DNA of 44,738 bases, taken from a virus. The notes beneath the pieces are model-generated. The model saw only the letters and a list, made by a program, of their open reading frames with translations. It made no database searches and was not told the origin of the DNA. This document shows positions 1 through 44,738 of this stretch, one piece after another. Both the position numbers and the translations under genes were made by a program. Position 1 is the stretch's first letter, and each line of letters opens with the position of its first letter. The stretch is from the IMG/VR virus record IMGVR_UViG_3300046529_000389, positions 1 to 44,738 of that record; one strand, written 5' to 3'.

Positions 1-18
1 TGGGCAAGGAGAGGAACG

Positions 19-210
19 ATGACTAAGACCACGGTTGATCTGGTAGCAAGCGGCGCATTACCGGAGTTGCGCTCGGTACATGATGAGTGGTTCGCGTGGC
101 GTCCCGTGCGGCTGGGGGCACTCGGCACCGGGAGACTGGTTTGGTTCCGTCGCCTTTGGCGCAATCAATGCGCGGGCGTCACAATCTATCAGCCTCTTGG
201 AAAGAAATAA
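19..210 (+). CDS. small hypothetical protein (63 aa)
   Basis: I do not recognise this protein. The start is supported by a good ribosome binding site, AAGGAGAGG, about five bases before the ATG. The protein is 63 residues, moderately basic and rich in Trp and Arg in its second half, with no signal peptide or membrane segment. It is the first gene of the left plus-strand group that ends in the DNA methyltransferase. If the molecule is circular, it lies just across the junction from the leftward gene at 44577-44714, so the two would diverge. Confidence 0.6.
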   Translation: MTKTTVDLVASGALPELRSVHDEWFAWRPVRLGALGTGRLVWFRRLWRNQCAGVTIYQPLGKK

Positions 211-248
211 TACTTTGTTTTACTTCGCGATTACTTAGCTAGGCTCCA

Positions 249-584
249 ATGAACCTGTGGGCGTCGCGCAGATGGATGGACAAGCGGGCGTCGCGCCCCT
301 TGACGGAGCGTAACGCTACGGGTAACGTTACTGCCTCACCACGCTCAGAGGCATCGCCCGTGAAAAAGATTGGCCCCAAGGAAGCGCAGAGGCGGCTGCT
401 GGCGCGCAAGTCAGTGGACCGCGACACTACCCCCTCTCCCGCTATCTCACTCCCCAATGAACCGCTCGCCGCCGCGTTGGCGGACGTTACGCCTGCCGAC
501 ATTCTGGCGCGTATTCGCGAGAAGGCAACGGCACGGCAGCGCGCCTTTCGGGAGCGGCGGCGCACCGCGAAGGAGGGGGAGTGA
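249..584 (+). CDS. hypothetical basic protein upstream of methyltransferase (111 aa)
   Basis: Unrecognised. The reading frame is open to a TGA that overlaps the GTG start of the methyltransferase, so the two are probably translationally coupled. The C-terminus is strongly basic and helical (RQRAFRERRR near residue 98), which suggests nucleic-acid contact, though this is only inference. The start is uncertain because there is no clear Shine-Dalgarno before ATG 249, and ATG 276 is an alternative. The gene contains the palindrome GTAACGTTAC at 322-331, which also occurs near the right edge of the window. Confidence 0.55.
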   Translation: MNLWASRRWMDKRASRPLTERNATGNVTASPRSEASPVKKIGPKEAQRRLLARKSVDRDTTPSPAISLPNEPLAAALADVTPADILARIREKATARQRAFRERRRTAKEGE

Positions 585-1378
585 GGCCGCTCGCCATTGA
601 TCTCTTTTGCGGACTTGGTGGCTGGACGGATGGCCTGTTGGCAGCGAGGTATGAGGTCATCGGCTTCGATATCGAGCGGCACATCTATGGCGCGCATCGC
701 TACCCTGCGCAGCTTGTCGTGCAGGACGTGCTGACGCTGCACGGATCGCAGTTCCGGGATGCCACCTTGATCGTCGCCTCGCCGCCGTGCCAAGCCTACA
801 GCTATCGCGCCATGCCCTGGTCCCGGGCGAAGGCGATGCCGCCACCAGATAACACGCTGTTTGAAGCCTGCTTCAGGATTCAACGTGAGGCGAGTGCCGC
901 CGCTGGGCATCAAGTTCCCTTGGTGGTTGAGAATGTCAAAGGCGCCCAAAAATGGGTTGGCCGGGCGCGGTGGAATTATGGCTCGTTTTACCTTTGGGGG
1001 GATGTCCCGGCGCTGATGCCGTTCACAGTTCGGGGCCACAAGGTTCCTGGGTTTCGCTTTGATGGCTCTGGCCGATCTTTCCAATCTGAAAGCGTTGATA
1101 GACAGAGGGATGATGGAACAAAAATTGCCGGTATGAATTGGAGCAATTTCGGGAAAGAAGGCTACAAGGCAGAGGCGTTCAACGGCAACGCTGACCGGAT
1201 GTTCAAAAACACTGGCGACTCTTGGTTTGCGATATCGCATAACAAGACGCCTAAAAACAACCCGCATGGCAGCACTAGGCGCAAGTTCGCCTCTGCGATG
1301 ATAGCCAAGATACCCCTAACTTTGTCTCGTCATATTGCAGAGGCTTATCGACCAAGGGAAGATCGAGAGGCGGGTTAG
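581..1378 (+). CDS. C5 cytosine-specific DNA methyltransferase
   Basis: Transfers a methyl group from S-adenosylmethionine to cytosine C5 in DNA. The SAM-binding motif LFCGLGG lies at residues 8-14, the catalytic motif SPPCQ has its nucleophilic Cys at about residue 70, and the ENV motif is at 117-119. The C-terminal half has an ordinary length for the family but a less obvious target-recognition region. The start is GTG, chosen because AGGAGGGG sits just upstream and MRPLAIDLFCGLGG begins right at the SAM fold. No restriction endonuclease is seen nearby, so this is probably an orphan phage methyltransferase that protects phage DNA or marks it for regulation. Its stop overlaps the stop of the convergent leftward gene at 1375 by four bases. 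Confidence 0.93.
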   Translation: MRPLAIDLFCGLGGWTDGLLAARYEVIGFDIERHIYGAHRYPAQLVVQDVLTLHGSQFRDATLIVASPPCQAYSYRAMPWSRAKAMPPPDNTLFEACFRIQREASAAAGHQVPLVVENVKGAQKWVGRARWNYGSFYLWGDVPALMPFTVRGHKVPGFRFDGSGRSFQSESVDRQRDDGTKIAGMNWSNFGKEGYKAEAFNGNADRMFKNTGDSWFAISHNKTPKNNPHGSTRRKFASAMIAKIPLTLSRHIAEAYRPREDREAG

Positions 1379-1569
1379 GGCGGTCCCGCCACTTGGTTTG
1401 CAAATTCGGTTATCTGCTTGATGCTGCCAAAGACCTCATCAGGCACTTGCTTGTTAGGATCAGGGGAGCCGCGCAACTGCGCGATAATGCTCGCCAGCTT
1501 ATTCACCGCCGCCGCCAAGGATTGCAGGGCCGCATCGGTATCGACCTCGGTTGCCATGTGCCCGGTCAT
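1375..1569 (-). CDS. small hypothetical protein (64 aa), end of left minus-strand operon
   Basis: Unrecognised acidic, mostly helical protein. It is the last gene of the leftward operon. Its ATG overlaps the TGA of the preceding gene (ATGA), so translation is probably coupled. An internal ATG four residues later (MATEVDTD) is an alternative start. Its 3' end overlaps the methyltransferase stop, so the two transcription units converge with no room for a separate terminator. Confidence 0.65.
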   Translation of the reverse strand: MTGHMATEVDTDAALQSLAAAVNKLASIIAQLRGSPDPNKQVPDEVFGSIKQITEFANQVAGPP

Positions 1570-1904
1570 CCCTGTGGAGTGTTGGCTGCTACAGCAGCGG
1601 CGAGGTTAGTTGTCTGTGTCTGTAGAGACGTAGAGAGCGCCTCAATAGCCGCCAGTTGCTCCGGGGTCGCCCCCGCCGCCTGAGCCGCAGCCACAGCGTC
1701 TGCAATCATCTTCGGAATGCCGTCCAGTAGCGCTATCGCTGATTCCGTCACGCTCGTCTCTTGCGTAACCTCGGCTTGCAGGGCGGCGATGTCGTCATCT
1801 AACTTTGCCATTGTGCCTCTCACGTTGCTAAGGGTTGCGAGTAGTATAGAGATATTACCCTCTATCCGGGCGAGCGAGCGTAGGATGTCTGCCTCTCTAA
1901 ACAT
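1566..1904 (-). CDS. coiled-coil phage protein with AAAQAAGATPEQL motif (112 aa)
   Basis: A helical protein of a type common in phages of soil and aquatic proteobacteria. The C-terminal half carries the typical string of Ala-rich heptads (AVAAAQAAGATPEQLAAI, then LSTSLQTQT). Function is unknown. The ATG at 1904 overlaps the stop of the upstream membrane protein (TAATG). A second ATG at 1811 has a better Shine-Dalgarno (GAGAGG), so a shorter 81-residue form is possible. Confidence 0.7.
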   Translation of the reverse strand: MFREADILRSLARIEGNISILLATLSNVRGTMAKLDDDIAALQAEVTQETSVTESAIALLDGIPKMIADAVAAAQAAGATPEQLAAIEALSTSLQTQTTNLAAAVAANTPQG

Positions 1905-2113
1905 TAACGAAGGGGCGGCAGTGGGCGATAAAACAATGTTCCCCCAAACAGCCCAAGCTGGCCGAGTAGGATCAGGATGATGATGAGGGCGAGCAAAGCC
2001 TTTGCCACAACGGCAAACGGCGGCGGCAGGGGGATGGCGTCAATCACATAGAAGATAAGCCAAGCGACCAGCCCCAGGACCAGCACAAGGATCAAAAGCC
2101 CGACGAGACTCAT
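1904..2113 (-). CDS. small membrane protein, full-length member of the repeated family (69 aa)
   Basis: A hydrophobic protein with two predicted membrane helices: residues about 3-23, starting MSLVGLLILVLVLGLVAW, and about 38-56. It resembles the widespread short Thivi_2564-type membrane proteins (recognised by pattern only). The start is ATG 2113, preceded by GGCGGAGGGG. The first 16 codons are the part duplicated upstream in the 91-bp tandem repeat, so two truncated copies of this N-terminus precede it in the same operon. Confidence 0.75.
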   Translation of the reverse strand: MSLVGLLILVLVLGLVAWLIFYVIDAIPLPPPFAVVAKALLALIIILILLGQLGLFGGTLFYRPLPPLR

Positions 2114-2114
2114 C

Positions 2115-2204
2115 TCAGCCCCTCCGCCCAATTGTCATCACCGCGACCATCACCGCGACCAGCCCCGGGACCAGCACAAGGATCAAAAGCCCGACGAGAC
2201 TCAT
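2115..2204 (-). CDS. membrane micro-ORF, repeat copy 2 (29 aa)
   Basis: A complete reading frame within the 91-bp tandem repeat. It has its own GGCGGAGGGG ribosome binding site, ATG start and TGA stop, and ends VMTIGRRG. It encodes one transmembrane helix with a basic tail. It differs from the other repeat copy by one base (G at 2167), which changes a Leu to Pro in the middle of the helix. It may be translated, or it may be a by-product of DNA duplication. Confidence 0.5.
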   Translation of the reverse strand: MSLVGLLILVLVPGLVAVMVAVMTIGRRG

Positions 2205-2205
2205 C

Positions 2206-2295
2206 TCAGCCCCTCCGCCCAATTGTCATCACCGCGACCATCACCGCGACCAGCCCCAGGACCAGCACAAGGATCAAAAGCCCGACGAGACTCAT
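2206..2295 (-). CDS. membrane micro-ORF, repeat copy 3 (29 aa)
   Basis: Same layout as the neighbouring copy: Shine-Dalgarno, ATG, a single hydrophobic helix (MSLVGLLILVLVLGLV), a second hydrophobic stretch VMVAVM, then TIGRRG and TGA. The stop is followed after one base by the next ATG. This copy keeps the Leu seen in the full-length protein at 1904-2113. The micro-ORF is in register with the repeat unit, so each unit carries one complete small gene. Confidence 0.5.
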   Translation of the reverse strand: MSLVGLLILVLVLGLVAVMVAVMTIGRRG

Positions 2296-2296
2296 C

Positions 2297-2407
2297 TCAG
2301 CCCCTCCGCCCAATTGTCATCACCTCATAGGCCAGCCAAATCACCAACCCCAACAGTACCACGAGGATGAGAAAGTCACCTATGATTAATAGGGCGACGG
2401 CATTCAT
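2297..2407 (-). CDS. small membrane protein heading the repeat array (36 aa)
   Basis: A single transmembrane helix (residues about 3-26, beginning MNAVALLIIG). The ending EVMTIGRRG is identical to the tails of the two micro-ORFs downstream. The N-terminal part is unique, so the tail and the following ribosome binding site are the segment that was duplicated. It has an AAGGGGAAG ribosome binding site, and its start lies inside the 3' end of the gene at 2376-2534. Confidence 0.6.
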   Translation of the reverse strand: MNAVALLIIGDFLILVVLLGLVIWLAYEVMTIGRRG

Positions 2408-2534
2408 CGCTTCCCCTTTTCTTAAGACGCTCCTCGGTGGCCTGAACCCCTGCAATGCCGCCTACAGCAAAGCCAACAAAAAATATGACTAGGAAGCTGG
2501 CGATGAGACTAAGCACAAACTCTGCATCACTCAA
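2376..2534 (-). CDS. small single-pass membrane protein, TTG start (52 aa)
   Basis: One hydrophobic segment (residues about 6-30, FVLSLIASFLVIFFVGFAVG) followed by a charged tail (EERLKKRG). No in-frame ATG is available. TTG 2534 is preceded at a normal distance by GGAG and is the likely start. The gene overlaps both neighbours, and its 3' end runs in another frame through the first codons of the gene at 2297-2407. Function unknown. Confidence 0.5.
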   Translation of the reverse strand: MSDAEFVLSLIASFLVIFFVGFAVGGIAGVQATEERLKKRGSDECRRPINHR

Positions 2535-2676
2535 TCGACATCTCCGCATCGAAATGCGCCGCTGCGTTCTTGTCGGTGATATTAAGAATGACCGTCAAGC
2601 TATCGGGCTTGATGTTGCACTCTAGGAGCCAGCACCGCAGCGCGTAGAAGACCTGTTCCATGTTCCGCATGTTCAT
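2527..2676 (-). CDS. small hypothetical protein (49 aa)
   Basis: Unrecognised soluble protein beginning MNMRNMEQVFYALRCW. Its ATG overlaps the TGA of the upstream DUF6496-like gene (ATGA), a sign of coupled translation. The protein is compact with a mixed composition and no motif I can name. Confidence 0.6.
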   Translation of the reverse strand: MNMRNMEQVFYALRCWLLECNIKPDSLTVILNITDKNAAAHFDAEMSIE

Positions 2677-2816
2677 CGCTTTCCGCGCCGCGCCTCGCTC
2701 AGAGCAATGGCGATTGCCTGCTTGCGTCCCTTGACCTTTGGCCCGCGCTTGGAGCCGCTGTGAAGTTTCCCGGCCTTGAACTCATGCATAACCTTCTCGA
2801 CCTTGCCCTTTGCCAT
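2673..2816 (-). CDS. DUF6496-like small basic protein (47 aa)
   Basis: Matches the pattern of the short DUF6496 family often found in phages and their hosts: MAKGKVEKVMHEFKAG at the N-terminus and RKQAIAIALSEARR near the C-terminus. The protein is very basic and the function is unknown. The start is ATG 2816, which overlaps the stop of the upstream gene by one base (TGATG) and is preceded by GGAGGGAAAG. Confidence 0.8.
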   Translation of the reverse strand: MAKGKVEKVMHEFKAGKLHSGSKRGPKVKGRKQAIAIALSEARRGKR

Positions 2817-3097
2817 CACTTTCCTCCCTCTAACTGCTGTCTCATTACCTCGATTGGCTCTGAAAGATCGTATCCGAACCCATGCCTATCCCATACCTCT
2901 AGAACCGCATAGGCGGTGTCTTGCAGCTTATCCAGCATCTCATGGGCCACACTAAGCTGGTACTTCAATTCCTCAATTTCACCAGCGAGCTTTTTCAGTG
3001 TTTCAGCTAGTCCACCATCATCAATTTCCCGCATGTTTGCCTCGTCATCCCGGTCCGCCCTGAGCTTCCAATCATCGTAGCTGTCGCGCCAATCCAT
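2816..3097 (-). CDS. hypothetical acidic coiled-coil protein (93 aa)
   Basis: Unrecognised. The central part (residues about 30-65) has heptad-like spacing typical of a coiled coil (LAETLKKLAGEIEELKYQL). The ATG at 3097 overlaps the stop of the lipoprotein gene. It belongs to the leftward operon and has no membrane segment. Confidence 0.65.
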   Translation of the reverse strand: MDWRDSYDDWKLRADRDDEANMREIDDGGLAETLKKLAGEIEELKYQLSVAHEMLDKLQDTAYAVLEVWDRHGFGYDLSEPIEVMRQQLEGGK

Positions 3098-3474
3098 CAA
3101 AGGCCCCCGATTGTCGCGAGCTTGAGTATCATCGCCTGCGTATCGATCACCAAAGCCGCGCAGCCAATCTGTAGCTCGACCGGAATGCCCGCGCCTATCG
3201 TTCCATACACGTCACGCCCGCGCTGGAATGTGCCAAAGGCTCCGGTGACAGGCACGCGCACCCTACCCTGCTGCGCGACAACCCAGGCGCTCAGAACGGG
3301 ATAGCAAGCGTGAGCGATCAGATCGCCATGAGCTACCGCATCAGCATCGGCATTCGCCAAATCGGCGGCTGATATAGCTAAGAGCCGTTGGCTCAGGTCG
3401 TTGCCGGGAGTGGTTGTCTGTCCCGCGCATCCCGACAGCAGCAAAATAAGCCCTATTTTAGCGGCGTTTTTCAT
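3097..3474 (-). CDS. phage lipoprotein (125 aa)
   Basis: The N-terminus is a classic lipoprotein signal: MKNAAKIGLILLLSGC with lipobox LSGC at residues 13-16, so the mature protein should be acylated and membrane-anchored. The rest has no motif I recognise. It follows a two-helix membrane protein (3458-3670), and the two overlap. The pairing of a holin-like membrane protein with a lipoprotein could be a lysis cassette (outer-membrane spanin subunit), but 125 residues is long for that role, so this is a suggestion only. Confidence 0.75.
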   Translation of the reverse strand: MKNAAKIGLILLLSGCAGQTTTPGNDLSQRLLAISAADLANADADAVAHGDLIAHACYPVLSAWVVAQQGRVRVPVTGAFGTFQRGRDVYGTIGAGIPVELQIGCAALVIDTQAMILKLATIGGL

Positions 3475-3670
3475 AACGACGCCCTTTGATAATGAATATT
3501 GATGTCATTATGGCGCCTAATGTTGTTCCCGCCGCTGATACGGCAATGATGATGCTAAATGCAATTGGCATCTCGGTATTGGCAAAGGCGCCTAGAACAG
3601 ATGACCAAGACCACACCACCGCGCCCCCAGCCCATAAAAATATAATATGATAAAGCGGGTCGTTGTTCAT
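3458..3670 (-). CDS. two-helix membrane protein, possibly holin-like (70 aa)
   Basis: Two predicted transmembrane segments, residues about 8-28 and 34-62, followed by a basic tail (KGRRYEKRR). This is the size and topology of a class II holin, and the next gene encodes a lipoprotein. No family signature is visible, so the assignment is inference. The start overlaps the stop of the upstream 58-residue gene (ATGA). Confidence 0.6.
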   Translation of the reverse strand: MNNDPLYHIIFLWAGGAVVWSWSSVLGAFANTEMPIAFSIIIAVSAAGTTLGAIMTSIFIIKGRRYEKRR

Positions 3671-3843
3671 TTTTTCTCCCCCGTTATACGCCGCGTCAAC
3701 AACTCAGGCAGTCTGCCGATGCGCTCGGACAACTCAGCGATCTCCTCGTCGGCATTCGCCGCCTTAATCTGCCGGTAGATACGAAGTACGAACTCGGAAA
3801 CCGCCGTATATAGCGCGTTCTTGATGATGTTCGGATCGGTCAT
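3667..3843 (-). CDS. small hypothetical protein (58 aa)
   Basis: Begins MTDPNIIKNALYTAVSEFVL and is helical and charged in its second half (ADEEIAELSERIGRLPELL). Its start overlaps the stop of the PEP-CTERM gene and its stop overlaps the start of the two-helix membrane gene, both as ATGA, so the three are tightly coupled. Function unknown. Confidence 0.65.
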   Translation of the reverse strand: MTDPNIIKNALYTAVSEFVLRIYRQIKAANADEEIAELSERIGRLPELLTRRITGEKK

Positions 3844-4424
3844 CGCCTGCGCCTCGCTGCCGTGAGACCAGCCAGCGCCAAGCCAAAGACCGCGAGCGAT
3901 GAAGGCTCTGGAATTGGGTCGGGGGGATCATCGAGGGCAACAAGTGGCTGGGCGGCGGGCGATTGCGTGATCTCGACATACAGCGATCCGCTGCCGGTCT
4001 GCCCCTCCGTAAATGGCAAACTCGGCGCATTCCATTCGACCCAGCCGTTTGCGCCGTTATACACCCCGGACCTGGGCGAGGAATCAAAATCAAACGCCGC
4101 GAGGAAGTCGTCGCCGCTGATAAGCGGGCCAAAGACGCCCAATGCACTGCCGCCGATGTTCATGCGCGACAGGCTAGGATTGACACCCGACACGGGATAG
4201 AAGTCAAAGGCGACGGGGGAACTCAGAGGCAGGCCGCAACATAGCCCCAGGATCGTGATGTCAGCGGTATCGTTGTGATAGGTGAGGGTCGGATCGAGCG
4301 TGACATGCACCTCGCGCTGCCGATCGCTCCCTGTCCGAAAAAATATGTCGTAGGTGATGAGCGTCGCTTTCGCGGGAACCGCCGCAGAGAGAAGCAAGGC
4401 GCTGGCCACTATGATCTTCCTCAT
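3840..4424 (-). CDS. secreted PEP-CTERM domain protein (194 aa)
   Basis: The N-terminal signal peptide is about residues 1-20 (MRKIIVASALLLSAAVPAKA). The body is beta-rich. The C-terminus is a textbook PEP-CTERM sorting signal: PEPSSLAVFGLALAGL followed by TAARRRR, that is, the PEP motif, a hydrophobic helix and a basic tail. Such proteins are exported by Sec and processed by host exosortase EpsH/XrtA, usually in exopolysaccharide-making proteobacteria. No exosortase is encoded in the window, so the host would supply it. A phage-borne copy could alter the host surface, for example to exclude superinfection, but that is inference. Confidence 0.85.
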   Translation of the reverse strand: MRKIIVASALLLSAAVPAKATLITYDIFFRTGSDRQREVHVTLDPTLTYHNDTADITILGLCCGLPLSSPVAFDFYPVSGVNPSLSRMNIGGSALGVFGPLISGDDFLAAFDFDSSPRSGVYNGANGWVEWNAPSLPFTEGQTGSGSLYVEITQSPAAQPLVALDDPPDPIPEPSSLAVFGLALAGLTAARRRR

Positions 4425-5068
4425 AATCCATCCCCACGATTAAGCCGATCCATCCACGTATCAATTTCAGCCAGGAAGGCCATAACGCTCGCTTCCATCT
4501 CATCAATCATTGCGTCATCCCGATCAACGCGGCGCACGAACAGGCTTGCCGGTCCTTTGATGCGGGAATCGAAGCCGACGAAATCACACCAGCGCCGCCC
4601 CGTGCAGGCCATTTGCCATTGCATCTGTAAAACGTACTTGTCGGGCACTTCGCCAGCCATGTGCATTTCCACAAGCGTTTGGCTCAATGGACACTTGATT
4701 TCCAAAAGGCCCTTGTCGCCCACATATCCATCAGGCGAGGCTCCCGACATCGGGATAGTCGGATGGTCTATGAACCACACTATTTCGACGCTCTCGCCAG
4801 AATGGTTCTCATATGCACGGCGCGCAGCGTATTCTGTCTCGACGCCCCATAGCATCGCGGAATTAAGGAATGGTTCTTTCGGCATTCCGGTTAGCCGCTC
4901 CGCAATCAGTTCGGCCATGTAGTGCTGGCGGCGCTCGCTTGGCCCCTTCTTCGTCATCGCCAGAACATCCGAAACGCGCGAGGCCGTGACCTTGCCAAGG
5001 CGGGCCTGTACCCATGCCTCGATATCATCTCCTAGGTTTGCGGGCGGTGCCTCATCCTCCATGCTCAT
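4421..5068 (-). CDS. YqaJ-like viral recombinase / lambda-exonuclease-type nuclease
   Basis: A 5'-3' double-strand exonuclease of the PD-(D/E)xK superfamily, used for phage recombination. The motifs are in order: VTASRVSDVLA near residues 27-38, GVETEYAARRAYE at about 75-87 (catalytic Glu), and SPDGYVGDKGLLEIKCP at 111-127, which gives the Asp and the E-x-K active site. QMQWQMACTG follows, as is usual in the family. The length, about 215 residues, is normal. ATG 5068 sits behind AAGGGGG; GTG 5071 and ATG 5062 are alternatives. No single-strand annealing partner protein is recognisable beside it. Confidence 0.88.
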   Translation of the reverse strand: MSMEDEAPPANLGDDIEAWVQARLGKVTASRVSDVLAMTKKGPSERRQHYMAELIAERLTGMPKEPFLNSAMLWGVETEYAARRAYENHSGESVEIVWFIDHPTIPMSGASPDGYVGDKGLLEIKCPLSQTLVEMHMAGEVPDKYVLQMQWQMACTGRRWCDFVGFDSRIKGPASLFVRRVDRDDAMIDEMEASVMAFLAEIDTWMDRLNRGDGL

Positions 5069-5246
5069 CACTCGTTACCCCCTTAGCCCGATCCAGCGCT
5101 CGCCTTGCTTCTGTGTTTACGCCAAGAGCAAGTACCCAATCCTTATTTGGGCGGGCCTCCCTGCGACAAGATTCGCAGAATACGCGCGTCTCGGCTTCGA
5201 TCCACTCAAGCGCTTTGACCAGTCTCCCTTCTTTCTCGCTCATCAT
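5052..5246 (-). CDS. small hypothetical protein with FCESC motif (64 aa)
   Basis: Begins MMSEKEGRLVKALEWIEAE and carries a CxxC pair (FCESC) that may bind metal. The start is ATG 5246, directly after the stop of the leader-like ORF at 5248-5361 and behind AGGAGAGGGG. The stop-to-start junction AGGGGCTGAGATGA is the same string that joins the repeated micro-ORFs near 2113-2295. Function unknown; it precedes the recombinase. Confidence 0.6.
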   Translation of the reverse strand: MMSEKEGRLVKALEWIEAETRVFCESCRREARPNKDWVLALGVNTEARRALDRAKGVTSDEHGG

Positions 5247-5247
5247 C

Positions 5248-5361
5248 TCAGCCCCTCTCCTTGCCCCGTGAGTAGACGCCCGCATTCGTGACATGCACAG
5301 CGAGACACTTGGCGCCCAGCGACGGTGGCTTGCGTCGGAAAAGCCAGCGAATAAACCTCAT
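5248..5361 (-). CDS. first ORF of the leftward operon (37 aa)
   Basis: A short basic protein starting MRFIRWLFRRKPP, with GGGAG seven bases before its ATG. It ends one base before the next start, so translation is probably coupled. It is the most promoter-proximal frame of the leftward unit and lies just downstream of the leftward -35-like box at 5411-5416. It could be a real microprotein or a leader. Confidence 0.5.
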   Translation of the reverse strand: MRFIRWLFRRKPPSLGAKCLAVHVTNAGVYSRGKERG

Positions 5362-5375
5362 TCCTTCACTCCCTA

Positions 5376-5404
5376 TTGACACCACCACCCTACTATGGGA
5401 TAAA
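5376..5404 (+). promoter_or_regulatory. rightward sigma70-like promoter
   Basis: A perfect -35 hexamer TTGACA lies at 5376-5381, followed after 17 bases by GATAAA at 5399-5404, which matches four of six -10 positions. It would drive the rightward genes starting at 5442. Position and spacing support it, but it is not tested. Confidence 0.55.
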
Positions 5405-5416
5405 TTGGGATGTCAA
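5388..5416 (-). promoter_or_regulatory. leftward promoter-like element facing the rightward one
   Basis: TTGACA read leftward at 5416-5411 forms an inverted repeat with the rightward -35 box. The -10 region is weak (TAGTAG about 15 bases on). It is the only plausible source seen for the long leftward operon ending at 1375. If used, the two promoters overlap face to face and polymerases would exclude each other. Confidence 0.35.
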
Positions 5417-5441
5417 TGGGAATTGTGGGGAAGATTTCGGA

Positions 5442-5609
5442 ATGTCGCGACCGATAAAGAAAGCGCCTACAAAGCAGGACACGCATATCTATCTTGAGCC
5501 TGAAGTTCATAAGTGGCTGCGGGACAGCGCGAAACGCAACATGCGCTCCATCACGCAAGAGGTTACGTACCTCCTACAAAAGGCATGGGAAAATGAACGG
5601 TCAGCCTGA
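5442..5609 (+). CDS. Arc-type ribbon-helix-helix DNA-binding protein (55 aa)
   Basis: Fits the Arc/MetJ ribbon-helix-helix pattern: a short basic arm, a beta strand THIYLEPEVHKWL (residues about 15-27), then two helices with the typical RNMRSITQEVTYLL. Such dimers repress promoters. The start is ATG 5442, behind GGGGAAG; the in-frame upstream region overlaps the promoter and is unlikely to be coding. As the first gene of the rightward unit it probably regulates the divergent promoter region just upstream. Confidence 0.8.
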   Translation: MSRPIKKAPTKQDTHIYLEPEVHKWLRDSAKRNMRSITQEVTYLLQKAWENERSA

Positions 5610-5889
5610 CCTCTTTGATGCTCCTTTCGTCAGACGATCCAAAACATCGCGCGACGCCGCCAATCAAATCAAGCATGAGCTTCCGCGCTTGCAGAAGATC
5701 GTCCTTGATGCGATCAAGGAATCTGAACATGGCTTGACCGATGAGGATGGCATTTTCGTAACCCATCTTCCCGCCAGCACATATCGCCCGCGCCGTATCG
5801 AGTTGCAGCGAGCGGGCAAGATAAAAGACAGCGAGCAAACACGTCGCACACTCGCGGGGCGCAAGGCCGTCGTTTGGGTTGCGGTATGA
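5593..5889 (+). CDS. winged-helix-like phage protein (98 aa)
   Basis: Begins MNGQPDLFDAPFVRRSK. Residues about 25-85 have the arrangement of a small winged-helix domain: helix PRLQKIVLDAIKE, then GLTDEDGI, a recognition-helix-like STYRPRRIELQRAGKI, and a wing with RRTLAGRKAVVW. This pattern is common in phage early regions and suggests DNA binding or modification control. The start is ATG 5593, overlapping the end of the previous gene. Exact role unknown. Confidence 0.7.
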   Translation: MNGQPDLFDAPFVRRSKTSRDAANQIKHELPRLQKIVLDAIKESEHGLTDEDGIFVTHLPASTYRPRRIELQRAGKIKDSEQTRRTLAGRKAVVWVAV

Positions 5890-5903
5890 GCGAAAGGTGA
5901 ATC

Positions 5904-6113
5904 ATGGCAACTAAAGCACAAATCGATCAAATTATTCCTGGCGGCATTCGCGGCGACGATTTCATTCACCGCAAGACGACTGACGGGACGTGTTCCCGGT
6001 GCCGTGAAGATATTCCCGAAGACGATTTCTCGCTCATGCTTTGGTCGCAGGACGGAGAAAATCTCCTGATCTATTGCGACAAGTGCTGCGTCAAACAAAA
6101 GAAAAAGAAATGA
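5904..6113 (+). CDS. small zinc-ribbon-like protein (69 aa)
   Basis: Two CxxC knuckles, CSRC at about residue 30 and CDKC at about 58, spaced as in a zinc ribbon, followed by a Lys-rich tail. It lies just before the RusA resolvase, whose ATG overlaps its stop (ATGA). Function unknown, but nucleic-acid binding is plausible. Confidence 0.7.
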   Translation: MATKAQIDQIIPGGIRGDDFIHRKTTDGTCSRCREDIPEDDFSLMLWSQDGENLLIYCDKCCVKQKKKK

Positions 6114-6598
6114 GTCAGAACGTCTCGCTCTCGCAACTTGGCCCCGCAGCACGCGCTCAAGCAGCGAAGTTGATCGCCGACGAAACACGACGGCGCAAGC
6201 ACGACGCTGCCCTGAAGGTCAACCCTAACCCATTGCCCGCAAACCATAATCCAGATACGCGACGCGCCATCAGCTTCACCATGCCGATCCCGCCCAGCGT
6301 GAATCACCTGTTCAAGAATGCGGGCAAGCAGCGGATCAAGACGGCGGAATATGTCGATTGGATACAGCGCGCCGCCATCGCATTGCAGGCGCAAGCGGTT
6401 CCTTATACGTGCGGCAATATCGCTATATACCTTCTGATACACCGCGTGGCGCTCAACAGTGATATTGATAATCGCATCAAGAGCGCGCTCGATGCGCTCG
6501 TGCGCAATCATGTAATTGATAATGATCGTCATGTCGTAGAAATCCATGCGGCATGGGCAGAAGTTGAAACTTGCACGGTTCGCGTCGAGCCGCGCTAA
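6110..6598 (+). CDS. rusA: RusA family Holliday junction resolvase
   Basis: Cleaves four-way junctions made during phage replication and recombination. The core is typical of the RusA family: PIPPSVNHLFKN at residues 59-70, then SDIDNRIKSALDAL at 117-130 with the metal-binding Asp residues, and VIDNDRHVVE at 135-144. The extra N-terminal stretch of about 50 residues before the core is polar and probably disordered. The start at 6110 is chosen because it overlaps the previous stop and upstream in-frame codons lie inside the zinc-ribbon gene. It works with the recombinase at 4421 and the replication genes downstream. Confidence 0.9.
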   Translation: MSQNVSLSQLGPAARAQAAKLIADETRRRKHDAALKVNPNPLPANHNPDTRRAISFTMPIPPSVNHLFKNAGKQRIKTAEYVDWIQRAAIALQAQAVPYTCGNIAIYLLIHRVALNSDIDNRIKSALDALVRNHVIDNDRHVVEIHAAWAEVETCTVRVEPR

Positions 6599-6813
6599 CC
6601 GTCCGCTACATGACCGATATAATTAATTCATATTTCTGCCCCTTATGTCTTGTAACCGACAGTTGATGGTGAAACACTAACCATTGCGCGGCCACTGGTC
6701 CGGCTGATCCCCGGGCAACGAGCCGCTCTTTCACTGCCCTCGCCTCCCATAGGGGCTTAGGCGGCGCCGCGCACTTTTAACCCTTGTGGGAGGGGGTCAT
6801 ATGGGAGGTGATT
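6599..6813. other. intergenic region before the replication initiator
   Basis: No convincing gene. It holds an AT-rich patch with TATAAT at 6618-6623, but no -35 box at the right distance. The last bases carry a near-perfect Shine-Dalgarno (GGGAGGTGATT, 6803-6813) that fixes the TTG start of the next gene. Confidence 0.5.
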
Positions 6814-7485
6814 TTGCCGCGTATCCGCACAATCAAACCAGAGTTTCCGCAGTCAGAATCAATGGGCCGGGTCTCGCGAGATGCCCGGCTTTTGTTCATC
6901 CAGATTTGGACCCTGTGCGACGATTCGGGAAAGTCTCGCGCATCCTCGCGAGCCCTCGCGAGCCTTCTCTACCCTTTCGACAATGACGTAAATACACTTA
7001 TTGAGGGTTGGTTGGATGAGCTTGAGAAAGAGGGCTGCATCCGCCGATATCGGATAGATAGCACCACTTACCTAGATATACCTAACTGGTTGAAACATCA
7101 AAAGATTGACCATCCTTCTAAGTCCCGAATACCGGACTTTCGCGAGGACTCGCGAATCTTCGCGAGTGTGTCGCGAACCCTCGCGACTGACCTAGGACCT
7201 AGGACCTTAGAAGATACACAGGAGGTTTTAGAAGATAAAACCTCCTGTGCAGATTTCGATTTGAAGGCAAGGCTCTTTGGCGATTGCACCAGTTGGTTAT
7301 CAGCTACTAACGGTGGTCAGCCGGACAAGTACCGTGCTCAAATCGGAAAATGGATTCGCGATCACGGCACCGAAAAAACATTTGCTGCTTTTTTTGATTC
7401 GCAAAAAGAAAACCCGCAAGGTGATCGCGTCGCGTACATCACCCGCGTACTGACACCCCGCCCGAAGAGGGTGCCACAGATATGA
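6814..7485 (+). CDS. phage replication initiator / replisome organiser-like protein (223 aa)
   Basis: The N-terminal half (residues about 1-100) matches the pattern of phage O-type and DnaD-like initiators: PRIRTIKPEFPQSESM, then a winged-helix core with RLLFIQIWTLCDDSG, LASLLYPFDND and GCIRRYRIDSTTYLDIPNWLKHQ in separate blocks. A poorly conserved linker follows, and a C-terminal domain of about 75 residues may contact the helicase. It should bind the origin and load the primase-helicase encoded immediately downstream. The start is TTG 6814, since GGGAGGTGATT precedes it directly and the protein then begins like its relatives. The linker-coding DNA contains the origin-like array described separately. 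Confidence 0.8.
   Translation: MPRIRTIKPEFPQSESMGRVSRDARLLFIQIWTLCDDSGKSRASSRALASLLYPFDNDVNTLIEGWLDELEKEGCIRRYRIDSTTYLDIPNWLKHQKIDHPSKSRIPDFREDSRIFASVSRTLATDLGPRTLEDTQEVLEDKTSCADFDLKARLFGDCTSWLSATNGGQPDKYRAQIGKWIRDHGTEKTFAAFFDSQKENPQGDRVAYITRVLTPRPKRVPQI
6874..7186. other. helically phased TCGCGA palindrome array, putative origin iterons
   Basis: TCGCGA occurs at 6874, 6946, 6956, 7140, 7150, 7160, 7171 and 7181. CTCGCG at 6935 adds a partial site in phase with the second group. Spacings within the groups are 10, 10, 10, 11 and 10 bases, one helical turn. Since ten is not a multiple of three the sites fall in different codon frames, so protein coding alone does not explain the phasing. An origin inside the initiator gene has the lambda O gene as precedent. 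Confidence 0.65.
7191..7249. other. 7-bp direct repeats and 13-bp perfect hairpin next to the phased array
   Basis: CCTAGGA, CCTAGGA and CCTTAGA run head to tail at 7191-7211. A perfect inverted repeat follows: CACAGGAGGTTTT at 7217-7229, a 7-base loop, and its complement at 7237-7249. TTAGAAGATA appears twice, at 7207 and 7228, 21 bases apart. The hairpin could be a single-strand initiation site, part of the origin, or an mRNA structure that affects translation of the helicase gene downstream. Confidence 0.6.
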
Positions 7486-9179
7486 ACCTCGCCGAAAAAC
7501 TTTCCTCGAACGGCATTCGCCTGAGCAGCTACGCGAACGGCAGTTACAAAATTCGCTGCCCGCAATGCTCCGACCGGCGCAAAGACAAAAACGATCCTTG
7601 CCTGTCGGTGACAGTCAGCGACGAAGGCGCTGTGTGGAAGTGCTGGAACGATTGCGGCTTTGTTGGCGCCGTGAATGACCGCGAGCCAGCGCAGGTTGTT
7701 CGCTTCAAGACTCGGCCAAGTGAGATACCAACCATCGGGCCGATCTTCCACGACGCAATGCGCTTCTTCGAATCGCGCGGCATATCCGCGCAAACACTTC
7801 GGGAAGCTGGTGTCGGATGTTGCTCAACGTTCATTCCAGCGAAGCAAGCGGTTGTTCCCTGTGTCGCGTTTCCTTATCGCGAACCGGGCGGCGCCATCGT
7901 CAACATCAAGTTTCGCACGCTCGATAAGCAATTCGCTCAGGTGAAGGGCGCTAAAAAGATTTTGTTTGGGTGGGATCGCGTGAATCTCGATGAAAGCCAA
8001 CTCGTGTTATGCGAGGGCGAGATTGATGCGCTCTCGCTTACCGAGGCAGGCGTTGTCAACGCATGTTCGGTTCCTGATGGCGCATCGGATCGCAAGTGGG
8101 AATTTCTCAACGACCCGGAGTTAGCCGACTTCAAGCGCATCGTCATTGCGGGTGATCGCGACGAGAAAGGCGAAGTTCTCAGTACAGAGCTTGCGAGGCG
8201 CTTTGGCTTCGAGCGTTGTTGGAAGCCAGCGTGGCCGGATGGATGCAAAGACGCGAATGATGTTCTCGTGAAGCACGGCAAGGAAGCGCTTGAAACTTGC
8301 ATTGCTCTCGCTGCGCCGTTTCCCGTCGAAGGTTTGCATATCGCCGACGAGTACGAACCCGATTATTGGGAATTGTATGATGGCGGTCGCCGTCGCGGAC
8401 TAAGCACCGGATGGCCTAGCGTCGATAAGCGCATGACAATTCGCGGCGGTGAGTTGTCGGTTGTCACCGGGATACCGGGCAGCGGAAAATCGGAGTTCAT
8501 CGATGCTGTTTGCGTCAACATGGCAAACTCGCATCAATGGAAATTTGCGTTGTGTAGTTTTGAAAATCCTCCCGAGGAACACTTAGCGAAGTTGGCGGAA
8601 AAATACATTGCCCGACCATTCTTCGATGGTCCAACTCAACGCATGAGCAGGCAGCAAGCCGCTGACGCGCTGCTTTGGGCGCGTGATAGATTTTTCTTCA
8701 TTCGGTCGAAAGACGACGCAATAACCGTGGGATGGATTTTAGAAAAAGCACGCGCGGCGGTTATCCAGTACGGCGTCAAAGGGCTGGTGATTGATCCGTA
8801 CAACGAGATCGAACATCAGCGACCGCCCGGCCTGACCGAAACCGAATACGTGAGCGACATGCTCAATCGCATTAAGCATTTTGCGCGCAACCACGATCTG
8901 CATGTTTGGTTCGTCGCACATCCAGCAAAGCCAATGCGAACGCGCGAAGGTGATTATCCAGTGCCGAGCCTTTACGACATCAGCGGATCGGCGAATTGGA
9001 GCAACAAGGCGGATATCGGCGTTGTCGTTGAGCGCCACTTCGAGGAGAACAATCGCAGCGTAACGATTCACGTCAAAAAAGTTCGCTTCAAGTCGATTGG
9101 CATTGCGGGTACCGCCCGGCTTGAGTACGACCGCGCAACCGGAATTTATTCTGAACCAGAGATTGGATTTGATTCATGA
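7482..9179 (+). CDS. bifunctional primase-helicase (T7 gp4 / Twinkle-like)
   Basis: Makes primers and unwinds DNA at the fork. In order: an N-terminal zinc-binding domain with CPQC at 26-29 and C54/C58, a TOPRIM primase fold with CEGEIDALSL at 177-186 and GDRDEKG at 224-230, then a RecA-like SF4 helicase with Walker A GIPGSGKS at 330-337, Walker B LVIDPYNE at 435-442, and WFVAHP at 476-481. The length of 565 residues is normal for the family. The ATG overlaps the initiator stop (ATGA). No phage DNA polymerase is recognisable nearby, so host polymerase is probably recruited. Confidence 0.93.
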   Translation: MNLAEKLSSNGIRLSSYANGSYKIRCPQCSDRRKDKNDPCLSVTVSDEGAVWKCWNDCGFVGAVNDREPAQVVRFKTRPSEIPTIGPIFHDAMRFFESRGISAQTLREAGVGCCSTFIPAKQAVVPCVAFPYREPGGAIVNIKFRTLDKQFAQVKGAKKILFGWDRVNLDESQLVLCEGEIDALSLTEAGVVNACSVPDGASDRKWEFLNDPELADFKRIVIAGDRDEKGEVLSTELARRFGFERCWKPAWPDGCKDANDVLVKHGKEALETCIALAAPFPVEGLHIADEYEPDYWELYDGGRRRGLSTGWPSVDKRMTIRGGELSVVTGIPGSGKSEFIDAVCVNMANSHQWKFALCSFENPPEEHLAKLAEKYIARPFFDGPTQRMSRQQAADALLWARDRFFFIRSKDDAITVGWILEKARAAVIQYGVKGLVIDPYNEIEHQRPPGLTETEYVSDMLNRIKHFARNHDLHVWFVAHPAKPMRTREGDYPVPSLYDISGSANWSNKADIGVVVERHFEENNRSVTIHVKKVRFKSIGIAGTARLEYDRATGIYSEPEIGFDS

Positions 9180-9418
9180 GCGATGTATCCACGAATACAT
9201 ACCGCATCATCACACTCAACGGCTTGACCGTGGACTTCCAATCGAAGAACTCGATTGAGGCGCTGTGGGTGTTGATTCGCGGTGAGGGATATTTCCAGCG
9301 GCAGGAGCACGGGCGCATCGCGCAGCGCATCCCGTTTCACGCTATCGCCTCGATGGAAATCATCGATCCGCAACGCACGGCGGTTTACGCGCCTGCCGCG
9401 TCGGAAGCGCGAAATTGA
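9176..9418 (+). CDS. hypothetical protein (80 aa)
   Basis: Unrecognised small beta-rich protein. The ATG overlaps the stop of the primase-helicase and the stop overlaps the next start. It has no membrane segment or metal motif. The position between replication and lysis/packaging genes does not settle its role. Confidence 0.65.
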   Translation: MSDVSTNTYRIITLNGLTVDFQSKNSIEALWVLIRGEGYFQRQEHGRIAQRIPFHAIASMEIIDPQRTAVYAPAASEARN

Positions 9419-9687
9419 ACGCGGTTGACACGATGCAACCAAGGCGCGTAGTCTTGGGCATGGGTTGGGATGAAATCGAAGGGATTTTGAGGCATGTGCT
9501 CACGTCGCTGGGCGGCGCACTCGTGGCGCAAGGCGTGATTTCAAACGGCCAACTAACCGACGTGGTTGGCGCGATTTGCGTGCTTGGCGGCGTTGGCTGG
9601 TCGCTCTGGCAAAAGCGCCAACAGCGCCAGCAAGTCGTTACCGCAGCCGCAACCGGCGTGGTCCCGGCGCAGGCGAAACCGGCATGA
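9415..9687 (+). CDS. holin-like protein, Pam3-gp28 type (90 aa)
   Basis: Resembles the short phage holins of the Pam3 gp28 type: an amphipathic helix GILRHVLTSLGGALVAQG (residues about 22-39), then DVVGAICVLGGVGWSLWQKR with one membrane helix and a basic end. Such proteins permeabilise the inner membrane to trigger lysis. The start is uncertain: TTG 9415 overlaps the previous stop, while ATG 9433 or 9460 would give shorter forms without an obvious Shine-Dalgarno. No endolysin is seen next to it. Confidence 0.65.
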   Translation: MNAVDTMQPRRVVLGMGWDEIEGILRHVLTSLGGALVAQGVISNGQLTDVVGAICVLGGVGWSLWQKRQQRQQVVTAAATGVVPAQAKPA

Positions 9688-10016
9688 ATCACCAATTCGC
9701 AACTCCCGAATCCAACCAGCATCCCCCAGGCTGCGAGCGCAGCATGCATGCCGGGCAGAACGGCGACCGAGCGGGAGTTGCGATTCATGGCGAGGCCAAT
9801 CCTCGACATGAGGCAAACAAAACTCGGGATGAGCGCAGGGGGTTTATGCCCGACATGCTGGCCGACGATGATCCGTTTTGCGATACGAGCGTGAACAGCA
9901 TTCTCGCCGATCCCGACGACGACAACGACGACGATATCGGCATCATGAGTTTTGAAAAAGACGATGGCGATGGCGACGAAGAAGCCGACGAAGGCGACGA
10001 CGAATATCTCGACTGA
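9684..10016 (+). CDS. acidic hypothetical protein before the terminase (110 aa)
   Basis: A hydrophilic, probably disordered protein with a very acidic C-terminus (runs of Asp and Glu from about residue 78 on). The ATG overlaps the holin-like gene stop, and the 3' end overlaps the start of the large terminase by about 50 bases. The position is where a small terminase subunit is often found, but no helix-turn-helix is visible, so I do not assign that role. Confidence 0.6.
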   Translation: MNHQFATPESNQHPPGCERSMHAGQNGDRAGVAIHGEANPRHEANKTRDERRGFMPDMLADDDPFCDTSVNSILADPDDDNDDDIGIMSFEKDDGDGDEEADEGDDEYLD

Positions 10017-11976
10017 GCCGGTCACAACGGCGGTCGATTTTCAGGCTGCACTCGATGATGTGCAGCTTTTGCTTTTCAAAGATCGCCAGCGCGCGCACGC
10101 AACGTTGTTCGGCGGCGAGCAACGCAAATCAAACAAGACGCCGCTCTTTCACGCCGAGATGATCGATGATTTTCACGACTTGTCTGAAGCGATGCGCTTC
10201 GTATGCGACATCGCGTTTCGCGGTGCTGCAAAGACGACACTCAGCGAAGAAGGCGTTTGCATCAAGGCCGTCTTTCGCGAGTTTCGTCACTGCTTGTTGC
10301 TTTCCTCAACCGCCGACATTGCCGCGATGCGCTTGCACGCCATCAAACGGCAATTCGAACGCAACGAATCGATCATCGAGATTTTCGGCAACCTCGTGTC
10401 TCGTCCTTGGGGCGATGATTACATCGAGCTTGCCAACGGACTTGTCATCCAAGCGAAAGGTCGCGGGCAAGCCATTCGCGGGATCAAGGAAGAAGATATC
10501 CGACCCGATCTAATCATTCCCGATGATATCGAAGATTGGCGCAGCGTCGCATCGGCAACGCAACTCGACAAGACGCGCTCATGGTTCGAGTCTGAAGTTA
10601 TCGCATCGGGCGACATGCCGAATTTGCGCGTGCGCATGTACGCGAACGACATGGGGCCTGATTGCCTCGCGAACAAACTCAAACTTCCAAACAGCGGGTG
10701 GACCGTGAAAGTCTATCCGTGGCTGGTGAAGGACGCGAAGGGCAAGGAGCAATCAATTTGGGAGGATCGCTATCCGCTGAAGGTTTGTCTTGCGAAGCGC
10801 GCCGAGATGTACGAACGCGGCAGCGGCGACGATTACGAGCGCGAGTTCATGTGTTCATCGGCGCGACCGGAATCGCGCATCTTCCGCGACGAGATGCAGA
10901 AGGTCGATGCGCGCGTTCGCGTCTACGAGCCGGTCAACGTGATGATCGTGCCCGAGCCGATGCACAGCGGCACGCAGATCGCCGCTTGCGCGGGCGCGGC
11001 ATGGTCATGGGTCAAAGACAAGTTGATCGTGTGGGAACTCTGGTCGCGCCGCCTTGCGGCGAGCGAGATCGTTGTCGAAGCGCAGCGCATGGATGCGCTA
11101 TATCGCCCGGTGAATATCGGCGTGCTGCATCAGCCGTGGCACGATTGGCTGCACGCATCGCTATCGCTGCCGAACATCGTGCCGCTGCGCCCGCTCGCAA
11201 ACGATCTTGATTTCATTCGCGCGTTGCAACCCTTCCTCGCGAACAAGCAAGTTATCTTCGCGGAAGACGTGGCCCAGGCGTGGTCGCAATTCCTCGCCTT
11301 TCCGAACGGACAGATCGAAGCGCCACGAGCGCTCGCCTTCGCGCTGCACCCCGCGATGCGCCAAGCGCAACCGATGTACGGCGACTTCGATACGTCCAAC
11401 ATCCTGCCCGACATGGCGATGGAGTCAGGCCCGGCAACGCTTGTTATCAGCGCAAGCGATCGCTTAGTGGCAGGCGCGCTGTGTCAAGCGGGCGGGCGCG
11501 GCTTGCGCATCTTCGCCGACTGGATGGAGGAAGGCGACCCCAGCGAGATTGCGCCGCGCATCTTGCAGAGCGCGAACCTGACGGCGTTGCGTCACTGCAA
11601 CATCATCATGCCCGCGCGTTGCTTCGAGCGCGGCAAAGATCGGCTGGCAGCGGCGCTGCGGCGCATGGGCATTCAGGCCAGCGCTGGCGCGGACGAAGCC
11701 ATCGGGCGCGACGAGTTGCGCCGAATGCTGCGCGAACAAGCAAGGGGATTGCCGAGGCTGATGGTATGGGACACGGCGCGCTGGACGCTCAGCGCCTTTC
11801 TCGCGGGCTACCAGACCGATACCGACGAAGGCCCCTACAAGCTGGCGATGGAGGGGGTTGAGGCGTTAGCGTCGCTGATGGCAATCGGCGGGCTTGATGA
11901 CGATGCGCGCACGAACGCAACAGCGCGCGATGGCCGCGCGTACTTCAGCGCAAGGCCGGTGGAGCGAGTGCGATGA
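9964..11976 (+). CDS. terminase large subunit, unusual C-terminal half (670 aa)
   Basis: The packaging motor ATPase. A Walker A-like motif FRGAAKTT lies at about residues 85-92 and a Walker B-like LIIPDDIED at about 183-191, as in phage large terminases. The middle part (about 320-470) has the layout of the RNase H-like nuclease domain, but the expected acidic residues seem replaced: VPEPMHSG where a GxDxA motif is usual, and APRALAFALH where D-DALAYA is usual. A further 180 residues at the C-terminus resemble a second nuclease-like fold (PRLMVWDTARWTLSAFLAGY, then GPYKLAMEGVEALASL). ATG 9964 is the first ATG; TTG 9952 is an alternative. Confidence 0.85.
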   Translation: MAMATKKPTKATTNISTEPVTTAVDFQAALDDVQLLLFKDRQRAHATLFGGEQRKSNKTPLFHAEMIDDFHDLSEAMRFVCDIAFRGAAKTTLSEEGVCIKAVFREFRHCLLLSSTADIAAMRLHAIKRQFERNESIIEIFGNLVSRPWGDDYIELANGLVIQAKGRGQAIRGIKEEDIRPDLIIPDDIEDWRSVASATQLDKTRSWFESEVIASGDMPNLRVRMYANDMGPDCLANKLKLPNSGWTVKVYPWLVKDAKGKEQSIWEDRYPLKVCLAKRAEMYERGSGDDYEREFMCSSARPESRIFRDEMQKVDARVRVYEPVNVMIVPEPMHSGTQIAACAGAAWSWVKDKLIVWELWSRRLAASEIVVEAQRMDALYRPVNIGVLHQPWHDWLHASLSLPNIVPLRPLANDLDFIRALQPFLANKQVIFAEDVAQAWSQFLAFPNGQIEAPRALAFALHPAMRQAQPMYGDFDTSNILPDMAMESGPATLVISASDRLVAGALCQAGGRGLRIFADWMEEGDPSEIAPRILQSANLTALRHCNIIMPARCFERGKDRLAAALRRMGIQASAGADEAIGRDELRRMLREQARGLPRLMVWDTARWTLSAFLAGYQTDTDEGPYKLAMEGVEALASLMAIGGLDDDARTNATARDGRAYFSARPVERVR

Positions 11977-12299
11977 CAACGCGACGCGGATTCATTGCGG
12001 GCATTGGCGCGCTGCTGTGCGCGCCCGCTATCGTGCGCGCTTCAAGCCTCATGCCTCTCTCGTTTTGGCGTGTCCCTGGGTTGTACGAACGTGTGATGTG
12101 GGGAGATGCTATCGCCCAAACCGACATTGAGAAATTTATTGCCGACGAGGTATTGCCGCTGGCGAAGCGCCAACTCCAAATTTATCAGTTTGACGATCCG
12201 CTCATGCTTCCCCCAGGCACGATCACGCATCCCATAATCAGCGTGCATCCAAACTACACGGCTACACGCTGGGCGCCCTGCCACGTTTATGTGGATTGA
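11973..12299 (+). CDS. Tat-signal small protein with capsid-arm-like motif (108 aa)
   Basis: The N-terminus is a twin-arginine signal: TTRRGFIAGIGALLCAPAIVRA (shown here only as RRGF plus the hydrophobic core, residues 4-23). Residues 60-73, VLPLAKRQLQIYQF, and 95-100, YTATRW, closely match the major capsid protein at 24-37 (VLPLALKELSVYQF) and 51-56 (WTATRW). The gene lies between terminase and portal with ATGA overlap upstream. I know of no assigned function. It may be an exported decoy or an assembly factor sharing the capsid N-arm; both are guesses. Confidence 0.75.
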   Translation: MTTRRGFIAGIGALLCAPAIVRASSLMPLSFWRVPGLYERVMWGDAIAQTDIEKFIADEVLPLAKRQLQIYQFDDPLMLPPGTITHPIISVHPNYTATRWAPCHVYVD

Positions 12300-12304
12300 G
12301 ATCA

Positions 12305-14434
12305 ATGGCAACCGATAGCAAGACACGCGCCCGCGACGATGAGTTGATGGACGATGATGACATCGCCAAGCAAGCCGAGAAGATTTACGATTACGTCAGC
12401 AAGGGATGGGATGAGCAGCGCGAGCGCACCGACAAGCTGCTTGACCTTTGGGAACTCTACAACTGCGAGCTAGGGCGCTATCAGAATTATTCCGGCATGT
12501 CGAAAATCTTCGTGCCGATTGTACGCAACGCGGTCAACGCGCTTGTCGTGCGCTACGTCAACCAGAGTTTTCCCAACTCGGGCCGTCATGTCGAATGCGT
12601 CTCGGGCGAGGATGACACGCCTTACGCACTTCTTGCGCTGATTGAACACTACATCGCCGAAAGCAAGTTGCGCACGCAGGCCGCGACCGAGTTGTTGACC
12701 AACGGCCAGATCGAAGGGCAATACAACGCCTATTTCCATTGGAACCGCAGAACGCGCACCGTCGTGACGCGCGAATCGCGACCGATCAAGGTTGCGGGCA
12801 TCGAGACGCCCGAGATGGGCGAGCTTGAGGTCACGATGGAAGAAACCATCGAAGATTCGTTCCCGCAGCCCGAAGTGCTGCATGACAGCGACGTTCTTGT
12901 CCTGCCCGCAACCGCTGGCTCTATCGATGAGGCGCTTGAGTCGGGCGGCTGCGTCGCGGTGATGCGGCGCTGGACCAAAGCGCAAATCGAGAAGATGGAG
13001 GATGACGGCGATATCTCGGAAGACACCGCCGACGACTTGATCGATCTTCTCGGCCAAGGCAGCGGCGACAAGGTGCGTGACGCGGAACGCAAACTCGCCA
13101 ACTCCATCGGTATTCAATTCAGTCGCGGCAAGTCGTGGTCGCAAGTGTGGGAGGTTTGGCACAAATTCGAGGTAGATGGCGAGCGCCGCTTGTGCCGCGC
13201 GTTCTTTACCGGCGAGAAGAAAACCGGGAGCATCAAACTCAATCCGAATTGGAATGATCGCTGCCCGGTGGTGTCGGCGCCGGTCAAGAAAGTGCCCGGT
13301 GTCTTCAAGGGCGAATCGCCCGTCGCCGCGTGTAAGGATATGCAATGTCTCGCCAACGACATGATCAACGAAGGCGCGGACATGATGTACTACACACTCG
13401 CGCCTATCGTGACCGTCAATCCGCAGTTGGTCACAAAATGGAAGGAGCTTGTCGCCGACATCGGGGCCGTGTGGCCCGTGCAACCCGATGGCGTCAAGAT
13501 GTTCGAGTGGCCGAATAAGATTCGCGAGGCGCTTGAGGTTGTCGGCGTGTGTAAGGTCGGAATCTTTGAAGCGTTGCAGGTCAACCCCGCGATGCTCGCG
13601 CAGCAGACCTCCAAGCCCGGCGCTAAAAGAAACCAAGCGGAGGTCGCGCTTGAGCAGCAAGTGGACCTGTTGCAGACAAGCGACGCTGTTACGAACTTCG
13701 AGGAAGAAATCTTGACGCCCTTCGTGCAATGGGCGGCGGAGTCGGATCACCAATACCGCGAGAAGGAAATTCTTGTCCGCGAGTTCGGCGATCTCGGCAT
13801 GAAGGCCGGGATGGAGCGCATCAAACCTATCCAGTGGGGCAAAAGATGGATGCTCAAATGGATCGGCGTCGAAGCGCAGCGTAACGCTTCCAACATCCAG
13901 CAGATCATTTCATCCATCAACATCGTGAAAGAGATTCCGCCCGATGCCTATATCGGTCGGCGCCTCGATCTCGCCCCCGCCATCGACTTCCTGATCGGCG
14001 TGACCTGCGGCACGACATTGGCCCGTAAAGTCTGGTTAAATACCTGGGAAGAACAAACCATCCCTGTAGAACAGGAGAACCAGATGCTCGCGGAAGGGTT
14101 CGAGGTCATCACGCATCCCGCCGACGATGACGCCAAGCACCTTCAGGCGCATATGCAGGTGCCGCCCGGCCCGACGCGGGACGCCCATATCGCCATGCAC
14201 CAGCGCGCCATCGAAATGAAAATGAAGGCGCAGATGATGCAGCAGATGCAACAAATGGGGATGGCGCCCAACCAGCCGGGGCAGGCCGGGGCCAGACCCC
14301 GACGCACAGCGCAAGGGGGCCGCGCTGGCGCGCAAGTCGCCAACCCCCGTCAGGGGTTCCAGGCCCCAGGAGCGATCAGAGCAGATTCGCTGCCTAAAGC
14401 AGGCGCGTTAGTACCGCCCCGGCGGGCAGGCTAA
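12305..14434 (+). CDS. portal protein (P22-like, 709 aa)
   Basis: Forms the dodecameric portal at one capsid vertex for DNA passage. The N-terminal part (MSKIFVPIVRNAVNALVVRY at about 60-80), the central VPGVFKGESPVAACKDMQ, and the helical stem/crown region with AMLAQQTSKPGAKRNQAEV follow the pattern of P22-type podovirus portals. The C-terminus has PPGPTRDAHIAMHQRAIEMK, then a disordered Gly/Pro/Arg tail ending PKAGALVPPRRAG. ATG 12305 is chosen over an upstream TTG. The last 13 codons exist again, synonymously recoded, at 15075-15116 beyond the antisense HNH gene. Confidence 0.9.
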   Translation: MATDSKTRARDDELMDDDDIAKQAEKIYDYVSKGWDEQRERTDKLLDLWELYNCELGRYQNYSGMSKIFVPIVRNAVNALVVRYVNQSFPNSGRHVECVSGEDDTPYALLALIEHYIAESKLRTQAATELLTNGQIEGQYNAYFHWNRRTRTVVTRESRPIKVAGIETPEMGELEVTMEETIEDSFPQPEVLHDSDVLVLPATAGSIDEALESGGCVAVMRRWTKAQIEKMEDDGDISEDTADDLIDLLGQGSGDKVRDAERKLANSIGIQFSRGKSWSQVWEVWHKFEVDGERRLCRAFFTGEKKTGSIKLNPNWNDRCPVVSAPVKKVPGVFKGESPVAACKDMQCLANDMINEGADMMYYTLAPIVTVNPQLVTKWKELVADIGAVWPVQPDGVKMFEWPNKIREALEVVGVCKVGIFEALQVNPAMLAQQTSKPGAKRNQAEVALEQQVDLLQTSDAVTNFEEEILTPFVQWAAESDHQYREKEILVREFGDLGMKAGMERIKPIQWGKRWMLKWIGVEAQRNASNIQQIISSINIVKEIPPDAYIGRRLDLAPAIDFLIGVTCGTTLARKVWLNTWEEQTIPVEQENQMLAEGFEVITHPADDDAKHLQAHMQVPPGPTRDAHIAMHQRAIEMKMKAQMMQQMQQMGMAPNQPGQAGARPRRTAQGGRAGAQVANPRQGFQAPGAIRADSLPKAGALVPPRRAG

Positions 14435-15001
14435 AATAGCTTTCGCTATACGTAAAACCTCGGCATCTGAGAGCGAGCTTTTAAAGTTATTTATACACGA
14501 AAGAACGAATCTGGAATTTTCAGGGGAATAGCCTAGTAAATTATCAATTCTGTCCAGGCTTGGGGAAAAAGGCCCCCCTCCGTTTTGCGTGTTTACGAGA
14601 TCAAAATCTAACCCGCTAAGGCTGCATTTTCCGGTCCAAATTTCTGCCGCCCATTTTTTGGAGAGTGTAAAAATCAAGCCCTTTTTTTTGGCCCTTTCCT
14701 TTGCTGACTTTAGGGGAAGGTTCCATGGTTCTAAAAGGCGTTGTTTCTTCCTCCATTTTTCATTGTTTGCCAAAAATTTTTGTGGGTTATTTTTGTAACG
14801 CTTGCGGCTTCTGAGGCGGGTGGCTTCTGGATTTTTTTGATATGCTTGGCGGTTATATTCTTGCCGACATGCCGCACAGGCTTGGTTTCTCGTTACTCGC
14901 ACGGTGACATGCCCCTTTGGGCAAGCCATACCTGTAAAATAATATTTGGCGTTCAGCCTGCGAGCTTCGGCGGCAGAAGTGGGAATGTTTTGATCCAGCA
15001 T
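14408..15001 (-). CDS. HNH-type (homing) endonuclease inserted at the portal 3' end (197 aa)
   Basis: A probable free-standing homing endonuclease on the strand opposite to all its neighbours. The N-terminal zinc knuckle uses CPKGH at 27-31 and CAAC at 42-45. The nuclease core has CSLSG at 126-130, SLDRIDN at 148-154 and GYSPENSRFV at 157-166, then a conserved-looking NN pair at 171-172. The gene is clearly AT-richer than its surroundings, a sign of recent transfer. Its last codons (ACPPGRY, stop TAA at 14408-14410) overlap the end of the portal gene. It has no good Shine-Dalgarno. Confidence 0.85.
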   Translation of the reverse strand: MLDQNIPTSAAEARRLNAKYYFTGMACPKGHVTVRVTRNQACAACRQEYNRQAYQKNPEATRLRSRKRYKNNPQKFLANNEKWRKKQRLLEPWNLPLKSAKERAKKKGLIFTLSKKWAAEIWTGKCSLSGLDFDLVNTQNGGGPFSPSLDRIDNLLGYSPENSRFVLSCINNFKSSLSDAEVLRIAKAILACPPGRY

Positions 15002-15039
15002 GGGTCATGATATTACCATGCGCACATCTAGGTTGCCAT

Positions 15040-15116
15040 TCTTCCTCACTTGGGCCGCTGACCGCGACGCCATGCCAAAGGCTGGGGCGCTTGTTCCGCC
15101 CCGCAGGGCGGGCTAA
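15040..15116 (+). pseudogene. displaced, recoded copy of the portal C-terminal codons
   Basis: In the plus strand, 15075-15116 reads PKAGALVPPRRAG and stop, the same 13 residues that end the portal gene at 14393-14434. Ten of 42 bases differ and every change is synonymous. Upstream in frame (15040-15074) the reading WAADRDAM has no start and no match to the present portal. It is best explained as the original portal end, cut off when the HNH gene entered with its own version of the tail. Confidence 0.75.
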
Positions 15117-15224
15117 TGTCTTGCTGCGGCAGAAGCGTGGAATGGGAATCCTTGGCCGAAAGGCAGCGCTGCCGGAGTCCCGCCCGGCCCGCAGTAAATC
15201 TTCCTCACTTGGGCCGCTGACCGC
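15040..15224. repeat. 26-bp direct repeat flanking the displaced portal end
   Basis: The identical 26-base string beginning TCTTCCTCACTTGGGCC lies at 15040-15065 and 15199-15224, 159 bases apart. The first copy is upstream of the displaced portal codons; the second provides the left arm of the terminator-like hairpin. The sequence between and beyond them (to 15451) holds no convincing gene apart from the recoded portal remnant. Confidence 0.85.
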
Positions 15225-15262
15225 CCCCTCCTCTACCCCAGCAGGTCAGCGGCTCCTTTTTC
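15211..15262 (+). terminator. rho-independent terminator-like hairpin after the portal region
   Basis: Arms GCCGCTGACC (15213-15222) and GGTCAGCGGC (15244-15253) pair perfectly over ten bases, with a 21-base loop, followed by TCCTTTTTCT. Orientation is plus. It would partly end transcription between portal and scaffold, or attenuate it. A promoter for the downstream capsid genes was not found. Confidence 0.6.
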
Positions 15263-15451
15263 TGGAATTGTGGCAACCCCTTGACGACCCACTAGGGATT
15301 GTGGCAATGTCTTGCCCACGCTTTGCTCATGTGCGGATCATGGGCGGTTTTCGGCGGGCTTCCTAAAAACCTGCCCACTCGGTTTTCTTGCCGGTTTCCC
15401 GAAGCAAACTGGCTCCCGCTGACAGCGTGCGAATCGCTGTAGGAGTGCAGA
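15263..15451. other. intergenic region before the scaffold gene
   Basis: No gene seen. ATTGTGGCAA is repeated at 15267 and 15298. It contains a TTGACG at 15281-15286 without a -10 box at a suitable distance. It ends in GTAGGAGTGCAG, the ribosome binding site of the scaffold gene. Confidence 0.45.
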
Positions 15452-16252
15452 ATGGCCGACGCCGATACGCCGCAGCCTGACGACGAGCTTGAGCCTGATG
15501 AGCCTCTAGCCAACGAGCCAGAAAGCGACGAACCGCCGCCGGATGATGCAACCGAAGCGGCAGACGATGATCCAGACGCCCCTGAGCAAGAGCCTGACGA
15601 ACCGCCCGTTGCCGCGCGCACCGGGCCGGATGCGTCTCAGCGCGACCGCAGGGTCAGGGATCGGGAACTGCGGCGGCTGGTTGACGAAGAAGTCGAGAAG
15701 CGACTGTCGGCGCGTACTCAACGCCCTCAGATCGATTATGCGGCGCAGCAGCGTGTACGCGACGAGCAGCGCAAGCGCGAGCTTGAAGATGCCCGGATGC
15801 AAGGGCCGGAAGCCTATGCCGATACGCGCGACCGGCATTTGCGCGAGGACTACAACCAAGACCGCCAAATCCAGGCGGTACAGCAAGCCGACGAACGCGA
15901 TCAACTGCGCTTCGATAGGCTCTGCGACCGTGAGCCAATTTACGACTCCATGCGCGACGATGTTGAGCGAGAAATCGCCAACATTCGAGGCAATGGCTAC
16001 ACGGGGCCGATTTCCAGAGAGGCCGTTGCGGAGCGGATGTTCGGGAAGCGGCAGATTGAGCGCGCCAAGCGCTCGGCGCCGCAACAGCGCCGCAACGCCG
16101 CAGCGGCAGCACAACGCCAGAACGGGCGCTCCTCAAATGGCGGCGCCCGCAGTACGCAGCCAGCTAGTCGCGGCTCGCGCCGGAACTTCGCCGACCTCTC
16201 GCTCGCCGAGATGGAACAGCAACTCGCACGCATCCCCATCAAGAATTCATAG
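15452..16252 (+). CDS. scaffolding-like protein (266 aa)
   Basis: It lies between portal and major capsid protein, the usual place of the scaffold that guides procapsid assembly. The first 60 residues are highly acidic and Pro-rich, followed by a long charged helical region (about 65-165, with RDEQRKRELEDARMQ) and a basic, Ala/Gln/Arg-rich C-terminus (RSAPQQRRNAAAAAQRQ). The acidic N-terminus, helical middle and basic C-terminus are typical of scaffolds that dock to coat protein. No sequence motif proves it. Confidence 0.7.
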   Translation: MADADTPQPDDELEPDEPLANEPESDEPPPDDATEAADDDPDAPEQEPDEPPVAARTGPDASQRDRRVRDRELRRLVDEEVEKRLSARTQRPQIDYAAQQRVRDEQRKRELEDARMQGPEAYADTRDRHLREDYNQDRQIQAVQQADERDQLRFDRLCDREPIYDSMRDDVEREIANIRGNGYTGPISREAVAERMFGKRQIERAKRSAPQQRRNAAAAAQRQNGRSSNGGARSTQPASRGSRRNFADLSLAEMEQQLARIPIKNS

Positions 16253-16295
16253 CGGGGAGGCCCACGCCCTTCCTGCATCTAGCAGGAGAGGCTAA

Positions 16296-17651
16296 ATGGC
16301 CGCAGCAGGCGTAAACGTCGCTTCCCAATTCTCGGGCGATTATTCACCCTATCTCGATAAAAAAGTCCTTCCCCTCGCGCTGAAAGAACTGAGCGTTTAT
16401 CAGTTCGCGGACAAACACAATATCCCGAAGGGCAGTGGTCCAAGCTGGACCGCAACCCGCTGGCAGCGCGTCAAACTGCCATATGCGCCTCTTGCCGAAG
16501 CGGTGTCGCCGACCGGGCAGACAATGGCTATCGAGCAAGTGACCTGCGTGGCGCAGCAATGGGGCGACACGATCACCGTGTCGGACATTGCGCAATACAC
16601 GATCATGCACGACCCCTTCCAGCAGGCGATTCGCTTGATCGCGCTGCAAGAGGGCGAGACGCAGGAACGCAACACGTTCAACATGCTTATGGGCACGGCG
16701 CAGGTCAATTACGCCAATCAGAAAGGCGCTCGCGCCTCGCTGGCGGCGGGTGATGTGCTTAACCCCGGCGACGTGCTGCGCACCGTCGGCGCCCTTTTGA
16801 CCCTCGGCGCTCGCCGCTTCAGCGGTCCGGAAGGGGAGGATACCGAAAAGAGCATCGGCAAAGGCTCGGGAGAGTTGGCCGATCAATCGCCGCAGCGCGC
16901 GCCCCATTACGCCGCTGTGTGTCACACGCTCTGTGTCGCTGATTGGTCGCAAAACTCGACCGTCATCCTTAGCCGCTCCTACAGCGCCGTTAATCGCCTC
17001 TACAACTACGAAGTTGGCGAGTGGGGCGGGTGTCGCTTTGTCTACAGCAACATGGTTCCGACCTTCACCGGCTACGCGCTGGTGACGGGCACGCCGGGCA
17101 CGGCGGGCAATCTCGGCACGAATACCATGTATGTCCTCGTGACCGGCTCAGATACGCAGAACGGCTATGAGAGTTACATCGCCCAGGTCTCGGGCGCGCT
17201 CTCTGTCTCAGGCACGACTGGATCGATCTCGGTCACGGTGCCCAGCACGGCGGGCTATACCTACTCGGTCTATACAGGTCTATCGACTTCGCCAACCAAT
17301 CTCGGCAAGTCCGTGTCTGGCCCGACCACGGGGCCGCTCGCCGGAATGGCGACGCAACTCGCGCCGGGAACGACAGCGATCATCACCGACATCGGCACGG
17401 CGCAAGTGCCGCCTGCCGCGCCCGCAACCGGCATTACCGTTTACCCCACCTTCATCTTCGGGGTCGGGGCTTACGCGATTGTCACGTTATCAAACATCGA
17501 GCATTTCATGCTCTCGAACGCTGACAAGTCCGACCCCCTGAATCAAAAGTCTGTCGTGGGGTGGAAGGGCTACTGGGGCGGAGTCATCAAGAATCAGCAA
17601 TTCTTGGCGCGCTTGGAGACAACTTCCGCTTATTCCGCGACCTTCGGCTGA
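16296..17651 (+). CDS. N4-gp56 family major capsid protein with inserted beta domain (451 aa)
   Basis: Forms the icosahedral shell with an HK97-type fold. The N-arm SPYLDKKVLPLALKEL, the helix SDIAQYTIMHDPFQQAI, the segment APHYAAVCHTLCVADW (about 202-217), and the C-terminal DPLNQKSVVGWKGYWGGV (about 413-430) fit the N4-gp56 family. Between about 258 and 384 sits a Gly/Ser/Thr-rich, beta-strand-like insertion (for example SVSGTTGSISVTVPSTAGY) that looks Ig-like and may be exposed as decoration. The ribosome binding site GCAGGAGAGG partly lies in a small CCTGC/GCAGG hairpin. Confidence 0.88.
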   Translation: MAAAGVNVASQFSGDYSPYLDKKVLPLALKELSVYQFADKHNIPKGSGPSWTATRWQRVKLPYAPLAEAVSPTGQTMAIEQVTCVAQQWGDTITVSDIAQYTIMHDPFQQAIRLIALQEGETQERNTFNMLMGTAQVNYANQKGARASLAAGDVLNPGDVLRTVGALLTLGARRFSGPEGEDTEKSIGKGSGELADQSPQRAPHYAAVCHTLCVADWSQNSTVILSRSYSAVNRLYNYEVGEWGGCRFVYSNMVPTFTGYALVTGTPGTAGNLGTNTMYVLVTGSDTQNGYESYIAQVSGALSVSGTTGSISVTVPSTAGYTYSVYTGLSTSPTNLGKSVSGPTTGPLAGMATQLAPGTTAIITDIGTAQVPPAAPATGITVYPTFIFGVGAYAIVTLSNIEHFMLSNADKSDPLNQKSVVGWKGYWGGVIKNQQFLARLETTSAYSATFG

Positions 17652-17681
17652 TTGTAACGCTCACGTAAATGGAGGGCCAAC

Positions 17682-17960
17682 ATGGCCGGTGGAACTGGAC
17701 GTATCGGTTTCTTGTGGACAATTCGCGCGTGCTGGATTCCCGATGGGGCGGGCCAGCAAAATGTGCCGCTCGCTCAATCGCTCGCGGCCAACAACGATTT
17801 CGGCGCGAATAGCGGCTTGATCATTGCGCCGGGCGGCAATGCGCCGACAGGCGGCAATATCGACACGGCGATAGCGGCAATCGCAACGGCTGCGCAGGCA
17901 TATTTCGACACCGGCACGCCGCTCGCGACCATCCAGGGTTGGGCGAACGGTACAGGTTGA
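17682..17960 (+). CDS. small structural-region protein (92 aa)
   Basis: Unrecognised. It is rich in Gly, Ala and Asn and has no membrane helix. Directly after the major capsid gene, this is where head-decoration or minor head proteins are often found, but there is no motif to confirm this. It has its own ribosome binding site (GGAGGG, before ATG 17682). Confidence 0.65.
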   Translation: MAGGTGRIGFLWTIRACWIPDGAGQQNVPLAQSLAANNDFGANSGLIIAPGGNAPTGGNIDTAIAAIATAAQAYFDTGTPLATIQGWANGTG

Positions 17961-17983
17961 GCGCGGCGGGTAGGAGCTAATCA

Positions 17984-18580
17984 ATGGCAACGCTCACCGG
18001 GGGCACGTTAGCGACAACGACCCTTAAACTGATTCAATGGTATCCAGGGTATCAGGGTACCAGCAGCACGACCGCGACCGACTTTGCCACGATCAGGAAT
18101 GGCGTGATGCGAGACCCAGGTCAGCCCAAAGGCTCGACATGGGGCGGCTCTTACGGGCCGGTTGATGCGCAGGGTAACAAGGTTCCGAGAATCCTGCCCG
18201 ATGGCGTATCGACAGACGGCATTGTGACCCTGCCGGGCGGGCGCGGCATGATTAAGCTACTGCCGGGGGATTCAATCGCGATTGATCAGTTCGGCAACGT
18301 TTTCGTCATCCCGTCGCGCGCTCTGCCCAAGACGCTGACGGCCAGCGTCACGATAGCCAGCGGCTCGCCAAACGTGACATCGGCGACCGATATCCGCACC
18401 TACGGTTGGCAGGTTGGCACTCACGTCACGTCAACCAGTACACCATCAGGCTCAGTCATCGGCTCGATTTTGCCGACCGGCCTAGGCTTCGGCTTGGTCG
18501 CCTTTGCGACCGGCTTGGCCGCAGTCGGCGCTGGGTCTTTCACCGAAACCATGACCGCAGGCACTTGGACGCATTCATAG
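17984..18580 (+). CDS. hypothetical virion-region protein (198 aa)
   Basis: A beta-rich, Gly/Thr/Ser-rich protein with few charged residues, consistent with a structural role such as head decoration or head-tail completion. The start is ATG 17984, behind TAGGAG. The C-terminal 60 residues (SGSPNVTSATDIRTYGWQVG and on) look like a separate beta domain. No family recognised. Confidence 0.65.
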   Translation: MATLTGGTLATTTLKLIQWYPGYQGTSSTTATDFATIRNGVMRDPGQPKGSTWGGSYGPVDAQGNKVPRILPDGVSTDGIVTLPGGRGMIKLLPGDSIAIDQFGNVFVIPSRALPKTLTASVTIASGSPNVTSATDIRTYGWQVGTHVTSTSTPSGSVIGSILPTGLGFGLVAFATGLAAVGAGSFTETMTAGTWTHS

Positions 18581-18593
18581 ACGAGGGGATTTT

Positions 18594-19094
18594 ATGGCTG
18601 ACGAAATCAACAAATCGAAGGACAACGAGGACCATCCCGACTTTCCCGGCTTGACTTACGGAGACGTGCGCAAGGCGCGCGAGAAGGCGGAAGTCTCTCG
18701 GCTCGCGGAAAAGAAAACGGCGGCGCTGCTTAAAATCGAGGAGCAACACCTACAAGAGCTTCGCGCTGCGGATGGCGAGACGGATCGCAACCGGGCGCTG
18801 ATGGATAGCCTGACGCCTGTTGAGCGGGAGCTTGTCGATATTACGCTCAGTTTGCCGCCGCAAATGGATGCTATACGGATCAACGGCACAATTTACCACG
18901 ACCGGGGCACCTTCACGGTTCCCCGCGCCGTTGCCCGCGAGATGAAGAGGATCGAATTTGAGGGCTGGCGTCACGAGTCTGTCAGGCTTGGTGAGGATAC
19001 TTACGCCTTCTACAGCAAGCAGAACCGTAACCCGGACGTGGTCAACAACGTGGTCAACACGCGGGCCAGCCTGCTTGGCGGAAGGCATCACTAA
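18594..19094 (+). CDS. hypothetical protein of the head module (166 aa)
   Basis: The N-terminal half is charged and helical (KAREKAEVSRLAEKKTAALL). The second half is a compact mixed domain with INGTIYHDRGTFTVPRAVAREM. Proteins with this last pattern are common beside N4-gp56 capsid genes in environmental podovirus contigs. The role is unknown. The stop overlaps the next ATG. Confidence 0.65.
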   Translation: MADEINKSKDNEDHPDFPGLTYGDVRKAREKAEVSRLAEKKTAALLKIEEQHLQELRAADGETDRNRALMDSLTPVERELVDITLSLPPQMDAIRINGTIYHDRGTFTVPRAVAREMKRIEFEGWRHESVRLGEDTYAFYSKQNRNPDVVNNVVNTRASLLGGRHH

Positions 19095-19714
19095 TGGCGG
19101 AAGTCGAACGCTTGCACCGCGTTGAGGCGGTAACGGAATCGGACGATACGGGCAGCATTGAAGCCAAGCCCGTATTCCCCGGCGTCAACGCATCGATCTC
19201 GGTGCAGATCGGCGACAACCGGGGCATCCACCTTGCGACCATGTTCCTGCGCGACGATCCCGGCGAGTTTCAGGAACGCTGCTTGTCGAAGATCATGTCG
19301 GTAACGGCGGTCATCGGCCTGAAAGAGAAACTGGTCGAGAACAAGCGCGAGTTGGAGAATGCGGAGCGCCGCCTTCGCGAGCTTTCCGACAATGATCCGA
19401 AGGCTGAGGAGCGCAAGGCAAAGACGGCGGAGTTGAACGCCCTACTTTCCGAAAGCGCGGAGTTTAAGCGCAAAGACAAAGAGGCGTTCTATGCGTCTGG
19501 CCGAACTGGCGACTATAAGACGGTAGGCAAGGCGCAGACCACGATCACCGGCTATGTGCAGGACATTGAGAAACTGCGCACTGAACTCACCAACATTGAG
19601 GCAGAGTTGGGAATGCAGCGCGGCGAGTTGAAGCGCGCGATTAAAAACTATGGCGTCTCCATCTTCAACATAGAGGCCGAAATCAGACTTCGGCGGGAAG
19701 CCTATGGGGAGTAG
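19094..19714 (+). CDS. coiled-coil protein of the head-tail module (206 aa)
   Basis: Residues about 78-115 and 140-205 are long charged helices with heptad spacing (KEKLVENKRELENAERRLREL; EKLRTELTNIEAELGMQRGE), so a coiled coil is very likely. The N-terminal 60 residues are more globular. The gene is coupled to its neighbours (TAATGG overlap upstream; the next gene starts directly after its stop). Function unknown, possibly an internal or connector component. Confidence 0.65.
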   Translation: MAEVERLHRVEAVTESDDTGSIEAKPVFPGVNASISVQIGDNRGIHLATMFLRDDPGEFQERCLSKIMSVTAVIGLKEKLVENKRELENAERRLRELSDNDPKAEERKAKTAELNALLSESAEFKRKDKEAFYASGRTGDYKTVGKAQTTITGYVQDIEKLRTELTNIEAELGMQRGELKRAIKNYGVSIFNIEAEIRLRREAYGE

Positions 19715-20458
19715 ATGGCGCTACAGCCGGGCCTCAGCGCACAGCAGATAATCACCCTGGCGACACAGATCGCCAAGGGCGCATCTGGCATGACGGCGCA
19801 GGCTGGACAGTTTCTAAATTTGGTCCTGCAAGAACTTGCTCAAGGCTACAATATCGTCGGCGACCAGGGCTGGTTCACGATCACCTTTCAGGTAAGCCCC
19901 CTGACCAGTCAGGTGAACTCCGCCAACGTTGTGAACGGCTCTGGTCCCTACGCTCTCCCCGACGATTTCCTGTCGATGGACCGCAATGATTTCTTCTGGC
20001 AACTCGGCGGCATCAACTACTTCCCCACTGCCATGCCCATCGCCGAGTTTGACGCCTTGGTGCAGCAGCCCGGCTTTTCCTCTTATCCAAGCTGCTACGC
20101 GGTTGACACTTCAACCGACCCGTGGGGGCTGTACATCTGGCCCGCATCGAGCGGCGCCTATCAGGCGTTCGGGCGCTACCGCAAGCAAACGACTGACCTG
20201 ACTTCGCCGCAGACTTCTAGCTCTGTCCCGTGGTTCCCCAACCAAACCTATCTCGTCACGCGGATTGCCGCCGAGATGATGGCGATCACGGGCGACAATC
20301 GCCGCGAACAGTTCTTGCGCGAGTCGGAAAACATTCTGCGGCGCTATCTCGATTTGGAAGGGAACAGTGCGACCTTTGCCGCGAGGGTGATGCTGGACAA
20401 CCGCCGCTTTGGACGCCGCTGGTTGGATCAGAAATCGACCAAGAACATACCTTGGTGA
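19715..20458 (+). CDS. head-tail adaptor, P22 gp4-like (247 aa)
   Basis: Binds the portal and starts the tail. The pattern matches gp4-like tail accessory factors of podoviruses: N-terminal helix QIITLATQIAKGASGMTAQAG, then a beta region with YALPDDFLSMDRNDFFW (about 78-94), LYIWPASSGAY, and a C-terminal helix with RREQFLRESENILRRYL. The gene order portal, capsid, gp4-like, gp10-like supports the call. The ATG follows the previous stop without a gap. Confidence 0.75.
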   Translation: MALQPGLSAQQIITLATQIAKGASGMTAQAGQFLNLVLQELAQGYNIVGDQGWFTITFQVSPLTSQVNSANVVNGSGPYALPDDFLSMDRNDFFWQLGGINYFPTAMPIAEFDALVQQPGFSSYPSCYAVDTSTDPWGLYIWPASSGAYQAFGRYRKQTTDLTSPQTSSSVPWFPNQTYLVTRIAAEMMAITGDNRREQFLRESENILRRYLDLEGNSATFAARVMLDNRRFGRRWLDQKSTKNIPW

Positions 20459-20462
20459 GTTG

Positions 20463-22103
20463 ATGGCCCTGCCCGGCAAAAAACTCGTGTGGCGACCCAA
20501 GGGCGCGTGTGATGCGGTGGACGGCACCAATGCCTTCCCCGGCGCGATGGAATATCTGACCAATCTCGTGCCGTCGCCCTCAACTCAAATGATGTGGGTA
20601 CCGCGCCCTGCGTCGATCGTCGCGACATCTTTCGATGGCTTCACGACGCCCGCGCAAGGCGAGGCGCTATTTGTAGTTGGCAACGTCGCTTACGGCATGA
20701 TCGCCAGCGCGGCGTTCACGGGCAAGAGCGAGCCTTTCGCCTACAACATTCTCACCAATGCTTTCTACACCATCACCGGGCCTTCGGCGGGCAATCTGCC
20801 AACCACCGAAGCGACAACGGGCGATTGGGTTCCGCCGACGATGGCGCTCATCGGCACGAAGATCATTGTCACGCATCCCGGCTTTTCGACCGGAACGAAC
20901 AAGATCGGCTGGCTCGATATCGCGACCCCCACCGCGCCGGTCTGGTCTGCTGGCACGACAACCACGAACGCGCTTGTTGCCATCCCTGTCGCCGTCGCGA
21001 ACTTCAACGGGCGCGCTTATTACGCCGTGCCTGGCAACGGCATTCAGTTCTCGGACTCGGGCGTGCCTCTGACCATCACCAACGCCTCGCAAGCACTGCG
21101 CCCCTATAACGGCTTAGACGTTACCGCCTTCGGCGGGTTGCCCGTCTCGCAGCTTGTCGGCGGCGCGCTGCAAGCCTTGATCGCCTTTCAAGGTGATGCC
21201 GAGATGCAGCAGATTACCGGCGATCCGGTTACAAATAATCTAGCGCTAAATTCGCTCAATTTCGGGGCCGGAACGCTGGCGCCGAATACGATTTGCGCGA
21301 CGACCAAGGGGCTGATGTTTGTCTCGCCCGATGGCGTGCGCATCCTCGATTTTCAGGTCAACCTGTCGGACCCGATTGGCGCGAACGGCAAAGGCATCAA
21401 TGTGCCCTTTGTCAGCGCCCTCAATCCGTCGCGCATGTGCGCGGCATTCAACCAGAACGTCTATCGAGTGTCGGTGCAAAACGCCGCAGTGACGGGACAG
21501 CCGACGCAAGAATGGTGGTTTGATTTCTCGCAGAAGGTATGGAGCGGGCCGCACACCTTTCCCGCCGCGCTGATTGAGGGCTACCAAGCGCCGACCGGCA
21601 GCAATACCGGGCACGGCTTTATCCTGTTCGCGAAGGGCATCAACGCGAAACTTTGGACCTCTCTCGTCAATCCTACGGCGGCCAGCACTTACACCGAAAA
21701 CGGCGCGCAAATGCTGTGGGCGTGGCAAACGATCTTGTTGCCCGATAACAGCGACCTTGCCATGAACTCGATGGTTGAAGCGAGCCTCACCTTCACATCG
21801 CCGCCCGCGCAGACAATCAATATCTTCGCGACCGACGAGCAGGGGCACATTCTCGATCAGTTCCCAATCGTGCTGGCAGGCAGCGGTGCGGCGCTTTGGG
21901 GCGTAGCCGTGTGGGGCGTCGATCTATGGGGCGCCAACATAACCTATTCTTTCCAAACGCGCCTGCCGTGGACGCAGCCGATTGTTTTCAAGCAACTGCA
22001 AATCATGGCGACCGGCGTATCTGCAACGGGCGTCGCAATCGGTAATTTGTATATGCGCCACGAAGAACTCGGCTACCAACTTCCGTATTCGATAAGCGCA
22101 TGA
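20463..22103 (+). CDS. tail hub / stabilisation protein, P22 gp10-like (546 aa)
   Basis: A long beta-rich protein beginning MALPGKKLVWRPKGACDAVDG with repeated blade-like segments (GLMFVSPDGVRILDF, WWFDFSQKVWSGPHTF), as expected of the beta-propeller hub that plugs the podovirus tail. It sits directly after the gp4-like adaptor and before the fibres. ATG 20463 is used because GGTGAG precedes it; upstream in-frame codons lie in the previous gene. The Trp-rich GVAVWGVDLWG stretch near 475 is notable. Confidence 0.7.
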   Translation: MALPGKKLVWRPKGACDAVDGTNAFPGAMEYLTNLVPSPSTQMMWVPRPASIVATSFDGFTTPAQGEALFVVGNVAYGMIASAAFTGKSEPFAYNILTNAFYTITGPSAGNLPTTEATTGDWVPPTMALIGTKIIVTHPGFSTGTNKIGWLDIATPTAPVWSAGTTTTNALVAIPVAVANFNGRAYYAVPGNGIQFSDSGVPLTITNASQALRPYNGLDVTAFGGLPVSQLVGGALQALIAFQGDAEMQQITGDPVTNNLALNSLNFGAGTLAPNTICATTKGLMFVSPDGVRILDFQVNLSDPIGANGKGINVPFVSALNPSRMCAAFNQNVYRVSVQNAAVTGQPTQEWWFDFSQKVWSGPHTFPAALIEGYQAPTGSNTGHGFILFAKGINAKLWTSLVNPTAASTYTENGAQMLWAWQTILLPDNSDLAMNSMVEASLTFTSPPAQTINIFATDEQGHILDQFPIVLAGSGAALWGVAVWGVDLWGANITYSFQTRLPWTQPIVFKQLQIMATGVSATGVAIGNLYMRHEELGYQLPYSISA

Positions 22104-23296
22104 CGATCATCAATCCCCTTCCCTATACCTTTGTCATCAACACGGTCATTGATCCGACGCAGGTTAATGCTGACTTCGCGCAAATCGTCAACAGCACGAA
22201 CACGAATGCCGCGCATAACGGGGCGAATAGCGATATCACATCGCTCTCTGGACTGACGACGCCGCTCTCGGTTGCGCAGGGCGGGACAGGATCGGCGACA
22301 GCGCCGGGCGCTTTGACCAGCCTCGGCGCGGTAGCGAAGGCCGGGGATACGATGAGCGGCGCGCTGACCATAGCGGCGGGCGGTTATGGTCTTACCGTCA
22401 ACAACTCCCTCCTTGTCGGAGCTGCATCGCAGTTCAATAGCAACCTTACGATTTTGGGGGGGATGGTTGCTGCGGGGGCATCGCAATTCAACAGCAACCT
22501 CATTGTCTATGGAAGTATTGCCGTTCCCAATGGCGGCAATATGCAGCTTGTTACCTTGACAAGCTGCCCCATTAATTTCTGTGCCCTCGATTCTTGCAGT
22601 TTCTCGGGCGGAAGTGCGACGGGCACAACGCTTCAGTCCTGCGCTGCAATCGGCGGCCTCTCGGTTACTGGGGGGCTAACCGTTGCAAGCGGCTTGGCCG
22701 TCAGTAGCGGAGATTTAGTCGTTAATGCGGGCAACGCAGCAGTCGCAGGTAGCCTGACAGTTGATGCTACCGGAACGGCAATATACGTGCCAAACGGCAA
22801 CCTTGTCGTTGCCGGGACCATGTATGCGGGTCAATCCATTACCACGGCAGCAGCCGGAACGGCGGTCTATGCGCCGAACGGCGACATAATTCTCGGGGGG
22901 ACTCTGCAAACTGGTACCGACGTAGTTTGCGGCAATCAAGGATTTAAGCCGGGCGGCGGGGCGTGGGTAGACAGCAGCGATATTCGCACCAAGAAAGCGA
23001 TTGTGCCGTATACGCGCGGCCTCGCCGACGTGCTGAAACTGGCGCCCGTCTCCTTCCAGCATAACGGCAAGGGCGGCTCTGTTGACGACGGCAAGACCTA
23101 TATCGGCCTTGTCGCTGACGACGTGCTTCCGGTCATGCCGGAAATGATCGGGACGCGCAAAGCCAAACTCGATCGTGCCGACGATCACGACACCGACATT
23201 TTAACGCTCGACGCGACCGCGCTGATTTACGCGCTGACCAACAGCGTGAAAGAGCTTTCCGCCCGCGTGGCGGCGCTGGAAGGGAAACAGGCATGA
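22100..23296 (+). CDS. tail fibre with S74 intramolecular chaperone domain (398 aa)
   Basis: The N-terminal 110 residues carry a virion-attachment region with AQGGTGSATAPGALTSLGA, typical of tail fibres. The middle is a repetitive beta structure (GLSVTGGLTVASGLAVSSGD). The C-terminus, from about 290, is a peptidase S74/endosialidase-type chaperone: DSSDIRTKKAIVPYTRGL with the autocleavage Ser, and YIGLVADDVLPVMPEMI. The chaperone trimerises the fibre and then cuts itself off. Overlaps with neighbours on both sides are ATGA. Confidence 0.85.
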   Translation: MTIINPLPYTFVINTVIDPTQVNADFAQIVNSTNTNAAHNGANSDITSLSGLTTPLSVAQGGTGSATAPGALTSLGAVAKAGDTMSGALTIAAGGYGLTVNNSLLVGAASQFNSNLTILGGMVAAGASQFNSNLIVYGSIAVPNGGNMQLVTLTSCPINFCALDSCSFSGGSATGTTLQSCAAIGGLSVTGGLTVASGLAVSSGDLVVNAGNAAVAGSLTVDATGTAIYVPNGNLVVAGTMYAGQSITTAAAGTAVYAPNGDIILGGTLQTGTDVVCGNQGFKPGGGAWVDSSDIRTKKAIVPYTRGLADVLKLAPVSFQHNGKGGSVDDGKTYIGLVADDVLPVMPEMIGTRKAKLDRADDHDTDILTLDATALIYALTNSVKELSARVAALEGKQA

Positions 23297-23688
23297 AGAG
23301 GTTTTTAATTCTGGCGGCGATGCTCGTTATGAGCGCGAGTACGGCTTGGGCCGATAGCAGTTATGCCATCGTAAGTGCTGGCTCGACCAACTCAACGCAG
23401 GTCATCACGGGACGGCACGAGTTGACCGGCTTCTCTGTGGTCAACAACAGCACCGCCGCCTACCTCAAACTCTATGACACGGCGACGGCGCCGACCTGCG
23501 GCAGCGGGACGCCTTACGCCGTATTCGGCATTCCCGGCAATCTCGCCTTGGCGGGGAGCAACTTCACCCCGGCAACCACCATCCTGTTTACCAAGGGCAT
23601 CGGCTACTGCATCACGGGCGCGGCGGCGAATGCCGACACGACGGCGGTGGGCGTGGGGCAGGTCGCCGGAACACTGGTTTGGAAATGA
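23293..23688 (+). CDS. Sec-signal small protein in the fibre block (131 aa)
   Basis: A clear Sec signal peptide (MKRFLILAAMLVMSASTAWA, cleavage AWA/D at about residue 20). The mature part is beta-rich, about 110 residues, with two Cys that could form a disulphide after export. It starts within the S74 fibre stop (ATGA). No family recognised. The same general type of protein is followed by more signal-bearing ORFs. Confidence 0.7.
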   Translation: MKRFLILAAMLVMSASTAWADSSYAIVSAGSTNSTQVITGRHELTGFSVVNNSTAAYLKLYDTATAPTCGSGTPYAVFGIPGNLALAGSNFTPATTILFTKGIGYCITGAAANADTTAVGVGQVAGTLVWK

Positions 23689-23873
23689 GGCGCCTTATCC
23701 TGCCATTCGCGTTGCTACTCGCTGTCGCCAATCTCGTCACGACGGCAACGGCGCAAATGATGACAACGGGCATCGGGCAGCAGGCCGGGGGCACAGGCGG
23801 AACGGGCGCGCTGCTTACGGATTCGGCGGGCAACCTTTTGACCGATAGCGCAGGGAACCTACTGACCCAATGA
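23685..23873 (+). CDS. small exported protein with LLTDSAGN repeats (62 aa)
   Basis: The signal peptide is [19 protein letters not shown] with a TATA/Q cleavage site near residue 24. A Gly-rich stretch follows, then tandem LLTDSAGN repeats (two full copies, with a third beginning at the end). The start is ATG 23685, overlapping the previous stop, rather than the upstream TTG. Function unknown. It may be a short linker or remnant of a fibre gene, since fibre tips often carry such repeats. Confidence 0.6.
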
Positions 23874-26818
23874 AAACGCTCCTGCTTACGCTGCTCGGCG
23901 GTCTAGGGCTGTGGTTCGCCACCGCAACTACCGCGCCGCCCGCTTATGCCGCCTGCCCGGTCGGCAATACTTGTGAGCAATTAGGGGCCGGAACGGGGCA
24001 GACCCTATCGGGGGGCGGCGGCTCGACCCTCTTTATGAACATTCTTCCCGCGCAGCCCTCCGTCGTCGGCGGTATTCGCAGCACGGCGCCGGTCGCGCAC
24101 CAGTGGCTTTCCTATTGCGATGTCACGGGTATTTGCACGCAAACGCAGCCCGCCTTTGCCGACCTGACCGGCTCGGCGACGCTCGCGCAGTTCCCGACGA
24201 TGGGCACGCTGACCGTGCTGGGCAACGTCACGGGCGGCACCGCCGTTCCAACCGCTTTGAGTAGGACGCAACTAACCGCGCTCATTAATTCGTTTTCGAG
24301 CAGTCTCCCTGGCTTGGTGCCTGCTTCGGGCGGCGGCACGACCAACTTCCTGCGCGCGGACGGAACGTTCGCGGCCCCGCCCGGCGCGGGCGGCGTTCCT
24401 GGGGGCGTCGAAGGCAACATTCAGTACAATGCCAGCAGCGCCTTTGCGGGAATTTCCAACGGCACATCCGATCAGGTATTGCACGGTGGCACGACGCCAG
24501 CGATGGGCGCGGTCAACCTCGCGAGTCAAATAACAGGAAATCTGCCGATTGCCAACCTCGCGAGCGGCGCGGGCGCGTCAATCGCGACCTTCTTACGGGG
24601 CGACAATTCATGGGCGACGCCCCCCGGAGGACTTACGCCAGCGGGGTCGGCGAGCAACGTGCAGGTCAATAACGGCTCTGGAGGTCTCGGGGCTGTCGCC
24701 AACGGCACCGCGACCCAAGTACTGCATGGCGGCGCTTCGCCAACAATGGGAGCGGTCAATCTCTCGTCGGACGTTACCGGCAATCTCCCGGTCGGCAATC
24801 TTAACAGCGGCACGGGCGCGTCAATCTCCACCTATTGGGACGGCAGCGGGCATTGGAGCGTGCCCGCAGGCGGCGGCGGCGGCGGGATTGGGACGATTAC
24901 GGACGGCACGCGCAACCAAACCGGCGCAACCTCAATCTCACTGGGCGTCGGCTTGGTGACGACGAACGGGTCGAGCGGTACCGCGCCTATCAATCTCGCG
25001 GCGCCCGATTCCACCCAGACCAGCGGCTACACCCTCACCGCCAGCGATATGTCGGGGCAGGTCAATTACAATGGCTCGTCGCTGACGGCGACCATTCCGG
25101 CGATTACCTCGACCATCTTCGGTCAGGGCATGACCGCGCTCCTGACCAACTACGCCGCAAGCAACCTGACGGTCGCGTCTACCCCGGCGATCAACGGTTG
25201 CCCGTGGAGCGTCATCAAGCAGGGCGGTTGGGAGAGTTTTACGTCGAATGGCTCGACGCTCGACTGCTTCGGTTTCCCCGGCTTCAGCATCTTCAGCGGC
25301 GATATTTCTGGCACGCCGGGCGGCGCTCTCACGATTAACAACAACGCGGTAACGCTGGCGAAGCAAGCGAACGGGACGGCCAACTCGCTTCAGGGCTTCA
25401 ATAACTCTGGCGCCGCTTCGGTCATCACCACCGGCAACGGGCTGGCGGTGGTGGGCGGCGTGCTGACGACGGCGACGCCGGTTGTCGTCAAAACGACGGA
25501 TTACACCGTGCAAGCATCCGACGCGGGCACGATGCTCGTGTTGAACTCGGGATCGGCGCATACCTTTACCGGCATTGCGGCGTCATCGCTGGGAACCGAC
25601 GCATCGGTATGCTTCGGCAATGAGGGCGCGGGCGCCCTCACCCTTTCGGGCTTTGGCACGATCATCGGGCTAGTCTCGAATGTTCTGCCGGGTCCAGGCG
25701 GGGCGCAAGTCGGCGACGGGCAAGTGTGCATCGTTAGCGACGGCACCAACTATCATGCGGCGCAAGGGCAAGTGCCGCCCGATGGCTCGACCATTGCCGT
25801 TGTTGGCGGGAAGTTGGTTGCCACGGCGGGCGGCTCGCTCGGCGTCACCTTTACCGATGGCACGCATACGGTCGCCAGTGCGACACAACTGACCGTGACG
25901 GGCGGCACCGTTGGCGGCACCACGCCGAATGCCACGCTGACCGTGACAGCCGGAGGGGGTCTCGGGACGCTAACGGATGGAACGCATACGCAGACCAGCG
26001 TCACGACGCTTTCGGTCGGCAATGGCTTCCTCACCACCACCGGCTCAAGCGGCACGGCCCCGCTCAACCTCACCTTTGTCGATACCGCCAAGACCAGCAG
26101 TTATTCCGCCGCTGCGGGCGACATGGGCTATGGGCTAACCTTGGGGGGATCGTCGGGCACGCTGACCTTGCCTGCCGTAAGTTCAACGGTCTTTGCGCCG
26201 GGCATGACGCTGGCAATCAATGTCATCAGCAGCGGGAGTTGGACGATCACCAACTCGACCGGGCTGACGATGCAGGGGCTTAACACGACCACGCTGCCCA
26301 AAGGAACGCAAGGCACTTTTGTCGCGAGCGGCGATGGCACGCATCTGACATTCTACCCCGGCGCGCAGCCGCCATCGGCAACCGCGATTGGCGCCGTTCT
26401 GGCCGTCGATTGTTCCTCGGGAAGCCAGTTCATTCAGAAGGTCAATACGGACGGATCGGAGACCTGCGCGTCGCCGCCCTCTGCCGCCGCAACGCCGCTA
26501 TCAGCCGGAACAAGCGCCACGTTGACCGGGCCGCAAGCCTATTATGTATGCACCGGCACATGCAGCATAACCGTGCCTGTCCCTGCCGCAGGCGTAGAGT
26601 TTTGCGTTATGAACGACGACAACGTTTCGACCGTGATAACGCTGTTGGCTCTTGGGAGCAGCGCGCGATATGAGAATCAGGCACGCACCGCTTATGGAGC
26701 GGCGGGAACCGGCACGCTGGTCTCGGCAGGCGCGGTCGGCGACAAGGTTTGCATCCTCGGGCGCGACGCGACCCATTATCTGACCACGACAACCACCGGC
26801 ACTTGGGTAGCCTCATAA
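23870..26818 (+). CDS. large repetitive tail fibre with N-terminal signal peptide (982 aa)
   Basis: Begins with a Sec-type signal ([16 protein letters not shown], cleavage AYA/A near residue 27). A modular fibre body of Gly/Thr/Ser-rich repeats follows. QVLHGGxxPxMGAVNL with a following TGNLPxxNL occurs twice (about residues 203 and 285), and DGTxxQT-(S/A)-T-x-LS with TTxGSSGTAPxNL occurs twice (about 345 and 700). These are typical of tail fibres in rhizobial prophages. A secretion signal on a virion fibre is unexpected. Confidence 0.75.
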
Positions 26819-27606
26819 TGGACCGGCGCAAGTTCATCAAAGCGGCTACGGGCGCGCTCTTTATTCCCGCTGCCCCTGCCATCATACGATCCGCGTCAGC
26901 GGGGGGGATGCTGTTGCCGCGCAATGCAGGCGGCGCCGGTAGCCCGCCGCCCCCGCCCGGCCCGTTGGTTGCGCATATCACTGCGGGAGCATCGTCTACG
27001 ACAACCGCATCATCGTCGGCAATCGACACAACTAACGCCGACTTTATTTTGTTCTCGGTGAATTGGTTCTCGTCGGCCAATATCCTGACCGTCGCCGATT
27101 CCATTAGCTCTACTAGCAATATTTGGACCCTGGACAAGGCTGAAACAGAAACCAGTACCTTACAAAACGCCCTTTATGTTTGCGCCACCCCGACAGTTGG
27201 AACGGGTCATACGTTCTCGGTTAGCACGACTGCCCCAGGCTATCCGAGTTTTGAAGTTGCGGCCTTCACTTGGGGGAGTACATTGACTGCATTTAGTTCA
27301 AACGGCGCTACTTCGTCAACGCCAGCGACATCGGCGGATTTCGGCTCTGTTACCAACGGTGGAGCGCCCTTTGACGCTTATTTGTTTTCGACCTTCGCCT
27401 TTAACGATGGCGGATCGGGAATGAGCGGATTTTCCATCGGCGGCGGCGCGACGATAACCGATACTGTTCCGATGGCGCCGGGCGTCAATTTTGGCGGCGG
27501 AATTGCCTTTCAGAAGGTTACGGGTTTCACCGGAAGCTGGGGGCCAACGTGGTCATGGAGCAATAATTCTGCCGCCTTGGCAGGCATTTCGATAGGGTTT
27601 TCGTGA
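26818..27606 (+). CDS. Tat-signal protein in the fibre block (262 aa)
   Basis: The N-terminus is a twin-arginine signal: DRRKFIKAATGALFIPAAPA with a SASA/G cleavage site at about residue 28. A Pro-rich linker follows, then a beta-sandwich-like domain of about 200 residues similar in look to carbohydrate-binding or lectin modules (for example TLQNALYVCATPTVGTGHTF). The ATG overlaps the previous stop (TAATG). Its role could be surface binding in the virion, or an exported protein. Confidence 0.7.
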   Translation: MDRRKFIKAATGALFIPAAPAIIRSASAGGMLLPRNAGGAGSPPPPPGPLVAHITAGASSTTTASSSAIDTTNADFILFSVNWFSSANILTVADSISSTSNIWTLDKAETETSTLQNALYVCATPTVGTGHTFSVSTTAPGYPSFEVAAFTWGSTLTAFSSNGATSSTPATSADFGSVTNGGAPFDAYLFSTFAFNDGGSGMSGFSIGGGATITDTVPMAPGVNFGGGIAFQKVTGFTGSWGPTWSWSNNSAALAGISIGFS

Positions 27607-27621
27607 GGGTGGAAAAGACGG

Positions 27622-29790
27622 ATGTTTAGGAATGCCCTCATTTTTTGCCTGATGCTATTCGGCATAGCGACGGCGCAAGCGCAAACGACAGTCACATCGA
27701 ATATTCACAATGCACCCGGCTGGCTTCATTCAACCACTTACACATATTCAGCCGGGCCGCCGACTGCTTATAAAACGCGCGTGAACAACGGCGCTTCGTG
27801 GAACGAAACGAGCTACACAAACGGCTTGGCGCTCAACTCCTACGAGCTTCTGAATACGACGAGTCCATGCGTGAGCGCCGCGAGCGGCGGGCCGACCACG
27901 ACCGCGAGCGACATCGCTGACGGTACCTGCCATTGGAAGTATCTTTCGAGCGTTGATTATGTGACTTCGACCGGCTGGATGAACGACAGCGGCCAACTAT
28001 GGGCAAGCGGGACGACATACGGTTTTGCGGATTCCGCGCAACTGGCCGCGTCGCCCTATTATGTTTTCAACTTGGCGAACTTCGGCTGTGTCAGCACCAT
28101 TGCGCCATCGGTCGGGACATCGGGCACGGTCTTGGCAGATGGGTGCCAATGGACTTACACCGCTACGATTACCTACTCGTCCGAAGTCCACAACATGGCG
28201 ACTCAGACGTTCCCGTGGCGGTGGAACATCACGGCTTGCATCGGCGCCACCTCGGCGTGCAATACGCCCGGAGGAAATCTCTATGTCACTGCGATCAACG
28301 CCGGGGGGATCAACACCGGGCCGATGATCGATACTGTCGAAAATCCCAGCGCATTACCTTTGCTTGGGTTGGGTGGAGCAAACGGAGTCACGACGACGGG
28401 CATTTCGCTCGGGAACCTTTACATCTGCGGGCAAACAGCCGGGTCACTAGGCTCGACCGGCACGTACACGCTCGGAGACGGATATTGTAACCCACAGACC
28501 ACGCTTCAGTTTTCTTCGCAAACGATGGTCGCGATCAATGGCACAGACACGTATTTCCCAAATCAGGGGTACGATCAGATTGTCGGGGATCATTGGGCGG
28601 ATCGCGAATACAATGTTGCGAATGGCGAAGGCCATCTAATCATTCAAAACTATCACAATAGTAAATTCAATGACAGCATCGGATTTGTCGGAAGTTACGG
28701 TCAGGGGCAGTGGTATGTCGTAACGTCGGCCCCCGGAGAAAGTTTCGGCGACACGCTAGTCGCTAATCCGGCTACGCCTCTCAGCACGACGTACAACCCT
28801 TATCTTGGCGTCAGTTTCTCCAACGACACGGTCCCGGCATTTACCAATTTCGAGAACGGTTGGGTTTTTGAGAAACTACAAATCAGCAGCAATGTAGGCC
28901 CCGGCATCGATGGCATAGGATACGCGAGCGGTGTTGGCTCGCGTCGGGCCTGCAATAGCTGCCAAATGGACCACAATATTTTTTACACCGGCACGAACGC
29001 GGTGGGCGCGTGCGAATGTGGCGCGGCGGTCATGCTAATGGATAACGTCATCGTGACGAAGGGATGGGTCGGGCAGACTTTTGATTATCCAGGGTATTTT
29101 CTCAATAACACCGTCGTCAATGTCGGGACTCATACGAGTAACAGGGTGGGGCTTCAGAGCGCTTGGGATTTTTTGCTGTTTTGCGGGCTGCAAGTTTACG
29201 GCAATGCCATATACGGGTTCCCGGATGGAAGTTTTTCATATGGTCCCTCGGGAACACCATCAATGGTGGTCGGCACTTGTCATGCACAGCAGCCTTACGG
29301 CGCAACTGACCTCAATTATTTTGCCGCTGATAACGTCACCGACACTGCATCCTCAGCGTCAACAACCTCTTATTGGTTTGGGGGCGCCGGAGGCGGGCTT
29401 ACGACCACGGGCGTATCCGGTCTCCCCGGATGGACCTACAGCAGCCCGATAACTTCGGCGTTTTCTGACGTTACCAACCTACGCAGCATTGGGCCTACAT
29501 CAACTCTTTATGGCGCGCGTGCGCCGCTGACGACCTCAATGGCTACCTCTAATACGGGAGGGACCCCAGGATACTACGTTTGCGATGCTTGGGATGGCTT
29601 TGGGAAGCCGCTGCAATCGTATTCGGGAGGGAGTTTTTATCAAGGCTGCGATGGCGCGTGGATTGATGCGACGGACGTGATCGGCGCCGCGCGCCCGACC
29701 TCGGGGCGTTACGACATCGGTGCCATTCAAGCGGGAGGCACCAGCCCGCCGCCCGCCGTCTCTACGGGCGGGCGCTTGATCAGGAAATGA
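27622..29790 (+). CDS. beta-helix tailspike-like protein with Sec signal (722 aa)
   Basis: Signal peptide MFRNALIFCLMLFGIATAQA with cleavage AQA/Q at about residue 20. The mature protein has the pattern of a right-handed parallel beta-helix: short repeated strands with Asn ladders (NGWVFEKLQISSNVG, MDHNIFYTGTN, VMLMDNVIVTKGW, YFLNNTVVNVGTH). Such folds occur in polysaccharide-degrading tailspikes. No catalytic motif can be assigned by eye. Its Cys content is high for a cytoplasmic virion protein, which fits oxidising surroundings. Confidence 0.7.
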   Translation: MFRNALIFCLMLFGIATAQAQTTVTSNIHNAPGWLHSTTYTYSAGPPTAYKTRVNNGASWNETSYTNGLALNSYELLNTTSPCVSAASGGPTTTASDIADGTCHWKYLSSVDYVTSTGWMNDSGQLWASGTTYGFADSAQLAASPYYVFNLANFGCVSTIAPSVGTSGTVLADGCQWTYTATITYSSEVHNMATQTFPWRWNITACIGATSACNTPGGNLYVTAINAGGINTGPMIDTVENPSALPLLGLGGANGVTTTGISLGNLYICGQTAGSLGSTGTYTLGDGYCNPQTTLQFSSQTMVAINGTDTYFPNQGYDQIVGDHWADREYNVANGEGHLIIQNYHNSKFNDSIGFVGSYGQGQWYVVTSAPGESFGDTLVANPATPLSTTYNPYLGVSFSNDTVPAFTNFENGWVFEKLQISSNVGPGIDGIGYASGVGSRRACNSCQMDHNIFYTGTNAVGACECGAAVMLMDNVIVTKGWVGQTFDYPGYFLNNTVVNVGTHTSNRVGLQSAWDFLLFCGLQVYGNAIYGFPDGSFSYGPSGTPSMVVGTCHAQQPYGATDLNYFAADNVTDTASSASTTSYWFGGAGGGLTTTGVSGLPGWTYSSPITSAFSDVTNLRSIGPTSTLYGARAPLTTSMATSNTGGTPGYYVCDAWDGFGKPLQSYSGGSFYQGCDGAWIDATDVIGAARPTSGRYDIGAIQAGGTSPPPAVSTGGRLIRK

Positions 29791-29791
29791 A

Positions 29792-32700
29792 ATGAAGTTT
29801 CGCGCCCTCATCAACGGCACGCCCGAACCTTTGTGGCGCACGAATGCCCGCGATGACGCCGACAAGTTTCTTGCCGATCTTGGCAAGGCGCCGCCCTCGC
29901 GGCGTGCCTTTCTCGCGGGCGCAGGCGCGGGGGTACTGGCGGGATATTTAGACTCTCGGCGAGCGGTTGCGTTGCCGCGCGGAAGCGGGCTGTCGCCGGG
30001 CGGCGGCGGCGGCGGCGCCCCCGGCAGCATCATCAACGCGCGCCTCGGGTCGGACACGACCTATCCGAACATCCCCGCCGCGCTCGTGGACATGATCAGC
30101 GGCGACACGCTCCTGCTTCCCGCAGGGCCGACTTATCTCTATGGCGGCGTCACGCAATACTATTCGCATTGGCAGAACACCGACTCCACCGGCTACGGCG
30201 GGACGGCTGGCGACGGCTTTAATTCAATGTATCTCGGCTCATCTGTGACATCGGCTTATTACAGTGCAATCCTCACGGCGGATTACGGCACAATTCAAGG
30301 GGCGGGCACGGCAAACAACGGGCGCGCGCTGGTTACGCCGCCCATCGGCATTCTTGTAAACAATCTCAACCCCGGCGACACGGTTATCTATTTTAATCTG
30401 GCAACGCCGGTCGCAAGCTGGCACACGTCAGGCACGGCGTACATTGACGCGGGATATAATCTCGGCCAGTTCGCGAACTATCAAATCACCTATACGGGGA
30501 TTGACGCGGGAACGAACGCCCTCACAGGCGTTAGCACGGGAAGCATCGCGGCGACGGTGCCAGCCGGGACGATGCTCGGCGCAGTATGCAGCGCCAACGG
30601 CAAAGGGATATTCGTTACTTGCGGGCAAAATCCGGGGTGGACTTTCAACAACCTTGAAATAGCCTGGACTATGTGGTCGGGCGATAGAGCAACGATGTCG
30701 CCGATCCGGCAGTCGGACTCCTATCCGGGGCAGGTGCAGGTCGGATCATTCACAACGAACAACTGCTTTCTGCATGATTGTCGCACGCACCCTGGCATCG
30801 GCTATACCGGCATCGGATCGAATGCGACAACCTTCGCCCATATGTTTGATACAGAGTTGTTTCAGATCGGCGCTTTCGACCAAACCAGGGCGAACACGCA
30901 TAACGTCTATATCGGGCATGTCGGCGAGTTCATTATGGATAACTGCTATTCCCATAAAACCAATGGGACATGGCTGGCGAAGTCGCGCGCCAACTTCAAC
31001 TTCTTTCGCTATTGCCAATTCCTCGGACAGCGAACGGACGCAAACCCTAACGCAACCGAGAATAGCGGCGTCGATATCTCCAATGGGGGCCTGACCTACC
31101 GAATTGGTAACATTATCCAGCAATCAAATAATGCGGCCCAAGCGGCTACTTTTTACAATGCCGAAAACCCGATTACGTTCGGCGGCGGACCCGTCGAAGG
31201 CGGCTCGCCAAACCCGCTGCAAGAACTCTATGTTTCAAACGAAACGATCATAGGATCGCAGACAGGATCGCCATCTCATAGCGTGGCAACCTACGCCCCG
31301 TTCATGCTTTGGGGGCCGGGCGTGTGGAATCCCGAAATCCCCTTTCTCTCCCAAGGTGGGACAAGCACCCTCCCCGCGCGATCCTATTGGGTACAGAACA
31401 CGATGACCGGCGCGAGCGGCGGCGAGACGACCGCTTCGCCGCTCTATGGCGATATTGGCGGGGGACGGCCCTATGAGACGTTGGCCGTTCCCATCAACAA
31501 GTTGATTACAGTGGCCTCGCCGCTCACGCGCACTGGCACGGCGCAGTGGAATTGCTATATGGGCTATGCAGGCCCGGTCATCTATGCGACCGTCCCGACC
31601 TATCCCTTCACGCAAACTGGCAATCAGTTCTTTTGGAATGCCGACAAAGTTACAAGTCCGATCTTTTCGCAGACCTCGGGCGGGACAACGATATCAATCA
31701 CCGGCACGCTGACGAATGGTAGCCAAACAATTACGGCGATCTCTGCCCTGTCTGGCGTCGGGACGCTCGCTCAGTTGCTTGGTCTTGCCGTTTATGTCGG
31801 CACGGCTCAGGGCCTCTCTATTGATATAGTCGATGAAGCTGCCGGGACGTTGCATATAAATAGCTCTTGGGGCGGCAGCACCGGATCGGTAACGATCAGT
31901 TTCGGGCACTACGTTTATGTAGGCTTCACCTACGCGACGGCACTCGGCGATAGCGCAAACGAAGCCTTGGTCGGGCAGGATTTTATTAACCCCGCCCACC
32001 CGTGGATAGACGGTAATTACGGAAATCACACCGATCCGCTTTATCTTGGCGCGCTCTATCAAGTTGATCCCGGCAATAAGCTAGTGGTGGCGGCGCCGCC
32101 TTCTGGCCCGACTTGGGCAACGGGCGTCAATATCTGGCTGCAAGACGCGCTCTATTGGGCAGGCGGATATTACCTATCCAGCGCCGACACGGCAGGCACG
32201 GTTGGTTTGAGCAAACAGACCAGCGCGCCGGTTGCTTTTGGCGCATCGTGGACCTCACCCGCGAACATCCTCACCAAGGCGCAATCGCTTAATCTCAATA
32301 TGTTCAAGCAGAACGCCATCCCGATCAATGTCGGGACAAACTTCACAGAACCAAATACGGCACTGGCCAATCACAACTCCACGACCGGACAGCTACAATG
32401 GCAGCGCCGCGCTGCCTCGCGCTTGGGTCAAGGCGGCGATGTTGAGATATGGTTTGCGAAGGTAACGGGCACGCTCACAGGTTATGTCGAGACAATCTAT
32501 CTGCCATCAAGCGAGCTTGTCTGCGGCGTGGCGTCGGTATGGCGCGGGGTTGATGCAACGACGCCCTTTGACACCAATTTCTTCTGGCCTGCCTGCCAAG
32601 AGCAGCAGCCGATGTCGATTGACACCGCCCTGACGAACGACACGGTTCTATCGGTGTTTCGCACGAATGCAACCGGCGCTGGCACTGGCTTTACCCTGCT

Positions 32701-33436
32701 TGGCGCGGTGGGGAGTCTTTGTAACGCGCAATATGCGCCGTTTACAACGGCTCAAACAGGGCTTGCCGTGGGGATAAGCGGCGGCGGCGCGTCAACCAAT
32801 GCCATGATTGTAGACGTGCTACATGGCACGAGCGGAGCGCCTACTTTGGTAGGCTCGGCTATTACGATCAACACAACGGCGAACAAGGTCAATTTCACCG
32901 TGCCATCGGCAGCGGCAGATGACTATATCGTGCTGCTTGTTACGCCCTCTGACTCTTTCGGGCAGATTTCCGGTATTGGGCTTATTGGTACGCCGCTGGC
33001 GAATACGGCGGTGGGCGTCTCGCCGGTTGTGCTTATTCAGAACACAATCTGTTGCAACTACAACCCCGGCTTTACGGGCGGCAACAATCTTGCGTGGATG
33101 GAGTATTACGGGGCGCCGCCCTCTACTAACGTTACGCAGACCACCAATCTCTACGCCAGCCCGTGGAACGGCTCGACCTTCGGCTCGCCCTCTTTCGGCA
33201 CGGTCTTCGCCGACAGCAACCAAACGCACTACAATTACGCCCTTGCGGGCGGATCGCCCGCGCTCAACGCCGCGAGTAATCCCGGCTCATCCCCTTATGG
33301 GCAAAGCCTGATTCCGGTTTATCAGTCAAGTTATACAGGGACGGTAACGCCCGGCACGCCCATCCCGCCAAAGACGCCCCGGAGCGATATCGGCCCGGCC
33401 CTTACGGGCGCCATCGGCGCCTTGAAGGGGAGTTGA
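29792..33436 (+). CDS. very large tailspike-like protein with internal Tat motif (1214 aa)
   Basis: The N-terminal 35 residues (MKFRALINGTPEPLWRT and on) could be an anchor. A twin-arginine type segment then follows: SRRAFLAGAGAGVLAGYL at about 36-53, ending near RRAVA. The large body shows parallel beta-helix features (ADYGTIQGAG, WTFNNLEIAW, TNNCFLHDCRTHPG, IMDNCYSHKT) between about 80 and 480, then further beta domains. It probably binds or cleaves host polysaccharide. The start ATG follows the previous stop by one base. The combination of an anchor and an internal export signal is odd. Confidence 0.7.
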   Translation: MKFRALINGTPEPLWRTNARDDADKFLADLGKAPPSRRAFLAGAGAGVLAGYLDSRRAVALPRGSGLSPGGGGGGAPGSIINARLGSDTTYPNIPAALVDMISGDTLLLPAGPTYLYGGVTQYYSHWQNTDSTGYGGTAGDGFNSMYLGSSVTSAYYSAILTADYGTIQGAGTANNGRALVTPPIGILVNNLNPGDTVIYFNLATPVASWHTSGTAYIDAGYNLGQFANYQITYTGIDAGTNALTGVSTGSIAATVPAGTMLGAVCSANGKGIFVTCGQNPGWTFNNLEIAWTMWSGDRATMSPIRQSDSYPGQVQVGSFTTNNCFLHDCRTHPGIGYTGIGSNATTFAHMFDTELFQIGAFDQTRANTHNVYIGHVGEFIMDNCYSHKTNGTWLAKSRANFNFFRYCQFLGQRTDANPNATENSGVDISNGGLTYRIGNIIQQSNNAAQAATFYNAENPITFGGGPVEGGSPNPLQELYVSNETIIGSQTGSPSHSVATYAPFMLWGPGVWNPEIPFLSQGGTSTLPARSYWVQNTMTGASGGETTASPLYGDIGGGRPYETLAVPINKLITVASPLTRTGTAQWNCYMGYAGPVIYATVPTYPFTQTGNQFFWNADKVTSPIFSQTSGGTTISITGTLTNGSQTITAISALSGVGTLAQLLGLAVYVGTAQGLSIDIVDEAAGTLHINSSWGGSTGSVTISFGHYVYVGFTYATALGDSANEALVGQDFINPAHPWIDGNYGNHTDPLYLGALYQVDPGNKLVVAAPPSGPTWATGVNIWLQDALYWAGGYYLSSADTAGTVGLSKQTSAPVAFGASWTSPANILTKAQSLNLNMFKQNAIPINVGTNFTEPNTALANHNSTTGQLQWQRRAASRLGQGGDVEIWFAKVTGTLTGYVETIYLPSSELVCGVASVWRGVDATTPFDTNFFWPACQEQQPMSIDTALTNDTVLSVFRTNATGAGTGFTLLGAVGSLCNAQYAPFTTAQTGLAVGISGGGASTNAMIVDVLHGTSGAPTLVGSAITINTTANKVNFTVPSAAADDYIVLLVTPSDSFGQISGIGLIGTPLANTAVGVSPVVLIQNTICCNYNPGFTGGNNLAWMEYYGAPPSTNVTQTTNLYASPWNGSTFGSPSFGTVFADSNQTHYNYALAGGSPALNAASNPGSSPYGQSLIPVYQSSYTGTVTPGTPIPPKTPRSDIGPALTGAIGALKGS

Positions 33437-33495
33437 CATGGAAATTACACGGGAATTGACGTAAATTCGCAACCTGAAAGGGCAAGAGTGACATC
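33437..33495. other. short spacer with leader-like ORF
   Basis: TTGACA at 33433-33438 and TTGACG at 33456-33461 have no -10 partner at normal spacing. ATG 33438, behind AAGGGGAG, opens an eight-codon frame ending TAA. I cannot tell whether it is a leader peptide or chance. Confidence 0.3.
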
Positions 33496-33645
33496 ATGGC
33501 AAAGAACATGGCTTCGCGTTTCGGCGGCGATATGGGCGAAAAAAAGAAAGCAGTTAAGGGGGGCAAAATGCCCTTCAAGAAAGCGTCAGCCAAAAAGCCG
33601 GGCAAGAAAATGGACGCGGAAGATCACAAGTTCGGCGTCAGATGA
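33496..33645 (+). CDS. Lys-rich small basic protein (49 aa)
   Basis: About a third of the residues are Lys (for example EKKKAVKGGKMPFKKA), so the protein should bind nucleic acid or acidic surfaces. It begins MAKNMASRFGGDMGEKKK. AAGGGCAAGAG lies before the ATG. Such small basic proteins appear often in tail-proximal parts of environmental podovirus genomes; the function is unknown. Confidence 0.6.
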   Translation: MAKNMASRFGGDMGEKKKAVKGGKMPFKKASAKKPGKKMDAEDHKFGVR

Positions 33646-33658
33646 GACCTAGCATCAT

Positions 33659-33835
33659 GTGAGCACCAACAAAGACGACGAAGACGAAGACCCGCCAGTC
33701 TTTATCGACATGATACGGCGGAAGCAGGCGGCGCCCCTACCGGAACCGAAAACGACATGGCGCTGCGACTGCAATAAAATTGTGCTTGCTCACATGCGGT
33801 GGTGCCCGCATTGCGGCAAGGTGATTGGCCCCTAA
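33659..33835 (+). CDS. small zinc-finger-like protein, GTG start (58 aa)
   Basis: An acidic N-terminus (DDEDEDPP) followed by a zinc-ribbon-like pair CDC at about residues 36-38 and CPHC at 49-52. GTG 33659 gives the only frame of sensible length; its stop overlaps the ATG of the next gene (TAATG). Function unknown. Confidence 0.6.
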   Translation: MSTNKDDEDEDPPVFIDMIRRKQAAPLPEPKTTWRCDCNKIVLAHMRWCPHCGKVIGP

Positions 33836-34125
33836 TGCCGCCCGACATTTGGGCGATTTTGGTGGGACTTGGAGGGCTAATCATTGGCGCAGTCGGCGTA
33901 CTTTCAAAGGCCCTCGATAAGGGGCTGTCAATTCGCGAGCATGAGGAATTTAGGAACAATATCAACAACAGGATTGACCAAGTCGTAAGGCAATACCAGC
34001 GCGACGATGATCATGTGTTGGAGCGCCTCACGCATCTGGAGCAAACGCGACCGACGACCGGAGAGCTAGAGGCAAGGATCAACACGCACCGCGATGAAAC
34101 ACGAAATACCCGGCCAATGCGATGA
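33835..34125 (+). CDS. membrane-anchored coiled-coil protein, possible inner spanin or lysis accessory (96 aa)
   Basis: One N-terminal membrane helix (about residues 6-26, IWAILVGLGGLIIGAVGVLS) and then a charged helical region to the C-terminus (FRNNINNRIDQVVRQYQRD, LERLTHLEQT). This topology is that of an inner-membrane spanin subunit or a similar membrane-tethered phage protein. No lipoprotein partner overlaps it, so the assignment is weak. The start overlaps the previous stop. Confidence 0.6.
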   Translation: MPPDIWAILVGLGGLIIGAVGVLSKALDKGLSIREHEEFRNNINNRIDQVVRQYQRDDDHVLERLTHLEQTRPTTGELEARINTHRDETRNTRPMR

Positions 34126-34703
34126 ATAACTTTCGCTTCGTTACGCATCTGGATACGTCGGCGGTGATGGCAACGCTGATGAAAACCATGCCCGCGAAGT
34201 GGAAGCCGGTCGAAGCGAGGGGCGAACTTAACAACGAGATGATCGGGCTGGGCGCATCGCTGGTTTTGCGCGGGCACGATGACATCACCAAAGAAAACTG
34301 GCTCGATGATTTGCCCGTCAAAGAGACCGCAGAGCTTCAGCCGTGGAAGTCGATGCAACGGCTGCTCGCCAAGGCGCGCGACATCATCATGGGCGAAGCG
34401 GCGGGGCAGCGTAACCTTTCGGGGGAGATGGCGCGGGCTATGATCTCGCGCCTTGATCCCGGCTCAAGCATCTTCTGGCATACCGATAACGGCCCCTATC
34501 ACGATCGCACCGTCCGCTTCCACGTTCCGCTCGTCACCAACCCCGGCTGCTTGATGTATTCGGGGCCGCAAGTGCAGCATATGGAAGTAGGTAGTCTTTG
34601 GTTTTTCAACAACAAGGTCAGGCACTCGGCGGCGAATTGGGGAATCCACTACCGCCTTCACCTTATCTTCGAGATGTACATCATCGAAAGCGTCATACAA
34701 TGA
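34122..34703 (+). CDS. aspartyl/asparaginyl beta-hydroxylase-like 2-oxoglutarate oxygenase (193 aa)
   Basis: An Fe(II)/2-oxoglutarate dioxygenase of the Asp/Asn hydroxylase type. Metal ligands are visible as HTD at 120-122 and the distal His in RHSAAN at about 168; the Arg in HYRLHL at about 178 should hold 2-oxoglutarate. VRFHVPLVTNPGCLMY (131-146) and EVGSLWFFNN (155-164) are typical of the fold. It probably hydroxylates a protein side chain, of host or virion. It is coupled (ATGA) to a GNAT acetyltransferase gene downstream. Confidence 0.85.
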   Translation: MNNFRFVTHLDTSAVMATLMKTMPAKWKPVEARGELNNEMIGLGASLVLRGHDDITKENWLDDLPVKETAELQPWKSMQRLLAKARDIIMGEAAGQRNLSGEMARAMISRLDPGSSIFWHTDNGPYHDRTVRFHVPLVTNPGCLMYSGPQVQHMEVGSLWFFNNKVRHSAANWGIHYRLHLIFEMYIIESVIQ

Positions 34704-35176
34704 AGGCAACGCGCTATCGCGTCTTTTGGGAACCGCTTGCGACCGTGCTTGATGATGGCCTAGCGGAACTTGTCTCGCTGCATTGGGATGAGGTCGGCGT
34801 TCATAAGCAGAAGATGCCGCTCGATTGTGATTGGGAGCGGTATGAGGAATTAGAAAAACTAGGGATATTGCGGATACTGGCGGCGCGCTCGGGCGATAAT
34901 CTCGTCGGCTATCACAGTCTGATGGTGATGCCGCATCTGCATTATCGCACGACCATGCACGCGATGAGCGATGCGATCTATGTGCTGCGCGAGCATCGCC
35001 GCAGCGGATTAGGCGTCGTCTTGATCGACAAGACGGAAGCCGATCTCGGAAAAGAATTGAAGAAGGTTCGCATCTGGTATCACGACAAAGCTAACCTCGA
35101 AATGCTGGGGCCGGTGCTGGCAAAGCGCGGCTACACCCACGTCGAAAACTGCTGGGATAAGATGGTGGAGGTTTAG
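34700..35176 (+). CDS. GNAT family N-acetyltransferase (158 aa)
   Basis: An acyl-CoA-dependent N-acetyltransferase. The central strand (LVGYHSLMVMPHLHY) is followed by the acetyl-CoA loop in HRRSGLGVVLIDKTE at about 99-113, where RRSGLG fits the R/Q-x-x-G-x-G/A motif. The C-terminal part KRGYTHVENCWDKMV is also typical. The substrate is unknown. ATG 34700 overlaps the oxygenase stop, so the two enzymes are co-expressed and may modify the same target. Confidence 0.85.
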   Translation: MKATRYRVFWEPLATVLDDGLAELVSLHWDEVGVHKQKMPLDCDWERYEELEKLGILRILAARSGDNLVGYHSLMVMPHLHYRTTMHAMSDAIYVLREHRRSGLGVVLIDKTEADLGKELKKVRIWYHDKANLEMLGPVLAKRGYTHVENCWDKMVEV

Positions 35177-35177
35177 C

Positions 35178-36434
35178 ATGGGCATTGTTGCGGGCCTCGC
35201 GGGTGCGGCGGCAGCGGCCTCTCTCGGCTCTACCGTCTCAGGCGCTTTTAGCGGCGGCGGCGGCGGGTCGGCCCCTGCTCAGTCCTATGGTGGGTATTCC
35301 ACAAGCGCCCCGCCTCCCTATCAGCTAGGGGGGCAGGCCCGTGCGGACTTGCTTTACAACGATCAATTTAATGCTTTGGCATTAGGAGCGCAGCAACAGC
35401 AAGGGGCGACCGCGCCCTATTGGGCGAACTATCTGGCAAATATCAGCAACACGCCGGGCACCAGTCTTGCCAACCAAGGCGCGAACATCGCTGCGACCAA
35501 CACCTTGCAGAATACCCTGCCGCAAGCCTATGGCGGGGCAAATATGATGTACGGGCTGGCACAGCAGGCGATGCCTTACGGGGCGGCGGGCATCGGCAGC
35601 GCGCAGCAGGGTTTGAACTATGCCAATCAAGGCATGGGGCTGGCGGGACAAGTGGCAAACACCGCCTTCGACCCGCAAAGCGCACTCTACGCCCGAACGC
35701 AGCAGCAAGTGCAAGACCAGGCTAACGCTATTAATGCGATGTACGGTTTATCGCAATCTCCCTACGGCGCGGGCGTCGCCAATCAAGCGATGAGCAATTT
35801 CAACATTGATTGGCAGAACCAGCAATTACAGCGCCAGTTACAAGGATCGCAAGCCTATCAAGGGGCGCTGGCGGGGTACGGTGGCGCGCAGCAGGGCTAC
35901 TCCAACGCGGAAGCGGGCTACGGCAATATGGTGAACGCGATAGGCAAGGGCGTGTCAGGTGCCTACGATCTCAATACGGGTGCGGCGCAACAAGCGGCGA
36001 GCAACTTGGCGTTGCCGTATCAGACAGCCATCGGGCAGCAGCAGAATTATGGCAACCAACTCAATGCCTATAATCAGGGCTTTGCGGGCATGTACGGCCT
36101 TGATGCAACAACGGCGAACATGCTTCAGAATTATTTGGCCCTCGGCCAGCAGGGCGGACAAGGCGCGGTGAATGCGGCGTCTGTCAACCAAGCGGGGCAA
36201 AATCAATACTTCGGGCAGCAGCAGACACTTGGCGCAGGAACGGGCGCGGCCATTCAAGGCATTGGCAACACCCTCAGTAGCCCGACCATTCAAGGCTCTC
36301 TGAGCAACCTCTTTGGCGGGCAACCCTCTACCTATGCGCCCGGTAGTCAATCGTATGGCTACTATTCCAACCCCAATACCTACTATGACCCGTCCACGGT
36401 AAACATACCGGGCCAAACCGCAACACCGTATTAA
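35178..36434 (+). CDS. internal virion / ejection-type protein, Gln/Gly/Tyr-rich (418 aa)
   Basis: A low-complexity protein rich in Gln, Gly, Ala, Asn and Tyr (SAQQGLNYANQGMGLAGQVA; GYGGAQQGYSNAEAGYGN). The composition and position fit a podovirus ejection protein (P22 gp7/gp20/gp16 type) that leaves the capsid with DNA. The N-terminus MGIVAGLAGAAAAASLGSTV is hydrophobic and could insert in a membrane. No enzymatic motif. A short spacer separates it from the next, similar protein. Confidence 0.65.
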   Translation: MGIVAGLAGAAAAASLGSTVSGAFSGGGGGSAPAQSYGGYSTSAPPPYQLGGQARADLLYNDQFNALALGAQQQQGATAPYWANYLANISNTPGTSLANQGANIAATNTLQNTLPQAYGGANMMYGLAQQAMPYGAAGIGSAQQGLNYANQGMGLAGQVANTAFDPQSALYARTQQQVQDQANAINAMYGLSQSPYGAGVANQAMSNFNIDWQNQQLQRQLQGSQAYQGALAGYGGAQQGYSNAEAGYGNMVNAIGKGVSGAYDLNTGAAQQAASNLALPYQTAIGQQQNYGNQLNAYNQGFAGMYGLDATTANMLQNYLALGQQGGQGAVNAASVNQAGQNQYFGQQQTLGAGTGAAIQGIGNTLSSPTIQGSLSNLFGGQPSTYAPGSQSYGYYSNPNTYYDPSTVNIPGQTATPY

Positions 36435-36446
36435 GGGGGGATTAGG

Positions 36447-38141
36447 ATGAGACTCAGCCCGGCCTTCCTATCCTCCATCTATCCCGGCTACATGCACGCC
36501 CAGGCGTTGCAAAGCCAGACCGATGAGCAGCGGGCGCGCGCTCTTTTGCAGGCGCGATATGCGCAGCCCGTCTCGACGGGCGGGGTCGATCTCTCCCAAT
36601 TCTTTACCGACCCAGGCGCGGCGACGATGGGCGCGATGCAGGGGCAGCAAGGCGGTCAGCAGCCGGGAGGATTACCCCAGCAAGTTCCTGGCGCAGGCCC
36701 ACCCGGAGGTCCACCCGCTCCCGCTCCTTCCACCGGCTTCGCAGGGGGCGCTGGGGCGCCAAGTCAAGGCCCCGGCCTGCCGCCCCAAGTCGCCGCCTCT
36801 CCCCCGTCAGCGCCCCTCCCTGGCGCTGGCGTGATGGGCGGGCCTTTGGCGGGTGGAGCGGCACGGCCCCCGGTTATGCTGGCGCAAACGGGGGGAGGAA
36901 TGCCGCCTGCCGCGCCCCCGCCCGGCATGGGCGTGCCGCCGCAGGTCGCCCCTTCGCCGATGGGAGCGCCGCCGCCTGCCCCCGGCATGGGGCAACCCGG
37001 CATGGGGCAACCCGGCATGGGGCAACCCGGCATGGGGCAGGGACAGCCGCGCCAGTTCAACGCCGCCGCCGCGTTCCAAGCCTTACGGCGCAATCCAGCA
37101 AATGCAGGCGTGCCCGACGAGGCGCTTTTGCAATATGTGCGGCAATTCCAGCAAACGATGACGGCGGGGCAAATTACGCCCTATGAGCAAGCGGAACTTG
37201 CGCAGCGCAATCAGATTTCGCCCTACCAGCAAGCGGAACTTGCGCGGAGCAAGCAGCAAGATGAAGAACACAAACGGGAGTTCGGAATCACCTCTGGGCT
37301 GGAATCCCGGCGCATTAAGGATGCAGAACAACATCAAGACGTGATCCTAATGCAGGATCAAGGAAACAATAATCATACGTATCGCTACAATATAGCCACA
37401 GGCAAATCGACCGAAATGGATACTCAGACGCCCTACGCTCCGTCAGGGGCGTCTACCAAAATGGGAACGTCGGGACAGCCCCGGAGTGCCCCCGCGATGG
37501 CGGTCAAGAAATTCATGGAAGAACATCCGGACGCGACAGCAGACGACATTGCCAATTTTGGCGCGGCCTATGGAGCTAAGGTTAAGACGGCGCGCGACTT
37601 CGCGACCGGGCAGCAAGGCAATGGCGTTAAAGCCATACAAACTGTTTTGCAGCATTTTGACGTGGTGCAGCAAGCCGCCGACGCGCTCGGCTCAACCGAT
37701 ATTCAGGTGCAGAACCGCGCCCGGCAGTTCTGGCAGAAACAATTCGGTTCCCCGCTTCCGACCAACTTCTCTGCACTGAAGCAGATTGTTGGTTCTGAAA
37801 TAATCAAGGCGGTTGTCGCGGGCGGCGGCGGCGTGACGGAGCGCGCAGAAGCGGAAACTTATTTATCAAACTGGAACTCTCCCGCTCAAACCGCAGGCGT
37901 CTTAGGCGAGTATGAACAACTCATGGCGGGCCAATTAAACGGGCTGCGGATGCAATATGAATCGGGATCGGGACTTGACGATTTTGACCAGCGCCTACGG
38001 CTAAACGACAAGACCCTGGATGTTATGAAAAAGCACGGGTATGTCTCTGGCGGCAGCGGAGGAACAGGCGGCGCAGCGGCGGGCGGCGGTGGATCAGCGC
38101 CAGCGGCGCCCTCGAATAAACCCACAATTAGCAACTGGTGA
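36447..38141 (+). CDS. internal virion-type protein with Pro/Gly/Met-rich repeats (564 aa)
   Basis: Residues about 70-195 are almost only Pro, Gly, Ala, Met and Gln, including a tandem GMGQP repeat, so this part is disordered. Residues about 240-275 hold two copies of a (S/T)PYxQAELAx(R/S) repeat. The rest is helical. Like the gene before it, it fits an ejection protein. The start is ATG 36447 behind GGGGGGATTAGG. Confidence 0.65.
   Translation: MRLSPAFLSSIYPGYMHAQALQSQTDEQRARALLQARYAQPVSTGGVDLSQFFTDPGAATMGAMQGQQGGQQPGGLPQQVPGAGPPGGPPAPAPSTGFAGGAGAPSQGPGLPPQVAASPPSAPLPGAGVMGGPLAGGAARPPVMLAQTGGGMPPAAPPPGMGVPPQVAPSPMGAPPPAPGMGQPGMGQPGMGQPGMGQGQPRQFNAAAAFQALRRNPANAGVPDEALLQYVRQFQQTMTAGQITPYEQAELAQRNQISPYQQAELARSKQQDEEHKREFGITSGLESRRIKDAEQHQDVILMQDQGNNNHTYRYNIATGKSTEMDTQTPYAPSGASTKMGTSGQPRSAPAMAVKKFMEEHPDATADDIANFGAAYGAKVKTARDFATGQQGNGVKAIQTVLQHFDVVQQAADALGSTDIQVQNRARQFWQKQFGSPLPTNFSALKQIVGSEIIKAVVAGGGGVTERAEAETYLSNWNSPAQTAGVLGEYEQLMAGQLNGLRMQYESGSGLDDFDQRLRLNDKTLDVMKKHGYVSGGSGGTGGAAAGGGGSAPAAPSNKPTISNW
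36984..37043. repeat. 15-bp tandem repeat GGCATGGGGCAACCC, four copies
   Basis: Three perfect copies and a diverged fourth lie head to tail and encode GMGQP repeats in the internal virion protein. The unit is a multiple of three, so copy number can change without a frameshift. Confidence 0.9.
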
Positions 38142-38145
38142 TTTC

Positions 38146-39459
38146 TTGCCTCGCGATATCACCATCACATTCGGCGACGGCTCATCGCACATTTATAAAG
38201 GTGCGCCGGATGACATCACGCCCGAGATGGTGCAACAGCGTGCCGCAACTGAGTTCTCGGGCCAGCAGATAACCAATATTGATGGCGGGCGTAATTCGCT
38301 TGCACAGATTCCCGCGTCAGACATTGATCGGGCGCGCTCGAAGATCGGCGGCGCTTTCGTCGGCGCAGGCAAGGCGCTTGGTGAAGACATCGGCAATATG
38401 GCGGGCGGCATTTGGGATACTGTAAAGATTCCCGGTCGGGTTGCCAATATGCCGTCTATGCCATTTGCGCCGGAAAAGATTGATCCGATAGCGCCGCAGG
38501 ATTTGCCCGAGGCGGCTCGTAGCGTCGCTGGGCTTATGTCGGTTGGTGGGGGTGGAGTTGGCCCAACTACGGCTGTACGCGCGGCAGCGGAAGGTGCGCG
38601 CGGCATTGGTGAGGCTGGCGGCGCCATAGCTCGCTATGGCGTGGCGAAGCCTATCGGCGCGGCTGTGGCTCCCCCGATTAATCTCGTCAAGAACGCTATA
38701 GGCACTGAGGCAAAGGCGACAACGGCGGAAGTCGCGCGCCAAGCGACCGAAGGCATCGGCACATTGATGAAAGAGCCTGAAGGAGTCGTCGCGACCCATA
38801 AGGCGTTTACCGACATCACCGCAGGCAAGCCAAATGCGACGGTCTTAAACCTTAAGAAAACGCCGTCTGAAGCGGTTGTCGCCGCTGCCGCGCGGGCATC
38901 GGATGAGGAAAGGAAGGCGCTCGCCGCCATGAACGCGGCGGATAAACAACTGAAGCAGGCAAAGGCGAGCCTCGCGAGGGCAGAGAATACGAAAGGCGCC
39001 GACCCCATGAAACTTGCGGGCTTTAGGGGCGAAGTCAGCCGCGCGCAAGTGAGGGCGACCCAGGCGAGCAAGGCGCATGACGCGGCGGTGAGCGAACAAG
39101 TCAACCGCACCAACATCCTTGAAGGCGCGCAAAAAGACATGACGCCAGAGGAAATTCAGAGCGCCAAGGACGCGGCAGACAAAACTATCGAGAATCTAGA
39201 TAAGCTACGCTCTGACATCACCGCGCAAAACGCGCCAGTCGCCAAGATAGCAACTGCGGGAAAGAAGATTTTCGCAGAGCTTCACCGCAAGAATTTTATT
39301 AATAAGGAGCAACTTACAGAGCTTGAAGGCAAGGTCAACACGATGCAAAAGCAAACGAGGGACACGGCAACAGCGCGCAGGCGGTTATTCTGGATAATGG
39401 CCGGAATCGGTGGGTTGACATCAGTTCCCTATTCCGTGCGCCGGTTTTTGCAGCCATGA
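38146..39459 (+). CDS. coiled-coil internal virion-type protein, likely TTG start (437 aa)
   Basis: The N-terminus PRDITITFGDGSSHIYKGAP with DDITPEMVQQRAATEF is a small beta domain seen at the start of many phage virion proteins. Residues about 60-230 are Ala/Gly-rich and amphipathic; about 250-370 form a long coiled coil (EERKALAAMNAADKQLKQAK; RAQVRATQASKAHDAAVSEQ). The C-terminus has one hydrophobic segment (LFWIMAGIGGLTSVPY). TTG 38146 follows the previous stop by four bases and is preceded by GGTGAT; ATG 38041 would create a 101-base overlap. Probably the third ejection protein. Confidence 0.65.
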   Translation: MPRDITITFGDGSSHIYKGAPDDITPEMVQQRAATEFSGQQITNIDGGRNSLAQIPASDIDRARSKIGGAFVGAGKALGEDIGNMAGGIWDTVKIPGRVANMPSMPFAPEKIDPIAPQDLPEAARSVAGLMSVGGGGVGPTTAVRAAAEGARGIGEAGGAIARYGVAKPIGAAVAPPINLVKNAIGTEAKATTAEVARQATEGIGTLMKEPEGVVATHKAFTDITAGKPNATVLNLKKTPSEAVVAAAARASDEERKALAAMNAADKQLKQAKASLARAENTKGADPMKLAGFRGEVSRAQVRATQASKAHDAAVSEQVNRTNILEGAQKDMTPEEIQSAKDAADKTIENLDKLRSDITAQNAPVAKIATAGKKIFAELHRKNFINKEQLTELEGKVNTMQKQTRDTATARRRLFWIMAGIGGLTSVPYSVRRFLQP

Positions 39460-40775
39460 AGCTGCTTTGCGTTGATACGTTTGGGGAATGTGCGCTCGGC
39501 TGGCTCATGCAGTGTCAAGACGCGGGCCATCAGGTGCGCTGGTATATAGCGGAAGCCAAGAACCGGCATATCGGCGACGGTATCATTCGCAAGGTGGACG
39601 ATTGGCACGATCATATGGGCTGGGCGGATATTGTTTTCACGCCCGACAACCTCAAGTTCCTCAAAGAGTTAGATGCATGGCGCAAGCGTGATGCGCACAA
39701 GATCATTCTTGCCCCCTCGCAAGAGGTAGCGTCGTGGGAAACGGATCGGCTCAAGGGCATGGCGGTCATGCGCAAGGCGGGGATTGAGATACCCGATTGT
39801 AAAGAGTTCTCGGACTACGATCAGGCGATCAAGCACGTCACCAAAGAGATGCGCCCATTTGTCTCCAAGCCATGCGGCGACGAAACCGATAAGAGCCTGT
39901 CTTATGTCGGCAAGACGCCCAAGGATTTAATCTTTAAGTTGAGCAAGTGGAAGCAGCAGCAAAAGCTAAAAGGCAAGTTCCTGTTGCAAGAGAAGATCAA
40001 AGGCGTTGAGGCAGCGGTCGGCGCATGGTTTGGCCCGGCTGGCTTTACCGGAGGATGGGAGGAAAATTTCGAGTTCAAGAAGATCATGGCGGGCGATCTC
40101 GGCGTGAATTGCGGAGAAGCCGGAACCGTCATGAGATATGTGGCGAAATCAAAACTAGCCGACATGGTTTTAAAGCCTATCGAGGATGAGCTTCACCGGC
40201 TCGATTATGTCGGCAACATCGACGTGAATTGCATCATTGACGAGGATGGCAAGCCGTGGCCCTTGGAGTTCACCTGTCGCCCTGGCTGGCCGAGTTATCT
40301 TATCCAAGCGTCACTTCTAGAAGGCGATCCGCTCGAATGGTTGGCCGATCTATGGGAGGGGAAGAAGTTAGATTGTTTCCGCTTAGATGAGGTTGCTGTC
40401 GGCTTCGTTTTGGCGACTGCGGATTTCCCACATAGTCACATGACGCAAAGGGAAGTTGTAGGATTTCCTATCTGGGGATTAGACGAGATACGTAGTGCGG
40501 ATGTCATGCTCTGCCAAGCAATGAAGGGAACGGCGCCTTATGAAGTGGGCGGTAGCATCGTCTACGGTCCATCGCTCGTCACGGCGGGGGATTACGTGGC
40601 AGTAGTAACAGGCACGGCAGGAACGGTTCACGATGCGCGCAGGAAGGCACAGACAGCGTTAGGCAAAATTGAGATTCCGTGTTCGCCGTTCTGGCGAGAC
40701 GACATCGGGGAGAAACTTCAATGGGAACTTCCAGAAATTAGGCAGCATGGTTTTGCAGTTGGACTGGAATATTAG
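39456..40775 (+). CDS. PurD-like ATP-grasp ligase (439 aa)
   Basis: An ATP-grasp fold close in layout to phosphoribosylamine-glycine ligase (PurD). Phosphate-binding Lys lies in FVSKPCGDETDKSL (135-148), adenine-side residues in FLLQEKIKGVEAAVGAWF (175-192), and metal-binding Glu in PLEFTCRPGWPSYLIQ (269-284). In PurD the last motif is E-x-N-x-R-x-G-D-P-E; here it reads CRPGWPS, so a normal PurD reaction is doubtful. It may ligate an amine or amino acid to a carboxylate on a protein or metabolite. Its start overlaps the previous stop, and a homing-type HNH gene follows. Confidence 0.8.
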   Translation: MKLLCVDTFGECALGWLMQCQDAGHQVRWYIAEAKNRHIGDGIIRKVDDWHDHMGWADIVFTPDNLKFLKELDAWRKRDAHKIILAPSQEVASWETDRLKGMAVMRKAGIEIPDCKEFSDYDQAIKHVTKEMRPFVSKPCGDETDKSLSYVGKTPKDLIFKLSKWKQQQKLKGKFLLQEKIKGVEAAVGAWFGPAGFTGGWEENFEFKKIMAGDLGVNCGEAGTVMRYVAKSKLADMVLKPIEDELHRLDYVGNIDVNCIIDEDGKPWPLEFTCRPGWPSYLIQASLLEGDPLEWLADLWEGKKLDCFRLDEVAVGFVLATADFPHSHMTQREVVGFPIWGLDEIRSADVMLCQAMKGTAPYEVGGSIVYGPSLVTAGDYVAVVTGTAGTVHDARRKAQTALGKIEIPCSPFWRDDIGEKLQWELPEIRQHGFAVGLEY

Positions 40776-40784
40776 GGGCCCCTT

Positions 40785-41288
40785 ATGTTGATGCACAAAG
40801 AACTTACCGAGATTCTTAATTACGATCCTGCTACTGGTATTTTTACGTGGGCAAAGGCTCGGAGCAACTGCATTAAGCAAGGCCAGATAGCTGGTACAGC
40901 GAGGGCGGATGGCAGATGGGTTATCCGTGTTGGGAGGCTCTATTTAAGAAGCAGGCTTGCCTTCTTATATATGAAGGGGCGCTGGCCCAGCGAAGAGATT
41001 GATCATATAGATAGGAATGGAGCTAATGATGCGTGGGTAAATTTGAGAGAGGCGTCGCGGAATCAAAATGAGGCCAATAAATCAAATGACAATCGTGCAA
41101 TGTATCGCGGCGTATATCACCGTCCTGACAAAAAAACGAAGCAATGGGCTGCGCGCATTAAGATTGATGGTAAGGAAAAATATTTAGGATATTTTTTGAC
41201 ATCGAAAGAGGCGGCGTGTGTGTATGACGAGGCGGCAAAACTAGAGTTTGGTGAGTTCGCATCCTTGAATTTTCCGTCCGGCGTCTAG
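40785..41288 (+). CDS. HNH endonuclease with C-terminal AP2 DNA-binding domain (167 aa)
   Basis: A free-standing homing endonuclease. The HNH core is EEIDHIDRNGANDAWVNLRE at about 70-89 with RNQNEANK after it. The AP2 domain runs from about 105 to 165: YRGVYHRPDKKTKQWAARI, then KYLGYFLTSKEAACVYDEAA and FGEFASLNFP. The gene is AT-richer than its neighbours, which suggests recent entry. It lies in the same direction as the virion genes, between the ATP-grasp gene and a small gene whose ATG follows its stop directly. Confidence 0.9.
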   Translation: MLMHKELTEILNYDPATGIFTWAKARSNCIKQGQIAGTARADGRWVIRVGRLYLRSRLAFLYMKGRWPSEEIDHIDRNGANDAWVNLREASRNQNEANKSNDNRAMYRGVYHRPDKKTKQWAARIKIDGKEKYLGYFLTSKEAACVYDEAAKLEFGEFASLNFPSGV

Positions 41289-41561
41289 ATGACATCGCAA
41301 TTCGATACGATTGCCAATCTCCTGACCGAAGGGACGCAGCTTGCGCTAGAGGAACATCTAGCAACGCTGCGAATGGACAATCCGGTTGAGGGCGAGAACT
41401 ATATCAAGATCAAGGCCATGAAAAGCAAAGCGGCTTCCGACATCCTCGCCATCCGGGCGCGCGTCGATAGTCAGTCTCTCAAGGGGCGCAACCTTGACCG
41501 CCTCGGAAGTGTGTTAAAGCAAGTGAGGGAATGGACGCCCAAGGCGAGCGAAGCTAATTAA
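41289..41561 (+). CDS. hypothetical protein ending the late operon (90 aa)
   Basis: Unrecognised helical, charged protein (MKSKAASDILAIRARVDSQS). It starts right after the HNH stop and is the last rightward gene; its stop overlaps the stop of the convergent leftward unit at 41558. The size and helical nature could fit a small terminase subunit, but nothing specific supports that. Confidence 0.6.
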   Translation: MTSQFDTIANLLTEGTQLALEEHLATLRMDNPVEGENYIKIKAMKSKAASDILAIRARVDSQSLKGRNLDRLGSVLKQVREWTPKASEAN

Positions 41562-41674
41562 CTCCGTCTACTGATTGATCTGATGAGAACGCAGAGAATG
41601 AGATTAGTCGGGATCATCCCAAACACGACGGCCCCAATAATCTGCATGGCGACGCCTGCGGATAAGTGATCCAT
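41558..41674 (-). CDS. small membrane protein, end of right minus-strand operon (38 aa)
   Basis: One hydrophobic helix, MQIIGAVVFGMIPTNLILCV (residues about 10-29), with a basic end (RSISRRS). AGGAAGGG lies before the ATG at 41674. Its last bases overlap the 3' end of the rightward gene at 41289-41561. It is too short for most gene finders, but codon spacing and ribosome binding site support it. Confidence 0.55.
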   Translation of the reverse strand: MDHLSAGVAMQIIGAVVFGMIPTNLILCVLIRSISRRS

Positions 41675-41685
41675 GCGTTCCCTTC

Positions 41686-41928
41686 CTATCGCTCTACTTT
41701 GCGAGATAGCCACTGAGCGCCTAGCGTCAGTAACCCGATGCCTCGTATAGCGTCGGTGTCGCCGCCCCAGCCGAAAACTTGGGGTTCGCCATCATCATTG
41801 AGCAACACGCAGACCCCGGCCACTATCTCGCCGAACTTACCTTCGCGCGTCTGCTTCGCCAGCGCCTCAATGAGAGCAGGAATGTCTTGCAGGTTTCCGG
41901 TCAGCTTGACCACTTTTAGGTCTGCCAT
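41686..41928 (-). CDS. hypothetical protein (80 aa)
   Basis: Unrecognised alpha/beta protein beginning MADLKVVKLTGNLQDIPALI. A GG(x)GG(x)D segment lies at about 54-58. AGGGAAGG precedes its ATG. It is part of the leftward right-hand module; no motif gives its role. Confidence 0.6.
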   Translation of the reverse strand: MADLKVVKLTGNLQDIPALIEALAKQTREGKFGEIVAGVCVLLNDDGEPQVFGWGGDTDAIRGIGLLTLGAQWLSRKVER

Positions 41929-41938
41929 GTGGCCTTCC

Positions 41939-42121
41939 CTATTCCTTCATTGGAGAATGCTTTGCGAGTGCGCGGATTTTATGCCGCTCATAATCAGCGA
42001 CGGCTGCATGAAGTTCGCAGATGCCGCTAAAAACCGGCTTGGCCTCCATAGGCGCTTCGTCAATCATTCTGTTGAGACGGCGCAACTCGCGCCTTGCGTT
42101 CCGGTATTCTTGCTCGGTCAT
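41939..42121 (-). CDS. hypothetical helical protein (60 aa)
   Basis: A basic, mostly helical small protein (EYRNARRELRRLNRMIDEAP). The start has GAAGGG upstream but lies about 60 bases inside the 3' end of the preceding gene in another frame. Both frames look coding, and the long overlap is unusual even for this compact genome. Confidence 0.55.
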   Translation of the reverse strand: MTEQEYRNARRELRRLNRMIDEAPMEAKPVFSGICELHAAVADYERHKIRALAKHSPMKE

Positions 42122-42287
42122 CGCTTGGCCCTTCTTTAATTGCAGCGTCGATGGTTGCTGCTGCGGTTTTAAGCGCGGCGCGGTATCCCCTGGCGTAAGG
42201 ATCGTTCTCGCCCTTCACTAAGGTCATCAAGTCGCGGCATATCTTTTTTGCGCGACGCAACCCATAAACATCGATTCCTGACATCAT
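42060..42287 (-). CDS. hypothetical protein (75 aa)
   Basis: Begins MMSGIDVYGLRRAKKICRDL and has a helical segment GYRAALKTAAATIDAAIKEG. The ATG at 42287 overlaps the stop of the membrane protein upstream (ATGA). Function unknown. The last 20 codons overlap the next gene. Confidence 0.6.
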   Translation of the reverse strand: MMSGIDVYGLRRAKKICRDLMTLVKGENDPYARGYRAALKTAAATIDAAIKEGPSDDRARIPERKARVAPSQQND

Positions 42288-42436
42288 GGGTCGCACCAAA
42301 GCCCGACAATGCCGGTTAAGAACAGCACTAACCCAAGCACTAACCCAATGAAGTCGCCAGTAGCAATAACAACGCCGCTAATGAGCATACATATAATGCT
42401 CATCAATTGGGTTGCCGTCAGCGGGTGCCCTTCCAC
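42284..42436 (-). CDS. small membrane protein, GTG start (50 aa)
   Basis: Two hydrophobic stretches, residues about 11-27 and 28-47 (GVVIATGDFIGLVLGLVLFL), so one or two membrane helices. GTG 42436 is preceded by GGAGGAATGAC, where the TGA is the stop of the upstream HTH gene. The stop overlaps the next ATG. Function unknown. Confidence 0.5.
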   Translation of the reverse strand: MEGHPLTATQLMSIICMLISGVVIATGDFIGLVLGLVLFLTGIVGLWCDP

Positions 42437-42437
42437 G

Positions 42438-42668
42438 TCATTCCTCCATATCGGCCAATTGTTTCACAAGATCGTGAATCTTCAAGCCATGATCTTTGGC
42501 AAGCGAGGCAAGATCAGCGTAAACGCCTAGTGGCGGTTCGGCTTGACCACTAGCCCACCGTTGCACGGTTCTGATACTGACGCCTAACGCCTGCGCCATA
42601 TCCGCGTGCCAGCGCTTGCGCGAATGGCCATAAAGCGTCTCACCGATCTCGCGGAATAGCGCAGACAT
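42438..42668 (-). CDS. helix-turn-helix transcriptional regulator (76 aa)
   Basis: A Cro/CI-like fold: helix WHADMAQALGVSIRTVQRWA at about 23-42 gives the classic helix-turn-helix, followed by LGVYADLASLAKDHGLKIHDLVKQL. Phage proteins of this size often repress early promoters. The start is ATG 42668 with GGGAG upstream; a TTG three codons earlier is less likely. With the ribbon-helix-helix protein at 5442 it is one of two obvious regulators here. Confidence 0.75.
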   Translation of the reverse strand: MSALFREIGETLYGHSRKRWHADMAQALGVSIRTVQRWASGQAEPPLGVYADLASLAKDHGLKIHDLVKQLADMEE

Positions 42669-42682
42669 CTTAGGCAACTCCC

Positions 42683-42766
42683 TTAATGAAACATATCGAT
42701 CAGGTGCGCGAGGATACGCAACCAGTGCGCAACTCCCCTGCCCCCTCCCCTATGCCGCGCCATCAT
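42683..42766 (-). CDS. microprotein upstream of the HTH gene (27 aa)
   Basis: A basic, His- and Gly-rich short frame (MMARHRGGGRGVAHWL and on) with GGGGGAGG before the ATG. Its stop is next to the Shine-Dalgarno of the HTH gene. It is the last of a chain of four tiny frames linked by ATGA overlaps. It could be a leader for the regulator. Confidence 0.4.
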   Translation of the reverse strand: MMARHRGGGRGVAHWLRILAHLIDMFH

Positions 42767-42880
42767 GACTCGCCTCCCCCTTCAGGATACTCCCAGGTCA
42801 TGCGCCTCTCTCCCCTTTGCGAAATTCTGCTGCGATTTCCTTCATGTATAAGCATTTGCTATTTGTTCAGCGCGGTACAT
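42763..42880 (-). other. chain of three ATGA-linked mini-ORFs (12, 15 and 12 codons)
   Basis: Frames at 42842-42880 (MYRAEQIANAYT), 42798-42845 (MKEIAAEFRKGERGA) and 42763-42801 (MTWEYPEGGGES) each overlap the next by ATGA, and the last overlaps the 27-residue frame. The first has GGAGGGCG and the third GGGGAGAG in front. The third copies the first residues of the gene at 42859-43113 (MTWKYPE). Micro-peptides or decayed gene copies are both possible. Confidence 0.45.
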
Positions 42881-43113
42881 GTCACGCCCTCCACTTTCTG
42901 CCCCTCGCTTTGAAACCGGATTTTTGCTTTTTCATAGGCGCGGAACGCTTCGCGGATTTGCTCATAAGCGAAATCGGCGGCTATGTTGATTTCAGCACGC
43001 TCTGCGGCTGTTTTGCCGTGTATATTTGTTGCTCCGATTGCAAGATGCTTATCAATCGCCGCGTCATATTGTTTGCGCGCCTCAGTAAGATATTCAGGGT
43101 ACTTCCAGGTCAT
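42859..43113 (-). CDS. hypothetical helical protein (84 aa)
   Basis: Begins MTWKYPEYLTEARKQYDAAI and is helical and charged throughout, with a motif-free centre (TAAERAEINIAADFAYEQIR). Its start overlaps the preceding stop. Within its 3' end the 15-base string GGAGGGCGTGACATG, which forms its own ribosome binding site and start, occurs again. Function unknown. Confidence 0.65.
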   Translation of the reverse strand: MTWKYPEYLTEARKQYDAAIDKHLAIGATNIHGKTAAERAEINIAADFAYEQIREAFRAYEKAKIRFQSEGQKVEGVTCTALNK

Positions 43114-43334
43114 GTCACGCCCTCCCCTTGCGGTATCTTGTGCAGTTCCGCGATCCGCGCGCTTAGGGCTTCAATCCCATCAGCGCGTCCCGCGTAATAA
43201 ACATCCAATAAGGCATCAAGCAGGCGCCAGCGTGCGACAATCTGCGCCGCGCCCTCTGTACCCGCCGCGCGGATTTCAGCAATCAGCCGATCCGCCAGCG
43301 CCTCACGGCTTGCGTTATCCTGATACTCGCTCAT
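43110..43334 (-). CDS. hypothetical protein (74 aa)
   Basis: Starts MSEYQDNASREALADRLIAE behind AGGAGAAAG, overlapping the stop of the preceding gene (ATGA). Predicted to be helical, with acidic and basic residues alternating. It ends QGEGVT, and the stop overlaps the next start. Unrecognised. Confidence 0.6.
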   Translation of the reverse strand: MSEYQDNASREALADRLIAEIRAAGTEGAAQIVARWRLLDALLDVYYAGRADGIEALSARIAELHKIPQGEGVT

Positions 43335-43543
43335 CCATCTTTCTCCTGGGAAGGGGGCCACCTAAAATCGATCATGTCGTTTTCTACAATCTCGATAATA
43401 ACGCCAGCTAAATGCGCAAAATTAGATTGTCGCTTTGCTTGGCTCGACGTGGGGTAGGCTTGCCATTCATAATCTTTAAGTTTTGCAAGAATCGTCGCGA
43501 TGTGTCTTAAGGCGCGATCTTTTCCGACGAGTTTCTGTGCCAT
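43331..43543 (-). CDS. hypothetical protein (70 aa)
   Basis: Begins MAQKLVGKDRALRHIATILA. It is a small alpha/beta protein with an aromatic middle (KDYEWQAYPTSS). The start is preceded by GGAGGAATGAGG, the same cassette used by the gene at 43547-43846. Function unknown. Confidence 0.6.
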   Translation of the reverse strand: MAQKLVGKDRALRHIATILAKLKDYEWQAYPTSSQAKRQSNFAHLAGVIIEIVENDMIDFRWPPSQEKDG

Positions 43544-43546
43544 TCC

Positions 43547-43846
43547 TCATTCCTCCCCGTACGCTTTGGCAAGCGCAGCACGCGCGAAATCAGTATCACC
43601 CTTCATAAATACAGGTTGTTCACTGCGGTTAGGCTGGTAATAGCACAGCAGTAACTTAAGGGCTTTGAGTAGATCAGGTGCCGCAGCGATTAAGCGCGCG
43701 TCACTTGGGCGATAGACGGTCGCAACTGTTGCGTTGCTGTTGTTGATCTGTATTTTCTCGGCACCTTGCGCCGATGCGTCGCCAATGATGCGCCCCTTGG
43801 CGATTGCGTTAGCTTTCCACGGTCCCGGAGTGTGTTGCTGTGTCAT
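43547..43846 (-). CDS. conserved phage protein with HTPGPW and ARLIAAAPDLL motifs (99 aa)
   Basis: Belongs to a very common but uncharacterised phage type: HTPGPWKAN at about residues 5-13 and DARLIAAAPDLLKALK at about 49-64. These occur in early-region proteins of many proteobacterial phages. The function is unknown. A strong ribosome binding site, GGGGAGGAATG, lies in front of ATG 43846. The stop is four bases from the next start. Confidence 0.8.
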   Translation of the reverse strand: MTQQHTPGPWKANAIAKGRIIGDASAQGAEKIQINNSNATVATVYRPSDARLIAAAPDLLKALKLLLCYYQPNRSEQPVFMKGDTDFARAALAKAYGEE

Positions 43847-43862
43847 GGCTCATTCCTCCCCT

Positions 43863-44177
43863 TTAAGCGGCTTGAAGCAATGCAAGTGCGGCAGCGGTGT
43901 CGCCGCTTTCTAGCGCCTTTCTAGCGCGATCAATTACAAGTCGGGCATTGAATCGCGGCTTGATCACTTGTGCGCTGTGATCGTCGGCAGTGCGTTTGCC
44001 GTTAAAGCAAACGAAACCATGAAGCGGCGCCGTTCCTACGCATGAAGTGACAAGGCGCCTACCGCGCGCTACGTCAATTTCCTTACCCTCTTGCGACCAG
44101 AAAGACATACGCACAGTTTCCCCACTAGGGAAAACGGCTTCATATACAGGTGCGGGATAGTATCCATGCTTTGCCAT
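43863..44177 (-). CDS. hypothetical protein (104 aa)
   Basis: A beta-rich N-terminal half (APVYEAVFPSGETVRMSFWS) followed by a short helical C-terminus (NARLVIDRARKALESGDTAA). No motif I can name. AAAGGG lies about nine bases before the ATG. It follows a spacer with a stem-loop and is part of the leftward right-hand module. Confidence 0.65.
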   Translation of the reverse strand: MAKHGYYPAPVYEAVFPSGETVRMSFWSQEGKEIDVARGRRLVTSCVGTAPLHGFVCFNGKRTADDHSAQVIKPRFNARLVIDRARKALESGDTAAALALLQAA

Positions 44178-44230
44178 TGTTGGCCCTTTCGCCAGTTACG
44201 GAGCGGGCAAATCCCGTTCCTGACTCCTAA

Positions 44231-44257
44231 TGCCCGCTGGGGCCATCCATGCGGGCA
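44231..44257. other. stem-loop in the spacer 44178-44278
   Basis: TGCCCGC (44231-44237) and GCGGGCA (44251-44257) form a 7-bp stem with a 13-base loop. There is no T-run on either side, so it is not a typical terminator. The rest of this 100-base spacer shows no gene. Confidence 0.45.
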
Positions 44258-44278
44258 GGTTAGGGGTTGTGGGGAGGT

Positions 44279-44452
44279 CTAGAAGTCTGGGCTTTCGCCC
44301 ATATCATCCCTTTCGTATCCATCGATACGATCAGCTATGGCGCTATAAGATCGGCGCGGCTTGCGGGCGCGCGATAAGGCTTTTTCTCGCGTCAATCTCT
44401 CTTGCTTGCGTTCACTTTGTTCCCGCGCTACGCGCTGGTATCTAGTTTCCAT
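44279..44452 (-). CDS. small very basic protein (57 aa)
   Basis: Begins METRYQRVAREQSERKQERL, with more than a quarter of the residues Arg or Lys in the first two thirds, so nucleic-acid binding is likely. ATG 44452 is chosen because AGAGG lies in front of it; in-frame codons further upstream lack one. Near the right end of the leftward module. Confidence 0.55.
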   Translation of the reverse strand: METRYQRVAREQSERKQERLTREKALSRARKPRRSYSAIADRIDGYERDDMGESPDF

Positions 44453-44504
44453 AAACTGGCCTCTTTTGCCGGTTTGGTTGCGCGCCAATCGCATCAACCA
44501 TGCT

Positions 44505-44531
44505 GTAACGTTACGCTTGTCACGTTACGCT
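44505..44531. repeat. GTAACGTTAC palindrome and tandem ACGTTACGCT repeats
   Basis: The palindrome lies at 44505-44514. ACGTTACGCT occurs at 44508-44517 and 44522-44531, a 14-base period. The same palindrome is found at 322-331, next to an inverted CGTTACGCT-like site. These may be operator sites of the leftward genes at the right end. Confidence 0.5.
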
Positions 44532-44576
44532 GTCACCTAGAAAGCGCGCAATATTCTTGCTTTCTTTTCGAGAAAG

Positions 44577-44714
44577 CTAGATCGCCTCCCAGGAGCAGGG
44601 ATTGTCCCTGGTGAAGATTTCAGTCAGTAGGCTAGGTACGCACCTATCACCCGAGAATCGCTTGCAGCGCCATTGCTGCGCGTCTGCATCGTCCTCAATC
44701 AATACCTCAACCAA
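44577..44714 (-). CDS. hypothetical protein at the right edge, TTG start or truncated (45 aa or more)
   Basis: The frame is open from the window edge (44738) to TAG at 44577. TTG 44714 has GGGAG in front and could be the true start, giving 45 residues beginning VEVLIEDDADAQQWRCKRF after Met. Otherwise the gene continues beyond the window. A 7-bp hairpin (GCTTTCT/AGAAAGC) follows its stop. Unrecognised. Confidence 0.5.
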   Translation of the reverse strand: MVEVLIEDDADAQQWRCKRFSGDRCVPSLLTEIFTRDNPCSWEAI

Positions 44715-44738
44715 GATGCTCCCTGGATCAAGCCTAAC

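Follow-up and report, generated by a model that had tools for sequence, protein, structure and literature searches.

Replication origins located inside the gene encoding their own initiator are known from phage lambda (PMC5043065, PMC7466680), from the phages TP901-1 and Tuc2009 (PMC8965321) and from pSK41 (PMC5703833). The lambda origin lies between the parts of the initiator gene that encode the DNA-binding N-domain and the C-terminal part (PMC5043065; PMC7466680), and has four iterons, consisting of 19-bp imperfect inverted repeats with starts 20–24 bp apart, and an A+T-rich opening region. In the lactococcal P335 phages TP901-1 and Tuc2009, the replisome organizer (ORF13 and Rep2009, respectively) binds direct repeats in its own gene, which constitute the ori (PMC8965321); in the accessible part of that source, no code relating a residue to a box is reported. 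In pSK41-type RepA_N initiators, the N-terminal ~120 residues bind Rep boxes in the central part of rep, and the segment that codes for the ori doubles as a linker (PMC5703833). Origins with DnaA boxes and a DnaA-trio show duplex-bound boxes followed by a short-period, strand-specific repeat, which is associated with the idea of single-strand capture (PMC10797057).

The locus analyzed here belongs to a stretch of viral DNA of 44,738 nt (IMG/VR virus record IMGVR_UViG_3300046529_000389, positions 1 to 44,738), which is referred to below as the window. The following features were distinguished:

6814..7485, plus strand: replication initiator gene, TTG start, 223 aa, matching PHROG 2149 and other replication initiation families
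6936..6961, no strand: Site I, TCGCGC (6936), TCGCGA (6946) and TCGCGA (6956), 10 bp apart
7108..7110, plus strand: codon for Asp99, the residue covarying with the box sequence
7140..7186, no strand: Site II, five TCGCGA boxes in the linker, starting at 7140, 7150, 7160, 7171 and 7181
7190..7216, plus strand: Array 2, GGA-repeat tract, short here: ACCTAGGACCTAGGACC, then TTAGAAGATA
7217..7249, no strand: perfect inverted repeat with 14-bp arms and a 5-nt loop, CACAGGAGGTTTTA GAAGA TAAAACCTCCTGTG
7482..9179, plus strand: primase/DnaB-like helicase gene, matching PHROG 239 (E 7e-96) and Pfam DnaB_C and Toprim

Comparison with described origins

The likeness to the lambda ori in gene O, which had been pointed out in the first-pass annotation, is apt as far as the layout is concerned: the candidate origin occupies the same position between the N-domain and the C-terminal part, and dyad boxes are followed by a strand-asymmetric, purine-rich tract and then by an inverted repeat (PMC5043065, PMC7466680). 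Under the codon-shuffle null applied here, the lambda O gene gave four iteron cores versus 0.2. Unlike lambda, the present locus has dyads of 6–7 bp spaced 10–11 bp apart, a second array ~190 bp upstream and GGA repeats instead of A+T-rich DNA. By sequence, the initiator does not group with the lambda O family, its PHROG matches being to other initiator families, and no Pfam match to any family, that of lambda O included, was obtained up to E 0.1.

The arrangement described above for the pSK41-type RepA_N proteins, with a DNA-binding N-terminal part, central boxes and an origin-coding segment that doubles as a linker, recurs here, and the best PDB fold match of the N-domain is a Rep-DNA complex (5kbj), the match being weak (E 0.013). 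The present locus differs in belonging to a phage and not to a plasmid, in its boxes and in its GGA tract, and no sequence homology to pSK41 RepA indicative of RepA_N membership was found among PDB chains, none of which scored below E 0.6 in a sequence search with the initiator profile A3. As regards TP901-1 and Tuc2009, the viral fold neighbours of the initiator in BFVD are phage replication proteins and proteins labelled 'replisome organizers'; the likeness of the repeats concerns their position. The succession of boxes and a strand-specific repeat also recalls the DnaA-trio, but the initiator is a different one and the repeat unit is 5–8 nt long and contains GGA; with GGA spacings of 5, 6, 7 or 8, and not 3, the tract does not belong to the DnaA-trio (BUS) type.

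Among open-licence papers, we found no description of a TCGCGA phage origin or of an architecture of this kind. An intragenic origin is thus of a known kind, and this family is distinguished by the size and helical phasing of its boxes, by having a second array and a GGA tract, and by the residue-99 code.

Initiator gene and genomic context

The initiator gene probably starts at the TTG at 6814 and not at 6784; homologues of its product begin with MARIRTIKPEF. The protein matched the profile of PHROG 2149 (replication initiation proteins) over residues 12–135 with an E value of 1.1e-27, and is composed of a winged-helix N-domain (~residues 1–115), a linker encoded by the candidate origin, and a separate helical C-terminal part. 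The AlphaFold pLDDT was ~97 over residues 20–90, and in our reading of the predicted secondary structure, the N-domain would consist of a helix-turn-helix plus a two-strand wing; the PDB fold search gave no strong match to this domain. The primase/DnaB-like helicase encoded directly downstream is likely to be recruited to the origin.

A Dcm-type C5-cytosine methyltransferase gene is present at 581–1378. When the first 25 kb of the window were compared with phage records by megablast, no match was returned. The cumulative GC skew of the whole window has its minimum at 7602, which adjoins the proposed origin, and its maximum at 41612 (block-shuffle P 0.006 for the range); since most genes to the left of ~5.3 kb are encoded on the opposite strand, gene orientation confounds the skew and its minimum was discounted as evidence.

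TCGCGA sites in the window

TCGCGA occurs 41 times in the whole window, versus 28.9 times expected from shuffles. Eight of these sites lie in 6874–7186 (at 6874, 6946, 6956, 7140, 7150, 7160, 7171 and 7181), with spacings of 10 bp between 6946 and 6956 and of 10, 10, 11 and 10 bp from 7140 to 7181, and no pair of sites 10–11 bp apart was found outside 6946–6961 and 7140–7186 in the whole 44.7 kb. The site count therefore confirmed the eight palindromes and their spacing in two groups, as annotated in the first pass, and agreed with the statement that no other phased group exists. The view of the eight sites as a single array held only for the five phased boxes at 7140–7186: those at 6946 and 6956 form a separate conserved array, and the site at 6874 stands alone, being present in 7 of the 94 close relatives described below versus 6.2 by codon shuffle, which corresponds to chance and is expected from coding.

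The null consisted of synonymous permutations of the codons within the initiator gene (100,000 shuffles). A shuffled gene typically carried ~1 TCGCGA site; the maximum was six sites and the longest phased run four, so that neither eight sites nor a run of five was reached in any of the 100,000 shuffles, and an alternative null in which codons were drawn from the phage's own usage had the same outcome. The boxes of Site II occupy frames 2, 0, 1, 0 and 1, which means that the phasing does cross codon frames, and the fact that codon-preserving shuffles never yielded such an array argues for selection on the DNA, as had been suggested. The idea survived this null as well as the comparison with close relatives, nearly all of which have kept the array.

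Conservation of the two arrays among relatives

When viral and genome contigs were scanned, 105 nonredundant relatives were obtained, 94 of which are close. In these 94, the 200-nt linker following the winged-helix domain carries 228 TCGCGA sites versus 34 ± 6 by codon shuffle, and 101 pairs 10 bp apart versus 1.1; further spacing peaks occur at 20, 21 and 31 bp, and the boxes use all three reading frames. All 186 phased TCGCGA pairs counted at 92 nonredundant loci fall within the initiator gene, the flanking DNA (559 kb) containing none. In the relatives, phased linker boxes come first, followed by a coding-strand GGA-repeat tract and often a short hairpin, and distant initiators show the same layout with other box sequences.

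Site I lies within the winged-helix coding sequence. The box at 6946 was found in 86 of the 94 relatives and that at 6956 in 87, versus 5.7 and 2.6, respectively, expected by codon shuffle, and the third box, TCGCGC at 6936, is degenerate. In a synonymous scan, codons 42, 45, 46, 48 and 49 of Site I were identical in all 28 relatives examined. On these counts, the 6946/6956 pair is an extremely conserved element separate from the linker array. The distance from the last box of Site I to the first box of Site II is mostly 193–195 bp, with smaller groups near 184 and 204–205 bp, and these classes differ by about one helical turn. Codons 93, 94 and 98 (TTG, AAA and ATT, within 7088–7108, codons 92–98) are also synonymously conserved in the relatives, in which residue 94 itself varies; 7088–7108 may hold another DNA element, located between the two arrays.

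The C-terminal parts of the initiators (L001–L030) are largely unrelated, while their N-domains are 55–70% identical; this points to an exchange of modules behind the conserved N-domain and origin, perhaps in accordance with the helicase or loader used. In a genome bin of Rhodocyclaceae UBA1310, an initiator relative is found on each of four contigs (L053–L056), which possibly represent several prophages or phages binned together. In Bordetella phage vB_BaM-IFTN3 (L142), the relative is annotated as an HNH endonuclease, which may reflect either a fusion or an annotation error.

Covariation of residue 99 with the box sequence

Residue 99 was compared with the type of box present in the same gene in 172 nonredundant initiators. 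Asp99 was associated with TCG(n)CGA boxes (143 vs 0) and Asn99 with TCA(n)TGA boxes (19 vs 1), giving a Fisher probability of 7e-24, and Ser99 or Gln99 was found with TCC(n)GGA in three cases out of three. Among the N-domain columns, residue 99 carried the most information on the box type (0.58 of 0.71 bits, the next column reaching 0.42). None of the boxes covers the residue-99 codon, and coding therefore does not force this link. Contacts between Asp and cytosine and between Asn and adenine are textbook ones.

In the winged-helix coding part of the actinophage genes, boxes matching those of the linker were counted 135 times versus 43 expected in the case of the CG type and 15 times versus 2.4 in that of the CA type; the box type in the Site I region thus matches that of the linker, and the other type shows no such excess. 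The close relative L123, which carries Ser99, has phased TCCGGA boxes, and its Site I lacks TCGCGA. On a tree from which residue 99 had been excluded, the residue changed ~10 times and the box ~11 times, and five of the five independent pairs agreed, which, the pairs being few, gives a sign test p of 0.06. These sequence comparisons make it a well-supported view that the initiator itself reads the boxes, the covariation being the strongest evidence for it and independent of the array. What the sequence itself shows is the array, the selection acting on it as DNA, the association with the initiator family and the covariation.

In the actinophage initiators L270, L292, L298, L302, L303 and L394, residue 99 is Asn or Lys and the boxes are different (CTCATGCAAATTGCATGAG in L270); further specificities therefore exist.

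GGA-repeat tract and hairpin

Directly after Site II, the coding strand carries a GGA every 5–8 nt (GGACCTA, GGATCAA, GGAAGG, GGAACAGG), the dominant spacings being 5 and 7. Chains of at least four GGA were found in 84% of the proteobacterial-type and 98% of the actinophage-type initiators, versus 8–10% by codon shuffle, and a TCC chain in 0% of the initiators, so that the tract is strand-specific. The units GGACC, GGATC, GGAAGG and GGAACAGG have a G+C content of roughly 45–60%, as read from the sequences, and the tract is not an A+T-rich DNA unwinding element. We propose that it may be a strand-opening or single-strand capture element. It counts against the origin reading that the tract is short in the window (two GGACC units plus AGAAGA) and, unlike known unwinding elements, not A+T-rich.

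The inverted repeat at 7217–7249 has a DNA fold z of -7.7, and a 14-bp stem was reached in none of 2000 codon shuffles. In the relatives, perfect stems of at least 6 bp are enriched within 50 nt after the tract (25 vs 8.7 and 15 vs 5.0), the enrichment being no longer clear at 50–100 nt; the hairpin is therefore enriched but not universal. The inverted repeat also contains AGGAGG and its complement CCTCCT, and could also affect translation or transcription.

Alternative explanations

The boxes might be operators at which the initiator acts to repress or tune transcription of its gene, in which case the origin would lie elsewhere. Initiators often autoregulate, and a protein bound at Site I, ~130 bp into the gene, could conceivably block elongation. 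However, the sites lie deep in the gene and not at a promoter, an operator would need neither the conserved strand-specific GGA tract nor the frequent hairpin which follow Site II as in the lambda ori, and the precedents with sites in such a position are origins (lambda, TP901-1/Tuc2009 and pSK41; PMC5043065, PMC8965321, PMC5703833), which makes this explanation improbable. It is highly improbable that the repeats are a recombination hot spot serving the exchange of modules between conserved N-domains and variable C-terminal parts: the lambda ori is also a module boundary, and the unrelated C-terminal parts behind N-domains with 55–70% identity among relatives would fit this picture, but it leaves Site I, the covariation of the boxes with residue 99 and the strand polarity of the GGA tract unexplained, and such exchange might be a side effect of an origin.

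As palindromes of 6 bp in a phage with a C5-cytosine methyltransferase gene, the boxes might also be sites for modification or restriction avoidance, by the Dcm-type enzyme for example; but helical phasing would make no sense in such sites, the phased pairs are confined to one gene, and TCACTGA or TCCGGA replace the boxes together with residue 99, so that we give this explanation very little credence. Lastly, the linker protein is of low complexity and its gene encodes repeated short words, and what was selected in Site II might be the repetitive, charged protein sequence (SREDSR, LAS and similar) and not the DNA. This explanation is practically negligible: the array is lost in shuffles that preserve the protein, its boxes hold their DNA phase while cycling through the three reading frames, the codons of Site I are locked synonymously and the box sequence tracks residue 99. 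Protein-driven repeats were accordingly rejected on the basis of the codon-preserving null.

Proposed origin and its significance

The region is very probably an intragenic lambda-type replication origin of this initiator family, located inside the initiator gene. The likely origin annotated there in the first pass is supported by the shuffles, the relatives, the replication gene context and the covariation with residue 99, and DNA synthesis would start in the Site I/II region. In the mechanism that we envisage, the winged-helix N-domain of the initiator would bind the TCGCGA boxes encoded in its own gene; as every box is a dyad, the bound form is probably a dimer. Given the spacing of 10–11 bp, successive initiators would lie on one face of the DNA helix. 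The initiators would assemble into a compact nucleoprotein complex covering Site II and, ~190 bp upstream, Site I, possibly bridging the two sites by looping; alternatively, Site I could serve as an operator with a regulatory function. This complex would strain the DNA and open it within or next to the GGA tract just downstream, where the hairpin may also play a role, and the opened DNA would be loaded with a helicase, which here is probably encoded by the next gene.

We lean slightly towards the broader view that these loci represent an apparently undescribed and widespread class of phage origin, in which phased dyads of 6–7 bp form two arrays in one initiator gene, residue 99 of the winged helix determines the base at the third half-site position (Asp-G/C, Asn-A/T, Ser-C/G), and a strand-specific GGA repeat would take the place of A+T-rich DNA in opening the duplex or capturing a single strand. 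With such a GGA tract, the question arises as to how an origin opens without A+T-rich DNA. The origins of most phages are unknown; with the present sequence signature, the origin can be located in phages of both Proteobacteria and Actinobacteria. Well-used mycobacteriophages are among these, and their gene bears no annotation other than 'RepA-like' or 'hypothetical'. A single residue, at position 99, predicts the base read by the initiator.

Follow-up and report, generated by a model that had tools for sequence, protein, structure and literature searches.

An HNH endonuclease gene between two differently encoded copies of a phage portal gene end

The window analysed here is a stretch of phage DNA of 44,738 nucleotides (IMGVR_UViG_3300046529_000389, positions 1 to 44,738), to which all unprefixed coordinates refer. 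At the locus under study, a portal gene, an antisense HNH endonuclease gene and a second copy of the portal gene end follow one another (Table 1). The portal ORF is listed with a TTG start at 12296, with an ATG at 12305, and is assigned by a match to phrog_332 and by one to SU10_portal (9.6e-07, 28 bits) that falls just under Pfam's 30-bit cut-off. Among annotated phages, neither a nucleotide search nor one with the portal protein turned up a relative. Among relatives gathered with an alignment, the closest of which is 48% identical, the identity lies mostly in the part up to residue 710, and about 80 distinct portal ends were inspected. Most of these ends are variants of a conserved motif whose fullest form is PPGxIxxDxMxxAGAVxMPRKM.

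Table 1. Features of the portal end and of the DNA that follows it.
Feature	Position	Strand	Basis
Portal gene as now expressed	12296..14434	+	SU10_portal, phrog_332; 38-48% identity to relatives
Active, independently encoded portal tail, DSLPKAGALVPPRRAG-stop	14384..14434	+	codon use, tail comparison
HNH endonuclease gene, 197 aa	14408..15001	-	phrog_3322, phrog_1035, conserved residues, PacI HNH fold
Upstream non-coding end of the presumed inserted unit	15002..15039	.	assigned by exclusion
26-nt exact copy of 15199-15224, probable repair filler	15040..15065	+	right junction repeat
Displaced resident portal tail, DAMPKAGALVPPRRAG-stop	15066..15116	+	homology; family D-x-M motif in relatives
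Native spacer between portal and next gene, with terminator hairpin and TTGAC	15117..15451	+	fold; order in several relatives
26-nt repeat, source copy, which includes the terminator hairpin's left arm	15199..15224	+	repeat; fold

The C-terminal peptide of the portal, PKAGALVPPRRAG-stop, is encoded twice, as CCTAAAGCAGGCGCGTTAGTACCGCCCCGGCGGGCAGGCTAA at 14393-14434 and as CCAAAGGCTGGGGCGCTTGTTCCGCCCCGCAGGGCGGGCTAA at 15075-15116, which we call the active and the displaced copy. Each copy comprises 13 codons and a TAA, and the 10 of 42 bases that differ (8 third and 2 first positions) are all silent, so the first-pass annotation, which had described the portal end as present twice with these differences, holds on recount in both coordinates and counts. 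Homology extends three codons further upstream, to an aspartate, where DSL in the active copy (DSLPKAG..., from 14384) faces DAM in the displaced one (DAMPKAG..., from 15066); over these full paired tails 14 of 51 bases differ, a comparison that rests on 16-17 codons only. A degenerate pattern for the tail peptide, expected 0 times per shuffled window, was found exactly twice, and we therefore reject a chance origin of the repeated peptide. Across 2.9 million IMG/VR contigs the same pattern occurs in one near-identical sister contig only (10,247 bp), again twice. Only 2 positions distinguish this contig from the window, and as they lie past 19.7 kb, outside the tail/HNH region, a private assembly error is unlikely. 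A search of IMG/VR for another portal with the tail peptide, either a donor or an empty site, found none.

The gene between the tails encodes an HNH, endonuclease VII-like protein, as judged by its matches to phrog_3322 (5e-25) and phrog_1035 (6e-22); against Pfam it has no match at threshold. An alignment of 14 sequences shows no variation at residues D150, G157, N162 and N171. The best structural match to its AlphaFold model (mean pLDDT 82) is PacI (Foldseek E 1.2e-4), and a profile search of solved structures also points to PacI for the HNH domain, making this rare-cutting HNH enzyme (PDB 3ldy) the closest solved fold as well as the profile match. PacI is a restriction enzyme, whereas the window protein adds an N-terminal region that is zinc-ribbon-like. 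A scan with this single protein recovered the sister contig and two loci that match over the N-terminal region only. The HNH gene has 45.6% GC compared to 57.5% for the window. Its ORF is intact and overlaps the portal end by 27 nt, its last 8 residues and its stop being supplied by the antisense of the active portal tail. The stop codon itself is the antisense of a TTA leucine codon in the active tail; the displaced copy has CTT at this position, which gives no stop.

Beyond the HNH gene, the right junction is sharp, in that the first copy of the 26-nt repeat ends exactly where the homology of the displaced tail starts; the two copies are still perfect, the second lying 159 bp downstream of the first. 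The left end is not sharp, and rare codons are found from around 14366. The displaced copy is followed by its stop at 15116, a terminator hairpin at ~15211-15260 (-28.1 kcal/mol, z -3.2), a TTGAC element near 15282 and the next gene at 15452. In several relatives that lack the HNH gene a TTGAC element likewise lies after the portal stop and before the next gene, in one of them (L043) together with a terminator. A 119-aa ORF over the displaced tail (15007-15366) was rejected as a gene, having no PHROG match and running through the terminator, and since no overlapping gene is apparent there, the displaced tail is taken as an untranslated relic.

An HNH-like gene is lacking from the portal end in all of the about 80 distinct relatives, which makes the HNH gene optional at this site among phages that are otherwise syntenic. 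An end-anchored scan found no second portal tail in any of them, the arrangement that the first-pass annotation had named as refuting its own reading. As a separate observation, in two phages of the portal family (L007:9292-10628 and L014:8805-10171) an HNH gene overlaps the end of the adaptor gene, and the adaptor proteins there have a C-terminal extension past the family-wide NTKxxGW terminus; a similar adaptor extension is found in L029 near 3438.

As to which tail is native, the displaced copy has D-x-M, the commonest form in the family, while the D-S-L of the active copy also occurs in the family. This D-x-M, the 26-nt repeat at the right junction and the overlap of the HNH ORF with the portal end, including its stop on the recoded TTA, add to what the first-pass annotation had described. 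Because the native order of the spacer and the family D-x-M both go with the displaced copy, the active copy looks like the newcomer and the displaced one like the native end. Codon use agrees with this assignment: relative to 13-codon windows from the same phage, the 13 active codons rank at the 0.06th percentile and the 13 displaced codons at the 6.6th. Comparison of the tail DNA with 31 relatives does not discriminate between the two copies as the native one; the closest portal relative is only 48% identical. Two random encodings of the tail peptide with the codon use of the phage differ at 9.7 +/- 1.8 positions, and the 10 differences observed match this expectation, so that the copies are synonymously saturated. 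Going by its codons, the active tail must either come from another portal lineage or have long been part of the element, and where we speak of it as recoded we mean that it is independently encoded, probably having arisen in another portal lineage, and not that codons were changed for immunity.

We consider it likely that a free-standing HNH gene inserted near the last 17 portal codons and brought with it a sequence encoding a complete alternative C-terminus. The inserted unit would measure about 682 bp (14384-15065), its tail would stem from another portal lineage or have been retained by the element, and the resident tail would have been pushed downstream; as the unit encodes a complete alternative C-terminus, the portal protein stays full length. 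The first-pass annotation had likewise proposed that the HNH gene entered the portal end with its own differently encoded tail and left the portal intact, and both proposals are supported, the former by the HNH-less relatives and the independent encoding, the latter by an inserted C-terminus that is in frame and gives a full-length product. HNH cleavage, the mobility of the element, the identity of its donor and the route of repair we infer from this anatomy. Probably, the HNH enzyme first cleaved the resident site near 15065/15066. The left end would then have been repaired through homologous invasion of a donor's portal gene, from which the tail and the HNH gene were copied. On the right side of the break, end joining would have used a 26-nt filler with its template 159 bp downstream, and the repeat observed there fits such a step. 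Under the insertion model, the exact portal end before insertion is expected to have read ...GACGCCATGCCAAAGGCTGGGGCGCTTGTTCCGCCCCGC..., and, as the first-pass annotation had suggested, the recoded tail plausibly also makes the locus resistant to the HNH enzyme.

An alternative that we regard as unlikely is that the resident tail was copied in situ upon insertion and the active copy later changed silently under selection, be it for nuclease avoidance, for avoiding recombination between the repeats or for accommodating the end of the antisense HNH gene. It would account for the identical peptides of the two tails and for the TTA that supplies the HNH stop where the displaced CTT would not, and recoding would stabilise the repeat. 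However, although the displaced copy no longer codes in its old frame, all 10 differences within its 13 codons are silent and no amino acid is changed; long drift of this copy would give such changes, and the divergence thus predates the displacement. In a simulation, none of 200,000 sets of 10 random substitutions was entirely silent. The adjoining 26-nt repeat, being still perfect, implies that little time has elapsed, and DSL and DAM are both natural variants of the family. Duplication with drift fails also because the active tail is codon-atypical and synonymously saturated and the displaced copy sits in native context.

The anatomy that we ascribe to insertion of an HNH gene with its own tail was found again elsewhere. 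When about 150 loci carrying related HNH genes, some of which are the same gene twice, were surveyed with an end-anchored test for duplicated gene ends, two further loci emerged, in unrelated phages, where gene-end copies flank an HNH gene; the same filter gave 0 matches in 968 kb of portal-family control loci. The first, L169, is from a T4-like contig of 167 kb (IMGVR_UViG_3300035670_000018) and has the end of the uvsW helicase gene duplicated, independently and in recoded form, around an HNH gene at 2252-2954. Its GEEKFKFKIYKIELK-stop stands on both sides with 15 identical residues, silent changes affect 7 of 16 codons counting the stop, and nothing else is changed. The second uvsW-end copy is also the start of the next gene. 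Where relatives are annotated, uvsW and the corresponding gene are mostly adjacent or overlap (by up to 17 nt), and a nuclease gene does not separate them. The second locus, L248, lies on a 67-kb contig (IMGVR_UViG_3300031901_000001), with the duplication at 1425-1890 on the minus strand. There, a spanin that is Rz-like by PHROG (4e-5) ends in LLWDRKAPSGD-stop, and beyond the HNH gene LLWERKAPAGD-stop is found inside a downstream lipoprotein gene that, judged only by reading its sequence, resembles Rz1. Unlike in the portal case, the displaced tails of both loci are still needed by the next gene, and because of this overlap duplication and later drift are possible for uvsW and for Rz/Rz1. A further candidate, L147, was rejected since its paired tails do not flank an HNH gene.

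The recurrence bears on a second alternative, which we rate as improbable, namely that illegitimate recombination joined a donor portal end and the HNH gene to the resident DNA and that the nuclease is a mere passenger at the boundary of the exchange. Nuclease genes have indeed been reported at boundaries of genetic exchange, according to the accessible portion of one study (PMC10448857). Against passive mosaicism stands the recurrence of this anatomy in unrelated phages, at two further HNH insertions, together with its absence from the 0.97 Mb of control loci. We give hardly any credence to a resident packaging nuclease of the HrdP/HK97 gp74 type with an incidental repeat: the gene does lie in the packaging module and adjoins the portal gene, but packaging HNH proteins of this type are defined by conserved presence in that module (PMC12724721), and the present gene is antisense, AT-rich, on the far side of the portal and absent from the portal end in about 80 distinct relatives. 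Equally remote is a self-splicing intron with the displaced tail as a real 3' exon, which the intact, family-style displaced tail would suit, since 14000-15700 has no group I or II match in Rfam, only two sub-threshold chance matches, the HNH gene is antisense and the portal is complete without splicing.

The closest precedent for insertion with replacement of a gene end comes from the mitochondria of Allomyces and Glomus, where mobile endonuclease ORFs introduce a foreign C-terminus in place of the native one, which is left behind downstream (PMC3630166). Such hybrids are described for atp6 in Allomyces and for atp6, atp9, cox2 and nad3 in Glomus; the inserted tails are 64-81% identical in DNA to those of related species, and the atp6 copies are 91% identical in protein (PMC3630166). 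The portal locus shares with these mobile ORFs an inserted C-terminus that is in frame and yields a full-length product, an endonuclease ORF directly attached to the inserted tail (here by the 27-nt overlap), a native C-terminus displaced downstream, and an inserted tail that has diverged in DNA and much less in protein. It differs in having an HNH enzyme in a phage, whereas the mitochondrial enzymes are of the LAGLIDADG or GIY-YIG type, and in having an antisense HNH gene and a tail of 16-17 codons, whereas the fungal tails are longer and, together with the mobile ORF, read in the direction of the host gene.

Free-standing homing endonucleases of T4-like phages (intronless homing; Seg, Mob) overlap their neighbours by about 11-24 bp and show co-conversion of the sequence that flanks them (PMC2988022); they resemble the present case in being optional nuclease genes that adjoin an essential gene with ORF overlap. 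Unlike in our model, the sites that these enzymes cut lie hundreds to thousands of bases away from the enzyme's gene, and a term search of that review found no displaced duplicate gene end (PMC2988022). In Shivani and phiR201, a GIY-YIG gene separates a spanin pair that overlaps in T5; the i-spanin ends differ in sequence, and the accessible portion of the report describes no recoded duplicate tail (PMC6139136). The first-pass annotation had regarded the restoring of a host gene end in altered codons as familiar from some site-specific elements, but not as described for a free-standing HNH gene at a portal gene. A literature search that covered few subscription papers found no phage HNH gene described as carrying a recoded gene end; the principle has its precedent in fungal mitochondria (PMC3630166). 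The main idea is supported: the locus would hold a free-standing phage HNH element that acts as the mitochondrial mobile ORFs do, by supplying a new end to the gene that it enters.

Homing genes in essential genes are usually hidden inside introns or inteins. Together with its two parallels, the portal locus indicates a third route in phages, in which the gene end is replaced by an equivalent, independently encoded one. Tentatively, phage HNH homing genes may repeatedly travel with a codon-scrambled end of their target gene, by which the occupied site is made immune. If this is true, restoring the gene end is a third way into essential genes, besides introns and inteins, and an HNH cassette can invade coding sequence, overlapping gene pairs included, without splicing. 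Gene-end replacement would account for the entry of nuclease genes into phage genes that overlap or are packed tightly. Its signature, tails of the same peptide in different codons around a nuclease gene, locates the insertion and the presumptive cut site at base resolution, and self-immunity by synonymous recoding becomes directly testable.

Several other arrangements were noted in passing. At L182:2307-3240, an HNH gene stands between two copies of the 5' end of another gene (MNIFILDTDIELCAKYHC...), possibly a mirror-image case at a gene start; it was not counted, as the copies start with identical DNA. At L200:2019-3434, a truncated 5' fragment resembling a Holliday-junction resolvase gene is followed by an HNH gene and then by a complete copy, and was set aside as possibly a truncated paralogue. 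At L172:2252-2800, an HNH gene lies within a weak duplication of a cytosine methylase gene start (MxTYGSICSG), also left uncounted as a match of 10 residues. On a phage contig of 142 kb, an HNH gene has direct repeats on both sides that are non-coding (L132:2688-3414). Within the window, a near-perfect tandem repeat of ~91 nt lies at 2110-2297 on the minus strand, where the ends of small membrane-protein-like ORFs are repeated.
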